Positions 1 to 64,000 of a stretch of 64,000 nucleotides of DNA are shown one piece after another. This stretch comes from Rhizobium sp. Q54 (GTDB lineage Bacteria; Pseudomonadota; Alphaproteobacteria; Micropepsales; Micropepsaceae): NCBI GenBank assembly GCA_945860165.1, contig CAMAPL010000013.1, positions 1 through 64,000 on the forward strand, in the 5' to 3' direction. The notes below the pieces were generated by a model. It was not told the origin of the DNA, did no database searches, and saw nothing but the letters and a program-made list of their open reading frames with translations. A program made the translations under genes and the position numbers. The first letter of the stretch is position 1, and each line of letters starts with the position of its first letter.

Positions 1-31
1 TCGACCCTAACCTTGGCAAGGTTATGCTCTA
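1..31 (-). tRNA. 5'-truncated tRNA-Gly(GCC) fragment at integration junction (runs off left edge)
   Basis: On the minus strand these bases read TAGAGC (end of the D arm), then an anticodon arm with stem TAACC/GGTTA around the loop TTGCCAA, anticodon GCC, then the variable loop GGGTCGA. The rest of the T arm and acceptor stem would lie left of base 1. Identity to a tRNA stops at base 31: the expected D-loop complement ccaac is replaced by gtata, so the 5' half is missing. A tyrosine integrase starts 136 bp away. I infer the displaced 3' portion of a tRNA-Gly used as an attachment site; an intact copy is not in the window. Confidence 0.6.
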
Positions 32-126
32 GTATACAGGAATAACGTAAACACCCGACATCGCTACGATAAGCTATATATCAAAGGGACTATTGCCGCA
101 ACCAAACGACAGCCATATCCTATTGC

Positions 127-147
127 GGTGGGTACTTGGTGGGTACT
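127..147 (+). repeat. Tandem 10-bp direct repeat upstream of integrase
   Basis: GGTGGGTACT occurs at 127-136 and again at 138-147, an 11-bp period of about one helical turn, ending 19 bp before the integrase start codon. Short direct repeats in this position next to a tyrosine integrase and an attachment site are typical of arm-type integrase or excisionase binding sites. That role is inferred. Confidence 0.5.
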
Positions 148-166
148 CGTAGCTTTTGGGGGATTT

Positions 167-1438
167 ATGGCAGTCGTCAATTTAACAAAACGAACGACCG
201 ACAGCGCCGATCCCGAAGCCAAGCCGTACTACCTGTTCTGCGACAAGGTTTCGGGCTTCGGCCTTCGTGTAATGCCCACGGGCATTAAGACCTTCATATT
301 TCAATTTCGGGTTGGTCACGGCAGAAACGCCCTAAAGCAGCGCGCCGTCATAGGGCGCTACGGAAGCCCCTGGACAGTCGAGACTGCACGGCGCGAAGCG
401 CAGCGCCTCGGGGGCATTGCGTCCACTGGGACCGACCCAGCCGCCACTAGGATAGTTGAGGAGTCAGCTTCAAAGACCGTCGCCGAAGTCTGCGCGGAGT
501 ACCTCGCGGTAGCCGAAGCAGGTCAAATGATGGTCAGCAGAAAGCTTCGTTCTCATCCAAAAAGAGCCACGACAGTCATGGTGGACAGGGGCCGCATCCA
601 CCGGCACATCATCCCGCTCATTGGTAAAAAGTTGATGCAGGAACTTACTGAAAATGATGTTCAGCAAATGCTGTTCGACATTGCCTCCGGTAAGACCGCC
701 ACGGTTGAAAAAACTGGATCACGCGGGCTTGCCCGAGTAACGGGGGGGGAAACGGCGGCGACCAGAGCAGTGGGCCTTCTGGGAGGCATTTTTACGTGGG
801 CAATCAAAATAAAGAAGTGCTGCACCACAAATCCAGTCAAGGGCGTTCAGAAATATGAAGATCGCAAAAAAGAACGATTCCTTACCGCCGAAGAAACGGC
901 ACGACTGGGGACGGCGCTTAAAAACGCGTTAGCTGCCGAAAAAAACCCTTACGCCATCGCCGCCGTTCAGTTGTTACTTCTGACAGGCTGCCGGAAAATG
1001 GAAATCCTGTCCCTGAAATGGGAATGTGTCGATTTTGACCAAAGCTGTTTGCGCCTGCCGGATTCAAAGACGGGCCAAAAGAATGTCCAGTTAGGCGATA
1101 CGGCAGTTGCCCTACTAAAGAGCGTTCCACGACTTGCCAAAAATCCACATGTGTTCCCTAGCCGCGCTAAGAGCCATTATGTCGGATTGGCCAAATTCTT
1201 TGGTAACATCAAGGCGGACGCGAACCTGAAAGGTTTTCGCCTACACGACCTGCGCCACAGCTTTGCCAGCGCCGCCACCGAGAACGGCTTTAGCTTAAAA
1301 TATATTGGGACGCTGCTCGGCCACAAAGATAGCAAAACGACTGAACGGTATGCTCATCTAGGAGAGACGGCAGTAAAGACGGCAGCGGATAAAATCTCGC
1401 GCGGGATTGCGGCTTCATTGAATGGTCGCCGCAAATGA
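167..1438 (+). CDS. Tyrosine recombinase/integrase (P4-like, with arm-binding N-terminal domain)
   Basis: This site-specific recombinase would integrate and excise the element at the adjacent tRNA-Gly site. The N-terminal third contains GFGLRVMPTG, typical of the arm-DNA-binding domain of P4-type integrases. A central SAM-like core-binding domain follows, then the catalytic domain. The catalytic residues are visible: Arg about 275 in TGCRKMEIL, the box HDLRHSFAS (His about 360, Arg about 363), GTLLGHKDSKTTERYAHL, and the nucleophile Tyr about 395. Length (423 aa) is normal. An upstream in-frame GTG at 128 is possible, but the ATG at 167 follows GGGGGATTT and gives the usual N-terminus. It overlaps the next gene by ATGA. 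It appears intact. Confidence 0.93.
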   Translation: MAVVNLTKRTTDSADPEAKPYYLFCDKVSGFGLRVMPTGIKTFIFQFRVGHGRNALKQRAVIGRYGSPWTVETARREAQRLGGIASTGTDPAATRIVEESASKTVAEVCAEYLAVAEAGQMMVSRKLRSHPKRATTVMVDRGRIHRHIIPLIGKKLMQELTENDVQQMLFDIASGKTATVEKTGSRGLARVTGGETAATRAVGLLGGIFTWAIKIKKCCTTNPVKGVQKYEDRKKERFLTAEETARLGTALKNALAAEKNPYAIAAVQLLLLTGCRKMEILSLKWECVDFDQSCLRLPDSKTGQKNVQLGDTAVALLKSVPRLAKNPHVFPSRAKSHYVGLAKFFGNIKADANLKGFRLHDLRHSFASAATENGFSLKYIGTLLGHKDSKTTERYAHLGETAVKTAADKISRGIAASLNGRRK

Positions 1439-2040
1439 AGGCGCAAGATCACATCGAAGCAGCCCTTCAAGAGTTTGCCAAAGCCGAGAAGGCAAACGCG
1501 AAGGCTCAGTCAGAAAAGCAAAGGCGTTTGGCAGGGCGCCAGGCCTATGAGGCAATTGCGGCGATCTGCGAAGCCTATAGCTCCGACCCTTCAGGTCAGA
1601 CGAAATTCCCGCCCAAAATTGCCCAAGCTCTTGGGATTTTAGTTTCAAACGCCCTTGCTGGCCGCCCGACAAAGAGTTTTAGAGACCTGTTCGCTACCGG
1701 AAAAAAGAGCGCACCGCGCCTTAGCGCCTCGGAAATTAAAGTCATGAAGATTGCGCTCGCCTACTTGCAAGCCGTCAAAGAAGGGCTGGTCGACGACAAA
1801 ACTCCGGTGAAAACTGTAGCCACGTGGAATGCCGTTGCGGAACGAACGATTCATAGCTGGAAGAATAAGCTGGGAACGGCTGATATTGCTAAGGAGCTAT
1901 TTCCGGAGGCTGGCAAGGCTGACCGAGCCGAATTAATCGCAAGTCTAGCAAAGAAGTGCGGTGCGTTCGTTGCCCGTCACGGCCGTGGCTACGCAGCGTT
2001 AAATGCGCGAAAGTCTAAGTCTAGGTCGGAATCTAAGTAG
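1435..2040 (+). CDS. Unknown basic protein of the integrative element
   Basis: I do not recognise this 201-residue protein. Its start codon overlaps the integrase stop (ATGA), so the two are translationally coupled. The N-terminal 45 residues are Lys/Ala/Glu-rich and probably helical or coiled. The middle (about 110-155) contains KTVATWNAVAERTIHSWK, which looks like a helix-turn-helix of the kind found in small DNA-binding proteins. The C-terminus is Lys/Ser/Arg-rich. No signal peptide or membrane segment is present. Coupling to the integrase suggests a recombination accessory or regulatory role, but this is inference. It could equally be a cargo protein. Confidence 0.7.
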   Translation: MKAQDHIEAALQEFAKAEKANAKAQSEKQRRLAGRQAYEAIAAICEAYSSDPSGQTKFPPKIAQALGILVSNALAGRPTKSFRDLFATGKKSAPRLSASEIKVMKIALAYLQAVKEGLVDDKTPVKTVATWNAVAERTIHSWKNKLGTADIAKELFPEAGKADRAELIASLAKKCGAFVARHGRGYAALNARKSKSRSESK

Positions 2041-2123
2041 GCACTTCGCAGCATAGCAGCGCCTCTAGCCCCCGCTGCTACTCCATAGCCGTCGCGCTAA
2101 CGCGGCAGGGCCTTGGAGGCACC

Positions 2124-2333
2124 ATGAATATTTATTTGACGGAATCAGAAGTAGCGGAGCAACTCAAAGTCTGCAAAAGAACATTGCAGCGGTGGCGTCA
2201 GACGGGGCTTGGCTTGCCGTTCCGACGCTTCGGGGGCCTTGTGCGGTACGATCAGGCCGACATTGAAAGTTGGGCCGCCAAACAATCAGTCCTATCGACT
2301 ACCGAAGTGCGGCAGTCAGTTGGCCGCAAATGA
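2124..2333 (+). CDS. AlpA-like/MerR-type helix-turn-helix regulator (excisionase-like)
   Basis: A 69-residue protein with the pattern of the helix_turn_helix_17 family: LTESEVAEQLKVCKRTLQRWR, then FRRFGGLVRYDQADIESW. The tryptophan-containing recognition helix and the wing GxVRY are clear. Such proteins act as excisionases or as regulators of integrase and replication genes in phage satellites and genomic islands. A good ribosome binding site (GGAGG, 5 bp before the ATG) is present. The stop codon overlaps the start of the primase gene (ATGA at 2330-2333), so both are probably co-translated. Confidence 0.8.
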   Translation: MNIYLTESEVAEQLKVCKRTLQRWRQTGLGLPFRRFGGLVRYDQADIESWAAKQSVLSTTEVRQSVGRK

Positions 2334-4891
2334 GCGCCTCGGACCCGCGCAACGCTTTCAGCAGCGACAACACCGTGGCAGGTTCGCAATGGCGGCCATG
2401 GCACCAGAACACGGCGACAGTTTCCTCAGCCGAGCCATCTGAACCCGGTAAAGGCGGTAAAGGCGGTGATTTCCGGATAACGAACGCAGAATTCATCGCT
2501 GGGGTTTGCCCGAATCTGCCCGAAGGCGCCTTTGCCGCGGTGTGCTCGAAGAATGGCGACCCGAATATGGGCGGGTGGCCAGCCATTCGCGCCGATCTAG
2601 TGGCCAATAAACTTGCCGCCGAGAACAACAATTACCTGTGCTGTTCGAGCTTCTTTCCCGGCGATGACGGATCGTTTAAGGCGCGCAAAGCCCAATTTGC
2701 AGCCTACCATATCCTGATGCTGGACGACTTGGGCACCAAGGTGCCGCTGGAGCGTCTTGACGGTTTCGAGTTGTCATGGCTGATCGAGACAAGCCCCGGC
2801 AATCATCAAGGCGGAATCATCCTAGCCGAGCCGATAACCGATGGCCCAATAGCCGTTCGCCTTCTCAATGCGGTGATCGATGCCGGTCTTTGCGACGCGG
2901 GTGCGGCAGGCCCACTGAGCCGTTGGGCGCGATTGCCTGTGGCAGTCAACGGCAAGCAGAAACATGTCGGTGAGGATGGCTCGTTATTTCAATGCCGCCT
3001 GCTCGAATGGAACCCTGACAATCGTTACACCCCGCAGGAGATTGTGGATCGGCTGCAATTGGAACTCGCCCCAGCGGGGAGGCCGAAGAAAACGGGGAAA
3101 CCATCGGCGTCGTTTGATGGTGCTTCGCTCGGGATCGGAAATGATGCCGACGATGTTCTGACGCCCAAGGCGGCGGAAAACCCGGTCGTCGCGGCACTGA
3201 AGGTGCGCGGCTTTTATAAGACGCCGCTTGGCTCAGGTAAGCACGATATAACTTGTCCCTGGGTGCAGGAGCATACCGACGCCCTAGACACTGGCGCGGC
3301 CTATTTTGAGCCCGACGAGCTTTATCCCGTCGGGGGCTTTTGCTGCCAGCACTCGCACCGCGATAAGTACCACATCCGTGCGCTGCTCGAATTTCTCGGT
3401 GTGCGCAACGCAGAGGCCCGGCACAAAGCTCTAATCCGCGTGATGGCGGGGGACCTGCACCGCGTCGTGGATGCGGCGGAAAAGGAACTGGCGGGCCGTG
3501 GGCATCATTATCAGACAGGCGGTCTGATTGTTTCCATCTCGTCCAATCCTACCAGTGGTGATCCGTCGATTGTGCCGACCAGCGCACCGGCGTTAACGCG
3601 CGAACTCTCGGTCGCGGCGACATGGGAGAGGTATGACGGGCGCAAGGAAGCCTGGGTCCGTTGTGATCCTCCTTCGCGCCACACGGCTATTCTCTACGAC
3701 GCGCAGAACTTTCGCCACCTGTTGCCACTGGCTGGCTTGGCGCGGCAACCGTATTTTCGTGAAACTGACGGGGAACTGGTCATGCGGCCGGGCTATGACA
3801 AGGTGGCCCACCGTTTCGGTGTGTTCGCCCCGAAAGAGTTTGTAATCCCTGACGCGACGCTTGAAGCAGCGCGGTCGGCGCTCGCCTTGCTCGAAGACTT
3901 GCTCACCGAGTTTCACTTCGTGGCCACCACCGATAAGGCGGCGGCTCTGGCGGCGATCTTCACCGCCGTGGTGCGCCCGACGCTGCGACATGCACCAGGG
4001 TTCCACGTCCGCGCGCCGGTATTCGGTTCCGGCAAGACCTATCTGTGCGAACTGATTGGCGCCTTCGCCGGGCCGGGCGGAAACGCCAAGGTGAGCTATC
4101 CGACGACTTCGGAAGAGGCAACTAAGGTCATTCTGGCACTGTTGCTGACCAGCCCCGCGTGCGTCGAGTTCGACGACATGGATACTGACTGGACACCACA
4201 CGGCATCATTAAGAGAATGCTGACGGCCGAACACATCACAGATCGCATTCTGGGCGTGAGCAAGACGGCGACGGTCAGCACCCGCACCCTGTTTCTTGGT
4301 TCTGGGAATAACGTCGGTCCAATACGCGATCTGCTTCGCCGCGTGTTAACGATCCACATCGACCCACGATGCGCGACACCGGCGACGATTAATTACAAAG
4401 GTTCCCCGGTTGATAAGGTGCGCGGGAACCGTGGCGTATATGTAGCGGCGGTGTTGACGATCATCCGAGCATGGCGGCGGGCGGGTTCGCCTCGTGCTGA
4501 GGTGGACAGCATTGCCACTTACAGCGACGCCTGGTCCGACTATTGCCGGCATCCACTGATGTGGCTCGGACACCCAGACCCCGCGACGGCGTTGCTAGAC
4601 CAGGTGCGTCATGACCCTGATGGCGATGCTCTTAATGGTCTGATGTGCGAATGGCATGCCGCGTTCGGGTCAGCCGCGACCACTGTGCGTAAGGCGGTCG
4701 AAGCTGCACATTATAACCACCCCGCGTTACTTGATGCGATGCGCGAATTCCCAGTCGAAGAACGCGGCGAGATCAATCGCTCGAAGCTCGGCTGGCTGTT
4801 GAAGAAGAATGCCAACCGAATCGTAGGTGGCTTTGAGTTCCAGCAGGCAGTAGCGGACGGGCGTGTCGCATGGCGCGTGGTGGCGGCTTGA
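2330..4891 (+). CDS. Putative primase/helicase replication protein of the element
   Basis: An 853-residue protein. The N-terminal part (about 30-260) resembles RepB-like/archaeo-eukaryotic-type primases: an acidic YHILMLDDLG strand and a later SRWARLPVAVNGK segment. The middle has a Cys/His cluster (CPW, then GGFCCQHSH) like a zinc-binding module. The C-terminal half contains a P-loop (FGSGKTYLCELIGAF), an acidic Walker-B-like strand (CVEFDDMD) and a sensor-like TLFLGSGNN, as in SF3 or AAA+ helicases of phage and satellite replication proteins. The start is set at the ATG in the ATGA overlap with the preceding gene, not the in-frame upstream codon at 2270. A low-complexity PGKGGKGG linker lies near residue 40. 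The exact family is uncertain. Confidence 0.72.
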   Translation: MSASDPRNAFSSDNTVAGSQWRPWHQNTATVSSAEPSEPGKGGKGGDFRITNAEFIAGVCPNLPEGAFAAVCSKNGDPNMGGWPAIRADLVANKLAAENNNYLCCSSFFPGDDGSFKARKAQFAAYHILMLDDLGTKVPLERLDGFELSWLIETSPGNHQGGIILAEPITDGPIAVRLLNAVIDAGLCDAGAAGPLSRWARLPVAVNGKQKHVGEDGSLFQCRLLEWNPDNRYTPQEIVDRLQLELAPAGRPKKTGKPSASFDGASLGIGNDADDVLTPKAAENPVVAALKVRGFYKTPLGSGKHDITCPWVQEHTDALDTGAAYFEPDELYPVGGFCCQHSHRDKYHIRALLEFLGVRNAEARHKALIRVMAGDLHRVVDAAEKELAGRGHHYQTGGLIVSISSNPTSGDPSIVPTSAPALTRELSVAATWERYDGRKEAWVRCDPPSRHTAILYDAQNFRHLLPLAGLARQPYFRETDGELVMRPGYDKVAHRFGVFAPKEFVIPDATLEAARSALALLEDLLTEFHFVATTDKAAALAAIFTAVVRPTLRHAPGFHVRAPVFGSGKTYLCELIGAFAGPGGNAKVSYPTTSEEATKVILALLLTSPACVEFDDMDTDWTPHGIIKRMLTAEHITDRILGVSKTATVSTRTLFLGSGNNVGPIRDLLRRVLTIHIDPRCATPATINYKGSPVDKVRGNRGVYVAAVLTIIRAWRRAGSPRAEVDSIATYSDAWSDYCRHPLMWLGHPDPATALLDQVRHDPDGDALNGLMCEWHAAFGSAATTVRKAVEAAHYNHPALLDAMREFPVEERGEINRSKLGWLLKKNANRIVGGFEFQQAVADGRVAWRVVAA
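2445..2468 (+). repeat. Short GGTAAAGGC repeat inside primase 5' end
   Basis: CGGTAAAGG is repeated in tandem (9-bp period) and encodes PGKGGKGG. A similar unit in inverted orientation lies just after the primase stop codon at 4894-4917. The pair brackets the replication gene. This may be simple codon repetition, or iteron-like DNA. Confidence 0.4.
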
Positions 4892-5064
4892 ACACCGGCT
4901 TTACCGGCTTTACCGCCTTATGCCGCCCTGGCTGAGAAAAGTGTCGCCCCCCCCCGACCAGCCCCGCCACAGCCATCCCCAGCCCCGCCTCACATCCGCC
5001 CGGCTAGGCAGGGATTCAGCCGGGGCAAATGGCCGTCAGCGGACGCGCTAGAGTCTGTGGCCAC
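4892..5064. other. Intergenic region between convergent primase and autotransporter genes
   Basis: No gene is seen. It begins with the tandem ACCGGCTTT unit (4894-4917). It also contains a run of ten C at 4949-4958 and a hairpin CCCGGCT (4999-5005)/AGCCGGG (5018-5024) without a T tract, which may help end transcription of one or both convergent genes. Confidence 0.4.
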
Positions 5065-7767
5065 CTACCAGCGATAGGCGACGTTACCCGTTCCTTGGAG
5101 GATGGTCGTCCCTGAGCCGACCTGACTGTCTAGGCGAACGCCGAAGGACAGCCCCGTGGCTTTCTGCGCCTGAAGGTTAAGGCCGAGGACTGCCGTGTCG
5201 TTGGCGGGCTTGATGCCGTTAAGCAGGAAGCTGGAGCCGCTAAGCGACTGGAACGAGACCGTGCTGACCGGGCTGTAGCCCAGCTGATGGGACCAGCCGA
5301 TGGTTCCCTGCGCTGACAGGGTCGAGCCGTCGTCTAGCTGGAAGCTACGCTCAAGGCGAGCTCCAGCCTCGAAATAGCTCAAGGTGTTATTCTGGGACAG
5401 GTAGGACAACGCGAAGCTAGATGTACCAGACTGCACAGTCTCCACGTATGCGGGCGTGACGATGTTCTGGAGCGATCCGGCCAGATAGGGCGTCAGGCCG
5501 AACTGATCTTCGACGCTAAAGCGGTAGCCGCCTTCGACACGTCCGCCGAACTCATTGGCCGTAACGTCGCCCGACAGGACGTCGGTGCCTGCGACTGTGA
5601 CGGTGCGAGTGGTTGTGACGTCAAGGTTGCCATAGCCCAGAGAAGCCGAGACGTAGCCATGGTCCATAATGGTCTTATGGGCATAGATACCTAGCAAGAC
5701 GTCCCGGCTTGTGCCGGTGCCATTGCCAGACGAGAAGGACTGCTGACCGATGGCAATGCTGCCTCCAAAAGCGCCAGAGCCGTCTACTGCGTTCTTCTGA
5801 CCGCCCACCGCGAGCCCGACATTGCTGCCTGACAAGCTGGCTGCGCCGGTTGTGACGTTGGCGGATATGCCGGTATGGCCGCCATAAACTGTGCCCCAGA
5901 CGCGTGAGGTTGCGCCCTGATCAGGAGCGCCCTGTGCCATCATGGTCTTCAGGAAAGGGGTAAAGCTCTGCGTCACAGAGGTGGCTAGGTTGGTTCCAAC
6001 TTGACCTTGCGCCTGTGTGATCGAGTCAGCGAGTGCAGCGCCTGTCTGGCTATAGAGCGCCAGCATGCCTGTGCTTGGTATACCGCCAGCGGTCACAGCC
6101 GCATCAATAGCCGTTGCCGTATTGGTCAGGTTCGACGCAGAGCCGGTGACCGTGCCGGTGGTGGGCATCGCCCAAGTTGTTGCCGTATTAGTCAGGTTCG
6201 ACGCAGAGCCGGTGGGCAGCAATGGCGTCAGGTTTTTCGTTACAAGGTTCAAGTAAACGGAATTGCTCGTATAGCTGAGATTGTCGGTTAGGTAGACCGG
6301 AAGGGCCCCAGCGTGGGTGAGTGATGCGAAGGAGCCGGTCACAAGGCCAGTTGATTCAACAATCGCAAACTTCTGGCCAACTGTATAATTACCCGCTGCA
6401 AAGGTTGCCGTGACCGCGCCGTTAACATTGGCTGATCCAGATGCAATCGCCTTGCTGGCTGCAGTCGGTGTAACTGCCACAGCGTAATTGGCCCCCGCCA
6501 GCATCGTCAGGTCCCCAGAGACGTTCAGGGTGCCGAGCGCACCATTAATACCGGGCGACAATGTTGAGCCGCTGGCAATCGTCGTGGTTCCAACCGTACC
6601 CGTACCCTGCAGCGTGCCGCTCGTAACTGTGACAGCGCCAATCTTGCCCGTAACGGCGAGCGTTCCGCCGGAAACGGTCGTGCCGCCGGTGTAGGTGTTC
6701 GCACCAGTGAGCGTGAGCGTACCGGCGCCTGACTTGGTCACTGAGCCAACCACATAGTCGGGTAAGCCCACTATGTCGGACGATAATTCTATAAGTCGTG
6801 TCAAAGTCTGGGCGGAGCCAGTCGGCGTGTTGAGCGTCAGGGGACCCAAGAAATCGACCGTGCCGGTAACTACGGCGCCAGCATTGAGGGTGATGGTGGT
6901 ATTGCCAAGAGCGAGAATGGCATGGCCGGAGGTCGCGCTCACCACTGCGGTTGACAGAAGATTAATATCTGAAGTCGAACTGGCGCCTCCCCAAACCCAA
7001 ATACCTGCGGCAGGTAAAATATTCTCTCCACCAAAAAAAGGTGAAGAAGCCCCCCCCGTAACCGGGCCGGAAACTGTCACTGATGTTGTAGTACCGTTCA
7101 GGTTTATCGCAAAAATGCCGAGGCCGTTTGTCGCAGTCACAGTACCGGTTGAGGTTATGCTCAGCGCGCCAGTGTTCTGGGCACCAATGCCGAGATAACT
7201 GCCAGTGGCATTGTTCGAAGTGACCGTGAGGTCAGTGCCACTATAGTTGACGGCTAAAATGCCGAAGGCGTTTGTCCCAGTCGCAGTACCGGTTGAGGTT
7301 ATGCTCAGCGCGCCAGTGCCAGCGTTCTGGGCAACAATGCCGTAACCACCGCCAGTGACATTGTTTGAGGTGAGCGTGAGGTTAGTGCCTGTAGAACTGT
7401 TGTAGGCACCAATGCCGGAGCCGTTTGTCCCAGTCGCAGTACCGGTTGAGGTTATGCTCAGCGCGCCTGCGCCAGCGTTGATGGCAGAAATACCTCCATC
7501 AGCGCCATTTATCACCGATTGGTAGTTGTCGGTGAAGATAAGGCTATTCGTACTAGTAAGATTTATACCATTTCCGGTTAGCGTTGTGACGCTGAAGGTT
7601 GCATCTGTGGCAACGTTCAGGTCCGCAGCTGAGAATGTTTGGGTGACGGTTTGTGCCCCGGACAGTGTCTGGGCCAGAGCCGGTGCTGCAATGCTTAGGG
7701 CAGCAAGTGATGCGCCACCAAGAAAAACCACTAGAAGGCGGGTCAAGGATTTCGGGCTGTGTGTCAT
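5065..7767 (-). CDS. Autotransporter adhesin with repeat passenger and C-terminal beta-barrel
   Basis: A 900-residue type Va secretion protein. The start is at MTHSPKSL, preceded by AAGGAG seven bases upstream; in-frame codons further upstream lack a binding site. A signal peptide occupies residues 1 to about 32 (LLVVFLGGASLAAL, cleavage near APALAQ). The passenger is Gly/Thr/Ser/Asn-rich with imperfect repeats of the type ALSITSTGTATGTNG. It then has an autotransporter-associated beta-strand repeat (KSGAGTLTLTGANTYTGGTT). The last 270 or so residues are a beta-barrel domain from RVWGTVYGG to the terminal aromatic NVAYRW, the signal for outer-membrane insertion. No protease or lipase motif is seen, so adhesion or aggregation is the likely role. 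It is possibly cargo of the neighbouring element. Confidence 0.88.
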   Translation of the reverse strand: MTHSPKSLTRLLVVFLGGASLAALSIAAPALAQTLSGAQTVTQTFSAADLNVATDATFSVTTLTGNGINLTSTNSLIFTDNYQSVINGADGGISAINAGAGALSITSTGTATGTNGSGIGAYNSSTGTNLTLTSNNVTGGGYGIVAQNAGTGALSITSTGTATGTNAFGILAVNYSGTDLTVTSNNATGSYLGIGAQNTGALSITSTGTVTATNGLGIFAINLNGTTTSVTVSGPVTGGASSPFFGGENILPAAGIWVWGGASSTSDINLLSTAVVSATSGHAILALGNTTITLNAGAVVTGTVDFLGPLTLNTPTGSAQTLTRLIELSSDIVGLPDYVVGSVTKSGAGTLTLTGANTYTGGTTVSGGTLAVTGKIGAVTVTSGTLQGTGTVGTTTIASGSTLSPGINGALGTLNVSGDLTMLAGANYAVAVTPTAASKAIASGSANVNGAVTATFAAGNYTVGQKFAIVESTGLVTGSFASLTHAGALPVYLTDNLSYTSNSVYLNLVTKNLTPLLPTGSASNLTNTATTWAMPTTGTVTGSASNLTNTATAIDAAVTAGGIPSTGMLALYSQTGAALADSITQAQGQVGTNLATSVTQSFTPFLKTMMAQGAPDQGATSRVWGTVYGGHTGISANVTTGAASLSGSNVGLAVGGQKNAVDGSGAFGGSIAIGQQSFSSGNGTGTSRDVLLGIYAHKTIMDHGYVSASLGYGNLDVTTTRTVTVAGTDVLSGDVTANEFGGRVEGGYRFSVEDQFGLTPYLAGSLQNIVTPAYVETVQSGTSSFALSYLSQNNTLSYFEAGARLERSFQLDDGSTLSAQGTIGWSHQLGYSPVSTVSFQSLSGSSFLLNGIKPANDTAVLGLNLQAQKATGLSFGVRLDSQVGSGTTILQGTGNVAYRW
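6113..6214 (-). repeat. 66-bp-period direct repeat within the autotransporter gene
   Basis: A nearly identical 36-bp block occurs at 6113-6148 and 6179-6214 and encodes GSASNLTNTAT twice, in the linker between passenger and barrel. The near-perfect DNA identity suggests a recent duplication or slippage event. Confidence 0.75.
7141..7467 (-). repeat. Three tandem passenger repeats in the autotransporter gene
   Basis: An almost identical 30-bp core occurs at 7141-7170, 7285-7314 and 7438-7467 (spacings about 144 and 153 bp, or 48 and 51 codons). Each copy encodes GALSIT(S)TGT followed by a variable strand. In-frame recombination among the copies could change passenger length. Confidence 0.75.
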
Positions 7768-7807
7768 GGCGGCGCTCCTTGCAAAGGAAGCCTCCAATCA
7801 GCAGGTG

Positions 7808-7837
7808 GTATCCGATATGGATACTTTTAAGGTATCC
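7808..7837 (-). promoter_or_regulatory. Palindrome upstream of the autotransporter gene (candidate operator)
   Basis: GTATCC (7808-7813), five bases, then GGATAC (7819-7824), with a third half-site GGTATCC at 7831-7837. It lies about 40 to 70 bp upstream of the autotransporter start codon, the right place for a regulator overlapping the promoter. No cognate regulator is identified. Confidence 0.4.
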
Positions 7838-8253
7838 CCGCCCCCAAGTCACCCTTCGTCCCAAGCATACCGTCACACGCAACTACACAAACCGAGCCCT
7901 GACAGTTCCCAGCTACCCACCCCGTCCCCAGCACACCGGATCGACCGAGCAAAATCGTAAGTATGGGGAGCGTAGGTACCATCTGAGAAAATGGGGGGGT
8001 GCCGGGGTAGTGGGGTCTGGCCTAGGGGGATTTTGGAGGGCCTAGATGATGTCGTGAGACTAGGTGCTAGCTGGGCGGTGGCTAGAGGGCGCTTGTGGGC
8101 GCTGGTTAGGCTGGGTTTAGCGTTCAATTTTGTCGCGCATGTAAGTGTAGAACGCGACCAAGTCCCAGCGGGTCCGCTACAGGTCCGCAGCTAACAGGTA
8201 ATCAGGACCTGTTTCATACGGGCACTGTAAGACACTGATTTCAGGGGGGAAAG
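7838..8253. other. Non-coding, strongly skewed interval between autotransporter and tRNA-Lys
   Basis: No convincing gene is present; the open frames look compositional. The left part (7836-7935) is C-rich on the plus strand and the right part (7980-8120) is G-rich, including four G runs at 7993-7999, 8004-8007, 8012-8015 and 8025-8029 that fit a G-quadruplex pattern. Downstream of the tRNA 3' end lies an inverted repeat, CAGGTCC (8180-8186)/GGACCTG (8205-8211), possibly helping end tRNA transcription. The right boundary of the mobile element may fall here. Confidence 0.45.
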
Positions 8254-8329
8254 TGGTGGGTGATGCAGGGATCGAACCTGCGACAAGCTGATTAAGAGTC
8301 AGCTGCTCTACCAACTGAGCTAATCACCC
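8254..8329 (-). tRNA. tRNA-Lys(CTT)
   Basis: A complete 76-nt cloverleaf with encoded CCA. The acceptor stem is GGGTGAT/ATCACCC, the D arm is AGCTCAGTTGGTAGAGC, the anticodon arm is GCTGA/TCAGC around CTCTTAA (anticodon CTT, Lys codon AAG), and the T arm carries GGTTCGATCC. It appears intact. It marks the start of conserved chromosomal gene order to the right. A hairpin GGCCTC/GAGGCC at 8367-8384 lies between it and rodA. Confidence 0.97.
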
Positions 8330-8436
8330 ACGCTGCCCGGCGGGTTTGGTCGCACCGTCAGGGACCGGCCTCATAACAGAGGCCTATCCCCCTGTCCATA
8401 AAGGCTTATGGAACCGGCTGTGTGTCCTTTTTCGGC

Positions 8437-9591
8437 TCAGATAATCCCGCCGGAATGGCGCGGAATCTCTACCTGGCGGTGGATATGGACGCTCATCAGG
8501 ATGCCGAAACCCAGCATCACGGTCAGCATGGCGGAGCCGCCATAGGACAGCAGCGGCATGGGGATGCCGACCACTGGGATCATGCCCATCACCATCATCC
8601 CGTTAATCATGATGTAGAAGAAGAAGTTCAGGACCACGCCCATGGCCACCAGCCGGCTGAACTGGCTGCGGGCGCTCATCGCGGTCTGCACCCCATAAAA
8701 AATAACCACCGCGAACAGGATCAGCAGCGCCAGGGCGCCGACAAAGCCAAACTCCTCGCAGAAGCTGGTCCAGATGAAGTCGGTCTGTTTTTCCGGCAGG
8801 AAATTGAGGCGGCTCTGGGTCCCTTCCAGGAAGCCCTTGCCCGCCACCCCGCCCGAGCCGATGGCGATCTTGGCCTGGGTGATGTTCCAACCCTTGCCCA
8901 GCGCATCAGCGGCGGGATTGAGGAAGGTCTCCACCCGGGCCTTCTGATAGTCGTGCAGCACGAATTGCCAGGCCAGCGGGATAGACGCCGCGATGGCGCC
9001 CAGGGTGGGGCCGATCCACCACCAGCTCAACCCCGCCAGGAACAGCAGCGCGCAGCCATCCATGATGATGATCAGGGTGGTACCCAGATTGGGCTGCAGA
9101 AAGACAAAGATGGCGGGAATGCCGATCATCGCCAGCCCGATGGCTAGCGGCAGCGGCTTGGAGACATCCTCCATGCTTTTGCCATGGAGGAACCGCGCCA
9201 GCGCCAGCACCAGCGCAATCTTCATCAGCTCGGACGGCTGCAGCTCCATCGGACCAACAGAAATCCAGCGCTGGGCGCCCATTCCTATATGGCCAATGGT
9301 TTCCACCGCCACCAGCAACAGCAGGGCGACGCCATAGGCCGGATAGGCCAGGCTCATCCACACCCGGATATCGATCATCGCCGCCATCAGCAGCACGATC
9401 AAGCCCAGGGTGAAATGACCCAGCTGGCGCAGCGCCCAGGGCTGGAACTGTCCGCCCGCGACCGAATAGAGCATGGCGATGCCGGCCATGCCAATCAGGG
9501 CGATCAGCAGCACCAGGCCCCAGTTCACCTCGAACAGTTTGTCGGCGAAAGACAGCGTGCGCTTGGCCGCGGCGTAGGGACGGGGCGCCAT
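8437..9591 (-). CDS. rodA: Peptidoglycan glycosyltransferase RodA (SEDS family)
   Basis: An integral membrane SEDS glycosyltransferase of the elongasome that polymerises lipid II with PBP2 during rod growth. The 384 residues give about ten hydrophobic segments. Family signatures include the segment around LQPNLGTTLIIIMDG, GSGGVAGKGFLEGTQ and VVGIPMPLLSYGGSAM near the C-terminus. The start overlaps the mrdA stop (TGATG), so the two partner proteins are translationally coupled. It is the last gene of the mreB-mreC-mreD-mrdA-rodA operon and is followed by tRNA-Lys. Confidence 0.95.
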   Translation of the reverse strand: MAPRPYAAAKRTLSFADKLFEVNWGLVLLIALIGMAGIAMLYSVAGGQFQPWALRQLGHFTLGLIVLLMAAMIDIRVWMSLAYPAYGVALLLLVAVETIGHIGMGAQRWISVGPMELQPSELMKIALVLALARFLHGKSMEDVSKPLPLAIGLAMIGIPAIFVFLQPNLGTTLIIIMDGCALLFLAGLSWWWIGPTLGAIAASIPLAWQFVLHDYQKARVETFLNPAADALGKGWNITQAKIAIGSGGVAGKGFLEGTQSRLNFLPEKQTDFIWTSFCEEFGFVGALALLILFAVVIFYGVQTAMSARSQFSRLVAMGVVLNFFFYIMINGMMVMGMIPVVGIPMPLLSYGGSAMLTVMLGFGILMSVHIHRQVEIPRHSGGII

Positions 9592-11522
9592 CAGCCCCCC
9601 GCTTTCGACGGCGGCACCGGCACGGCCTGGCTCTGCTTTTTGGGCGGCGCGTCAGCGGCGGCGGAGGTCACCGGATAGGCGTTGGGCATCCGCGCCGGAT
9701 CGCGCTGCTGGCAGAAATGCAGGATGTCGCGGGCCATCACCACATGCGGATGGCCAATGGCGCCATGCTCGATGATGTTGACGATGGCGTATCTGGGATT
9801 GATCACCGGCGCATAGCCGACAAACAGCGCGTGATCGCGCATTTTCCATTCCAGATTTTCGTTCTTGGTCAGGCCGCGGGCGCGTTCTTCCCGTGTAAAG
9901 ACGCGCACCTGAGCGGTGCCGGTCTTGCCCGCCATCTCAAAACCCGGCTCGGTAATACGCCAGGGAAAGCCGGTGCCGCCCGGCTCGTTGGTCACCTTGC
10001 GCAGACCTTCGCGCACCGTGGCCAGCGCCTCGTCGCCGAAATCCAGCTTGGCCGGCGCTTCGCGCGGCATCAGCCGCCCGCCCACCGAATGCACAATGCG
10101 GGGAGAGACCGCCTTGCCGCTGGCGACGCGCGCTGTCATCTGGACCAGTTGCAGCGGCGTGACCGTGACATAGCCCTGGCCGATGCCGACACTGAGCGTG
10201 TCGCCCTGCTGCCAGGCCCATTTGTAGGTCTTCTGTTTCCATTCCCGGCTGGGAATAAGGCCGCCGCGCTCGCCCGGCAGCTCGATGCCGGTGGGCGCGC
10301 CCAGTCCCAGCTTGCGGGCGGCGGCCTCGATCCGGTCGATGCCCAGCCGGCGCGAGGTTTCATAGAAAAACACGTCGCAGCTGTGCTGGATAGCCTGCTG
10401 CAAGTCCATCGTGCCGTGGCCTTTCCTCTGCCAGCAATGAAAGGCATGGCCGCCGAAATTGTAAACGCCGCTGCAGGTCACGTGATAGTCGGTGGTGGCG
10501 ATGCCCGCTTCAACGGCGGCCAGGGCCAACGCGATTTTGAAGGTCGAACCTGGCGGATAGGTGCCGCCCACCACCTTGTTGAGCAGCGGCTTGTGGTCGT
10601 TGGTGGTGAGTTCGCGCCATTGCGCACCGGAAAGGCCGTTGTTGAACCAGTTGGGGTCGAAGCCGGGGGTGGAGGCCAACGCGATCACATCGCCATTGTG
10701 GACATCCATCACCACACAGGCCGCGCTTTCCTCGCCCAATTTGCTGGCCACCATCTGCTGCACCTGGCGGTCGATGGTGAGATAGACATCATCGCCCGGC
10801 TCGCCGGCATCCTTGCCCAGTTCGCGGATGATGCGGCCATAGGCGTTGACCTCAACGCGCGACGTGCCGGCGCGCCCGCGCACCGGTTTGTCGAATTCCT
10901 TCTCGATGCCGCGCTTGCCAGTGTGATAGCCCGGCAGGCTGAACAGGGCATCACTTTCCGCGGCCTTTTCCTTCGGCGATACCGAGGCAACATAGCCCAG
11001 TATGTGCACCGCCTCCTTGCCGAAGGGATAGTCGCGGCTTTCGCCGACATCGGGCTGCACCCCAGGCAGATAGGGCAGGTGCAGGTTGATGCGGGAGAAA
11101 TCCTCCCAGGTCAGATTCTCCGCCACCGGCACCGGCACGAATTTCTTGTTGGCGGCTATGTCTCGCAGTACTTTCTTCTTCTGCTGGTCGGTGAGGTGGA
11201 TCACCTTGCCGATCTGCTCCAGCGCATGTTCGGCGCCCTCGCTCGCCTGTTCCGACACCAGGAGCACGCGATAGTTGCGCCGGTTGTTGGCCAGCTCGAC
11301 ACCGAAGCGATCGACGATGCGGCCGCGCGGCGGGGCCAGCAGCCTTTGCGAGACGCGGTTGGCTTCCGCATCCTCCAGATACTGGTCGCCGTCGCGGATC
11401 TGCAGCTGGTAGAGGCGGCCCGCCAGAACCGCAAACACAGCTGCCATGCCGCCGCCCATGCCCACCGAGCGGCGGGTGAAGGTGGCATAGCGGCTTTTGT
11501 CCTTTTTATCGAACAGCGGCAT
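9591..11522 (-). CDS. mrdA: Penicillin-binding protein 2, class B transpeptidase
   Basis: The transpeptidase partner of RodA in lateral-wall synthesis. The 643-residue protein has an N-terminal membrane anchor (about 20-40, GGGMAAVFAVLAGRLYQLQI) followed by the PBP dimerisation domain (RGRIVDRFG). The transpeptidase domain has its catalytic serine at 326 (GSTFK), an SCD motif standing for SxN, and KTGTAQ at 533-538. The C-terminal tail is Ala/Pro-rich. It overlaps mreD upstream and rodA downstream by one base each (TGATG). All catalytic motifs are present and the length is normal. Confidence 0.96.
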   Translation of the reverse strand: MPLFDKKDKSRYATFTRRSVGMGGGMAAVFAVLAGRLYQLQIRDGDQYLEDAEANRVSQRLLAPPRGRIVDRFGVELANNRRNYRVLLVSEQASEGAEHALEQIGKVIHLTDQQKKKVLRDIAANKKFVPVPVAENLTWEDFSRINLHLPYLPGVQPDVGESRDYPFGKEAVHILGYVASVSPKEKAAESDALFSLPGYHTGKRGIEKEFDKPVRGRAGTSRVEVNAYGRIIRELGKDAGEPGDDVYLTIDRQVQQMVASKLGEESAACVVMDVHNGDVIALASTPGFDPNWFNNGLSGAQWRELTTNDHKPLLNKVVGGTYPPGSTFKIALALAAVEAGIATTDYHVTCSGVYNFGGHAFHCWQRKGHGTMDLQQAIQHSCDVFFYETSRRLGIDRIEAAARKLGLGAPTGIELPGERGGLIPSREWKQKTYKWAWQQGDTLSVGIGQGYVTVTPLQLVQMTARVASGKAVSPRIVHSVGGRLMPREAPAKLDFGDEALATVREGLRKVTNEPGGTGFPWRITEPGFEMAGKTGTAQVRVFTREERARGLTKNENLEWKMRDHALFVGYAPVINPRYAIVNIIEHGAIGHPHVVMARDILHFCQQRDPARMPNAYPVTSAAADAPPKKQSQAVPVPPSKAGG

Positions 11523-12058
11523 CAGAAATCGCTCCGCGAAGCGCCCACCAGGCGGTGGTGGATGATCCCGAAAACATAAACGGTCGGGACATAGAACAAC
11601 ACCGTCATCGCCAGTTCGCTGAGGATCGGCGCCAGTGGCTGGAAGTGCCCGTACAGCGCCGCGATGGTGAAATAGGCGGATGCGCAGGCGACGGATGCCG
11701 CAGCCCCGAAACCGACCACGGCCACCAGGCCGGAAAGCCCGGCGAAACTATCGCGCTGGCGTGCCACCACGGCATAGGTCAGGACAAAGGCCAGAGACCA
11801 GACGCCCGGCGGGCCGCCCGACAAGATGTCCTCGGCAATGCCGATCGTCAGCGCTGCGGCGGGTGTCATCAGGTCGGGCCGCACCAGGCACCAGAAATAG
11901 ATCGGCAGCAGCCCCAGCAGCGGCGGCGGCACCGCCCCACCCAGCAGCGAGATGGGAATATTGGCGATAAAAACGCCCAGAAGGCCGCACAGCAGCGGCA
12001 GTAGGACACCTAGAAGACGCTGGGTGGTCGTGCTGCCGGGACGTTCGAGCGCCGCCAT
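11522..12058 (-). CDS. mreD: Rod-shape-determining membrane protein MreD
   Basis: A 178-residue polytopic inner-membrane protein with five or six hydrophobic segments (for example LLGVLLPLLCGLLGVFIANI near the start), the size and topology of MreD. It connects MreB/MreC to the RodA-PBP2 synthase. Identification rests largely on position: two bases after mreC and overlapping mrdA (TGATG). Conserved features include the segment around PLLGLLPIYFWCLVRPDLM and GIAEDILSGGPPG. Confidence 0.92.
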   Translation of the reverse strand: MAALERPGSTTTQRLLGVLLPLLCGLLGVFIANIPISLLGGAVPPPLLGLLPIYFWCLVRPDLMTPAAALTIGIAEDILSGGPPGVWSLAFVLTYAVVARQRDSFAGLSGLVAVVGFGAAASVACASAYFTIAALYGHFQPLAPILSELAMTVLFYVPTVYVFGIIHHRLVGASRSDF

Positions 12059-12060
12059 GG

Positions 12061-13071
12061 CTATTGATCTTCCGACTCGGCCGCTTCCGGCGACGGCGAC
12101 GCGTTCGTCGCCATCGGCCTGGCCACGACGACCGGCTTGGGGGCAGCCAGAACCAAAGCCGGCGTCGCGGCGACCGGAGGCGGAGGCTGTGGCTTCAGGC
12201 CCGCGGCTTCCGCCGGCAATTGCACGGTGGGGGGCAGCGCCTCGGGCGGCTGGGAGAAATTGAGGATTTCGACATCCTGGCTGGAGGACGCATCGGCCAG
12301 CAGGGCGACACGCCAGCCGCCACTGCCGTCATCGACCACTGTGCCGATGGGCAGCCCCGCCGGCAGCAATCCGCCGTCACCGGAACTCACCACCTGGTCG
12401 CCGGCATGGAGCGTCGCCTGCCGCGAGACGATATCCAGCACCGGCATCGTCGTATTGTCGCCGGTCATCATCGCCTGGACATTGCCGCTGCTGCCCACCG
12501 CCGAGGAGATGGTGACGGGAATGCGCGAATTGAGGTCGGTGAGCAGGATCACCCAGCTGGTGCGCTGGCCCGTGAGATAGATGCGCCCGATCATGCCGCG
12601 CGCATCCACCACTGCCTGGCCGGGCATCGCCCCGTCCTGTTTTCCCGCGTTCAGCACCATGGTCTGCAGGAAAGGCCGGCTGACCCGCCCGATCACCCGC
12701 GCCAGCACCGCATTGAGCTTGGGATCTGGCACGGCATGCAGCAGGATCTGGTAGCGCGTCACCCGCCCCTGCAGCACGGTCGCCACGTTGCGCCACTGGC
12801 GCAGGCGGGCGTTTTCTTCCTTGAGTTTCAGATTCTGCTCATAGACCGAGAATACCTCGGTGATGGAGCCGACGAAGCGGCCGAAGTCCTGCACCGGGGC
12901 ACGGACTTTCTCCAGCCCCGGGGCTATCCAGTCGGTGACCCAGGCGCGGGCCTGGTCGAACATGCCCGATTGCGCCTTGCCCAGCAGCACCAGGACGATC
13001 GCCAGCGCAATGACAATGACCAGCGGCAACTGGGCATTGCTTTTGCGGGCGATCTTCCAGGCGTTTGCCAT
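12061..13071 (-). CDS. mreC: Rod-shape-determining protein MreC
   Basis: A 336-residue bitopic protein: one N-terminal transmembrane helix (about 15-32, LVIVIALAIVLVLLG), a coiled-coil stretch (about 75-95, EQNLKLKEENARLRQW) that mediates dimerisation, and a periplasmic beta domain with ARVIGRVSRPFLQTM and VVDARGMIGRI. It links cytoplasmic MreB to the periplasmic PBP2-RodA machinery. The last 70 or so residues form a Pro/Ala/Val-rich tail that is longer than in enterobacterial MreC and probably disordered. It sits 27 bp after mreB. Confidence 0.95.
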   Translation of the reverse strand: MANAWKIARKSNAQLPLVIVIALAIVLVLLGKAQSGMFDQARAWVTDWIAPGLEKVRAPVQDFGRFVGSITEVFSVYEQNLKLKEENARLRQWRNVATVLQGRVTRYQILLHAVPDPKLNAVLARVIGRVSRPFLQTMVLNAGKQDGAMPGQAVVDARGMIGRIYLTGQRTSWVILLTDLNSRIPVTISSAVGSSGNVQAMMTGDNTTMPVLDIVSRQATLHAGDQVVSSGDGGLLPAGLPIGTVVDDGSGGWRVALLADASSSQDVEILNFSQPPEALPPTVQLPAEAAGLKPQPPPPVAATPALVLAAPKPVVVARPMATNASPSPEAAESEDQ

Positions 13072-13098
13072 GCTGCCGCGGCCCCTGCCAGCGTATCT

Positions 13099-14250
<1,152 letters not shown>

Positions 14251-15813
14251 TTATCTCGCGACCGTTAACGCCTCGGGCGCGTGTTTTTCCCGTTTCACCA
14301 GCAAATTGTTCAGTGCATTCACATAGGCATAGGCGGCGGCCACCATGGTGTCGGTATCGGACGCCTTGCCGGTCACAGTGCGCCCATTTTCCTCCAGACG
14401 CACGCTCACTGTGGCCTGGGCGTCGGTGCCTTCGGTCACGGCGTTGATCTGGAAAAGCTGCAGGATGGCGGTGTGGGGATAGGCCTCGCGGATCGCCATG
14501 AATATGGCATCGACTGGGCCGTCGCCGCTGGTTGTGACGCTCTTGACCGTGCCAAAGGCCTCCAGGGTCAGCGACGCCACCGGGATGATACCGGTACCCG
14601 ATTCCACCCGCAGCGCCTTGATCGAAATGGCGTCATGGCCGCGCACGATCTCGTCGTCCACCAGAGCGGCGATATCCTCGTCAAAGATGTGCTTTTTCTT
14701 GTCCGCCAGTTCCTTGAAGCGCTTGAAGGCTTCCTCGAAAGCGTCGGTTTCCAGGACGTAGCCCATGGCTTCCAGCTTGTCGCGGAAGGCGTGCCGGCCT
14801 GACAGCTTGCCCAGCATCAGCGAGGTGGAATGCACCCCGACATCCTCGGGCCGCATGATCTCGTAGGTTTCAACATTCTTCAGCATGCCGTCCTGATGGA
14901 TGCCGCTTTCATGGCTGAAGGCATTCTTGCCGACGATGGCCTTGTTGTACTGGACCGGGAAGCCGGTGACGTTGCTGACTAGTTTCGAGGCGCGGTTCAG
15001 CATGGTGGTGTTGATGCCGGTGGTAAAGGGCATGATGTCCCTGCGTACCTTCAGCGCCATCACAATCTCTTCCAGCGCGGCATTGCCGGCGCGTTCGCCG
15101 ATGCCGTTGATGGTGCATTCCACCTGCCGCGCCCCCGCCAGCACGCCGGCCAGAGAATTGGCCACCGCCAGGCCCAGGTCATTATGGACATGGGTAGAGA
15201 AGATCACCTTGTCGGCATTGGGTACGCGGTTGCGCAGCATGGTGATGATGTCGAAATATTCCTGCGGCGTGGAATAACCCACCGTGTCGGGCACATTGAT
15301 CACCGTGGCGCCGGACTGGATGGCGACATCGACGCAGCAGCACAGGAAGTCGGGCACCGTGCGGGTGGCGTCTTCGGCCGACCATTCCACTTCGCTGGTA
15401 TAGTTGCGGGCCCGGACCACGCTGGCGCCGATGGCTTCCAGAACCGCGTTTTCGCCCATGTTCAGCTTGTGCTTCATGTGCACTGGGCTGGTGGAGATAA
15501 ACGTGTGAATCCGGGGCCGAAACGCGCCTTTCAGAGCTTCGCCAGCGCGGTCGACATCCTTGAATCCGGCGCGGGACAGACCGCATACGCTGGCGCGTTT
15601 GACGATCTTGCTGATCTCCTGCACCGCCCGGAAATCACCGGGCGAGGAAATTGGAAAGCCGGCTTCGATGACGTCAACGCCCATTTCATCCAGCAGTTCG
15701 GCGATCTGCAGTTTTTCTTCATGCGACATTGCTGCGCCGGGCGACTGTTCGCCGTCGCGCAGGGTCGTGTCAAAGATTTGAATCGGTGTCGTTTCGATAT
15801 TCGTGGTGGCCAT
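14251..15813 (-). CDS. leuA: 2-isopropylmalate synthase
   Basis: The first committed enzyme of leucine synthesis: it condenses acetyl-CoA with 2-oxoisovalerate. The 520-residue protein starts at [10 protein letters not shown], whose ATG has AGAAGGA ten bases upstream; an in-frame start 39 bp earlier has none. The N-terminal TIM-barrel domain has [13 protein letters not shown] (catalytic Arg19, metal-binding Asp20) and the metal-binding [18 protein letters not shown] and HESGIHQDG follow. The C-terminal third is the leucine-binding regulatory domain. The gene is transcribed alone and is preceded by a Leu-rich leader peptide, so it is probably controlled by attenuation as well as feedback inhibition. 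Confidence 0.97.
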
Positions 15814-16098
15814 ATCAAAAGTCCTTCTGTTCGTCGCAGCTCGCGACTTCAATTCTCCTGTTGCGTTGATCCCCTAACCACCCGGCGCGCGAACCATTCG
15901 CGCATCGTAAGCGACTAGGGGCTGCTAAGAAGAAGAAGCGCGTGCGAAGAACCGAGGGAATGACGGGGTTGAATGTTGGCGCACGCGAAATCGCTGGCGG
16001 AATATCCACCCGTCGCGATTTCGATATGCACGCCTTCCGTCATTGACCTGTCGCCGTTCCGCCCGTGAATATTTACCGGTGCCTGACGCTGTAACCAA
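15814..16098 (-). promoter_or_regulatory. leuA promoter and attenuator leader
   Basis: On the minus strand a promoter-like pair TTGGTT (16093-16098)/TAAATA (16070-16075) with 17-bp spacing precedes a leader ORF. After its Leu codons come mutually competing structures. CCCCTA (15916-15921 region, overlapping the leader stop) can pair with TAGGGG formed from 15871-15876. This encloses a strong 7-bp hairpin GCGCGAA-TGG-TTCGCGC (15887-15903). A third hairpin, GTCGC/GCGAC (about 15832-15846), sits just before the leuA ribosome binding site. No clear T tract follows, so the control may be on translation initiation or a Rho-type attenuator. Confidence 0.6.
15915..16043 (-). CDS. leuA leader peptide (42 aa, four consecutive Leu codons)
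   Basis: A short ORF starts at ATG 16043 (AGG six bases upstream) and ends with HALLLLSSP and a TAG stop at 15915. The four CTT codons are adjacent at 15927-15938. A run of the pathway's end-product amino acid just before structured RNA and the biosynthetic gene is the hallmark of ribosome-mediated attenuation: stalling at Leu codons under leucine starvation would change folding of the downstream RNA. The encoded peptide itself is probably not functional. The start is the least certain point. Confidence 0.7.
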   Translation of the reverse strand: MTEGVHIEIATGGYSASDFACANIQPRHSLGSSHALLLLSSP

Positions 16099-16416
16099 CG
16101 GATAAATCACCGTTTTTTCCTAGCGTCTGGGCGTTTTTACGCCGATTTTGTCCTGTGGCGCAATAGCGACAGGGGCATGGCCGGAAAAACGCCTCGCCCA
16201 TCCCGACGTAAATTTATATTGTAAACAACATCTTGCTTACCGCCCCCTGAAACAGGGACAGACGACCGACCTTCCGCCTACGGAAAAGCGCCGGGGTTCC
16301 GGGCGGCCAACCGCCCATTTTTGTGACATTCAAAGTGGTTGCCTCGGCCCTCGAACGCGCCTATCGGGGCGGACGAACTATCGTTTGACCCTCCACCCCC
16401 TTTCGAGCACGCGGAC
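16044..16416 (+). promoter_or_regulatory. Structured leader ending in a terminator, upstream of the ABC transporter
   Basis: No gene lies between the leuA leader and the permease. On the plus strand three hairpins follow each other: CCCTG/CAGGG (16245-16257), TTCCG/CGGAA (16272-16285) and GGGCGG-CCAA-CCGCCC (16301-16316), the last followed by ATTTTTG. A TATATT element (16215-16220) could be a -10 box. The layout fits either a riboswitch or attenuator in front of the transporter or a small RNA of about 100 nt. I could not match it to a known riboswitch class. Confidence 0.45.
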
Positions 16417-18141
16417 ATGAAAATCCTGCCGCCCGTCTCGATCGAAGCACGACGCTTGCTCCCCAGCCGCTGGGACCTGCTGGCGGCGATTCTGGTGCTG
16501 GGCTTTATCGTCGCCTTTGCCGATGCCAGCCGTCTTCTCGTGCAGCCTCTGTCGAGCATTTCTGGGGGCAATCTGAGCCTCGATCCCGCCCTGCTCCCCG
16601 GCTACGCCCTGCGCACAGGCTTGCGGATGCTGCTGGCGATGGGGGTCTCGCTGGCCTTCACCTTCATCTATGCCACCTGGGCGGCCAAGAATCCGCGCGC
16701 CGGCACGCTTCTGGTGCCTTTGCTGGACATCCTGCAATCGGTCCCGGTGCTAGGCTTCCTGTCGGTGACGGTGGTGTGGTTCCTGTCGCTGTCGCCGGGA
16801 CGCATCTTCGGCGCCGAGCTGGCCTGCGTCTTCGCTATCTTCACCAGCCAGGCCTGGAACATGGCCTTCAGTTTCTACCAGTCGCTGCGCACCGTGCCCG
16901 AGGACCTGACCGAGGCCGGGCGGATGTTCGGCCTTTCCGCCTGGGCGCGGTTCTGGCGCATCGAGGCGCCCTTCGCCATGCCGCCGCTGATCTGGAACAT
17001 GATGGTGTCCATGTCCGGTGGCTGGTTCTTCGTCACCCTGTCCGAGGCCATCAGCGTCGGCCAGACCAGCATCGCCCTGCCAGGCATCGGCTCCTACATT
17101 GCGGTGGCCATCGCCCAAAAGGACCTGACCGCCATCCTCTATGCCATCCTCGCCATGCTGGTGGTGATCCTGATCTACGATCAGCTCCTGTTCCGCCCGC
17201 TGGTGGCCTGGGCCGACCGGTTCAGGATCGGCGACGAACAGGCAGATGACTCGCCGCAAAGCTGGGTGTTCAACATGCTGCGCCGCTCGCGCCTGATCGA
17301 CTGGATGACGGCGCCGTTCGAGCAGATGATGCGCTGGAGCTACCGCTTCCAGCCGCCCTCCTTCGGCGTGCGCGCCGCCCTACGGGACGGCGACAGCAAG
17401 CTGGCCGATATCCTCTGGTACGCGATCCTGGGCGTGCTGGGCCTGTATGCCGCCTTCCGCGTCACGGCCTTTGCCTATGCCAATCTTAGCTGGGGCGACC
17501 TGGGCACGGCGGTGGGCCTGGGGTGCCTGACCCTGCTGCGGGTGATGGTGCTAATCGTCCTGGCCAGCCTGATCTGGACACCCATCGGCATCTATGTCGG
17601 CCTGCGCCCGCGCCTGACCCGCATCGTGCAGCCGGTGGCGCAATTCTTCGCCGCCTTTCCCGCCAATATCCTGTTCCCGCTGGCCGTGTCGGTGATCGTG
17701 GCCTGGTCGCTCAATCCCGACATCTGGTTGTCGCCACTGATGGTGTTGGGGACCCAATGGTACATCCTGTTCAATGTCATTGGTGGAGCCAGCACCATCC
17801 CAAAGGAGCTAATGGATGCCGGCGACAATTTCGGCGTCAAGGGCTGGCTGTGGTGGAGAAAGATCGCGCTGCCGGCGGTGTTTCCCCACTACCTGACCGG
17901 CGCGATCACCGCCTCGGGCGGCACTTGGAACGCCTCCATCGTGGCGGAGGTCGCCAACTGGGGCGATACCAAGCTGCGCGCCCATGGCCTGGGCGCCTAT
18001 ATCGCCGACGCCACCCAGGCCGGCGATTTTCGTCTTGTCGTGCTCGGCATCGCGGTGATGGCCTTTTTCGTGGTGGTGGTGAACCGCCTCGTCTGGCGAC
18101 CGCTTTATTGGTACGCCGAACGCAAGTACCGTTTGACCTGA
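16417..18141 (+). CDS. ABC transporter permease, two fused NitT/TauT-type permease domains
   Basis: A 574-residue inner-membrane protein from the ATG at 16417 (an in-frame TTG at 16339 is less likely). It holds two binding-protein-dependent permease domains in tandem. Domain 1 (about 75-270) has the EAA loop EAGRMFGLSAWARFWRIEAP. Domain 2 (about 365-560) has the corresponding DAGDNFGVKGWLWWRKIALP. Around twelve hydrophobic segments are present. Such proteins form the whole channel of nitrate/sulfonate/taurine-type importers. The ATPase gene follows after one base. No periplasmic binding protein is encoded nearby, so the substrate is unknown. Confidence 0.88.
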   Translation: MKILPPVSIEARRLLPSRWDLLAAILVLGFIVAFADASRLLVQPLSSISGGNLSLDPALLPGYALRTGLRMLLAMGVSLAFTFIYATWAAKNPRAGTLLVPLLDILQSVPVLGFLSVTVVWFLSLSPGRIFGAELACVFAIFTSQAWNMAFSFYQSLRTVPEDLTEAGRMFGLSAWARFWRIEAPFAMPPLIWNMMVSMSGGWFFVTLSEAISVGQTSIALPGIGSYIAVAIAQKDLTAILYAILAMLVVILIYDQLLFRPLVAWADRFRIGDEQADDSPQSWVFNMLRRSRLIDWMTAPFEQMMRWSYRFQPPSFGVRAALRDGDSKLADILWYAILGVLGLYAAFRVTAFAYANLSWGDLGTAVGLGCLTLLRVMVLIVLASLIWTPIGIYVGLRPRLTRIVQPVAQFFAAFPANILFPLAVSVIVAWSLNPDIWLSPLMVLGTQWYILFNVIGGASTIPKELMDAGDNFGVKGWLWWRKIALPAVFPHYLTGAITASGGTWNASIVAEVANWGDTKLRAHGLGAYIADATQAGDFRLVVLGIAVMAFFVVVVNRLVWRPLYWYAERKYRLT

Positions 18142-18142
18142 C

Positions 18143-19429
18143 ATGAGCAATCTTCTGGAAGTGCACAATGTACGGCGATCCTTCCCCCGCGGCGGCGGCG
18201 AGGAATTGCTGGTGCTCGACGACGTCAACCTGACCCTGAAAGAAGGCGAGATTGTCGGCCTGCTGGGCCGTTCGGGTTCGGGCAAGTCCACCCTGCTGCG
18301 CCTGATCGCGGGGCTGGCGCGGCCGCAGGGCGGCAGCCTGACCTACATGGGCGCGCCCATCGAAGGCCCGGCGCAAGGCGTCGCCATGGTGTTCCAGGGC
18401 TTCGCACTGTTTCCCTGGATGACGGTGCTAGAAAATGTGCAGCTGGGGCTGGAAGCGCTGGGCCTGCCACAGGCCGAAATCCGCAGTCGCGCTTTGGCCG
18501 CTATCGATCTGATCGGGTTGGACGGTTATGAAAGCGCCTATCCGCGCGAACTGTCCGGCGGCATGCGCCAGCGCGTCGGCTTCGCCCGCGCCGTGGTAGT
18601 GCATCCCAATATCTTGCTGATGGACGAACCCTTCAGCGCCCTGGATGTGCTGACCGCCGAAAACCTGCGCACCGATTTGGTCGAGCTGTGGGGCAACGGC
18701 AAGCTGCCGATCAAGGGCATCATCCTGGTCACGCACAATATCGAGGAAGCGGTGCTGATGTGCGACCGGGTTCTGCTGTTCTCGTCCAGCCCTGCCAAGG
18801 TCAGCGCCGACATCGCAATCAACCTGGCCCAACCGCGCGACCGCACCAGCCGCGAGTTCGAGGATTATGTCGACCAGATTTATGTCGAAATGACCGCGCG
18901 GCGGATCGAGCGGCTGCGCCAGGCGCAAAGCGACACCGGCACCAACATGGTGCTGGCCCATGTCTCACCTAACCAGATTTCCGGCCTGATCGAGGCCCTG
19001 GCGGCGGCGCCCTATGACGGCAAGGCCGACCTTCCGGATATCGCCTATGAACAGGAACTGGAAGTGGACGAACTCTTCCCGGTGGCCGAAGCCATGCAGC
19101 TGCTGCGGCTGGCGGAAGTCGAAGGCGGCGACATCAAGCTGACCCACATGGGAAAACGCTTTGCCGACGGTGAGATGAACGAGCGCAAGGAGATTTTCTC
19201 CCGCGCCCTGATGAGCCATGTGCCGCTGGCCGCCCATATCCGCAAAGTGCTGGACGAACGCGCCAGCCATTCTGCACCCAAGACCCGCTTCCTGGACGAG
19301 CTGGAAGATCACATGCCCGAGGATACGGCGGAGGAAACGCTGAAGACGGTGGTGAGCTGGGCGCGTTTCGGAGAGCTGTTCTCCTACGACGACGACGCCG
19401 CGTCATTCAGTCTGGAAAATCCGACCTAG
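18143..19429 (+). CDS. ABC transporter ATP-binding protein with C-terminal AAA-associated domain
   Basis: A 428-residue ATPase partner of the preceding permease. Residues 1 to about 250 are a NitT/TauT-class nucleotide-binding domain: Walker A LLGRSGSGKSTLLRL, Q-loop MVFQGFALFPW, signature LSGGMRQRVGFARA, Walker B ILLMDEPFSALD and switch His VTHNIEEAV. After about residue 270 comes an extra region of about 150 residues that matches the AAA-associated C-terminal domain (HMGKRFADGEMNERKEIF and similar), a helical regulatory module seen in a subset of such transporters. It begins one base after the permease stop and ends before a hairpin at 19435-19460. Confidence 0.9.
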   Translation: MSNLLEVHNVRRSFPRGGGEELLVLDDVNLTLKEGEIVGLLGRSGSGKSTLLRLIAGLARPQGGSLTYMGAPIEGPAQGVAMVFQGFALFPWMTVLENVQLGLEALGLPQAEIRSRALAAIDLIGLDGYESAYPRELSGGMRQRVGFARAVVVHPNILLMDEPFSALDVLTAENLRTDLVELWGNGKLPIKGIILVTHNIEEAVLMCDRVLLFSSSPAKVSADIAINLAQPRDRTSREFEDYVDQIYVEMTARRIERLRQAQSDTGTNMVLAHVSPNQISGLIEALAAAPYDGKADLPDIAYEQELEVDELFPVAEAMQLLRLAEVEGGDIKLTHMGKRFADGEMNERKEIFSRALMSHVPLAAHIRKVLDERASHSAPKTRFLDELEDHMPEDTAEETLKTVVSWARFGELFSYDDDAASFSLENPT

Positions 19430-19434
19430 TTTTT

Positions 19435-19460
19435 GTCATTCCCGCGCAAGCGGGAATGAC
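19435..19460. repeat. REP-like hairpin between convergent genes
   Basis: A perfect 11-bp inverted repeat GTCATTCCCGC/GCGGGAATGAC with a GCAA loop lies between the convergent ABC ATPase and purT genes, preceded by five T on the plus strand. This core is a widespread intergenic repeat in proteobacteria. Neither strand has a T run after the stem, so it is a repeat that may also act as a weak bidirectional terminator. Confidence 0.7.
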
Positions 19461-19462
19461 AG

Positions 19463-20644
19463 TTAGGCGGGTTTCGGTTTGACCGTAGCCGCCGCCAGCT
19501 TGGCACGGGCGCGGGCCTGGTCGGTATTGTCGCCGCGCGCCAACGCCACGCCCATGCGGCGCTTGACGAAGGATTCCGGTTTTCCGAACAGGCGCAGGTC
19601 CGTTCCCGGCACTTTCAATGCGTCTTCCACGCCTACAAAACGCATCGCCTTGGCATCCACGCCACCATAGATCACCGCCGAGGCGCCGGGCGACGACATT
19701 TGCGTGTTGACCGGCAGACCCAGGATGGCGCGGGCATGGAGGACAAATTCCGATTGGTGCTGCGAGACCAACGTCACTAGGCCGGTATCATGCGGCCTTG
19801 GAGAAACTTCCGAGAACCACACCTCATCGCCCTTCACGAACAGTTCGACACCGAAAACCCCCAAGCCCCCAAGCGCGCCTGTGACCTTGGCAGCCATGTC
19901 GCGAGACCGCGCTTTGGCGGTATCGCTCATCGGCTGGGGCTGCCAACTTTCGATATAGTCGCCGTCCTTCTGGACATGGCCGACCGGCTCGCAGAAATGG
20001 GTGCCGTCGGCGGCGCGCACGGTCAGCTGGGTGATCTCGAAGTCGAAAATGATCTCGGCTTCCACCATCACGCGGGCCTCGCGCACCCGTCCGGCGCTCA
20101 GCGCCTTGTCCCAGGCGACCACCACATCGTCGGGTGATTTCAGCCGCGACTGGCCCTTGCCCGAGGACGACATCACCGGTTTCACAAAACAGGGAAAGCC
20201 GATCCGGGCAGAAGCCACCTTCAACTCGGCCAGCGAGGAGGCGAAAGCATAATCAGAGGTCGAGAGCTTCAATTCTTCCGCCGCCAGCACCCGGATGCGC
20301 TCACGGTTCATGGTGATATGGGCGGCCCGCGCCGTGGGAATGACGGTGCAGAGCTTGTCGGCCTCGATCCGCACCAGTTCGTCGGTGGCCAGCGCCTCGA
20401 TCTCCGGCACCAGGAAATCAGGCCTTTCATGCTCGACCAGGGCGCGCAGCGCGCGCGCATCGGTCATGTCGATCACATGGCTGCGATGGGCGACTTGGCT
20501 AGCGGGGGCGTTGGCGTAGCGGTCCACGGCGATGGTTTCCACCCCCAGCCGCTGCAATTCGATAATCACTTCCTTGCCTAGCTCACCGGATCCCAGCAGC
20601 ATCACCTTGACGGCAGCTTTCGATAGCGGCGTGCCCAGGGTCAT
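19463..20644 (-). CDS. purT: Formate-dependent phosphoribosylglycinamide formyltransferase 2
   Basis: Converts GAR plus formate and ATP to FGAR in purine synthesis, replacing the folate-dependent PurN step. The 393-residue ATP-grasp protein has the N-terminal [14 protein letters not shown] nucleotide-fold start, [21 protein letters not shown], the ATP-grasp loop [14 protein letters not shown], and the metal-binding [17 protein letters not shown]. Length is as in Escherichia coli PurT. It shares a 4-bp overlap with the upstream GFA-family gene. The end is convergent with the ABC ATPase. Confidence 0.95.
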
Positions 20645-21126
20645 GGCAGTTGTTCGCCATACACTTTGGTGAAGGCATCCATCAAGATTTTGCGGTCGGC
20701 GGGCTGGCCGGCGACCTGGATGGCGTCATCGCGCATCACCACACCGGGCGAGGCGCGCTCGATCCAGATATGTGAGGTCGGAACGACCCAAGTGGAATCA
20801 TCCAGCGTGCCTGCCGCGATGAAGACCAGCGCAGAAGACGCCATATTGTGATGAAACAGGCGGGTGCCGCAGACGGCGCAGCGCTTGATGTCCAGCTCAC
20901 GCCCGGAATCGGCCCGCTTGCGGAAGCTGTGGGTTTCGCCGGTGGCGGAAAACGCCGCGCTATCGGCGATCAGCATGATGACATTGGTGGCCCCGGCCGT
21001 CTTCTTGCAGTCCGTGCAGTGACAGGCATTGACCGCCAGCGGCCTGCCCTTCATCGCATAACGCACTGCGCCGCAGAGACAGCCACCAGAATAGGGCGGC
21101 GGCGGAATCTGCGGGCGCTGCGTCAT
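20641..21126 (-). CDS. GFA-family (CENP-V/GFA) zinc protein
   Basis: A 161-residue protein with the zinc-binding pattern of the glutathione-dependent formaldehyde-activating enzyme fold: [18 protein letters not shown] and CAVCGTRLF. The founding member was described as accelerating S-hydroxymethylglutathione formation; most family members have no assigned reaction. It lies 3 bp after ilvC and overlaps purT by 4 bp, so it may be co-transcribed with both, although no functional link is obvious. The class III alcohol dehydrogenase at the window's right end would act on the same adduct but is 42 kb away. Confidence 0.85.
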
Positions 21127-21129
21127 GGT

Positions 21130-22149
<1,020 letters not shown>

Positions 22150-22168
22150 TTAGCTCCTAAACCCTTTT

Positions 22169-22254
22169 TGTCATGGCCCGGTTTATCCGGGCCATCCATT
22201 TTAAAACCAAACATCGTCCCAGCTGGGTGGCCCGCACTCCGGCGGGCCATGACA
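22169..22254. repeat. Composite REP-like inverted repeat between ilvH and ilvC
   Basis: Outer arms TGTCATGGCCCG (22169-22180) and CGGGCCATGACA (22243-22254) are perfect complements. Each arm also forms its own local hairpin (GGCCCG/CGGGCC and GGCCCGC/GCGGGCC). The right unit, including CTGGGTGGCCCGC and GCGGGCCATGACAG, recurs at 54445-54473. This is a dispersed palindromic element (BIME-like). Confidence 0.7.
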
Positions 22255-22263
22255 GCAGGTCGA

Positions 22264-22791
22264 TTACATAGCCTCCGGGCCGCGGGAAATCGCGGCGACG
22301 CCGGTACGGGACACATCTACCAGGCCTAGCGGACGCATCAGTTCGATAAAGCTGTCGATCTTGGCGGGGGCGCCGGTGATCTCGAAGACAAAGCTGGCAT
22401 GGGTTGTATCGACGGGACGGGCGCGGAAGGCGTCGGCCATGCGCAGCGCCTCGACCCGCTTTTCGCCGGTGCCGGCCACCTTGATCAGCGCCATTTCGCG
22501 CTCGATGCCGGCCTTGGCGCTGGTCCAGTTGGTCACGGCATGGGTGGGCACCAGGCGGCGTAGCTGGCTTTCGATCTGTTCGATCACCTCGGGCGTGCCG
22601 CTGGTGACGATGGTGATGCGCGATGTGCGCGCCATCGGATCAACTTCGGCCACCGTCAGGCTTTCGATATTGTAGCCGCGGCCCGAAAACAGCCCGACCA
22701 CGCGCGCCAGCACGCCCGCCTCATTGTCCACCAGGACAGTAAGGGTGTGGCGCTCATTCTCGGCGCTCTGCTTGATCTTGGTATCGTGCAT
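22264..22791 (-). CDS. ilvH: Acetolactate synthase regulatory subunit
   Basis: The small subunit that confers valine feedback inhibition on the IlvB catalytic subunit. It is 175 residues from MHDTKIKQ; an in-frame extension into ilvB lacks homology. The ACT domain begins at HTLTVLVDNEAGVLARVVGLFSGRGYN, with the segment ESLTVAEVDP following. A second ACT-like C-terminal domain is present (FVFEITGAPAKIDSFI). The start codon is one base after the ilvB stop, so the two subunits are co-translated. Confidence 0.95.
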   Translation of the reverse strand: MHDTKIKQSAENERHTLTVLVDNEAGVLARVVGLFSGRGYNIESLTVAEVDPMARTSRITIVTSGTPEVIEQIESQLRRLVPTHAVTNWTSAKAGIEREMALIKVAGTGEKRVEALRMADAFRARPVDTTHASFVFEITGAPAKIDSFIELMRPLGLVDVSRTGVAAISRGPEAM

Positions 22792-22792
22792 C

Positions 22793-24592
22793 TCAGACCA
22801 GCATCTTTCCGGCGTCGCTGATCTCGCCCCCATCGTCCGGCGACAGCAGCATCTCATTATGCGCCGCACCAGACGGGATCATGGGATAGCAGTTCTCGGT
22901 CGGATCGACGCGACAGTCGAACAGCACCGGCCGCCTGACGCTGAGCATTTCCTGGATCTTGCCGTCCAGTTCCGACGGCTTGTCGGCGCGCAGACCGACG
23001 CAGCCAAAGGCATCCGCCATCTTGACGAAATCGGGCAGCGCCTCGGAATAGGAATGCGAATAACGCTTGCCGTGCAGGATTTCCTGCCATTGGCGCACCA
23101 TGCCCATATATTCGTTGTTCAGGATGAAGATCTTGATCGGCAGTTCGTACTGCATCGCGGTCGACATTTCCTGCATGGTCATCTGCACGCTGGCTTCGCC
23201 GGCGATGTCGATCACCAGCGCATCCGGATGGGCGATCTGCACGCCCACCGCCGCCGGCAGGCCATAGCCCATGGTGCCGAGGCCGCCGGAGGTCATCCAG
23301 TGGTTGGGCTCGTTGAAATGGAAACGCTGCGCCGCCCACATCTGATGCTGGCCGACTTCCGTCGTCACATAGACGTCCGAGCGGTGCTTGGTCAGTTCAT
23401 ACAGCCGGTCGATGGCATGTTGCGGCTTGATGATGCTGTCGGAATTTCGATAGGACAGCGACTTCTTCCCGCGCCACTGGTTGATCTGCGCCCACCACTC
23501 CTTCAGCGCCGCGCCCTGGACCTTGTGCTTCTGGGTCTTCCAGAAGCGGACCATCTCGCACAACGCCTTGGTGGCGTCGGCCACGATGGGCAGGTCCACC
23601 CGCACGATCTTGTTGATCTGCGAGGCGTCGATATCCAGGTGGATCTTCTTCGACTTGGGCGAGAAGGAACTTACCTTGCCGGTGCAGCGGTCGTCAAAGC
23701 GCGCGCCCAGGCAGATCATCACGTCGCAATCATGCATGGCGTGATTGGCTTCCCAGGTGCCGTGCATGCCCAGCATGCCCAGCCATTCCGGACGCGATGC
23801 CGGAAAGGCGCCCAGCCCCATCAGGGTCGAGGTCACCGGAAAGCCGGTCAGGTCCACCAGCTCGCGCAGCAGCGCGGACGCCTCAGGCCCGGAATTTATG
23901 ATGCCGCCGCCAGTATAGAAGAGCGGCTTCTTCGCCGCCGCCATCATCTCCACCGCCTTGACGATGGACGACAGGTCGGGATCGGTCTTGGGGCGATACG
24001 TGCGGTGATGGACAGACTGCGGCCCCAGATAGGAACCAGTCTGGAACTGCACATCCTTGGGAATATCGACCAGCACCGGACCCGGGCGGCCCGTGGTGGC
24101 GATCTCGAACGCCTCGTGCAGCACGCGGCTCAGATCGCCGATGTGCCGCACCAGCCAGTTGTTCTTGGTGCAGGGCCGTGTGATGCCGACCGTGTCGCAT
24201 TCCTGGAAGGCGTCGGTGCCGATCAGATGCGTCGGCACCTGACCGGTCAGCACCACCAGCGGAATGGAATCCATCAGCGCGTCGGTCAGGCCGGTCACGG
24301 CATTGGTGGCGCCGGGACCGGAGGTCACCAGCACTACGCCGGGCTTGCCGGTGGAGCGGGCATAGCCTTCGGCGGCATGGACCGCGCCCTGTTCGTGGCG
24401 CACCAGCACATGGGTGATGCCTTCGACCTGGAACAGCGCGTCATAGATCGGCAGCACCGCGCCGCCGGGATAACCGAAGATGTGGGTGACGCCCTGATCC
24501 TTGAGCGCACGGATGACCATCTGCGCCCCGCTCATCGCCTGGGCGCTTTCCGCGGCAGCCACCGCGTCCTTCAATGTATCGTCCATGTCCAT
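22793..24592 (-). CDS. ilvB: Acetolactate synthase catalytic subunit
   Basis: A ThDP-dependent enzyme making acetolactate and acetohydroxybutyrate. The 599-residue protein starts at the ATG preceded by GAGGGACGGTC. The N-terminal Pyr domain has FGYPGGAVLPIYDAL and the catalytic Glu in HVLVRHEQGAVHAAEGYAR. The central FAD domain and the C-terminal PP domain follow, with LGTMGYGLPAAVG and the ThDP-motif segment containing GEASVQMTMQE then NNEYMGMVRQWQ. A leader peptide with Leu-Val-Ile codons and a terminator hairpin precede it. Confidence 0.97.
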   Translation of the reverse strand: MDMDDTLKDAVAAAESAQAMSGAQMVIRALKDQGVTHIFGYPGGAVLPIYDALFQVEGITHVLVRHEQGAVHAAEGYARSTGKPGVVLVTSGPGATNAVTGLTDALMDSIPLVVLTGQVPTHLIGTDAFQECDTVGITRPCTKNNWLVRHIGDLSRVLHEAFEIATTGRPGPVLVDIPKDVQFQTGSYLGPQSVHHRTYRPKTDPDLSSIVKAVEMMAAAKKPLFYTGGGIINSGPEASALLRELVDLTGFPVTSTLMGLGAFPASRPEWLGMLGMHGTWEANHAMHDCDVMICLGARFDDRCTGKVSSFSPKSKKIHLDIDASQINKIVRVDLPIVADATKALCEMVRFWKTQKHKVQGAALKEWWAQINQWRGKKSLSYRNSDSIIKPQHAIDRLYELTKHRSDVYVTTEVGQHQMWAAQRFHFNEPNHWMTSGGLGTMGYGLPAAVGVQIAHPDALVIDIAGEASVQMTMQEMSTAMQYELPIKIFILNNEYMGMVRQWQEILHGKRYSHSYSEALPDFVKMADAFGCVGLRADKPSELDGKIQEMLSVRRPVLFDCRVDPTENCYPMIPSGAAHNEMLLSPDDGGEISDAGKMLV

Positions 24593-24627
24593 GACCGTCC
24601 CTCGAAATTCCAATGCTCGTAATTCCA

Positions 24628-24656
24628 CCAAAGATAAAGGGGCGTTTCCGCCCCTT
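24628..24656 (-). terminator. Rho-independent attenuator terminator before ilvB
   Basis: Reading the minus strand, AAGGGGCG (24649-24656) pairs perfectly with CGCCCCTT (24637-24644) around a GAAA tetraloop, followed by TTTATCTTT. The 8-bp GC-rich stem and T-rich tail are 36 bp upstream of the ilvB ATG, between leader peptide and gene, as expected for a conditional terminator. Confidence 0.75.
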
Positions 24657-24688
24657 GTCCGCATGGCCGCCCTGCCCAAAACGAAGCG

Positions 24689-24736
24689 TCAGCTTCGTTG
24701 GGTGTGCGGCCTGGAAATTACGAGCTTTGCGTTCAT
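24689..24736 (-). CDS. ilvB leader peptide (15 aa, contains Leu-Val-Ile)
   Basis: A 15-codon ORF encodes MNAKLVISRPHTQRS. Codons 5 to 7 are CTC-GTA-ATT: one codon for each branched-chain amino acid in a row (24716-24724). Its TGA stop lies in the loop of the following hairpin. Because IlvB serves all three amino acids, starvation for any of them would stall the ribosome at this point. No ribosome binding site is visible; with the promoter immediately upstream, leaderless initiation is likely. Confidence 0.68.
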   Translation of the reverse strand: MNAKLVISRPHTQRS

Positions 24737-24779
24737 GGCGGCGGAACTTAAGGATGCTGCGGCGCGGCGTCAAGCAATT

Positions 24780-25688
24780 TCACGCAGAAATTTTGCCAAA
24801 TTTCGCAATAATATTACTATTTAATGGGTCATACCAGATATAATGTGGCATACGGTTGCGAAACCACGTCATCTGGCGTTTGGCGAATTGCCGTGTCGCG
24901 GTGATGGCGGCGCCCAGCGCCTCGGCCTGGCCCAGATCCCCGGCGGCCAGGGCCTGCAGGGGCCGAAGGCCCAGAAGCTTGGCGGCCGGCAGGGCGGGGT
25001 CCAGACCGGCCAGCGCGGCGGCCTCTTCAAGCCCGCCCTGCTCCACCATCTGTTCAAAGCGCCGGGCGATGCGGGCGCGCCGCTCGCCGCGCGGCGGGTC
25101 CAGCACAAAGGCTGCAAGCCTGCCGCCCAGGATGGGTTGGGTGGGGGCGCCTTGCCATTGCGCCAGGGGACGCCCCGTCGCCTCGAACACTTCATAGGCA
25201 CGCAGCACCCGCTGCGGATCGCTGGGCCGCAGCCTCGATGCGGTCAGCGGATCGCGCTGCGCCAGGCGCGCATGCAAGGCCTCCACCCCCATCTCTTCCA
25301 GCAGGCCACGCGCGGCATCGCGTATGGCGGCGGGGATTGGCGGGATGTCGGCCAGGCCGTCGGTCAGGACGGAAAAATACATGCCGGTGCCGCCGACAAA
25401 AATCGGAATGCGGTTCATGGCGCGCACCTTCGCCAGCGCCGCGATGGCATCGTCACGCCAGCGCCCCACCGAATAGACCTCGCTTGCGCTGACATGGCCG
25501 TACAGAAAATGCGGCACGCGGGCCTGATCTTCGCGCGATGGCTGCGCCGTAAGGATGGGCGCTTCGCGATAGACCTGCATGGAATCGGCATTGATGATTG
25601 CGCCGTTGATCGCTTGCGCCAGCGCCAGCGCCTCGCGCGACTTGCCGCTGGCGGTGGGGCCTGCAATAAGAACGGCGTCAAATTCCAT
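24780..25688 (-). CDS. miaA: tRNA dimethylallyltransferase
   Basis: Adds a dimethylallyl group to A37 of tRNAs reading UNN codons. The 302-residue protein starts at MEFDAVLIAGPTASGKS (Walker A 10-17). The long open frame extending upstream is antisense to serB and lacks homology. Family motifs: INADSMQVYREAPILTAQP, VGGTGMYFSVLTDGL, ASRLRPSDPQRVLRAYEV and the RQFAKRQMTWFRN substrate segment near the C-terminus. Its start codon is only 9 bp from the divergent serB start, with no visible ribosome binding site. It ends 44 bp upstream of the ilvB leader. Confidence 0.93.
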   Translation of the reverse strand: MEFDAVLIAGPTASGKSREALALAQAINGAIINADSMQVYREAPILTAQPSREDQARVPHFLYGHVSASEVYSVGRWRDDAIAALAKVRAMNRIPIFVGGTGMYFSVLTDGLADIPPIPAAIRDAARGLLEEMGVEALHARLAQRDPLTASRLRPSDPQRVLRAYEVFEATGRPLAQWQGAPTQPILGGRLAAFVLDPPRGERRARIARRFEQMVEQGGLEEAAALAGLDPALPAAKLLGLRPLQALAAGDLGQAEALGAAITATRQFAKRQMTWFRNRMPHYIWYDPLNSNIIAKFGKISA

Positions 25689-25697
25689 GCGTGAACA

Positions 25698-26552
25698 ATG
25701 TTTGTTCTGAACGTCATCGGCAAGGGCGCGGACCCCAAACTGTTCGCAGGCCTGGGCAGCGGCGACGCGCAAACCCTGTCGCCCGGCCATGCCTTCGACC
25801 TGCCAGTTGTCGGCATCGCCGCGCTGATCGCGGCGCGCGACATCGCCGCCGACCTGCCGCTGGACATCAACCTGGTGAAGACGGCGCAGCGGCGCAAAAA
25901 GCTGCTGATCGCCGACATGGATTCCACCATCATCAATGTCGAATGCCTGGACGAATTGGCGGACATGGCAGGCCTGAAACCCCAGATCGCCGCCATCACC
26001 GAGCGCGCCATGCGCGGCGAACTGGAATTCGAAAGTGCGCTGCGCGAGCGGGTGGGAATGCTCAAGGGCCTGAAGCTGGATGCGCTGGAGCGCACTTATG
26101 CCGAGCGGGTGCGTCTCAATTCCGGCGCGAAATCCCTGCTGGCCACGATGCGCAACTCTGGCGCCCACACCATGCTGGTCTCGGGCGGCTTCGGCTATTT
26201 CACTCAAAGGGTAGCGCAGGCGGCGGGCTTTCATGCCGAGCGCGGCAACATCCTGCTGGATGACGGCGTGGCACTGACCGGCGAGGTCGCCGCCCCGATC
26301 CTAGGCCGCGAAGCCAAGCTGGCGGCGCTGGAAGAAGCGGTTACAAGTTTGAAGATTGAATTTTCCGAAACCCTGGCGGTGGGCGACGGCGCCAACGACC
26401 TAGCGATGATCCAGCGCGCCGGCCTCGGCATCGCCTATCACGCCAAGCCGGTGGTGGCCGAAGCTGCGGGCGCCGCAATTGACCATAATGACCTGACGGC
26501 CCTGCTGTACCTGCAAGGGTACAGCGACGCGGAAATCGTTAGATCGGATTGA
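25698..26552 (+). CDS. serB: Phosphoserine phosphatase
   Basis: The last step of serine synthesis. The 284-residue HAD enzyme has its catalytic motif I IADMDSTIINVECLDEL (nucleophile Asp73, acid/base Asp75). Motif II is TMLVSGGFGYFTQRVA, motif III is the Lys preceding LAALEEAV, and motif IV is AVGDGANDLAMIQRAG. The N-terminal 65 residues form the ACT-like region usual for the long form. It is divergent from miaA with only 9 bp between start codons. Its last 14 bp overlap the convergent gene at 26539. Confidence 0.95.
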   Translation: MFVLNVIGKGADPKLFAGLGSGDAQTLSPGHAFDLPVVGIAALIAARDIAADLPLDINLVKTAQRRKKLLIADMDSTIINVECLDELADMAGLKPQIAAITERAMRGELEFESALRERVGMLKGLKLDALERTYAERVRLNSGAKSLLATMRNSGAHTMLVSGGFGYFTQRVAQAAGFHAERGNILLDDGVALTGEVAAPILGREAKLAALEEAVTSLKIEFSETLAVGDGANDLAMIQRAGLGIAYHAKPVVAEAAGAAIDHNDLTALLYLQGYSDAEIVRSD

Positions 26553-26853
26553 AATGCGCGAAGGCGTGCGGGGCTTCGGGCAGCGATGCCAGAGGCACAA
26601 AATCCATCCCCGCGCTCATCGCCTTCCATTGGGCGCCGACCTCGGCGATGCCGGGCGCACCACGGGATTTCTCAAGCGATTCCCATGCGAAGGTTTCGAC
26701 CAGCTCGCCATCCTTGCCGACGCCCTGCACCACGGCGCGGTCGGTGATGAGATTGTGCTGCCGCAGCAGCGGCACATGGTCCTGCATCAGCAGGCGAGCC
26801 TCATCCTCATGGCCGGGATGTGGCTTGTAGGAACAGACGACAAGTATCCCCAT
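26539..26853 (-). CDS. Small ABM-like (antibiotic biosynthesis monooxygenase fold) protein
   Basis: A 104-residue protein. The sequence pattern (ILVVCSYKPHPGHEDEARLL at the N-terminus, then VETFAWESLEKSRGA) fits the dimeric alpha/beta ABM/ferredoxin-like fold found in small monooxygenases and stress proteins; no catalytic role can be assigned. The ATG at 26853 is chosen over the preceding GTG because AGGAGA sits five bases upstream. Its 3' end overlaps the serB 3' end by 14 bp on the opposite strand. The Do-like protease gene ends 10 bp upstream of it in the same direction. Confidence 0.65.
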   Translation of the reverse strand: MGILVVCSYKPHPGHEDEARLLMQDHVPLLRQHNLITDRAVVQGVGKDGELVETFAWESLEKSRGAPGIAEVGAQWKAMSAGMDFVPLASLPEAPHAFAHFNPI

Positions 26854-26862
26854 CACACTCTC

Positions 26863-28296
26863 CTAATTCAGTCGCAACCCCACAAACGTCAGATCACCGC
26901 CCCGGCTGATCAGCAGCAGCGCCACTTTCTTGCCCGCCTTGGCGTCGGCTTCGACCTTGCGGGAAATCTCGTCCGGCGTTTTCACCGGCTGGCTGGAAAT
27001 TTCCACGATCACATCGCCGACCTTCACATTTTTTTCCGACGCGGGACTGCCGCTTTCCACCGCACTCACCAGCACGCCCTGCACGCTGCCGCCAACCTTG
27101 AATTTGGCGCGCGCGGCGCCGTCCAGAACGCCCAGCGACAGCCCCAGCTGCGCCAGCCGCGACTGGGTCTTTAGCGGCGCGGGCGGAGCCTTCCCCGCAC
27201 GGTCAGGCTTGGCGTCGTCGGCCAACTTCAGAACCGTGATGCGCAAGTTCTGCTTCTGACCCCTGCGCACCACGTCCATGCTGACCGTCTTGCCGATCGG
27301 CGTGTCGGCCACGATGCGCGGCAGGGCGCGTTCATCCCCCACCGGCTTACCGTCAAAACCGGTGATCAGGTCGCCGTTGCGCAAACCCGCCCGCGCGCCC
27401 GGGCCGCCGCCGGTCACGTTGGTCACCAGCGCCCCGCGCGTATTGGACAGTCCGAGGCCCTCAGCGATTTCCGTCGTCACCTGCTGAATCTTCACGCCGA
27501 TCCAGCCGCGTTTCGCGGTGCCGAACTGGCGCAGCTGCCCCACCACCTGCCGCGCGAGGTTGGAGGGAATGGCAAAGCCAATGCCGACGCTGCCGCCCGA
27601 GGGCGAGAAGATCGCTGAATTGATGCCAATGACATTGCCGTCCATGTCGAACAGCGGGCCGCCCGAATTGCCGCGATTGATCGGCGCATCGGTCTGGATG
27701 AAATCGTCATAGGGACCGTTGTTGATGTTGCGGTTGCGCGCCGAGACGATGCCCGCCGTGACGCTGGAGCCGATGCCGAAGGGATCGCCGATGGCAATCA
27801 CCCAGTCGCCGATCTGTGCCTTGTCGCTGTCGCCGAACCGGGTGGCGGGCAGCGGGCTTTGCGACGTCACTTTCAGCAGCGCCAGATCGGTCTTGGCGTC
27901 GCGCCCCACCACCCGGGCCGGGAGGGAGATGCCGTCGCTGAGGATCACCGTGATAATGTCGCTGTTGTCGATCACGTGATTGTTGGTGACGATATAGCCG
28001 CTAGGATCGATGATGAAACCGGAGCCCAGCGACGTGACATGGCGCGGCTGGTTGGAGCGCGGCCCGATAAAATTCTTGAATAGGTCTTCCAGCGGCGAGC
28101 CGGGCGGCAATTTCGGCAGCGCGGTCTGGGGCGGCGCCTTCAGGGTCTGGCTTGTGGAGATGTTTACCACGGTCGGCAGAAGGCGCTTGGCCAACTCAGC
28201 GAAGGAATCCGGCGCGGTCCGTGCCAGCGCCACGCCCGTAAAACCAGAGCCCAGCGCGAGCGTCAGAATGGCACACAGAATCTTCAGAACGCGCAT
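26863..28296 (-). CDS. Do-like periplasmic serine protease (HtrA/DegP family)
   Basis: Periplasmic quality-control protease and chaperone. It is 477 residues from MRVLKILC, with a signal peptide of about 26 residues (ILCAILTLALGSGFTGVALA). The longer upstream frame is not supported. The trypsin-like domain carries the triad: His in VTNNHVIDNSD, Asp in DAKTDLALLKV and Ser in NRGNSGGPLFDMDG. Two PDZ domains follow (about 280-370 and 385-475; ALVTNVTGGGPGARAGLRNGD and VLVSAVESGSPASEKNVKVGD). The gene is probably monocistronic or co-transcribed with the small ABM-like gene. Confidence 0.93.
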   Translation of the reverse strand: MRVLKILCAILTLALGSGFTGVALARTAPDSFAELAKRLLPTVVNISTSQTLKAPPQTALPKLPPGSPLEDLFKNFIGPRSNQPRHVTSLGSGFIIDPSGYIVTNNHVIDNSDIITVILSDGISLPARVVGRDAKTDLALLKVTSQSPLPATRFGDSDKAQIGDWVIAIGDPFGIGSSVTAGIVSARNRNINNGPYDDFIQTDAPINRGNSGGPLFDMDGNVIGINSAIFSPSGGSVGIGFAIPSNLARQVVGQLRQFGTAKRGWIGVKIQQVTTEIAEGLGLSNTRGALVTNVTGGGPGARAGLRNGDLITGFDGKPVGDERALPRIVADTPIGKTVSMDVVRRGQKQNLRITVLKLADDAKPDRAGKAPPAPLKTQSRLAQLGLSLGVLDGAARAKFKVGGSVQGVLVSAVESGSPASEKNVKVGDVIVEISSQPVKTPDEISRKVEADAKAGKKVALLLISRGGDLTFVGLRLN

Positions 28297-28471
28297 GTGT
28301 CCATACCTGGGAGGAATCGCCTGCCACTCTAGGCAGAGGAAAACGGAACAAACAGGGCAAAAACCTGCATTGGCCGAGGTTTTTTCGTAGCCCGCGCGCC
28401 AGTCACCGCGACGCAGGTTCCCGGGCACGGAGATTGAATGATCGAAGGCCATTAGCCCCCTCGATGCCCAT

Positions 28472-29071
28472 GGTAAATTGCTGACCCTGCTGTGCGTAGT
28501 GCTGGTGACCAGCAGCAGCCTGCTGCTGCTGTCGGGCTGCGGCGGCGGCCTTTTGCCCGAGCAGAAGGTGCAGACCGCCAACCCGTTCCAGACCTAGGAC
28601 CAGGTGGTGGAATCCTTCGACCAGATCGTCCCGAACATGACCCGCGCCGACGATCTGCCCAACCTGGGCTTCGACGCGCGCACCAGGAATGCCGATATCC
28701 TGTCCTATCTGGGCCTCCAGACCCGCTTACTGCCCGCCGCCGGCGTGCACTGGGAACATCTCAATCCCGCCGTGCGGGCCTGCATCCGCGCCGAGCTTTA
28801 CTGTACCGGCTATGTCTTTCGTCCCAACCGCACCACCAGCAAGCGCATCGGCAATACCGTGGCCGACCTGCTGGGATTTTAGCGCATCACCCACAGCACC
28901 CGCTGGTCGGCCGAGATCATCCTGCTGGTGATGAATGGCCGTGTCGTTCACAAGGTCTTTTCCTGCAATCCGCGCACCGACAGTCTGGAAGACAACCGCC
29001 AGCTGCTGGGCCCGCTGCAGGATGTTGGTGGGGTACTGTCGCGCGCGGCGGGCAGCGCGACTTCTTTCTAG
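28472..29071 (+). pseudogene. Decayed lipoprotein gene with two in-frame TAG codons
   Basis: One frame of 200 codons reads as a single protein: a lipoprotein signal (TLLCVVLVTSSSLLLLSGC, lipobox LSGC) followed by a soluble domain ending RAAGSATSF and a TAG stop. It is broken by TAG at 28595 and 28880, and the likely ATG (28470) is out of frame by one base with the GKLLTLL start. Frame and codon bias are otherwise preserved, so decay is recent. Both internal TAG codons could come from CAG. The family is unknown. It is divergent from the protease gene and ends 34 bp before mrp. Confidence 0.7.
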
Positions 29072-29105
29072 GATTTTGGCGGCACGGGCGTTATATCCTG
29101 CGCCC

Positions 29106-30269
29106 ATGACAGTCATCCGCGACGATGTGCTTAAAGCGCTCGACCAGGTGGTGGACCCAGCCAGCGGGCGCACCGTGGTGCAGCAGGACATGATCCAGGG
29201 ACTGGTGGTCAAGGATGGGCATGTCGGTTTTGTGCTGGAAGTCGTGTCCGGCAGCGCCCCCCAGTCAGAACCCTTGCGCAAAATCTGCGAAGCGATGGTG
29301 CTGGGCGTGAAGGGCGTGGAATCCGTCACCGCCGTGCTGACCTCTCATGACGCTCATGGGCATGACGAACAGGGCCATGCCCATCACGACCATGCCCATG
29401 CCCCCCCCGGCGCGCCACAGGCGCGCCAAAATCAACAAAAGCCTGCCGTCGCCCGCCAGGCCCCGCCGCCGCCCGCCGGCATTCCCGGTGTCACCAATAT
29501 TATCGCGGTGGCGAGCGGCAAGGGCGGCGTCGGAAAATCCACCGTCGCGGTCAACCTGGCGCTGTGGCTGTCGCGGCTGGGACTGAAGGTCGGATTGCTG
29601 GACGCCGATGTCTATGGCCCGTCGCTGCCGCGCCTGATGGGGATCACCGAAAAACCGGAAAGCGACGGCAAGAAGCTCAGGCCCATCGAGAAATACGGCA
29701 TCAAGACCATGTCGATCGGCTTCCTGGTGGAAGAAGACCAGGCGATGATTTGGCGCGGCCCCATGGTCCAGTCCGCCCTGACCCAGATGCTGAGCGATGT
29801 CGAATGGGCGCCGCTGGACGTTCTGGTGCTGGACATGCCGCCCGGCACGGGTGATGCGCAGCTCACAATTGCCCAGCGCGTGCCGCTGAAGGGCGCGGTG
29901 ATTGTCTCCACGCCGCAGGACATCGCCCTGATCGACACTAGGAAGGGCATCACCATGTTCCAGAAGACCCAGGTGCCGATCCTGGGTGTGGTGGAAAATA
30001 TGAGCATGTTCGCCTGCCCGGATTGCGGCTCGTCCCACGACATCTTCGGTCATGGCGGGGCCCGCGAGACGGCGGAAAAACTGGGCGTGCCGTTCCTGGG
30101 CGAGATTCCGCTGGTGCCGCGCATCCGCGAAACCTCCGACGCCGGCACGCCGGTCAGCGTCTCGGTCCCGGATAGCCCCGAAGCGCTGGCCTTTTTGGAA
30201 CTGGCGAAGAAAGTGGCCGCCTCGCTGCAAACCGCCAGCAAGCCGGCACCAAAGATAATTATCGAGTAG
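29106..30269 (+). CDS. Mrp/NBP35-family iron-sulfur cluster carrier ATPase
   Basis: A P-loop ATPase that carries and delivers Fe-S clusters (also named ApbC or Mrp). It is 387 residues from MTVIRDDVLKAL; the longer upstream frame overlaps the decayed lipoprotein. The N-terminal MIP18/DUF59 domain (1-80) is followed by a His-rich linker with 8 His between 81 and 98, then a Pro/Ala-rich stretch. The deviant Walker A is SGKGGVGKST (137-146). The cluster-binding CPDC lies in MSMFACPDCGS. The gene sits alone between the decayed lipoprotein and convergent folA. Confidence 0.94.
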   Translation: MTVIRDDVLKALDQVVDPASGRTVVQQDMIQGLVVKDGHVGFVLEVVSGSAPQSEPLRKICEAMVLGVKGVESVTAVLTSHDAHGHDEQGHAHHDHAHAPPGAPQARQNQQKPAVARQAPPPPAGIPGVTNIIAVASGKGGVGKSTVAVNLALWLSRLGLKVGLLDADVYGPSLPRLMGITEKPESDGKKLRPIEKYGIKTMSIGFLVEEDQAMIWRGPMVQSALTQMLSDVEWAPLDVLVLDMPPGTGDAQLTIAQRVPLKGAVIVSTPQDIALIDTRKGITMFQKTQVPILGVVENMSMFACPDCGSSHDIFGHGGARETAEKLGVPFLGEIPLVPRIRETSDAGTPVSVSVPDSPEALAFLELAKKVAASLQTASKPAPKIIIE

Positions 30270-30296
30270 TTTTTTAATGGTCGCGCAATTTCGCGC

Positions 30297-30779
30297 CTAC
30301 GGCGCATCGCGCTTCAATGTAACGTAACTGTAGCTTAGCCCGTCCGGCGTGACATGGTTTTCGCGCGCCGTTTCCACCCAGCCAAAACGGTCGAACTCAA
30401 ACCTGGCGGCACCATCAAAGGCCTGATGCACTTCGGTGAGTTCGATGCGCATCGCCATGGGCAGAGCGGCGGCATAGATTTCCCCGCCGCCGATCACCAT
30501 TATATCGCTGGCCGCTGTCCGGATCACTTCGTCCAGCGACTGCGCCGCAACAGCACCATCTGCACGCCAGCTTTTCTGTCGGGTCAACACGATGTTGGTG
30601 CGGCCGGGTAGCGGCTTCCTCGGCAAACTGTCCCAGGTCTTGCGCCCCATCACCACGGTATGGCCCATGGTCAGCGCCTTGAAACGCTTCATATCTTCGG
30701 AAATACGCCACGGAATGGCGCCGTCCTTGCCGATCACGCCATTCTCGGCCGCCGCCACCACCAGCACGATCTCGCTCAT
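30297..30779 (-). CDS. folA: Dihydrofolate reductase
   Basis: NADPH-dependent reduction of dihydrofolate to tetrahydrofolate. At 160 residues it is the typical chromosomal form: GVIGKDGAIPWRISEDMKRF (active-site loop with Trp and the acidic residue in SEDM), GHTVVMGRKTWDSLP (NADPH phosphate site) and DIMVIGGGEIYAAALP. The start overlaps the end of the upstream GNAT gene by 4 bp (ATGA). In many bacteria folA follows thyA; no thyA is present here. Confidence 0.95.
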   Translation of the reverse strand: MSEIVLVVAAAENGVIGKDGAIPWRISEDMKRFKALTMGHTVVMGRKTWDSLPRKPLPGRTNIVLTRQKSWRADGAVAAQSLDEVIRTAASDIMVIGGGEIYAAALPMAMRIELTEVHQAFDGAARFEFDRFGWVETARENHVTPDGLSYSYVTLKRDAP

Positions 30780-31249
30780 GGGCTTGCCAGTTTTTTTAAG
30801 GCGTCACCCTGCAGCCGATAGGTGACCCACGCCTCCTGCGGCTTGCCGCCCAGACTCTTGTAGAATTCGATGGACGAGGCGTTCCAGTCCAGCACCCGCC
30901 ATTCCATGTAGCCGCCTTCGCGCGCGGCCACCGCCGCCAGATGCGCCAGCAAGGCCCGTCCCAACCCGCCCCCGCGAAATTCAGGCCGCACAAAAAGATC
31001 TTCCACATACACGCCGCGCGCCGCACCGAAGCTTTTATTGGCCCAATACCAGCTGACGATTCCCGCCGGCGCGGTATCAAAAAAGGCGAGATCGCAGCGG
31101 CAGACCGGCTTGTCCCCCAGCATGTCGCGGACGATGGCGGCCTCGCTCAGTGTGAAGGGCTGCTGTTCATACGCCGCCAGTTCCCCCAGCAGGGCCAGGA
31201 TGACGGGCGCGTCGGCGGGCGTGGCGCTCTGGATGAAAAAATCGCTCAT
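30776..31249 (-). CDS. GNAT-family N-acetyltransferase
   Basis: A 157-residue acetyl-CoA-dependent transferase. The acetyl-CoA-binding motif is the RPEFRGGGLGRALLAHLA stretch (about 90-107), preceded by GVYVEDLFV. The C-terminal strand VLDWNASSIEFYKSLGG resembles the diamine/spermidine acetyltransferase-like subgroup, but the substrate cannot be assigned. It overlaps folA by 4 bp and is divergent from purA. Confidence 0.88.
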   Translation of the reverse strand: MSDFFIQSATPADAPVILALLGELAAYEQQPFTLSEAAIVRDMLGDKPVCRCDLAFFDTAPAGIVSWYWANKSFGAARGVYVEDLFVRPEFRGGGLGRALLAHLAAVAAREGGYMEWRVLDWNASSIEFYKSLGGKPQEAWVTYRLQGDALKKLASP

Positions 31250-31324
31250 GGGCCGATCCTAGCGTCGAATGGGGCTCTTTTTACTGGGCTTTTGGGGCCA
31301 TCCACAACATGCGGCACCTTTGCC

Positions 31325-31353
31325 CTTACAGCCCGCCAGCTACCTGCTATAAG
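31325..31353 (+). promoter_or_regulatory. Probable purA promoter
   Basis: CTTACA (31325-31330), a 17-bp spacer and TATAAG (31348-31353) with a TGC extension form a sigma-70-like promoter about 60 bp upstream of the purA start. The match is partial. Confidence 0.4.
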
Positions 31354-31413
31354 CCGCCACCGTGCCCGTGGTTCCCCATGGGTTGAGCGCAATCAGGGTA
31401 CGGAAAATACAGC

Positions 31414-32703
31414 ATGTCCAACGTGACGGTAATCGGCGGCCAATGGGGCGACGAAGGCAAAGGCAAGATCATTGACTGGCTGTCGAACCGCGCCGACATG
31501 GTGGTGCGGTTCCAGGGCGGCAACAATGCCGGACATACCATCGTGGTGGGCGAGAAGACCTACAAGCTGTCGCTGTTGCCGTCCGGCGTGGTGCAGGGCA
31601 AGCGCTCGATCATCGGCAATGGCGTGGTGGTCGATCCTTGGTCTCTGCTGGAAGAGATCGCCAAGGTTGGCGCCGCCGGCCTGCGCGTGACACCCGAAAT
31701 TCTGGTGCTGGCGGAAAACGCCGTTCTGGTGCTGCCGCTGCACCGCGAACTCGATGCGCTGCGCGAGGAAGCCACCACCCAGAAGCTGGGCACCACCAAG
31801 CGCGGCATCGGTCCCGCCTATGAAGACAAGGTCGGACGCCGCGCCATCCGCGCCATAGACCTGAAAGACCCCGCCACCCTGCCCGGCAAGATCGAGCGGC
31901 TGCTGGCGCATCACAATGTGCTGCGCAAAGGCTTCGGCGTGGCGGAAGTCGATGCCGGCGCGTTGCTAGCCCTGCTGAACGAGATCGCGCCGAAGATCGC
32001 GCCGTTTCTGGGTTCGTCCTGGCGCGAGTTGGATGCCGCGCGCAAGGCGGGCAAGCGGGTGCTGTTCGAAGGCGCCCAAGCGGTGCTGCTGGACATCGAC
32101 CATGGCACCTATCCCTTCGTCACCTCCTCCAACACGGTGGCGGGCCAGGCGGCGGCGGGGGCGGGCGTTTCGCCCCGCGCCATCGGCACCGTGCTGGGCA
32201 TTGTCAAAAGCTATACCACCCGGGTGGGCGAAGGCCCATTCCCCACCGAATTGAAAGACGCCACCGGCGAGAAGCTGGGCGAGCGCGGCCATGAGTTCGG
32301 CACCGTGACGGGGCGCAAGCGCCGCTGTGGCTGGTTCGATTCGGTGCTGGTACGCCAGACGGTGATAACCGGCGGCGTCGACGGCATCGCCCTGACCAAG
32401 CTGGATGTGCTGGACGGCTTTGACGAGATCAAGGTCTGCATCGGTTATTCACTGGATGGCGAGGCGATGGATTATCTGCCCGCCGACGCCAATCTGCAGG
32501 CGCGGCTGACGCCGGTTTACGAGACGCTGGAAGGCTGGCATGAAACCACCCGCGGGGCGCGCAGCTGGGCCCAGCTTCCCGCCAACGCCATCAAGTATGT
32601 CCGCCGGGTGGAAGAACTGATCGGCGCGCCGGTGGCGCTTTTGTCCACCAGCCCGGACCGGGACGACACCATTATGGTGCAGGACCCTTTTGTTGATCGT
32701 TGA
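31414..32703 (+). CDS. purA: Adenylosuccinate synthetase
   Basis: Joins IMP and aspartate using GTP, the first committed step to AMP. The 429-residue protein starts with the GTP-binding loop [17 protein letters not shown] (Asp13 catalytic). It continues with [27 protein letters not shown], the IMP-site region [24 protein letters not shown] and the C-terminal [10 protein letters not shown]. The length is normal. It is monocistronic, between a divergent GNAT gene and convergent thiD. Confidence 0.97.
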
Positions 32704-32714
32704 CCCCCTCCTCC

Positions 32715-32782
32715 GGCCTTCGCAGCGCAAGCGCTGCTACGGCCACCTCCCCCGCCTGCGCGCTACGCGCGCGCAGGGGAGG
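32715..32782. terminator. Double hairpin between convergent purA and thiD
   Basis: Two palindromes fill the gap. The first is GCAGCGC/GCGCTGC (32722-32737) flanked by GGCC. The second has CCTCCCC (from 32746) pairing with GGGGAGG (to 32782) around an alternating CG core. There is no T tract, so it may be a REP-like element that also insulates the two converging genes. Confidence 0.5.
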
Positions 32783-32800
32783 CTGGCCTGAGTTCGTGTC

Positions 32801-33583
32801 TCAGGCCTTATGATTTAAAGGTCCGTGGCCCCGACCCAATCCGGGGGCGGTCCGGATCGCGTTCTGTAAGAACAGATGGGCGCGGCCGACGGCATCCAGC
32901 AGGGTGCGCTCCTGCGCCAGACCGCAGGCAATCGCCGTCGCCAAAGTACAGCCGGTGCCATGGGTGTGGCGCGTATCCTGACGGGACACTTCGAACAGCA
33001 CGAATTCGCCGGCGCTCCACAGCATATCGCGCACCGTTGCACCTTCCCCATGCCCGCCCTTGAACAGCACACTTTCCACGCCCAGCATCTTGAAAACCAT
33101 GGCGGCGTTTCGGATGCGATGCTCGCTTTCGGGGTAGATGCCGGTCAGCACTTCGGCCTCTGGCAGATTGGGTGTGATCAGCGTGGCCAGCGACAACAGG
33201 CGCTTTTTCAAGCTCTCAACCGCGGCATCGTCCAGCAGCTTTGAGCCGCCCTTGGCGACCATCACAGGGTCCACAACCAAGGGAATGCCGGGGGCATGCT
33301 CGATCAGGGTCTGGGCCACCATTTCTACCATCTCGGCACTGCCCAGCATGCCGGTCTTGATGGCGTCGGCGCCGATGTCGGAAAGACAGGCGATGATCTG
33401 CTCGCGCACGATGGCGGGCGGCACAATATGGGTGTCCGTCACGCCCAGCGTGTTCTGCACGGTGACGGCGGTGATGGCCGTCTGGGCATAGACGCCAAAG
33501 GCCTGCGCCGTCTTGATGTCGGCCTGAATCCCGGCGCCGCCGGATGAATCCGACCCGGCAATCACCAGAAGGCGCGGAACCAT
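32801..33583 (-). CDS. thiD: Hydroxymethylpyrimidine/phosphomethylpyrimidine kinase
   Basis: Phosphorylates HMP and HMP-P in thiamine synthesis. It is 260 residues from MVPRLLVIAGSDSSGGAGIQADIKT, a ribokinase-fold signature; the in-frame ATG 36 bp upstream is outside homology. The kinase motifs PLVVDPVMVAKGGSKLLDD, LFKGGHGEG and the anion-hole GTGCTLATAIACGLAQE are visible. A second thiamine gene, thiE, lies at 60.7 kb. No TPP riboswitch was recognised upstream. It is separated from glmM by a dispersed hairpin. Confidence 0.95.
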   Translation of the reverse strand: MVPRLLVIAGSDSSGGAGIQADIKTAQAFGVYAQTAITAVTVQNTLGVTDTHIVPPAIVREQIIACLSDIGADAIKTGMLGSAEMVEMVAQTLIEHAPGIPLVVDPVMVAKGGSKLLDDAAVESLKKRLLSLATLITPNLPEAEVLTGIYPESEHRIRNAAMVFKMLGVESVLFKGGHGEGATVRDMLWSAGEFVLFEVSRQDTRHTHGTGCTLATAIACGLAQERTLLDAVGRAHLFLQNAIRTAPGLGRGHGPLNHKA

Positions 33584-33607
33584 CACGTCTATGCGAATCT
33601 TACCCCT

Positions 33608-33658
33608 CGACAAGCTCAAGGTGAGGACTTTACGCTAATCTGCATGCTGAGCTTGTCG
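33608..33658. repeat. Dispersed inverted repeat between glmM and thiD
   Basis: CGACAAGCTCA (33608-33618) and TGAGCTTGTCG (33648-33658) form an 11-bp stem around a 29-base loop. The TGAGCTTGTCGAAGCATGAG type of sequence is a common intergenic repeat in alphaproteobacteria. It may attenuate transcription from glmM into thiD. Confidence 0.65.
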
Positions 33659-33669
33659 AAGCATGAGGA

Positions 33670-35016
33670 TCAAGCCGCCACTTCTTCGATCACACTGGCG
33701 ATCTGGCGCACCACGGCGCGCACCAGCTTTTCGTCCTCACCTTCCGCCATCACGCGGATCAGCGGCTCGGTGCCCGACTTGCGCACCAAGATGCGGCCCG
33801 TCGCGCCCAGCTTGGCATTGGCATCTTCAATGCAGGATTTCACCCTGGCGTCATCCAGCGGAGAGCCCTTCTTGAAGCGCACATTTTCCAGAATCTGGGG
33901 CAGCGGATTGTAGAGATGCGCCGCCTCGCTGGCGGGCTTGCCCTCCTGCGCCAGCACCGCCAGCATCTGCAGCCCCGCCACCAGTCCGTCACCGGTGGTG
34001 GAAACGTCCGACAGGATAATGTGGCCGGACTGTTCGCCGCCGACATTGAAGCCGCCCTTTTTCATCTCTTCCAGCACATAGCGGTCGCCGACCCGGGCGC
34101 GCGCCAGCTTCAGGTCGAGCGAGGCAAGATAGTGATCGAGGCCCGCATTCGTCATCACGGTGCCGACCACGCCAGCGCCCTTGAGCTTGCCGCTCTTCGA
34201 CCAGCTCTTGGCGATCAAAGCTAGAATCTGGTCGCCGTCGATGATCTCGCCCTTTTCGTCGGCCATCACCACCCGATCGGCGTCGCCGTCCAGGGCGATG
34301 CCCAAATCCGCCCGCGTCTCGCGCACCCGAGCACACATCGCCTGGGGCGCGGTGGAGCCGCAATCCAGATTGATATTGGTGCCGTCCGGCGTGACGCCCA
34401 TGGCCACGATATCGGCGCCCAGTTCCCACAACACTTCCGGCGCGACCTTGTAGGCGGCGCCGTGCGCGCAATCAATCACGATGCGCATGCCGTCCAGCCG
34501 CAGGTTGCGGGGGAAGGTGCGCTTGGCGAATTCGATGTAGCGCGCCTGGCTGTCGTCAACGCGCTTGGCGCGGCCGATCTTGGCGCTGGGAGCAAGGCCC
34601 TGTTCCAGGCCCCCCGCCATCAGGCGTTCGATTTCCATTTCGACATCGTCCGACAGTTTCTGGCCGTCGGGGCCGAAGAACTTGATGCCGTTATCCTCAT
34701 ACAGATTGTGCGAGGCTGTGATCATCACCCCGATATCGGCGCGCAGGCTGCGCGTCAGTATGGCGACGGCCGGCGTCGGCAGGGGACCGAACTGGAACAC
34801 ATCCATGCCGACGGCGGTGAAGCCCGACACCAGCGCGGATTCGATCATGTAGCCGGACAGGCGCGTATCCTTGCCGATCACCACCCGGTGACGATGCTCG
34901 CCACGGGTAAATATCCGGCCCGCCGCCATGCCGGCCTTCATCGCCACTTCCGGCGTGAGTATAGCGGTGTTGGTGCGGCCGCGGATGCCGTCGGTGCCAA
35001 AATATTTGCGGGTCAT
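33670..35016 (-). CDS. glmM: Phosphoglucosamine mutase
   Basis: Interconverts glucosamine-6-phosphate and glucosamine-1-phosphate for UDP-GlcNAc, peptidoglycan and LPS. The 448-residue protein begins [12 protein letters not shown]. Its phosphorylated Ser102 lies in [16 protein letters not shown], the metal site is DGDADRV, the sugar-binding loop is GGEQSGHI and the phosphate-binding loop is [12 protein letters not shown]. It follows ftsH and folP in the same direction, a standard gene order. Confidence 0.97.
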
Positions 35017-35068
35017 GCGGGGGTCCTGATGCGAGACGGCTATTTTGTCACAATCGGGTTTACAAAGG

Positions 35069-35872
35069 TTAACGCCCGGTCTTTTCTAGGCCTTCCAGGC
35101 CCTTAAGACCATCCCGAAGCGCGGCAGGCGCATGGGTGCGGATATAATCCGCCCCGCCCCGATGGACCGCCATGCCTTCCGTGGCGGCGCCCATGCTTTC
35201 CAGCCAAGTCTCATCATTGTCCACCAGGGTCCGCAGGAAGGACTTGCGCGAGACCGACACCAGCAGCGGCAGGCCATAGCGGCTTTTCAGCTCCGGCAGC
35301 CGTTCCAGCACGGTGAGCGAGGTTTGCGGATTGGTGCCCAGGAAAAAGCCCATGCCGGGATCGAGGATCAGCCGCACGCGGGCAATGCCGGCGCTTTCCA
35401 GTGCTGCCAGCCGCGCATCGAAGAAGACGTTGATGCGGTCCATGATCGCTTCCGGCGGCACATCCTCGCGGGTGGCGATGCCGCGGGCCTGGATGGCATG
35501 CATCACGATCAGCTTGGCGGGTGACGCCGCCAGCACGGGATACAGCGCCGGTTCGGAAAAGCCATGAATATCGTTGAGATAATCGACGCCCTGCTCCAGC
35601 GCCCAACGCTGCACATCAGGCGCAAAACTGTCGACCGACAGCGATAGTCCCTTCGCCTTCAGGGCGGGGATCACCGACGCCAGACGCACAATCTCTACCT
35701 CCGGCGCGACCGCCCCGGCATCGGGATTGGAGGACGCCGCGCCGATATCGATGATGTCAGCCCCGTCATCCGCCAGCGTCTGCGCATGCGCCAGCGCCGC
35801 CTGTGGCGCCAGGTACTTGCCGCCATCCGAGAAACTGTCGGCGGTGATGTTGAGAATGCCGAGGATTTTCAT
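35069..35872 (-). CDS. folP: Dihydropteroate synthase with non-canonical loop 2
   Basis: Condenses hydroxymethyl-dihydropterin pyrophosphate with p-aminobenzoate; the sulfonamide target family. It is 267 residues from [18 protein letters not shown]. The TIM-barrel signatures include the N-terminal [11 protein letters not shown] loop and, near the C-terminus, [17 protein letters not shown]. Where most DHPS enzymes have a GGESTRPG loop this one has GAASSNPDA, so the Thr/Arg/Pro residues of loop 2 are replaced. The position between ftsH and glmM supports it being the housekeeping folP. In-frame ATG codons up to 35896 are possible starts; none has a good binding site. Confidence 0.88.
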
Positions 35873-35941
35873 GGCGGCCATCAATAAACAGGACAAAAGA
35901 AAAGAGCGGCCGAAGCCGCCCCATCCTTTATCAGATTGCGC

Positions 35942-37870
<1,929 letters not shown>

Positions 37871-38040
37871 AGGCCGTCCTTCCAAACATTCTGGCGCTTT
37901 CGTGCACGGCGCAGGTCCCATGGGACCATAAACGGGCAGCGGTGCCGCGCCGTATTAGATAGGGCGTTTCTAGCGCATTGCCAGCCATCAAAACGTTAAG
38001 AGTTTTGAGGATGCCCCGCAACACGCTGGGCGCTTTCGCC

Positions 38041-39042
38041 TCAGGCGCCAACTTTGCCAGTTTTGAGGGAACCGCCTGTTTTCCTTGGGTTTTCCGGCCG
38101 CACCAGCAGGGCGAGTTCCGCCCGCACCTTGGGCGCGGGACCAATGTGACACCCATGCAAGGTTGCGCCTTTGCCCAAACTGCCCGCAACCACCTTGTCG
38201 AAAAGCCGCTCCAGCGCGTCGAATCGCGGGCGATAGGGCTGGCCTGATACCGCCATCAACATCGCCGCCAGGGCCCGGAGACCAACCTCGCGGGGCGCCG
38301 CCGCCAGCACGGCCGGATCGAGCAGCCCCCCCCCCTGGCCCTGGCCCGCGGCGCGCGCCAGCACCGCTTCGGTGACGGTTTCCAGCGCGGCGCGGGCCCG
38401 GGCCAGATGGGTCGCGGCAGCGGCGATGCGCGAAGGGGTCAGCCCCAGATCGGCCAGGGCGCCGCGCGCCTTGCGGATTTTCACCCGGTCGAACGCGGCG
38501 TCCTCGTTCATGGGATCGTCCTGCCAAGCCTGGCCCAGCGCCGTCAGATACACACGCAGATCGCCGCGCGTGATGCCCAGCAGCGGACGTTCCACCGACA
38601 AAAGCGGAAATCCCGGCACGGGCCAGGGCGCGCGCGCGCGCATCGCGGCCAGCCCGTCCAGCCCGCTGCCGCGCGCCAGGCGCAGCAGAAAAGTCTCCGC
38701 CTGGTCGTCGATTGTATGTCCGACATAGAGGGCGGCGATCTTGTGCTTGGCCAGCCAGTCGCCCATCAGCCGGTAGCGCGCCTCGCGTGCCGCCGCCTCG
38801 ACACCGGATTTCGGTTTGGCGCCGCGCCACGACAGGACATGCGCTGCCAGCCCCGCCTTTTTGGCCCAGGCAGCGACTTGGCGCGCCTCCTTGCCGGAGG
38901 TCTTGCGCAGCCCATGGTCTACCGTTAGCACGATGGGAGATTTCAGTTTGTGCGCCTTGGCAAAAGCCGACAGCAAATGCATCAGGGCAAGGGAATCGCC
39001 GCCGCCCGAAACGGCGACGGCCAACGGGCCGTCCTGCTGCGC
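38041..39042 (-). CDS. tilS: tRNA(Ile)-lysidine synthase
   Basis: Forms lysidine at C34 of tRNA-Ile(CAU). The PP-loop motif AVSGGGDSLALMHLL is at about 11-25, followed by VLTVDHGLR, EAAAREARYRLM and YVGHTIDDQAETFLLRLARGSG. The start is uncertain: the ATG at 39042 gives 333 residues with the PP-loop at the usual position, but the frame is open to 39171 inside cpoB. No strong binding site is seen, so coupling to cpoB is possible. The C-terminal substrate-binding region is shorter than in Escherichia coli TilS. It lies between cpoB and ftsH, the common order. Confidence 0.92.
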   Translation of the reverse strand, partial: AQQDGPLAVAVSGGGDSLALMHLLSAFAKAHKLKSPIVLTVDHGLRKTSGKEARQVAAWAKKAGLAAHVLSWRGAKPKSGVEAAAREARYRLMGDWLAKHKIAALYVGHTIDDQAETFLLRLARGSGLDGLAAMRARAPWPVPGFPLLSVERPLLGITRGDLRVYLTALGQAWQDDPMNEDAAFDRVKIRKARGALADLGLTPSRIAAAATHLARARAALETVTEAVLARAAGQGQGGGLLDPAVLAAAPREVGLRALAAMLMAVSGQPYRPRFDALERLFDKVVAGSLGKGATLHGCHIGPAPKVRAELALLVRPENPRKTGGSLKTGKVGA

Positions 39043-39082
39043 CATCGCAGCGGCGAAAGCCGCTTCGAGCGTCGCGCCCGCC

Positions 39083-40009
39083 TTACTTGCTGCAGGCCGT
39101 TTTGCGCAAGGTCGCGGCCTGGGCGAGGGTTTGCGGCGAGGCGTTGGGGTATCTGGTCCTGATGAGCCCAAGCGTGGTGCAGCCTTCCGATTTCTGGCCC
39201 ATCGCCATGAAGGACTGGGCCAGCTTGAACATAGCGCCCGACGCGCGGGTTGCCTTGGGATATTTCTTGATCACCTCGGCAAAGGTGCGCGCCGCGCTGG
39301 CATAATCCTGTTGGAGAAACGCTATATTGGCCACCCAATAGATCGCCTGGGGCGACAAGTCGCTGTCGTCGGGATTGGCATCGGCATAGCCGCGAAAGGC
39401 GGCGGCGGCTTCGGTATATTGGGCACGGCTCATCAGATTCATCGCCGCGTCATACTGGGAGGTGTTGCCGGGTGCCGCCAGCGAACCGTTCAGCGGCGCC
39501 GGTCCGGCCGGCAGTGTGCCCGGCGGACGGCCGCGCATGGGTGGGGGCGCCGGATCAAAATTGCCGCCGGTGGCGTCAATCGGCGGCAATGGATCGCCGG
39601 CCCGCATGCCCTGCGGCGGGTAAGCCTGGGGTACCGCCGAGGCGGTGCCGCCCGCGGCGCAATTCATCGCATCGGCCGCGCCCAGCTGCTGCGCCGACAG
39701 GGTGCAGAGACGATAGGAAAAGTCCTTCTGCATCTCGTCAACCTTCTGGTTCTGCTGGCGGATTTGATGCGCCAGCTCCTCATTGGTGCCGGTCGCCTGG
39801 GACAGGCTTCTGGTCAGACCGCGAACGCGGTCCTCCAGCTGCCGGATGCGGTCATTGGCCTGGGTGATGGCATTGTCCTGGGCATCCTCATGCGCCCTGA
39901 CCGCCGCCTTCTCCTCGTCGCTGGGACCAAAGAGCTGGGCGCTGGCCGGAACAGGGCCGAGGGCGAGGCAAATCGCCAGTAAAGAAACCGCGATGCGCTG
40001 GATCATCAT
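39083..40009 (-). CDS. cpoB: Tol-Pal system coordinator CpoB (YbgF)
   Basis: A periplasmic protein that couples Tol-Pal to septal peptidoglycan synthesis. The 308-residue protein has a signal peptide (IAVSLLAICLALGPVPASAQ). An N-terminal coiled coil follows (about 30-95, IRQLEDRVRGLTRSLSQATG) that trimerises and binds TolA. A Pro/Gly-rich linker leads to three tetratricopeptide repeats (from QYDAAMNLMSRAQYTEAAAAF to LAQSFMAMGQKSEGC). It follows pal after a strong terminator, so it probably has its own promoter. tilS begins just before or after its end. Confidence 0.93.
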   Translation of the reverse strand: MMIQRIAVSLLAICLALGPVPASAQLFGPSDEEKAAVRAHEDAQDNAITQANDRIRQLEDRVRGLTRSLSQATGTNEELAHQIRQQNQKVDEMQKDFSYRLCTLSAQQLGAADAMNCAAGGTASAVPQAYPPQGMRAGDPLPPIDATGGNFDPAPPPMRGRPPGTLPAGPAPLNGSLAAPGNTSQYDAAMNLMSRAQYTEAAAAFRGYADANPDDSDLSPQAIYWVANIAFLQQDYASAARTFAEVIKKYPKATRASGAMFKLAQSFMAMGQKSEGCTTLGLIRTRYPNASPQTLAQAATLRKTACSK

Positions 40010-40053
40010 GAGCGACTTTCTACAAGTCTTTCCCTGTAACAGGGCTTTAAAGC

Positions 40054-40089
40054 AAAAAAGGGGCGCGGGATTTTCCCACGCCCCTTTTT
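40054..40089. terminator. Bidirectional Rho-independent terminator downstream of pal
   Basis: A ten-position stem GGGGCGCGGG (40060-40069)/CCCACGCCCC (40075-40084; one G-T type pair) flanked by AAAAAA and TTTTT. On the minus strand it ends with a T run, 21 bp after the pal stop codon. It separates tolQRAB-pal from cpoB. Confidence 0.88.
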
Positions 40090-40104
40090 ATTCACATGCG
40101 CAAA

Positions 40105-40638
40105 TCAGGAGTTCGCGCCGCCGCTGACGATGGTGACGCCGCGACGATTCTGCGACCAGCAGCCTTCGTCGGACGAGGTGCAGACCGGACGTTCCTTGCC
40201 GTAGGAGACGGTTTCAACCCGGCCGGTGGAGACGCCCTGGCTGACCAGGTATTCCTTCACCGCATTGGCGCGGCGCGCGCCCAGCGCCAGATTGTATTCG
40301 CGGGTGCCGCGTTCGTCCGCATGGCCTTCGATGCTCACGCGCACCGCCGGGTAGCGCTGCAGCCAGGCGGCCTGGCGACCGAGAAGGGCCTTGTCACTTT
40401 CCTCGACATTGTACTCGTCCAGAGCGAAGCGGACGGTGTCGCCGACATTGACGCGCAGGTCTTCGGCGCTGCCCGGAATGATGCTGGACGTAACGGGCGC
40501 GGGCGCGGGCGCGGGGGGCGGCGCGACAGCCACGGGCGGCGGGGCGGTGGTGACCGCTTCCTGCTTATGCGTGCAGGCGCCCAGCAGGAGAGCCGCCGAC
40601 AGGCAGGCAAATTTCACGGACGTTGAAAATCGGATCAT
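40105..40638 (-). CDS. pal: Peptidoglycan-associated lipoprotein Pal
   Basis: An outer-membrane lipoprotein that binds peptidoglycan and the Tol system. The 177-residue precursor has a lipoprotein signal with lipobox LLLGAC and lipidated Cys22, a short Ala/Pro-rich tether, and an OmpA-C domain. That domain carries [24 protein letters not shown] with the diaminopimelate-binding Asp and Arg, followed by GKERPVC. The C-terminus has two Cys that may form a disulfide. It follows tolB after a 142-bp gap and ends at a strong terminator. Confidence 0.95.
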
Positions 40639-40780
40639 TACGGAATCTCCTGGCAGCGCAGACCACCGGTGCGGGCACCCACGCTTAAGAATTAAAATTG
40701 CACCTCAAACTCCAAACGCACTAAACAGCAAAAAGACCCAAAAAGGGCGTTCAAGATCACTCTACTATAAGAAAATTTTC

Positions 40781-42073
40781 CTAGTGGATCAAGGGCGACC
40801 AGGCCGGGTCCGATGCCGATCCGGGCGTCAGCACACGCCGCTGGTTGCGTCCGGTAACATCCACCGACCATATCTGTGAACCTCCGCCGCCACTCAGGCC
40901 GCGCGAGTACATCAGCACACGCCCATTGGGCGCCCAGGTGGGGCCCTCATCGCGCCCGCCCGAGGAGATCAGACGCTCGCCCGAGCCGTCAGTACGCATC
41001 ACACCGATGGTGAACTGGCTGCCCTGCTGCTTGGTGAAGGCCAGAAGATCGCCGCGCGGCGACCAGACCGGCGTACCGTTATTGCCCTGGCCGAAGGTGA
41101 TGCGGCGCTGACCGGAGCCGTCCGCATTCATCAGATAGACCTGCTGGCTGCCGCCACGATCGGACTCAAACGCGATCTGCCTTCCGTCCGGGGAAAAGGA
41201 CGGCGCGGTGTCGATGCCCGGATCGCTGGTCAGGCGCTGGACGGCGCGGCTGCGCAGATCCATCACATAGACATCGGAATTGCCGCCGGTTTCCAGGGTC
41301 AGCGCCACCTTGTTGCCGTCGGGCGAAAAACGCGGGCTGAAGGTCATGTTGGGGAAATTGCCCAGCACCTCCTGCTTGCCGGTCTCGATATCGAACAGGT
41401 ACACACGCGGCTTGGTGGCGATATACGACATGTAAGCGATCATCTGCGCTGTCGGATTGAAGCGCGGGGTCAGCACCATATAGCTGCCATTGGTGAGGAA
41501 AATCGGGTTGGCGCCGTCCTCATCCATGATCGCCAGCCGCTTGACGCGCTTGAGCGCCGGGCCGGTCTCGGAAATGAAGACAATGCGGGTATCGAAATAG
41601 CCCTTCTCGCCCGTGATGCGCTCATAGACGGCGTCCGACACCATGTGTGCAATGCGCCGCCAGTTCTCCGGGGTGGTGAAGAATTGCAGGCCCAGCATCT
41701 GGCTTTCGCCGTAAACATCCCACAGTCGGAAATCCACCCGCAGGCGGCCATCGGGCTGCTGCGTGACCTGACCGGTCACCAGGCCCTGGGCGGTAATACT
41801 GCGCCAGCTGCCGAAATTGGGCACGGCATTGATATTGGTGATGCGTTCGGCAAAGCCCTTCTGGTCCAGTGGACGGAAGAGGCCGGAACGTTCCAGATCG
41901 GCCCGCACCACGCCGGCGATATTGGCGCCGGCGTGGTGATCGCCGACGAAATCGGGAATGGCGATGGGCAGCGGCTGGGCATTGCCCTGCGTCACATCAA
42001 CACGCAACTGCGCCAACGCCGGCGTGGAAGCCAGAGCCACCAGTCCGGCCAGAACCATCAGGAATTTCTTCAT
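40781..42073 (-). CDS. tolB: Tol-Pal periplasmic beta-propeller protein TolB
   Basis: The 430-residue periplasmic partner of Pal. The start is the ATG with GGAG six bases upstream, giving the signal peptide [21 protein letters not shown]. An N-terminal alpha/beta domain is followed by a six-bladed propeller with repeated motifs such as [34 protein letters not shown] and [13 protein letters not shown]. The tolA stop lies 26 bp upstream. The in-frame upstream extension overlaps tolA and is rejected. Confidence 0.95.
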
Positions 42074-42099
42074 CGCAATCTCCAAAGACATTGGCCGCC

Positions 42100-42936
42100 C
42101 TATTGTTCCATCATCTGATGCGGATCGAAGCGCAAGGGGTTGATTTCCCGCCAAACATTATAGCGCTCGGCCGGCAGCCTGTAGGGCTGGCACTGATAGA
42201 TCGCCCGGCTGGCCGCTTCCGCCGCGGCGCGGGTATAGGCGTTGCCAGCGGCCGTCGCCGCTGTGCCCGGCGTCAGTTGCAAACCGCCCACCGTGCCGTC
42301 GGGGTTGAGGCGAAGGGCGTAATCCACCACCAGGTCGCGGGCATCCGGGGCGCCAGTGGGCGGCGACCAGCAGCGATAGATCTGGCTTTTCAGCGCGTCG
42401 GCAATATTGGCCGTCATGGCATTGCCCGATCCGATGCCGGGGATAACACGCTCGGCAGGCTTGGTGTTCTTCACCGGTTTTTCGGGAGTGGTCAGCTTGT
42501 TGAGCAAGGCATCAAAATTCACCGCCGCAGTCTTTTTGGGCTCCACCGGTTTTTCGGCGGGTTTCACGTCTTTTTTCACATCGAACTTGGGCACCGGTGG
42601 CACCGGCGCCGGCTCGACCGCCTGCAACTGCGGCTCGGGCGGCGCTTCCAGAGCGGGTACCGGGATGTCGAGTTTTTCCGGCTCCGGCGCAGGCAGCGCC
42701 TGGGCGGCGACATTGGTGACATCGGCGATGGTCACCAGGTCCACCGGCACGACATTGCTGTCTTCCGGCATGTCGAAATTGCGCTGAAAGGTGAAAAGCG
42801 CGGCGGCCACCACAGCTGCGTGAAACGCAACGGAAACCAGTACTCCATAGCGCGGTCCGCGCGCCGTGGTCGGGTGGGTGCGCCGATAGGTGGCGGTCGC
42901 CGCCGCCCTAGCGCGCGTCGGGCTGCTTGACGACAT
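42100..42936 (-). CDS. tolA: TolA envelope-spanning protein
   Basis: A 278-residue bitopic protein connecting TolQR in the inner membrane to TolB/Pal. The N-terminal helix [20 protein letters not shown] (about 30-50) carries the SH motif needed for TolQR contact. The central domain (about 80-165) is rich in Pro, Lys and Glu and is much shorter than the Ala-rich helix of enterobacterial TolA. The C-terminal domain has the IYRCWSPP and YQCQPYRLP cysteines. Its start lies 29 bp inside the end of tolR. Confidence 0.9.
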
Positions 42937-43357
42937 CCGTTACCAGTCCGATATGGGTAAAGCCGCTGGCTGCCAGCAGCCCCATCACTTCCATCACCTT
43001 GCCGTAATTGGCCAGATCATCGCCGCGCACGAAGATGCGCTGATCGTAGCCATTGGCGGCGACGGCCTTGAGCTTGTCGACCAGCGCGGCCTGGGCAATC
43101 TGTTCCTTCTGCAGGAAGATGACGCCATCGCGGCGAACCGTGATGGACAGCGGCTCGCGGTCCTGCCCCAGCGCCGGCGCCCGTGTCTTGGGCAGATCCA
43201 CGGCCACGCCGACGGTGAGCAGCGGCGCCGTCACCATGAAGACGATCAGCAGTACCAGCATCACGTCCACAAAGGGCGTGACATTGATTTCCGCCATGGC
43301 GCGGCGGCGCATCCGTCCACGGCCGCGCGACGAGGCGTGCTGGATGCCCGCTGCCAT
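42908..43357 (-). CDS. tolR: TolR proton-channel subunit
   Basis: A 149-residue ExbD/TolR family protein. The start MAAGIQHAS is followed by an Arg-rich cytoplasmic stretch and a single transmembrane helix. That helix (EINVTPFVDVMLVLLIVFMVTAP) contains the essential proton-relaying Asp in FVDVMLVLL. The periplasmic domain ends near VVKQPDAR. Its start overlaps the tolQ stop by one base (TGATG). Confidence 0.95.
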   Translation of the reverse strand: MAAGIQHASSRGRGRMRRRAMAEINVTPFVDVMLVLLIVFMVTAPLLTVGVAVDLPKTRAPALGQDREPLSITVRRDGVIFLQKEQIAQAALVDKLKAVAANGYDQRIFVRGDDLANYGKVMEVMGLLAASGFTHIGLVTDVVKQPDAR

Positions 43358-44208
43358 CAGGGCATCGCCTTTTCATCGAGCTGGCGCGACAGGATGGCGG
43401 AAAATTCGTCCGCGAAGGCATCCAGTTGGTTCACATACCGGCCGATATCGGCCACGAAACGATTGTAGAAGATAACTGCGGGAATGGCGGCCAGAAGGCC
43501 CATGGCGGTGGCGAACAGCGCCTCGGCGATGCCCGGCGCCACCACGGCCAGGGTCGTGTCATGACGCGCCGCGATCGCCGCGAAGGAATTCATGATGCCC
43601 CATACCGTGCCGAACAGGCCGACAAAGGGCGACACCGAGCCGATGGTGGCCAGCAATCCCAGCTGCTTTTCCATGCCGTCCGTCTCGCGCAGGATGGTGA
43701 CGCTCATCGCCTTGTCGATACGCTCCTTGATGCCCGGCAAAGAGGATTCGCGCGGCGTGCCGCTTTCAAAGGCCCGGCGCCATTCGCGCAGGCCGGCGAT
43801 GAACATCGCCGCCAGCGGATGATCGTTGTGGGAGGCGAACTGCTGATAAAGCTCGTCGAGTGACTGGCCCGACCAGAACAGCTTATCGAAGCGGCGCGCC
43901 TTGCGCTTGAGGTTCGACAGCAGCATCAGCTTGTTGAAGATAATGGTCCAGGACCAGAGCGAGGCGGCCAGCAGCAGGATCATCACCGCTTTGACGATGA
44001 TGTCGGCGCGCAGGAACATCGGAATGACCGAGAAGCTGGTGGCGACGTCGATGGCTGGTACGCTGGTGACGCCAGGCGCCGCACCCAGCGCCTGGGTCTG
44101 GACGGCGGGACCGACCGGGGCGGCGATGGGCGCCTGGGCAAAGCCGGGGGCGGCGAACGCCAATGTCAGAATCGCGACGAGTGCGGCGGCAATGAATCTG
44201 ATAGTCAT
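43357..44208 (-). CDS. tolQ: TolQ proton-channel subunit with N-terminal signal-like extension
   Basis: A MotA/TolQ/ExbB family protein that forms the proton channel with TolR. The 283 residues exceed the usual 230. The first 60 or so look like a cleavable signal ([19 protein letters not shown]) plus a Pro/Ala/Val-rich periplasmic segment, as in long ExbB proteins. Three transmembrane helices follow, with the family block [26 protein letters not shown] and [21 protein letters not shown]. Position between ybgC and tolR identifies it as TolQ. AAAGG precedes the ATG by six bases. Confidence 0.93.
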
Positions 44209-44278
44209 TTGAAAACCTTTTGGCGCCGTGAGCAGGAGCTATTGGCCCCAGATCTTGGCCGAAGTTTGACGAATAAAT

Positions 44279-44734
44279 TCAAGTTTCTTCTGTGGTTACG
44301 AAAGGCGCAAGTGTCTCGACAACGTTTTTGGGCAAACGGCGCGCCTTGCCCGTTAACGTGGTGATACAGGCTTCGATCCGCCCCTCTACCAGCAACGTAT
44401 CGCCGCACATCACGCGCTGGGTGGCGCGCATGCGCGCGCCTGACAGGCCGGTGAGGATGGTGCGCACCGTCACGGCATCGTCCAGCCGCGCCGGACGGTG
44501 ATACTTCACCGCGATGGAGCGGATGGCCCAGGCGGTCGGTTCATCCTCTTCCAGCCCCGCCATCTTGGAGATGCCCGCCAGGCGGAAGAACTCAGTGCGG
44601 CCCCGTTCCATGAAGCGCAGGTAATTGGCGTGATAGACCACGCCGGACAGGTCGGTGTCCTCGTAATAAATGCTGATGGGCAGGACATGGGCCTTGCCGT
44701 CAAAATGGCCCAGGCTATTGAGCACTTTATTCAT
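44279..44734 (-). CDS. ybgC: YbgC-type acyl-CoA thioesterase (hotdog fold)
   Basis: A 151-residue hotdog thioesterase encoded at the head of tol-pal clusters. The catalytic Asp lies in [40 protein letters not shown]-type strands follow. The start at MNKVLNSLG overlaps the last 8 bp of ruvB (ATGAATAA), so translation is coupled to ruvB. The frame open further upstream is inside ruvB and rejected. Confidence 0.93.
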
Positions 44735-45764
44735 CGCTGTCGCTCGCAAACAGGGCGGCCTGGGAGCCGGGCGGCGCGGCAAGGCCAAGATGGCCATAGG
44801 CGGCACCCGCCAGCACCCGGCCGCGCGGGGTGCGCTGCACGAAACCCTGCTGCATCAGATAGGGCTCGACGATTTCCTCGATGGCATCGCGCGCCTCGCC
44901 CAGCGCGGCGGCGATGGTCTCGATACCCACCGGCCCGCCGCCGAAATTCTCGGCAATCAGAGACAGGTAGCGGCGGTCGAAGGCATCCAGGCCCCGCGCG
45001 TCCACCTCGAGGCGCGTCAGGGCGGCATCGGCAATATTGGCGTCCACCTTGGGCTGCTTTGCGACAGCCGCGAAGTCCCGCACCCGTTTCAGCAGGCGGC
45101 CCGAAATGCGCGGTGTGCCGCGCGAACGGGCAGCGATCTCGCGCGCGCCGTCCTTGGTCAGTTCAAAACCCAGCACCCGGGCGCCGCGCTCGACAATCGA
45201 AAGCAGTTCGTCGGGCGTGTAGAAATTCAAGCGCACCGGAATGCCGAAACGGTCGCGCAGCGGCGTGGTGATCAGGCCGGAGCGGGTGGTGGCGCCCACC
45301 AGCGTGAAAGGCGCCAGCTGGATTTTCACCGACCGCGCCGACGGCCCCTCGCCGATCACCAGGTCGAGTTCGTAATCCTCCATCGCCGGATAAAGAATTT
45401 CCTCCACCGCCGGACTGAGGCGATGGATCTCGTCGATGAACAGAACGTCGCGCGGCTCGAGGTTGGTCAGGATGGCGGCAAGATCGCCGGCCTTGGCCAA
45501 AACCGGGCCGCTGGTGGAGCGGAAATTGACACCCAGCTCGCGGGCCACGATCTGGGCCAGGGTGGTCTTGCCCAGGCCCGGGGGGCCGTAGAAAAGCACA
45601 TGATCCAGCGCTTCGCTGCGCGCCTTGGCAGCATCGATGAAGACGGAGAGGTTTTCGCGCGCCTGTTGCTGGCCGACGAAATCGGCCAGCCGCTTGGGGC
45701 GCAGCGAAACCTCGAGCGTGTCGTCGTCGCTGCGTTCGGGCGTGACGAGTCTTTCTTTGGTCAT
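44727..45764 (-). CDS. ruvB: Holliday-junction branch-migration helicase RuvB
   Basis: The AAA+ motor of the RuvABC resolvasome. The 345-residue protein carries Walker A GPPGLGKT at 60-67, Walker [11 protein letters not shown], sensor 1 [20 protein letters not shown] (with the arginine finger region) and a winged-helix C-terminal domain ([17 protein letters not shown]). It overlaps ruvA by 4 bp and ybgC by 8 bp. Confidence 0.97.
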
Positions 45765-46381
45765 CGCGCCATGCCCTTCAGGGCTTCACGGATCAGGACG
45801 CCCGTTTCGGTGTGCTCGCCCAGCGCCTGGGCGGCGCGGGCCACCACCTCAGCGGCGCGGGCATCGCTGTAACCCAGATGGACCAGCGCCGATACGGCAT
45901 CGGCCTCGGGGCCACGCGGCGCGGCGGCCATGGCAATCGCGCCCGCCTCTTCGCTGCCCAGCATCATCCCCCCAGACATCAATGAAGCCGCCTTGTCCTT
46001 GAGTTCGGTGGCGATGCGCAAAGCCAGTTTCGGTCCCACCCCAGGCGCGCGGCCGATCATCGCCTTGTCGCCCAGCGCCAGGGCGCGGCTGAGATCGCGC
46101 GGCGACAAAGTGGACAGCACCGCCAGCGCCACCTTGCTGCCGACATTCTGCACCGTCTGCAACAGCCGGAACCATTCACGTTCCTCGACGGAGGCAAAAC
46201 CGTAAAGCTTGATGGCGTCCTGGCTGACTTTCATCTCGACCATCAGCGATGCAGGACCGCCCACTGCCAGCAGTGACAAAGTGGAAGACGGGCAGCCCAC
46301 CAGATAGCCGACGCCGTTCACATCCAGGATCACGCACTCCTCGCTGATGGAATCCACAATCCCGGTCAACTTACCGATCAT
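45761..46381 (-). CDS. ruvA: Holliday-junction-binding protein RuvA
   Basis: A tetrameric junction-recognition protein. The 206-residue protein begins [26 protein letters not shown] (OB domain). It has two helix-hairpin-helix motifs ([18 protein letters not shown] and [14 protein letters not shown]) and a C-terminal RuvB-binding domain of about 45 residues ([20 protein letters not shown]). It overlaps ruvC and ruvB by 4 bp each. Confidence 0.97.
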
Positions 46382-46914
46382 GGGCCACCTCCAACGCGCC
46401 GGCGCGGTTCTTCGACAAGGATCATGCGGGCGCGGGTGGTGGAAAGGTGCGCGTGCGCAATGGCGCAGGCCAAGGCGTCAGCGGCGTCGGCCTGCGTCAC
46501 GCCGCAGGCGGGCAGCAGCCGCTTGACCATGAACGCTACCTGTTCCTTGCCGGCATGGCCAGCGCCCACCACGGACTTCTTGATGTGGTTGGGCGCGTAT
46601 TCGGCGATATCGAGACCGGCCTGCGCCCCCGCCAGTAGCGCCACGGCGCGGGCATGACCCAGTTTCAGCGCGGCGCTGGGATCGCGCGCCACAAAGGCCT
46701 GCTCGACCGCGATGGCGGATGGCGTGTGCTCAGCGATCACCGCGGCCAGTTCGCGGTGCAGCAGCAGCAGCCGCGCGCCCAGACCCAAAGCCGGCTTGGT
46801 GACGATCACGCCATGGGCGACATGGGACAGACGCGAGCCCTCAACGTCGATTACCCCCCAGCCCATGGCCGAAAGGCCCGGATCCAGGCCAAGGATGCGA
46901 ATCGTCACGCCCAT
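46378..46914 (-). CDS. ruvC: Holliday-junction resolvase RuvC
   Basis: The endonuclease that cuts Holliday junctions. The 178-residue RNase H-fold protein has catalytic acidic residues in RILGLDPGLSAMGWGVI (Asp), the VEQAFVARDPSAALKLGHARAV region (Glu) and TQADAADALACAIAHAH (Asp pair). It is the first gene of ruvCAB. In many relatives yebC directly precedes it; here an antiporter gene intervenes. Confidence 0.97.
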   Translation of the reverse strand: MGVTIRILGLDPGLSAMGWGVIDVEGSRLSHVAHGVIVTKPALGLGARLLLLHRELAAVIAEHTPSAIAVEQAFVARDPSAALKLGHARAVALLAGAQAGLDIAEYAPNHIKKSVVGAGHAGKEQVAFMVKRLLPACGVTQADAADALACAIAHAHLSTTRARMILVEEPRRRVGGGP

Positions 46915-46958
46915 GGCCCGTTTGTACTCTTTATGTTCGGAAATTTCCTACTGGCTCG

Positions 46959-48578
46959 CTACTGTTTCTGGGCGAAATCCAGCATGGCCAGCGCGATTTC
47001 CCGCTCGCCCATCACCACCTTGCTGGCGCCATGCGACAGCAGATGGTCGACCTCGGCGTCGAAATGGGCCCGCGCCACGATGGGCAATCCGGGATTGGCG
47101 CGGCGCGCCTGCTGCACGATCTGGCCCGCCTCAAAGGCTTCGGGAATGGCGACAAACAGCAGCTTGGCCGCGCCCAGATTGGCCGCTGCCAGCACATCCT
47201 CCTTAGCGGCATTGCCCCGAATATGTTCGAGGCCCGGATCACCCACCGCGCCTTCTTCCACCACCAGCAGCGGCATGGTGCCCTTGATGCCGTAGGCAAT
47301 AAGCTTGCCGACACGGCCATAGCCCACCAGCACGGCATGGCCGGTCAGCCGGGTCGGCTCGGGCGCGGGACGCGGCATATCCGGCGCCGGGGGGACATTG
47401 GGCGAGGCTTCGCGCTTAGCCGCCAGCGCAAACAGCAGCGGATTGAGCAGAATGGAGAGAATGGAGGCGCCTAGTATGAGATCGCGCGCGGCTTCCGACA
47501 GCAGGCCCAGCCCGATGCCGAGATCGGCCAAGATGAAAGAGAATTCGCCGATCTGCGCCAGGCTGATCGAAATGGTGACGGCGCTGGTGCTTTTCACCCC
47601 GAACAGCCGCAGCAGCAGATAACAGGCCGCGCCGCCCACCAAGACAATGCCGAACGTTGCGGCCAGCGCCAGCGGTTCGTTCAGCACCACGCGCGGGTTG
47701 AACAGCATGCCGACCGAAACAAAGAACAGCACCGCAAAGGCGTCACGCAGCGGTAGGGATTCTTCGGCCGCGCGCTGCGACAGCGCCGACCCCGCCAGGA
47801 TCATGCCGGCGAAGAAGGCGCCTAGCGCGATGGAGACGCCGAACAGCATCGCCGCGCCGAACGCCACGCCCAGCGCCACCGACAGGACCGCAAGCCGGAA
47901 CAACTCGCGGCTACCGGTGTGGGCGATGTAATGCAGCATGGCGGGAATGACCCGCCGACCGACGAGCAGCATCAGGCCCGCGAAAAGCGCCAGCTTGCCG
48001 AAGGTGAGGCCCAGACTCTTGGCCAGGACCATCATGTTGATGTCGCCGCCTTTCAGCATGGCGGCGATGGGCGGCAGCAACACCAGCACCAGCACCACCT
48101 GCAGGTCCTGCACCACCAGCCAGCCGATGGCGACCTTGCCGCGTCTGGTTTCCATCAACCGGCGGTCCTGCAGGGCGCGCATCACCACCACGGTGGAGGC
48201 GACCGAAAGACAGAGACCGAACACCAGCCCCTGCGCCAGCGGCCAGCCCAGCAACATGCTGGCGCCGACGCCCAGCGCGGTGACGGCCGCCATCTGCAGG
48301 GCCGCGCCAGGGATGACGATGCCTTTGACCTCCAGTAGGTCGCGCGGCTTGAAATGCAGGCCAACGCCGAACATCAAAAGGATCACCCCGACATCGGCGA
48401 GTTGCAGTGCCAGGTTGGTGTCGGCGATGAAACCGGGGGTGAACGGGCCGATCATGACCCCGGCCAGCAGATAGCCGACCAAGGGCGGCAGCTTCAGGCG
48501 CAGCGCCGCGGTGCCCATCACAAAGGCCAGGCCCAAGCCCACGACGAGAATAGCGATCAGAGGCGACATTTCATGCAT
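46959..48578 (-). CDS. KefB/YbaL-type cation:proton antiporter with RCK domain
   Basis: A monovalent cation/proton antiporter of the CPA2 family, 539 residues. The first 385 or so form about twelve to thirteen transmembrane helices (LPPLVGYLLAGVMIGPFTPG, then DVGVILLMFGVGLHFKPRDL). The C-terminal 130 residues are an RCK/TrkA-N nucleotide-binding domain (HAVLVGYGRVGKLIAYGIKG). It resembles YbaL more than the glutathione-gated KefC, and the transported ion (probably K+) is inferred. It lies between yebC and ruvC in the same direction. Confidence 0.88.
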   Translation of the reverse strand: MHEMSPLIAILVVGLGLAFVMGTAALRLKLPPLVGYLLAGVMIGPFTPGFIADTNLALQLADVGVILLMFGVGLHFKPRDLLEVKGIVIPGAALQMAAVTALGVGASMLLGWPLAQGLVFGLCLSVASTVVVMRALQDRRLMETRRGKVAIGWLVVQDLQVVLVLVLLPPIAAMLKGGDINMMVLAKSLGLTFGKLALFAGLMLLVGRRVIPAMLHYIAHTGSRELFRLAVLSVALGVAFGAAMLFGVSIALGAFFAGMILAGSALSQRAAEESLPLRDAFAVLFFVSVGMLFNPRVVLNEPLALAATFGIVLVGGAACYLLLRLFGVKSTSAVTISISLAQIGEFSFILADLGIGLGLLSEAARDLILGASILSILLNPLLFALAAKREASPNVPPAPDMPRPAPEPTRLTGHAVLVGYGRVGKLIAYGIKGTMPLLVVEEGAVGDPGLEHIRGNAAKEDVLAAANLGAAKLLFVAIPEAFEAGQIVQQARRANPGLPIVARAHFDAEVDHLLSHGASKVVMGEREIALAMLDFAQKQ

Positions 48579-48740
48579 GGCGCCACTATAGAAAGATAAT
48601 CTGCGCGGTCGGAACGATTATTTGCCTTAAGCCGCTATTTTGGCGCACTTTCCGGCCACTCGCCTGAGCGTCCATACGCTGTCGCTATGGACCGTTCGCC
48701 GCTTTCGCAGGTCCACCAGACCTGCTCACGCAACCGCGGC

Positions 48741-49484
48741 TCATCCAGCGAGTTTGGCCATCAGCGCGTCCGATAACTCATGATTGCCATAAACGTTCTG
48801 GACGTCGTCGTGATCGTCCAGAACCTCCACCAGCTTCATCAGTGTCTCGCCGGTGTCATCGGCCACCGCCACCATGGTCTGCGGCCGCCAGATGATGCCC
48901 GCCGACTGCGGCGCGCCCAGCCTAGCTTCCAGCGCGTCGCGCACGGCCGCAAAACTTTCAATCGAGGTGAGGAATTCATGCGCCTCCGCGGTGGAGACGC
49001 ATTCGTCGGCGCCGGCGTCGAGGGCTGCTTCCAGCATTGCGTCCTCGCTGCCCTTGTCGGCCGGATAGGTGACGGTGCCGGCATGGTCGAACAGGAAGCT
49101 GACCGAGCCGGTTTCCGCCATCGCCCCGCCATATTTGGAGAAGGCGGCACGGACATCTGCACTGGTGCGGTTACGGTTGTCGGTCATGGTTTCGACGATC
49201 AGCGCCACACCGCCGGGGCCGCGCCCCTCATAGCGGATCTCGTCGTAATTCTCGGAATCGCCGCCCACCGCTTTGGCGATGGCGCGCTGGATATTATCCT
49301 TTGGCATGGACTCCGCCTTGGCGGCGAGGATGGCGGTGCGCAGGCGCGGATTGTGCGCCGGATCGGGCATGCCCAGCTTGGCAGCGACCGTGATTTCGCG
49401 GGACAGCTTGGCAAAGAGCTTGGAGCGCTCCTTGTCCTGCTTGCCCTTGCGGAACATGATGTTCTTGAACTGACTGTGACCGGC
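48741..49484 (-). CDS. yebC: YebC/TACO1-family protein
   Basis: A 247-residue protein of the YebC/PmpR family, known as DNA-binding regulators or as a ribosome-associated factor easing translation of proline runs. It starts [25 protein letters not shown], the family signature; the frame upstream to 49553 is not conserved. [10 protein letters not shown]-type and [21 protein letters not shown] motifs are present, and it ends in a short C-terminal domain. A 162-bp gap without features separates it from the antiporter. Confidence 0.95.
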
Positions 49485-49629
49485 CATTTCGCTTTTCCCT
49501 GTTGGGGGCTGAGATACCGTTCCCGCCCCCCTCTTTTCAAGTCCGCCCGCCAAGGGGCAGGATAGCGGCGATTTTCAGCATCTCTTTCAATTTTTGCATT
49601 TGCAGGCCAATTCATTGCAGGAGAGCCCC

Positions 49630-50121
49630 GTGACCAGCCTGAGCATCGACGCCCTCACCCTTACCCATGTCGCCATCGCCAGCTGACTGGTGATCCTGGA
49701 CCAGATGCTGAAAAACACCATGGCGGGCGGCTGGACCGGCGTCTTCCTCACCACCACGCTTTTGACCAGCATCACCGGCTTTGTCTTCTTCCAGCCCGCC
49801 AATGCGCCGGCCCAGGCGACGGGCGTGGTGGCGCTGCTGGCGCTGGTGCCCACGCTTTATGCCTTATACGTGAAGCACCTCACAGGCCCGTGGCGGCTGG
49901 TCTATGTGATCGGCGCGATGTTCTCGCTCTATCTGAATGTCTTTGTCCTGGTGGTGCAGCTGTTCCAGAAAGTGCCGGTGCTGCAGTCCCTAGCGGGCAA
50001 TCCGCCCGGCGGCTCGGTGTTCGGCGCCGCGCAGGGCGTGGTGCTGATCGCCTTTGTCTGGGCGGGCTGGCGGGCCGCCGAACGCTTCCGCCTCCTGATC
50101 GCCGTCGCGGTGGTCACATGA
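49630..50121 (+). pseudogene. Small polytopic membrane protein gene with an in-frame TGA at codon 19
   Basis: A strong ribosome binding site (GGAGAG, five bases) precedes GTG 49630, and the first 18 codons (TSLSIDALTLTHVAIAS) look like the normal N-terminus of a four-helix membrane protein. TGA at 49684 then interrupts the frame. It reopens at once and continues intact for 143 codons (GWTGVFLTTTLLTSITGFVFF, VYVIGAMFSLYLNVFVLVVQL) to a TGA that overlaps the next start. Several codons of the first helix also seem to be missing. Re-initiation at GTG 49690 is possible. The function is unknown. Confidence 0.65.
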
Positions 50122-50993
50122 AACGCTTTGCTTTCGCCGCCGCCTTGGTCCTGACGTGCGGCGACGTACAATCTGCGCCCGATCCCTTCGCCCAGACGCG
50201 GCTGGAATGGAACAAGCCGCTAAAGCCGTTTCACGTGATCGGCAATATTTATTATGTCGGCGCTGCCGGCGTCAGCGCCTTCCTGATCACCACGCCTCAG
50301 TGCCATATCGTCACCGACGGCGCGCTGCCGGAATCGGCGCCGCTGATCGAGGCCAATATCAAGGCGCAGGGCTTCAAGCTGTCGGACGTGAAAAACCTGC
50401 TCAACAGTCACGCCCATTTCGACCATTCCGGCAGCTTGGCGCGGCTCAAGCAGGTGAGCGGCGCCAGGCTGGTTGCCAGCACGGCGGACAAGCCGATCCT
50501 GAAAAGCGGCCATATCAGTTTTGGTCCTGCGGCCAATGCCGATTCCATACCGGTGAAAGTGGACCAAGTGGTCGCGGATGGAGGAACGGTGTCGCTGGGC
50601 GGCGTCACCCTCACCGCCAATGTCACCTCCGGTCACACGCCGGGCTGCACCACCTGGACGATGAATTTTCGCGACGGCAATGTGACGCGAAAGGTGATGT
50701 TCTTCTGTTCCATAAGCGTGGCGGGCAATCCGCTGATCGGCAACAAGCATTTTCCCGGCATCGTGCAGGCCTATCGCACCAGCTTCGCGCGGCTGAAGAC
50801 GATGCAGGCCGACATCTTCCTGGCGCCGCACGGCGCACAGTTCCGGATGGAGGGAAAACTGGCCATGGTGAAACCGGGTGCGGCCAATCCCTTCATCGAT
50901 ACCGGCGAACTGCCCCGCTTTATCGTCAAGGCGGAAATAGACTTCGACGCCGAACTGGCCCGCCAGCAGGCCAGCGCACCGCCCAAAATCTGA
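50118..50993 (+). CDS. Subclass B3 metallo-beta-lactamase-like hydrolase
   Basis: A 291-residue secreted zinc hydrolase with a signal peptide of about 19 residues (FAFAAALVLTCGDVQSA). The fold's zinc ligands are all present: SHAHFDHSG supplies His98, His100, Asp102 and His103; GHTPGCTTW supplies His173; APHGAQF supplies His238. The HxHxDH plus PGHTPG-type spacing and the N-terminal WNKPLKPFHVIGNIYYVG match subclass B3 beta-lactamases rather than glyoxalase II or AHL lactonases. It starts in the stop codon of the preceding interrupted gene (ATGA). Activity on beta-lactams is inferred from family only. Confidence 0.85.
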   Translation: MKRFAFAAALVLTCGDVQSAPDPFAQTRLEWNKPLKPFHVIGNIYYVGAAGVSAFLITTPQCHIVTDGALPESAPLIEANIKAQGFKLSDVKNLLNSHAHFDHSGSLARLKQVSGARLVASTADKPILKSGHISFGPAANADSIPVKVDQVVADGGTVSLGGVTLTANVTSGHTPGCTTWTMNFRDGNVTRKVMFFCSISVAGNPLIGNKHFPGIVQAYRTSFARLKTMQADIFLAPHGAQFRMEGKLAMVKPGAANPFIDTGELPRFIVKAEIDFDAELARQQASAPPKI

Positions 50994-51026
50994 AAGCGCC
51001 TGCGACAGAAGGCGCGCAGTTGTGCC

Positions 51027-51055
51027 TTGACATTAATTTAGAATGTTTCTAAGTA
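51027..51055 (+). promoter_or_regulatory. ahpC promoter overlapped by an Irr-like (ICE) box
   Basis: TTGACA (51027-51032), 17 bp and TAAGTA (51050-51055) form the promoter. The spacer and -10 contain TTTAGAATGTTTCTAAG (51037-51053), a near-perfect palindrome TTTAGAA-TGT-TTCTAA. This closely resembles the iron control element bound by the heme-responsive regulator Irr in alphaproteobacteria. Its placement over the -10 box suggests repression. Confidence 0.6.
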
Positions 51056-51087
51056 TTGTTCGCATAAAAACGGCTTTGGAGTAAGAA

Positions 51088-51630
51088 ATGCTGACGATTG
51101 GCGACAAATTTCCTGATTTCACGGTAACGGGCGTGGTGTCGGCCGACCCGAATACCGCTTTCCAGCCCTTCAACCAGGACAGCGACAAGGGCAAGTGGAA
51201 GCTGGTCTTCTTCTGGCCGAAGGACTTCACCTTTGTCTGCCCGACCGAGATCGCCGGCTTTGGCAAGCTCAAGTCCGATTTCGCGGACCGCGACACCGTC
51301 ATTTACGGCGTCTCGACCGACAGTGAGTTCGTCCACCTCGCCTGGCGCCAGAACCATGCCGACCTCAAGACCCTGCCCTTCGCCATGCTGGCGGACACCA
51401 ACCGCCGTCTTTCCAAGATGCTGGGCATTCTTGACGACGAGGCCGGTGTCGCCAAGCGCGCCACCTTCCTGGTCGATCCCGACGGCATCATCCGCTTCGT
51501 CTATGTCACCGACATGAGCGTCGGCCGCAATCCGGCCGAAGTGCTGCGGGTGCTAGACGCGCTGCAGACCGACGAACTCTGCCCCTGCAACTGGCAGAAG
51601 GGCGAGGACGTCATCAAAACTGCCGCTTAG
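51088..51630 (+). CDS. ahpC: Alkyl hydroperoxide reductase C-type peroxiredoxin
   Basis: A typical 2-Cys peroxiredoxin that reduces peroxides. The 180-residue protein has its peroxidatic Cys51 in FTFVCPTE and resolving Cys165 in DELCPCNW. The AhpE/AhpC-like segment TFLVDPDGIIRFVYVTDMSVGRN is visible. GGAG precedes the ATG by seven bases. It is followed by a terminator and then ahpD, so AhpD is the probable reductant-side partner, as in systems lacking AhpF. An Irr-like operator overlies its promoter. Confidence 0.95.
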   Translation: MLTIGDKFPDFTVTGVVSADPNTAFQPFNQDSDKGKWKLVFFWPKDFTFVCPTEIAGFGKLKSDFADRDTVIYGVSTDSEFVHLAWRQNHADLKTLPFAMLADTNRRLSKMLGILDDEAGVAKRATFLVDPDGIIRFVYVTDMSVGRNPAEVLRVLDALQTDELCPCNWQKGEDVIKTAA

Positions 51631-51688
51631 TGAATTGATGAACTGACGCTCCGCACCCTGCCCCCCCGACCCCGGCGGAGCATGCTTA

Positions 51689-51721
51689 CCCTCATCCCCA
51701 AAAGGGATGAGGGTCTTTTTT
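51689..51721 (+). terminator. Rho-independent terminator between ahpC and ahpD
   Basis: A perfect 10-bp stem CCCTCATCCC (51689-51698)/GGGATGAGGG (51704-51713) with loop CAAAA, followed by TCTTTTTT. It lies 58 bp after the ahpC stop and ends 13 bp before the ahpD start, so ahpD is probably expressed by partial readthrough, at a lower level than ahpC. Confidence 0.88.
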
Positions 51722-51734
51722 GAGAGATTTTGCG

Positions 51735-52304
51735 ATGTCGATCGAAGCCCTGAAGCACGCCTTGCCCGAATATGCCAAGGACCTGAAGCTCAATCTGTCC
51801 TCACTGGCGAGCGAGAGCCTGCTCACAAAGCAGCAGCGCGGCGGCACCTTCATCGCCTGCGCCCTGGCATCGCGCGAACGCACCGTCACCAGCGCCATTC
51901 TCAGCGAATTCGCGCCACATCTGTCGCCCGAGGCGCTGACCGCCGCCCGCGCCGCCGCCGCCATCATGGCGATGAACAATATCTATTACCGCTTCACCCA
52001 TCTGGCCTCGGCGCCGGACTACAAGACCCTGCCGGCGCGACTGCGCATGAACGTCATCGCCAAGCCCGGCGTCGACAAGGTGGATTTTGAGCTGTGGTGC
52101 CTGGCGGTGTCAGCCATCAATGGCTGCGGCGTCTGCATCGACAGCCATGAGAAAATCCTGCGCGAAGCCAGCCTGTCCCCCGAGCAGATACAGGCGGCGG
52201 TGCGCATCGCCGCCACCGTGCACGGCGTCGCCGCCACGCTGGATGGCGAGGCGCACAGCGCCGACCTGCCGCTTAACACGGTCGCGGCCCATGAAAAAAT
52301 GTAA
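51735..52304 (+). CDS. ahpD: AhpD-type alkylhydroperoxidase
   Basis: A carboxymuconolactone-decarboxylase-fold protein that reduces AhpC. It is 189 residues from [13 protein letters not shown]; an upstream in-frame TTG overlaps the terminator. The active site is [13 protein letters not shown] with Cys131, Cys134 and the proton-relay His138. The domain is duplicated internally, as in mycobacterial AhpD. Its 3' end overlaps the open frame of the degraded dioxygenase on the other strand. Confidence 0.93.
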
Positions 52305-53008
52305 ACATCAATTCGCAAGGATCCGAAGGTCGCGCCGCTATGAAGCCGCACGGTCTTCGCTTTTTCGCCGCCCGCGCCCAGTGCAACAAACAGCGGCATG
52401 AAATGGTCTTCGGTGGGCTGCGCCAACGCGGTATGCGGCGCCAGCTTGCGATAATCCGCAGGGGCGGCTTCATCGCCTGCCATCAGTTTTTCATGCATCC
52501 AGTCCGAAAATTCGCGCGACCAATCCGGTTCCGGCGCGCCAAGCGGCGCGATGCGACGCAGGTTATGAACGAAGCCGCCGGTGCCGATCACCAGCACATC
52601 ATCCAGGCGCAAGGCGGCGATGCTGCGGCACAGCGCGATGTGAGGCGCCGCGCCCAGATGGCGTTGCACCGACAATTGCACCACCGGGACATCGGCACCC
52701 GGATACATCAGCATCAACGGCGCCCAGGTTCCGTGATCCAGCCCGCGTTGCGCGTCCAGCGTGCCGCCGGTCAGCGCGGCAACCTGCCGCGCCAAGCGCG
52801 CATCGCCGGGCGCGTGATAGCGAAGATCGTACAGGGCCGGCGCAAAGCCGCCGAAATCATGGACGGTGTCGTTCACCGCCACACTGTTCGCCTGCGGCGC
52901 GGTGGTGTCCCAATGCGGCGACACGGCGAGGGGCTTGCCGATCTGCTGTCCCAGCCCGCGCAGGAAATCGCGGGCCGGCACATCATCAAATGGCAGGCTG
53001 GGCGCAGT
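52295..53008 (-). pseudogene. Truncated DODA/LigB-type extradiol dioxygenase (YgiD-like)
   Basis: The conserved part reads PSLPFDDVPARDFLRGLG, then HWDTTAPQ, HDFGGFAPALYDLRYHAPGD, RGLDHGTWAPLMLMYPGADV, VIGTGGFVHNLR, HTALAQPTEDHFMPL and [11 protein letters not shown]. These match zinc- or iron-dependent 4,5-DOPA dioxygenase-like enzymes over their full length except the first dozen or so residues. In frame, the segment just before PSLP is a TGA (53009-53011), so the start codon and the SHG zinc-ligand histidine are absent. The normal stop is also gone and the frame runs to 52019, antisense to ahpD. It is probably non-functional. Confidence 0.7.
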
Positions 53009-53021
53009 TCAACTGCGGCGC

Positions 53022-53831
53022 TTACAGTTCCGGCACGGCCTGTTTCAGGCGGCCGCCGACGCGTACCGGCTCGATCCGCGTCGCAAGCCCCTTGGGCCCG
53101 GTCTGCACGAAGACGCCGCACAGCGTGGCGGGGCCGGTGGCGGGCGAAAAACGCTGGCTGGACATTTTGCGGGTGAAGCGCTGCAGCGGCTCGGCCTTGT
53201 CCATGCCGATCACGGAATCATAATCGGCGCAGGCCCCAGCATCGGTCTGATACGCGGTGCCGCCCGGAAAAATCTGCGCATCCCCGGTCGGAACATGCTG
53301 GTGCGTACCCACCACAAGACTGGCGCGGCTGTCGCAGAAATGGCCCATCGCCATTTTCTCCGACGTGGCTTCTGCGTGCACATCCACGACAATGGCGTCG
53401 GCGCCCTCGCCCAGTGGGCAGGCGTTCAACTCCCTGTCCACCGCCGCGAAAGGATCGTCCAGCGCATCCATGAAGACGCGGCCCATCACATTGACCACCA
53501 GAACGCTGCCGGCGGGCGTCTGATAGAGATTGGCACCGCGACCCGGCGTGCCCTTGGGGTAGTTGGCGGGCCGCAGGATGCGGTCTTCGCCATCGATGTA
53601 AGTGAGGATTTCCTTCTGGTCGGCCCAGTGATTGCCGGTGGAGATCACATCGATCCCCATGCCGAAGAATTCTTCGGCGATGACGCGGGTCAGGCCAAAG
53701 CCGCCGGCCGCATTCTCACCATTGGCGATGACGAAATCGAGCTTCAACCGATCCCGCAGGCGCGGCAGTTCCACATGCGCCACGTCGCGCCCCGGCTTGC
53801 CGATAATGTCGCCCAAGAAAAGAATGTTCAT
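53022..53831 (-). CDS. YmdB/TIGR00282-family metallophosphoesterase
   Basis: A 269-residue dinuclear-metal phosphodiesterase-like protein; characterised family members hydrolyse cyclic nucleotides. Metal-binding motifs are visible: LFLGDIIGKPGRD, IANGENAAGG, STGNHWADQKE, VDVHAEATSEKMAMG and VVGTHQHVPTGDAQIFPGG. The ATG at 53831 overlaps the stop of the cyclo-ligase gene (TGATG). The truncated dioxygenase begins 13 bp downstream. Confidence 0.9.
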   Translation of the reverse strand: MNILFLGDIIGKPGRDVAHVELPRLRDRLKLDFVIANGENAAGGFGLTRVIAEEFFGMGIDVISTGNHWADQKEILTYIDGEDRILRPANYPKGTPGRGANLYQTPAGSVLVVNVMGRVFMDALDDPFAAVDRELNACPLGEGADAIVVDVHAEATSEKMAMGHFCDSRASLVVGTHQHVPTGDAQIFPGGTAYQTDAGACADYDSVIGMDKAEPLQRFTRKMSSQRFSPATGPATLCGVFVQTGPKGLATRIEPVRVGGRLKQAVPEL

Positions 53832-54376
53832 CAAAAATGCCTGATACCCTGCTCGGTAAGGACCATGACGAGGGTCCTATCATGCGCTTCGTGCGGAATC
53901 GAGGCGACTTCCTGCCCCGCATAGGCGATGCCGATGGCCGGGACATCCAGCAGCGCAAGCGTGCGGTCATAGAAACCGCCGCCATAGCCCAGCCGGTGGC
54001 CGGATGCGTCAAAGGCCAGCAGCGGCACCAGCAGGACAGCGGGTGTGACGCGCGACCATATGGCCAGCGGCTCATGAATGCCGAAGATGCTGGGCGCCAG
54101 CACGCCATCGTCCGGCACGCGGTGGAAATCCAGCGGCTGGCCTTTGGCGCTCACGCGCGGGAAGGCAATAGGAAACCCCATTTCCACCAGCCGCTCCAGC
54201 AGCAGATGCGGATCGGCTTCCTCGGGCAAGGCATGATAACCGCCGATGATCGCGCCCTTCGCGATCGGCAGGCTTTCGGCATGTCGCGCGATCGCGTGCG
54301 CGAAACCGGCATGGACCAGCGTCTTGCGCGTTTCGCGCGCGATATAACGAAGCTCGGATTTTTCCTGCGATGTCAT
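53831..54376 (-). CDS. 5-formyltetrahydrofolate cyclo-ligase
   Basis: Converts 5-formyl-THF to methenyl-THF with ATP (MTHFS, YgfA). The 181-residue protein has the substrate region IIGGYHALPEEADPHLLL, then VLLVPLLAFDASGHRLGYGGGFYDRTL, the family ATP/folate signature. It lies downstream of 6S RNA and zapA on the same strand, a gene order conserved between gamma- and alphaproteobacteria. It overlaps the metallophosphoesterase gene by one base. Confidence 0.92.
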   Translation of the reverse strand: MTSQEKSELRYIARETRKTLVHAGFAHAIARHAESLPIAKGAIIGGYHALPEEADPHLLLERLVEMGFPIAFPRVSAKGQPLDFHRVPDDGVLAPSIFGIHEPLAIWSRVTPAVLLVPLLAFDASGHRLGYGGGFYDRTLALLDVPAIGIAYAGQEVASIPHEAHDRTLVMVLTEQGIRHF

Positions 54377-54444
54377 GGCCCACCAGGTGAAGGATACGCC
54401 GGCGCGTCAAGATGATCTGTCTTGGAATTGTGGATGGGATCACC

Positions 54445-54473
54445 TGGGTGGCCCGCATTCGCGGGCCATGACA
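54445..54473. repeat. REP-like palindrome downstream of 6S RNA
   Basis: GGTGGCCCGC, a short loop and GCGGGCCATGACAG repeat almost exactly the unit at 22226-22255 between ilvH and ilvC. It lies between the 6S RNA 3' end and the cyclo-ligase start. Confidence 0.7.
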
Positions 54474-54490
54474 GTCCTGAAAATGAAAGT

Positions 54491-54650
54491 GGACGGTACC
54501 GTATTCGCCGTTGGTATCGGATCTCATGGGCCTGCAAGTGCAGGTGGGCGTCGTATGTCCGGAACCACGGCTCCAGCCAGGAACAACTCCCGATGAGTAC
54601 AATTAAGGCCCCTGGGCATCGCAACCTGACGCGCGAGACAGTGACCGTCC
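54491..54650 (-). ncRNA. ssrS: 6S RNA
   Basis: A 160-nt gene on the minus strand between zapA and the formyl-THF cyclo-ligase gene, the classical 6S RNA location. Its ends pair perfectly: GGACGGT (54644-54650) with ACCGTCC (54491-54497), forming the closing stem. The 3' half contains CATACGACGCCCACCTGCA followed by CTTGCAGG, a hairpin-bearing block like the conserved ACGAC/CACC region of 6S RNAs. The middle can form the long interrupted helix around an open bubble that mimics promoter DNA. The role, sequestering sigma-70 RNA polymerase, is known for the family. The ends are inferred from pairing. Confidence 0.75.
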
Positions 54651-54659
54651 GCCTCTAAC

Positions 54660-55007
54660 TTAGGCGTGCGCAAGCCTTGCTGCAATGTCTTCAAGTCTTT
54701 TGGCAGCGCTTTCCAGCGCATCGGCCGCGTCACTTTCGGCCTGTTCCGCCCGCAAATGGAGATTTCTTCTCTCATCGTCACTCGCGGAACCTGTGCCGAG
54801 CTTACCGGTTATCTCCTGATTTTGGTCGGCGATCAGCAGCGCCGCCATCAGCATCATGCGGGTATCGCCCACCTGGCCGACCGAACCCAGAACTTCGCGC
54901 ACCTTGGCATCGACCTGGGCAGCGAGGACCTTGAGATGCTCTTCCTCGCCCTCATCGCAGGCGATGGTATAGGCGCGTCCGTTCACCATGACATTGACCA
55001 ACGGCAT
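54660..55007 (-). CDS. zapA: Cell division protein ZapA
   Basis: An FtsZ-bundling protein at the divisome. The 115-residue protein begins MPLVNVMVNGRAYTIACDEGEEEHLK, a typical ZapA head. The globular part ends near RMMLMAALLIADQNQE, and the Glu/Ala-rich C-terminal helix forms the coiled-coil dimer. It lies 10 bp upstream of 6S RNA and 5 bp after a small coiled-coil gene that probably acts with it. Confidence 0.9.
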   Translation of the reverse strand: MPLVNVMVNGRAYTIACDEGEEEHLKVLAAQVDAKVREVLGSVGQVGDTRMMLMAALLIADQNQEITGKLGTGSASDDERRNLHLRAEQAESDAADALESAAKRLEDIAARLAHA

Positions 55008-55012
55008 GATCT

Positions 55013-55276
55013 CTACCTCGCCAGCGCGGCGCGGATTTCGCCAATCGCGCCATCCAGCCGGCCTTCCACTTCTTCGGTCAGGCCGGACAAAGCGGCGATT
55101 TCATCTTCCAGTTCGGCAATGCGCGCCATCAGGCGCTCGCGCTCGGCTTCCAGTTCGGCGACGCGTTCTGGCAACTTGGCGGCTTGGTCAAGATTCTCGC
55201 CCACCGCACCCGCAGCATTTTCGATGCCTTCAAGTGCTGTCCGGAGGCGCGCTTCCGCCAATTTCAGCCGGCTCAT
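55013..55276 (-). CDS. Small coiled-coil protein (DUF4164-like) paired with zapA
   Basis: An 87-residue, almost wholly helical protein. Heptad-like stretches run through its length (LPERVAELEAERERLMARI and ELEDEIAALSGLTEEVEGRL). The ATG at 55276 is preceded by GAGG; an in-frame GTG at 55303 is an alternative. It lies 5 bp upstream of zapA on the same strand. Its coiled-coil nature and position suggest a divisome accessory analogous to ZapB, but that role is inferred. No enzymatic motif is present. Confidence 0.78.
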   Translation of the reverse strand: MSRLKLAEARLRTALEGIENAAGAVGENLDQAAKLPERVAELEAERERLMARIAELEDEIAALSGLTEEVEGRLDGAIGEIRAALAR

Positions 55277-55424
55277 AAGGGCCTCATCGCTTAATTCCCA
55301 CAAGACCTTAGGCCCTGGGCGGAAATCGGGTCAACCACTGCGCATTTCCGGCATATCCTCGGCCCTTGACGGGGGTAGCGCGTGATCGCTAAGGCACCAC
55401 ACTTTCCCGCTGAAAGACCCCATT

Positions 55425-57425
55425 ATGACAGCGCCCGATCAGGCCCAAATTCGCCGTCTTGCCAATGCCATCCGGATTTTGTCCCTGGATGCGGTCGAGA
55501 CCGCCAAATCGGGCCATCCCGGCCTGCCGCTGGGCATGGCCGATGTCGCCACGGTGCTGTTTTCCCGCTTTCTGAAATTCGACGCCGCCACCCCTGGCTG
55601 GGCCGACCGCGACCGCTTTGTCCTGTCGGGCGGCCATGGCTCGATGCTGCTCTATTCCCTGCTCTGGCTGACCGGCTATCCCAAAGTCACCATCGAGGAC
55701 CTCAAGCATTTCCGCAAAGTCGGCAGCCCCACCGCCGGCCATCCAGAGCATGACGACCTGCCCGGCATTGAAACCACCACCGGCCCCCTAGGCCAAGGCA
55801 TTGCCAATGCCGTCGGCATGGCGCTGGCCGAACGGCTGCTGAACGCCCGCTTCGGCGACGAGCTCGTCAGCCACAAGACCTATGTCATCGCCTCGGACGG
55901 CGACCTGATGGAAGGCATCAGCCACGAAGCCATCAGCCTGGCCGGGCATCTGAAGCTCTCCAACCTGATCGTGTTGTGGGACGACAACAACATCACCATC
56001 GACGGGGCACTCGCCCTGTCGGACTCCACCAACCAGTCCAAACGCTTCCAGGCGGCGGGCTGGACGGTCGACAGCTGCGACGGCCATGACGCCGCCGACA
56101 TCGCCCGCGCGCTGGGAAAAGCGCAGAAGGCCGACGGCCCGGTGATGATCGCCTGCCGCACCATCATCGGTTTCGGGATGCCGGGCCGCCAGGGCACCCA
56201 GAAGGCGCATAGCGATGCGCCGGGCGCCGAGATTGTGGCGGGCGCGCGCAAGGAACTGGGCTGGGAATACGAACCCTTCATCGTGCCGGACGATGTGCTG
56301 AACCAGTGGCGCGCCATCGGCAAGAACGGCGTCGCCGAACACAAGGCCTGGGCCGCGCGCAAATCCGCCAGCAAGCATGCCAAGAATTTCGACGAAGCAA
56401 TCAGCGGCGCGATCCCGGCCTCGGTTGGCACGGCATTGACGGCGCTGAAGGAAAAACTGTCGGCCGAAAAGCCCAGCGCCGGCACCCGCAAGATTTCCGA
56501 AAAGGCGCTGGACGTCATCAATGCCGAACTCAAGACCACTATCGGCGGCTCGGCCGACCTGACGCCGTCCAACAACACCAAGACCAAGAATATCGACGGC
56601 GTGACGCCCGGCAATTTCGCCGGCCGCTACATCCATTACGGCATCCGCGAGCATGGCATGGCCGCTGCCATGAACGGCATGGCGCTGCATGGCGGCATTA
56701 TTCCCTATGGCGGCACCTTCATGGTGTTCTCGGATTATTGCCGCCCCGCCATCCGCCTCGCCGCCCTGATGGGCATCCGCGTCGTGTTCGTGATGACCCA
56801 CGATTCCATCGGCGTCGGTGAAGACGGTCCCACCCATCAGCCGGTCGAACATCTGGCGGCGCTGCGCGCGATCCCCACCTTGCTGGTGATGCGCCCCGCC
56901 GACGGCGTGGAAACCGCTGAATGCTGGGACCTGGCGCTGAAGAATGACCGCCGCCCCAGCCTGATCGCGTTTTCGCGCCAGGATGTGCCGACCCTGCGCG
57001 ACACCCACACCACCGAAAATCTGTCGGCCAAGGGTGCCTATGAACTGGCGGGCGATGCCAATGCCAAGGTGACATTCCTGGCCACCGGCACGGAAGTCAG
57101 CCTCGCCATGGAAGCCCGCGCCAAGCTGGCCGCCGAAGGCATCGCCGCGCGCGTCGTCTCCATGCCCTGCTGGGCCTTGTTCGAGGAGCAGCCGGAAGAC
57201 TATCGCAAAAAGACGCTCGGCCCGGGCACCATCAAGGTCGCCATCGAAGCCGCCGCGCGCCAGGGCTGGGACCGTTATATCGGCTCCGAGCTTCTCGGGG
57301 ATGGCGGCGCCTTTGTCGGCATGACCAGCTTCGGCGCCAGCGGCCCCTACAAGGATGTCTATGCCAAGTTCGGCATTACCGCCGACGCCGCCGTGACCGC
57401 GGCGAAAAAGCTACTCAAGATTTAG
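55425..57425 (+). CDS. tkt: Transketolase
   Basis: The ThDP-dependent enzyme of the pentose-phosphate and Calvin pathways. The 666-residue protein carries [18 protein letters not shown], the [16 protein letters not shown] histidine site and [18 protein letters not shown]. The ThDP-motif [13 protein letters not shown] appears here as [13 protein letters not shown], followed by [10 protein letters not shown]. The C-terminal catalytic block is [20 protein letters not shown]. It is the first gene of a plus-strand cluster tkt-gap-pgk-fba-thiE, separated from gap by 15 bp. Confidence 0.97.
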
Positions 57426-57440
57426 TGCAGGAGAATTGAA

Positions 57441-58448
57441 ATGGCGCTGCGTGTTGCAATCAATGGCTTCGGCCGTATCGGACGGCTGGTGCTGCGGGCG
57501 ATTGTGGAATCGGGCCGCCGCGACATCGAAGTCGTGGCCGTCAACGATCTGGGCCCGGTGGACACCAACGCCCATCTGCTGCGCTATGACAGCGTGCATG
57601 GCCGTTTCCCGGCCCAGGTCAGCGTCGACGGCGAATACATGATCGCCGCCGGTCACAAGATCAAAGTGACCTGCATCAAGAATCCCGCCGAGCTGCCGCA
57701 CAAGGAACTCGGTGTGGACATCGCGCTGGAATGCACCGGCATCTTCACCTCGAAGGAAAAGGCCGCGGCGCACCTGACCGCCGGCGCCAAGCGCGTGCTG
57801 GTGTCGGCGCCGTGCGACAATGCCGACCTCACGGTCGTCTATGGCGTCAATCACGACAAGCTGACCAAGGACCACTTGGTCGTCTCCAATGCCTCCTGCA
57901 CTACCAACTGCCTGGTGCCGGTGGCCAAGGTGCTGAACGATGCCGTGGGCATCGAGCGCGGCATGATGACCACCATTCACAGCTACACCAACGACCAGCC
58001 GTCGCTAGACCAGATGCACAAGGATCTGTATCGCGGCCGCGCCGCGTCGCTGTCCATGATCCCGACCTCGACCGGCGCCGCCAAGGCCGTCGGCCTGGTG
58101 TTGCCGGAACTGAAAGGCAAGCTGGACGGCATGTCGGTGCGCGTGCCAACCCCGAACGTCTCGCTGGTGGACCTGAAATTTGTCGCCAGGCGCGCCACCA
58201 GCGTTCAGGAAATCAACGACGCCATCAAGGGCGCCGCGCTAGGTCCGCTGAAGGGCATCCTGGACGTGGTGCATGAAAAGCTGGTCTCGGTGGACTTCAA
58301 CCACAATCCGGCTTCATCCAGCTTCGCCCTGGACCAGACCAAGGTGATGGACGGGACCTTCGTCTCAATCATGACCTGGTATGACAATGAATGGGGCTTC
58401 TCCAACCGCATGGCCGACACCGCCATGGCGATGGGCAAACTGATCTAG
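57441..58448 (+). CDS. gap: Glyceraldehyde-3-phosphate dehydrogenase
   Basis: NAD(P)-dependent glycolytic or gluconeogenic enzyme, 335 residues. The Rossmann motif [13 protein letters not shown] is at 8-20. Catalytic Cys153 is in [30 protein letters not shown] and the C-terminal [12 protein letters not shown] are present. AGGAG lies seven bases upstream of the ATG. After the N-terminal motif the acidic residue that favours NAD is in VVAVNDLG (Asp36). It is followed by pgk after 29 bp. Confidence 0.97.
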
Positions 58449-58477
58449 ATGGCACAGCGCGTAGCGAAGGGGCGCCA

Positions 58478-59674
58478 ATGAATAATTTTCGCACGCTCGA
58501 CGACCTGAACGTGAAGGGCAAGCGCGTGCTGGTGCGCGCTGACCTCAATGTGCCGGTCGCGGACGGCAAGATCACCGACGCTACCCGCATCACCCGCCAG
58601 GCGCCGACCATCAAGGAATTGGCCGAAGCGGGCGGGCGCGTGATCGTGCTCAGCCATTTCGACCGGCCCAAGGGCAAGGTCGTGCCGTCCATGTCGCTGA
58701 AGGTGCTGGTGGAGCCGCTGGCCCGCGCGGTGGGCCGCAAGGTCGCTTTCGCCGAGGATTGTATTGGGCCCCAAGCACAATCTGCTGTCGCCGCCCTGAA
58801 GGACGGTGACGTGCTGCTGCTGGAGAACACCCGCTTCCACAAGGGCGAGGAAGAAAACGACCGTGCCATGGCCGAACAGCTGGCGGCGCTGGGCGATATT
58901 TTCGTCAATGACGCCTTTTCCGCCGCGCATCGCGCCCATGCTTCGACCGATGGCGCGGCGCGGTTGCTGCCCAATGCCGCCGGCCGCTCGATGCAGGCCG
59001 AACTCACCCATCTGCAAAAGGCGCTGGGCAATCCCGAACGCCCCCTGCTGGCGGTGGTGGGCGGGGCGAAAGTCTCGACCAAGATCGCGCTGCTGGAAAA
59101 TCTGGTGAAGCGGGTCGAGGTGCTGGTGATCGGCGGCGCCATGGCCAACACCTTCCTCGCCGCTCAGGGTATCCCGGTCGGCAAGTCGCTGTACGAACCG
59201 GACCATCTGGAGACGGCGCGCAAGATCATCCATGCGGCCAACGAAAGCGGCGCGGCGATCCTGCTGCCAACCGATGTGGTGGTGGCCAAGGAATTCAAGG
59301 CCGGCGCGGCGCACCGCATCGTGAGCGCCCGCGAAATCGCCGACGACGAGATAGTGCTGGATGTCGGCCCCGCCAGCATCCAGGAATTCGAGACCCGCCT
59401 GAACGGCACCCGCACCCTGGTGTGGAACGGACCGTTCGGAGCCTTCGAAACCGCGCCCTTCGATCAGGGCACCGTCGCCGCCGCCAAAGCCGTGGCCAAG
59501 GCGACCAAGACCGGCGAGCTTCTGTCGGTGGCGGGCGGCGGTGATACCGTCGCGGCGCTGGCCCATGCCGGTGTCGAAGATGATTTTACCTATGTCTCCA
59601 CCGCCGGTGGCGCATTTCTGGAATGGCTGGAAGGCAAGAAATTGCCGGGCGTTGAAGCGCTGACAGCCAAATGA
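58478..59674 (+). CDS. pgk: Phosphoglycerate kinase
   Basis: Transfers phosphate between 1,3-bisphosphoglycerate and ADP. It is 398 residues from [26 protein letters not shown]; the upstream in-frame start lies in gap and is rejected. Substrate-binding [25 protein letters not shown], the hinge region [17 protein letters not shown] and the nucleotide motif [12 protein letters not shown] are visible. It is followed 7 bp later by the aldolase gene. Confidence 0.97.
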
Positions 59675-59681
59675 GGGCGAC

Positions 59682-60707
59682 ATGAATCTCGACGAACTGA
59701 ACGCAATCGCCAAAAAGATGGTGGCGCCCGGCAAGGGCATCCTGGCCGCCGACGAATCCACCGGCACCATCCAGAAGCGCTTCGACAAGATCGGCGTGGA
59801 GAATAGCGAAGACAATCGCCGCGACTATCGCGAGCTATTGTTCCGCACCGACACCGCGATGAAGCAGCATATCGGCGGCGTCATCCTGTTCGACGAGACC
59901 ATCCGCCAAAAGGCCAAAGACGGCACGCCGCTGGTCAAGCTGATCACCGACGCCGGCAGCACCCCCGGCATCAAAGTGGACAAGGGCGCCGTGCCGCTGG
60001 CCGGCGCGCCGAACGAGACCATCACCGAAGGCCTAGACGGGCTGCGCGGACGCTTTGTCGAATATCACAAGCTGGGCGCGCGCTTCGCCAAGTGGCGCGG
60101 CGTTTACGAGATTGCCGAAGGCAATCCCAGCCATGACGCCATCCATGCCAACGCCCATGCTCTGGCGCGCTATGCCGCGCTGGCGCAGGAAAACGGCATT
60201 GTCCCGATCGTCGAGCCGGAACTGCTGATGGACGGCGACCACACGATTGCACGCTGCGAAGGCGTTACCGAATGGATCCTGAAGGAAGTCTTCCAGGAAC
60301 TGTATTATGCCGATGTGAAGCTGGAAGGCATCATCCTGAAGCCCAACATGGTCGTGCCGGGCAAGAAGTGCCCCAAACAGAACTCCGTAGAAGAGGTCGC
60401 AGAACGCACCATCAAGGTGCTGAAGCGTTGCGTGCCGGGCGCCGTGCCGGGCATTGCTTTCCTGTCGGGCGGCCAGTCGGACGAAGACGCCACCGCGCAT
60501 CTGTCGGCGATGAACGCGCTTCCCAGCCTGCCCTGGGCGCTGACCTTCTCTTATGGCCGCGCCTTGCAGGCAGCGCCGCAGGCCGCCTGGAGCGGCAAGG
60601 CCGAGAATGTCGCCAAGGCGCAGGCCGTCTTCGCCCACCGCGCCCTGATGAACAGTCTGGCCGCCACCGGCAAATGGACCAAAGACGCAGAAAAGAAGGT
60701 CGCGTGA
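59682..60707 (+). CDS. Class I fructose-bisphosphate aldolase
   Basis: A Schiff-base aldolase, 341 residues, of the eukaryote-like class I family rather than the metal-dependent class II enzymes found in many bacteria. Signatures: [19 protein letters not shown] near the N-terminus, [14 protein letters not shown], the catalytic Lys segment [16 protein letters not shown], and [18 protein letters not shown]. It overlaps thiE by 4 bp (GTGA), so the thiamine gene is translated from the glycolytic transcript. Confidence 0.93.
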
Positions 60708-61354
60708 GCGGCTGCAGGCTTTATCTGGTTTCGCCGCCGCGGATCGCGCCGAATGATTTCGCGCAGGTTCTGAAAGGCGCGCTGGCGGGCGGCGATGTCG
60801 CCTCGTTCCAGCTGCGCCTGAAACACGCCAGCGACGACGAGATCCGCCGCGCCGCCGACATCCTGCGCCCCGTCGTGCAGGCGCAGGGCGCAGCCTTCAT
60901 TCTCAACGACCGGCCCGACCTCGCCGCCGAACTGGGCTGCGACGGCGTGCATGTCGGGCAGGAAGATGCCTCTTACGCGGAAGCGCGTGCGGCGCTGCCC
61001 AATGGCATTGTCGGCGTCACCTGCCATGACAGCCGCCACCTCGCGCTGGAAGCGGGCGAAGCCGGCGCTGACTATGTCGCCTTCGGCGCCTTCTTCCCCA
61101 CCCAGACCAAGGAGCCCGAGACCCAGGCCGACATCGAACTCCTCGAATGGTGGGGCGAGATGATGGTGGTGCCCTGCGTCGCCATCGGCGGCATCACGGT
61201 GGACAATGCGCCCGCGCTGGTGGAAGCGGGCGCCGATTTCCTCGCCGTCTCGTCCGGAGTCTGGGACCATGCACAGGGTCCCGAAGCCGCGGTGCGCGCC
61301 TTCAACACATTGTTTGAACAGGTCAGGCAGGCTGAAAAAGCCAAAAAAGCCTGA
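60704..61354 (+). CDS. thiE: Thiamine-phosphate synthase
   Basis: Joins HMP-PP and thiazole phosphate. It is 216 residues from a GTG start in the aldolase stop codon (GTGA). TIM-barrel motifs are [53 protein letters not shown] and [21 protein letters not shown]. In this strain thiD is 27 kb away and no other thiamine gene is adjacent, so its placement in the glycolytic operon is a feature of the genome. A TenI-like role is a lesser alternative. Confidence 0.9.
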
Positions 61355-61443
61355 CGGCTGGAAATGCGCCGCCCGGCCTGCTATCACCCGCCCGCTCTTT
61401 GAACCTGCAGACCTCTCATCCCGCGCCACGGAGGCGTTGAACT

Positions 61444-62010
61444 ATGGCCAAGATTTCCGGCAATGAAGTGCGCCCCGGCACCATGATCGAACATCAGGGC
61501 CGCTTGTGGATGGCGGTGAAGAGCCAGTCGGTGAAGCCCGGCAAGGGCGGCGCCTACAACCAAGTTGAACTCAAGGACATCGAATCCGGCACCAAGCTGA
61601 ACGAGCGTTTTCGCTCATCGGAGATGGTCGAGGAAATCCATCTCGACAAGAAGGACTTCCAGTTCCTCTACGCCAAGGACGACATGCTCACCTTCATGGA
61701 CATGGAGAATTACGAGCAGATCGAACTGGCGACCGATTTCGTCGGCGACCAGGCGGTGTTCCTGCAGGACGGCATGAAGACGCTGGTGCAGATGTATGAA
61801 AGCAAGCCCATCGGCATCAAGCTGCCGGTTCAAGTCACCCTGACCATCGCCGAAGCCGATCCGGTGATGAAAGGCGGCACCGCCGCGCCGTCCTACAAGA
61901 CCGCGGTTCTGGAAAACGGGTTGAAACTCCAGGTACCCCCTTTCATCGGGGCGGGCGAGAAGATCATCGTGTCCACCGAAGACGGTTCCTACGTCCGCAG
62001 GGCTGATTAA
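61444..62010 (+). CDS. efp: Elongation factor P
   Basis: Rescues ribosomes stalled at proline runs. The 188-residue protein begins [21 protein letters not shown]. The modification-site loop is KPGKGGAYN, with Lys34 at the tip as in EF-P proteins modified by EpmA. Three beta-barrel domains end near [19 protein letters not shown]. It lies 89 bp after thiE and 3 bp before the inositol-monophosphatase gene. Confidence 0.96.
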
Positions 62011-62013
62011 ACC

Positions 62014-62814
62014 ATGGCATTTTCCTCACCCGCCCTGAACGTGATGGTGGCCGCGGCCCGCAAGGCCGGCCGCCCGCTGATCCGCGATTTCAACGAACTG
62101 GAAAATCTGCAGATCTCGATGAAGGGTCCGGCCGATTTCGTCACCAGCGCCGACAAGCGCACCGAAAAAATCCTGATCGACGAACTCAGCAAGGCCCGCC
62201 CCGGTTATGGCTTTCTGGGCGAGGAAGGCGGCGCGGTGAAGGGCGCCGACGGCACCCACCGCTTCATCATCGATCCGATCGATGGCACCACCAATTTTAT
62301 GCACGGCATTCCGCACTTCGCCATTTCCATCGGGCTGGAGCGCGAAGGCCAGATGGTGGCGGGCCTGGTCTACAATCCCGTCACCGACGATCTCTTCACC
62401 GCCGAAAAGGGCCATGGCACCTATCTCAACAACAAGCGCCTGCGGGTCGCGGCGCGCAAGGAACTGGCCCCGGCCGTGATCGCCACCGGCCTGCCCTTCC
62501 TGGGCAAGGACGGCCATGCCCGCGCCGGCGCCGAGATGGCCGAAGTGATGAATGTGACGGCGGGCATCCGCCGCTTCGGCGCCGCCTCGCTCGATCTCGC
62601 CTATGTCGCGGCAGGACGTTTCGACGGCTTCTGGGAACACAGTCTGCAGGCGTGGGACATCGCCGCAGGTATCGTGCTGGTGCGCGAGGCGGGCGGCATG
62701 ATCACCGATCTGCGCGGCGGTGCCGAGATGCTGACCCAGGGCACGGTGCTGGCGTCCAACGAGAACCTGCACCCGCAGCTTCTCAAGCTGCTGAAGACGG
62801 TGAAACCGGCCTGA
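62014..62814 (+). CDS. suhB: Inositol-monophosphatase family protein (SuhB-like)
   Basis: A Mg-dependent, Li-sensitive-type phosphatase of 266 residues. Metal site one includes Glu70 in GFLGEEGG. Asp87 and Asp90 lie in IIDPIDGTTNFMHGIPHFAIS, and the third motif is WEHSLQAWDIAAGIVLVREAGG. It starts 3 bp after efp. In enterobacteria SuhB also acts in rRNA antitermination; whether that applies here cannot be told. It is convergent with the next gene, with a 13-bp gap. Confidence 0.92.
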   Translation: MAFSSPALNVMVAAARKAGRPLIRDFNELENLQISMKGPADFVTSADKRTEKILIDELSKARPGYGFLGEEGGAVKGADGTHRFIIDPIDGTTNFMHGIPHFAISIGLEREGQMVAGLVYNPVTDDLFTAEKGHGTYLNNKRLRVAARKELAPAVIATGLPFLGKDGHARAGAEMAEVMNVTAGIRRFGAASLDLAYVAAGRFDGFWEHSLQAWDIAAGIVLVREAGGMITDLRGGAEMLTQGTVLASNENLHPQLLKLLKTVKPA

Positions 62815-62827
62815 AAATTGGCGTGGC

Positions 62828-63640
62828 CTAGCGCACTTTTCCCGCCGCATTTTCCACCACCACGTCCGTGACCTTCGCGGTCAGCGGCGTGGCCGGCAGG
62901 TGCGAGGTAAAGCCAAGCCCGACATAGAAAGGCCCGCTGGTCTTGAAGGTGACCGGCGCGCCTTCGGGATGGATGGGCTCGCCCTGCCAGCTGACCCAGA
63001 GCTGGAACTGGTCGCCCTTTTTCTCAATGCCGAAACGGGCGGGATGCAGCGCCTGCGATCCCTTTTCCGCCGTGCCGGGCGTGGGCTGGCGAGCGGCGCG
63101 AAAGGCGATGTCGCGCATCAGGCCGGTCTTCTCACCGCGCCAGGCGATATGGACCATGCCATTACCATGCTGGGCCGCGACGATCTCGCGGGAGTCGTCG
63201 TCCAGGCTGTCGCGGATCACCAGCGCCACCTTGCGGTCGTGGAAATCGTCCATATTGGGCCACGTCACGCTGCCGGCCAGCGAGACATCGCCGCTCATCT
63301 TCTTCCAGAGAAAATGAAACTCGTCGCGCTGGTACCAGATGTTATAGCCGGCGGCGCTGATGGTGTAGGTCTTGCTCGCCGCGTCATAGCTGGCGCTGCT
63401 GGGCACCAGCGGCCCGCCCACATCGGTGCTGTTCTCGAACTGGCCAACCGGCTTGTTGAAGCTGACGGAGGCGCGGTGGAAATCCTGCGGCGGCGCGATC
63501 TGCTTGTGGGTGGGCGAATTGGGCAACGCCCAGTCCGGCACATCGATGCCGGGCGGCGACGGCGGCGGGACCATGGACGATTGCGCCCATGCCGGCAAAA
63601 CAAACAGCGCAGCCACGACCGCAGATAGAAGAACGCGCAT
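62828..63640 (-). CDS. Secreted DUF1349-like (concanavalin-type) protein
   Basis: A 270-residue protein with a signal peptide (VLLSAVVAALFVLPAWAQ, from the ATG at 63640). The mature part has beta-strand-rich motifs of the DUF1349/concanavalin-like fold: SAAGYNIWYQRDEFHFLW, GSVTWPNMDDFHDRKVALVIRD and FYVGLGFTSHLPATPLTAKV. Related proteins are periplasmic and often annotated as Tol-related by position, without functional proof. A role in carbohydrate binding is possible. It lies between convergent suhB and the alcohol dehydrogenase gene on the same strand. Confidence 0.75.
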   Translation of the reverse strand: MRVLLSAVVAALFVLPAWAQSSMVPPPSPPGIDVPDWALPNSPTHKQIAPPQDFHRASVSFNKPVGQFENSTDVGGPLVPSSASYDAASKTYTISAAGYNIWYQRDEFHFLWKKMSGDVSLAGSVTWPNMDDFHDRKVALVIRDSLDDDSREIVAAQHGNGMVHIAWRGEKTGLMRDIAFRAARQPTPGTAEKGSQALHPARFGIEKKGDQFQLWVSWQGEPIHPEGAPVTFKTSGPFYVGLGFTSHLPATPLTAKVTDVVVENAAGKVR

Positions 63641-63721
63641 CAAGCCTCCCATGCAGGGCTTGTGTGCCCCGTCGGCGGCTAACGTGCCGCCAAACGGCTG
63701 CGCGCGCAAACAGACAAATAA

Positions 63722-64000
<279 letters not shown>

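Follow-up and report, generated by a model that had tools for sequence, protein, structure and literature searches.

Directly upstream of ilvB in the window (the whole stretch of 64,000 nucleotides that was analysed) lies a short region, 24593-24773 on the minus strand, which raises the question of whether ilvB is preceded by an amino-acid-sensing attenuator and, if so, how translation of its leader peptide would begin. The gene directly upstream, miaA, is on the same strand and ends at 24780, and the gene order after the leader is ilvB-ilvN-ilvC. A miaA gene also precedes ilvB in several other alphaproteobacterial families examined. The parts of the region and the genes that follow it are:

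24768-24773, minus strand: -35 hexamer TTGACG, 6 nt past the miaA stop codon (from the sequence)
24745-24750, minus strand: -10 hexamer TAAGTT, with a 17-nt spacer to the -35 (comparative table of 56 genomes)
24689-24736, minus strand: leader peptide ORF of 15 codons, MNAKLVISRPHTQRS and a stop, with its ATG at 24736, 8 nt past the -10 box
24716-24724, minus strand: control codons CTC GTA ATT (Leu-Val-Ile; leader comparison)
24665-24711, minus strand: hairpin H1, outer arms GGCCGC/GCGGCC and inner arms ACGAAGC/GCTTCGT (folding and covariation)
24637-24656, minus strand: intrinsic terminator stem-loop AAGGGGCG-GAAA-CGCCCCTT, an 8-bp GC stem (sequence and alignment)
24628-24636, minus strand: T-rich terminator tail TATCTTTGG, which includes TATCTTT (from the sequence)
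24615-24626, minus strand: GGAATTACGAGC, the stretch ahead of the ilvB Shine-Dalgarno site, a 12-bp complement of the control-codon stretch 24713-24725
24595-24603, minus strand: GAGGGACGG, probable ilvB Shine-Dalgarno site (from the sequence)
22793-24592, minus strand: ilvB, acetolactate synthase large subunit (NCBIfam TIGR00118, 788.6 bits against a cut-off of 538)
22264-22869, minus strand: ilvN/ilvH small subunit as the listed ORF (TIGR00119, 165 bits), with the true start probably further in, at ~22750
21130-22146, minus strand: ilvC, ketol-acid reductoisomerase (TIGR00465, 430 bits)

The promoter, the 15-codon ORF with CTC-GTA-ATT, the hairpin over its stop and the 8-bp terminator that a first-pass annotation had described were all confirmed in the sequence, on the minus strand. 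Folding places the TGA stop of the leader within the apical loop of H1. The promoter TTGACG-N17-TAAGTT is likewise as described, but 8 bases, not nine, separate the end of the -10 box from the A of the ATG. The exact terminator pattern occurs once in the genome. The leader region has a folding energy z-score of -5.28 relative to dinucleotide shuffles, and none of 2000 shuffles of these bases contained both a terminator of this kind and a short ORF carrying a Leu/Val/Ile triplet. Thus, with all parts also kept in relatives (see below), the arrangement is not a product of chance. Rfam covariance models gave no match up to an E-value of 10 in 24540-24800. An imperfect direct repeat, GGAATTACGAGC ATT GGAATTTCGAGG, was also observed at 24597-24626, abutting ilvB, and its second copy includes the Shine-Dalgarno bases.

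The relatives were collected by a DNA search of 60, and 30 leader sequences were aligned. The aligned relatives retain the promoter, the leader ORF, H1 and the terminator, as well as the position, length (15-17 codons) and stop of the ORF; the terminator stem is conserved in all 30 sequences, and the promoter comparison found the TTGACG -35 in nearly all genomes of the genus, G034 being an exception. Nine of the 18 consensus pairs in the alignment show changes on both sides, most of them in H1, so that the covariation looked for across related genomes is present in this hairpin. Loss of the terminator from close relatives, which the first-pass annotation had named as evidence against an attenuator, was tested for and not found; the exact Leu-Val-Ile triplet is lost, whereas a block of branched-chain codons persists. 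A covariance model built from the genus leaders, R1, detects a single copy per genome in 59 of the 69 genus genomes, with ilvB confirmed 3′ of the leader for the tabulated copies. In the ten genomes without the leader (G002, G003, G011, G013, G018, G022, G354, G431, G432 and G438, several of which are >95% complete) no acetolactate synthase large subunit scores above the TIGR00118 cut-off, which G000 (the genome of the window) and G035 do pass. Consequently, the leader element and ilvB are gained or lost together. Among seven of these ten genomes that were examined, six retain ilvC; the ten might be auxotrophic for branched-chain amino acids or might use a divergent enzyme. The possibility that the inverted repeat marks the ends of a mobile palindromic element was also considered and rejected, as the genome contains a single copy of the sequence and the presence of the element follows that of ilvB.

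The composition of the codon block was compared across the same leaders. The earlier proposal of a three-input sensor with one codon for each amino acid does not describe a conserved design: Leu-Val-Ile is species-specific, and the control blocks of relatives read LVLI in most cases, and also LVVI, LVII, VVVI, LVVT and LVVL. Among the control codons only the valine codon GTA is invariant, with 59/59 genus leaders carrying it; the automatic table used GTA to set the frame, and visual inspection showed it in the three leaders left over (G031, G034 and G444) as well. GTA was likewise found in 19/19 other alphaproteobacterial ilvB leaders, which had been chosen without a GTA requirement (loci L112-L176). 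By comparison, GTA makes up 1.2% of the valine codons in the genus ilvB genes, 1.0% in other alphaproteobacterial ilvB genes and 2.9% in the genes of the window. By the codon rules GTA is decoded by tRNA-Val(UAC), and since the tRNA-Val genes of the window's genome are single copies with the anticodons UAC, GAC and CAC, this tRNA is its sole reader. The near-universal use of a rare codon at this position points to charging of tRNA-Val(UAC) as the main signal. Reasons for control-codon bias have been discussed previously (PMC1183508). Still, codon content alone is no proof of sensing, because changes to the candidate control codons of Streptomyces coelicolor ilvB are described as having had no effect (as cited in PMC1262725).

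The relationship to known attenuators was examined with R1. Among named alphaproteobacterial ilvB loci, the model matches the leaders of Caulobacter sp. Root655 (E 4e-6) and Hyphomonas (E 6e-5), as well as Microvirga and others, in each case in the correct place before ilvB; with a strict filter on 385 genomes of the class, little was found outside the genus. The leaders of the Caulobacteraceae share ATC GTA CTT, followed by GAGCGGCCG. The window leader resembles the Caulobacter attenuator, which likewise precedes ilvB in an alphaproteobacterium, in its short peptide with branched-chain codons (GTA CTT in Root655), and in a stop placed in the H1 loop with a terminator after it. It differs in that in the Caulobacter-family leaders an untranslated 5′ stretch containing GGAG precedes the peptide, which begins with GTG, whereas the window leader is near-leaderless. 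It also resembles the E. coli ilvBN (ivbL), leu, his and trp attenuators, in which a leader peptide with control codons is followed by a terminator before the operon. Unlike the window leader, the E. coli attenuators have a Shine-Dalgarno start, mostly more control codons and a recognised antiterminator pairing. For C. crescentus, PMC4117421 presents the ilvBN leader as an attenuator of the classical kind in which Ile and Val codons stand in tandem, with reference to Tarleton, Malakooti and Ely 1994. Therefore, given the R1 matches to Caulobacter and other Alphaproteobacteria, the window leader is not a new system but homologous to the ilvBN attenuator described in Caulobacter. Two public records under the names Rhizobium sp. 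Q54 and Mucilaginibacter sp. (L107 and L108) encode IlvB proteins 95% and 88% identical to that of the window and also carry its attenuator; the Mucilaginibacter label at least, which denotes another phylum, looks wrong.

The start of the leader peptide was compared in more genomes. Between the -10 box and the start codon of the leader lie 7-8 nt in 29 genomes (26 tabulated, G015 and G437, read by eye and both 8 nt, and G444) and 22-45 nt in 28 (27 tabulated and G031), with G061 in between at 10 nt. G034, which lacks a TTGAC at the usual place, was left unclassified by gap and is labelled as long-form in the IlvB tree. The genomes with a gap of 22-45 nt carry an AGG- or GGG-like, Shine-Dalgarno-like tract before the start codon. 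The window has CCGCCGCC directly 5′ of its ATG, and a Shine-Dalgarno tract is absent there. The 8-nt gap stays the same in genomes with an 18-nt rather than a 17-nt -35/-10 spacer, which argues that the distance is measured from the transcription start. The near-leaderless start is thus well supported by comparison, with the start codon 7-8 nt past the -10 box in 29 species, and on these sequence grounds the sensor peptide very probably begins at the first base of the RNA. In an IlvB tree rooted on one outgroup the deepest rows are of the long form, and three changes suffice to account for the distribution. The long Shine-Dalgarno form is therefore the likely earlier state and the leaderless form the derived one, a direction of change that is not firm because many forks in the tree are weak.

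The first-pass annotation had called the leaderless start an unusual arrangement for a sensor. This does not hold, as the same 8-nt spacing was found in the ilvB leaders of Mesorhizobium sp. J18, Aquibium and Nitratireductor, and leaderless attenuator peptides are known in Corynebacterium glutamicum ilvBNC (PMC11857589) and Sinorhizobium meliloti trpL (PMC7298713). The C. glutamicum ilvBNC attenuator has a 15-residue leader with Ile, Val and Leu codons (PMC11857589; Morbach et al. 2000), its transcription begins a single nucleotide away from the start codon of that leader, and its three-hairpin model is supported by mutations (PMC11857589). However, it belongs to another phylum, its leader RNA is longer (292 nt) and it has more control codons; the likeness is one of arrangement. 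S. meliloti trpL/rnTrpL is an alphaproteobacterial attenuator whose RNA begins at the leader AUG, and ribosome profiling indicates that trpL is translated; it differs in serving a tryptophan operon and in that its released RNA and peptide act in trans (PMC7298713, PMC10117765). The window leader adds a well-documented near-leaderless member to the alphaproteobacterial ilvB attenuators. As one genus holds leaderless and Shine-Dalgarno forms of a homologous attenuator, with almost none between, the effect of the initiation mode on attenuation could be tested on matched pairs.

Taken together, the region is with high probability a ribosome-mediated transcription attenuator of ilvB (and of ilvN and ilvC, if these are co-transcribed), homologous to those of other Alphaproteobacteria including Caulobacter. 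The proposal of an ilvB attenuator draws support from conservation, codon content, the terminator and the homology with ilvB leaders of other Alphaproteobacteria. Further support comes from the anatomy of the region, the covariation of H1, the co-loss with ilvB and the rare-codon bias. It is a conserved, amino-acid-sensing type already known in Caulobacter and elsewhere, and very likely functions as an attenuator. The steps that we infer for it, namely the 5′ end, the stall, an antiterminator structure and the response to amino acids, would run as follows. Transcription would begin at or within ~3 bases of the leader AUG, and a ribosome would load on this 5′-terminal AUG without a Shine-Dalgarno site. 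With ample charged branched-chain tRNAs, above all tRNA-Val(UAC), the ribosome would reach the stop codon in the loop of H1, and transcription would end at the terminator that follows this hairpin. Conversely, when these tRNAs are uncharged, the ribosome would stall on CTC-GTA-ATT, the terminator stem would be kept from forming and ilvB would be transcribed.

The antitermination step was studied by folding. The untranslated RNA by default forms H1 and the terminator, and folding of the leader revealed no clear mutually exclusive antiterminator helix. When a ribosome mask was applied in equilibrium folding, the terminator formed at every ribosome position; the test is uninformative, because the proven E. 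coli trp, his, leu and ilvB attenuators give an identically flat answer, and it was dropped. In a kinetic-style test the RNA was instead folded just before the 3′ arm of the terminator is made, and the pairing of the 5′ arm was scored. In the window's genome the sequestration of the 5′ arm was 0.64 with the ribosome at the control codons and 0.34 with the ribosome at the stop. The same direction was seen in 49 of 56 genomes and in the four E. coli controls; the effect is small across the genus, and the pairing partner of the 5′ arm is not conserved. The test is a weak one: the untranslated state also sequesters the 5′ arm (genus mean 0.69), unlike in most of the E. coli controls.

Other readings of the region have to be weighed against the attenuator. 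The position of miaA directly upstream on the same strand, and the outcome of a terminator search which detected no terminator-like site between miaA and ilvB other than that of the leader, would be compatible with a hairpin that merely terminates miaA, beside a small ORF that arose by chance. We consider this extremely improbable, as conservation over ~59 species extends to the promoter, the start and stop positions of the ORF, the rare GTA and H1, none of which a miaA terminator would need, and the presence of the element tracks ilvB. It is likewise quite unlikely that the real transcript begins further upstream, miaA read-through included, with the leader initiated in the ordinary way. Read-through RNA could indeed arise, there being no terminator between miaA and the leader, but such an RNA would offer no Shine-Dalgarno tract before the leader ATG. 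Moreover, the 7-8 nt gap is held in 29 species irrespective of the spacer length, whereas the species with longer 5′ ends do have the AGG/GGG tract.

A further reading concerns the translation of ilvB. In the window 24713-24725, which spans the control codons, can form a 12-bp helix with GGAATTACGAGC that is used by the minimum free energy fold. Ilv regulation might thus occur partly at ilvB translation: without a ribosome on the leader, the control codons would pair with this stretch before the ilvB Shine-Dalgarno site and close the leader into one long structure. A helix of 7-12 bp in the same register is present in most of the 14 closest genomes, although a shifted helix scores longer in G001. 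The duplex energy of the helix was not significant against shuffles, since GC-rich leaders always find some duplex, and a register test was used in its place; here 83% of cells were paired, compared to 27-48% in slid registers. On the other hand, covariation is weak (a single pair with a two-sided change, a result that shuffles equal), a register comparison found the helix absent from the rest of the genus beyond this 14-genome subclade, and the ilvB Shine-Dalgarno site itself lies outside it. Regulation by this route is accordingly judged unlikely, and the helix could either add another level of control or simply result from the conservation of the sequences next to it. Returning to the attenuator, we only tentatively suggest a broader and rather unlikely scheme in which the leaderless start is part of its logic. 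Only RNAs from the ilvB promoter, with their 5′-terminal AUG, would be read and antiterminated, whereas miaA read-through RNA, devoid of a Shine-Dalgarno site, would always terminate; the genus would have switched from a Shine-Dalgarno leader, and one subclade would have gained a further layer in the helix between the control codons and the ribosome site of ilvB.

Elsewhere in the window, a 6S RNA gene was identified at 54492-54647 on the minus strand (Rfam RF00013, 55.6 bits), and a tRNA-Lys (CTT) gene is located at 8257-8329, also on the minus strand.
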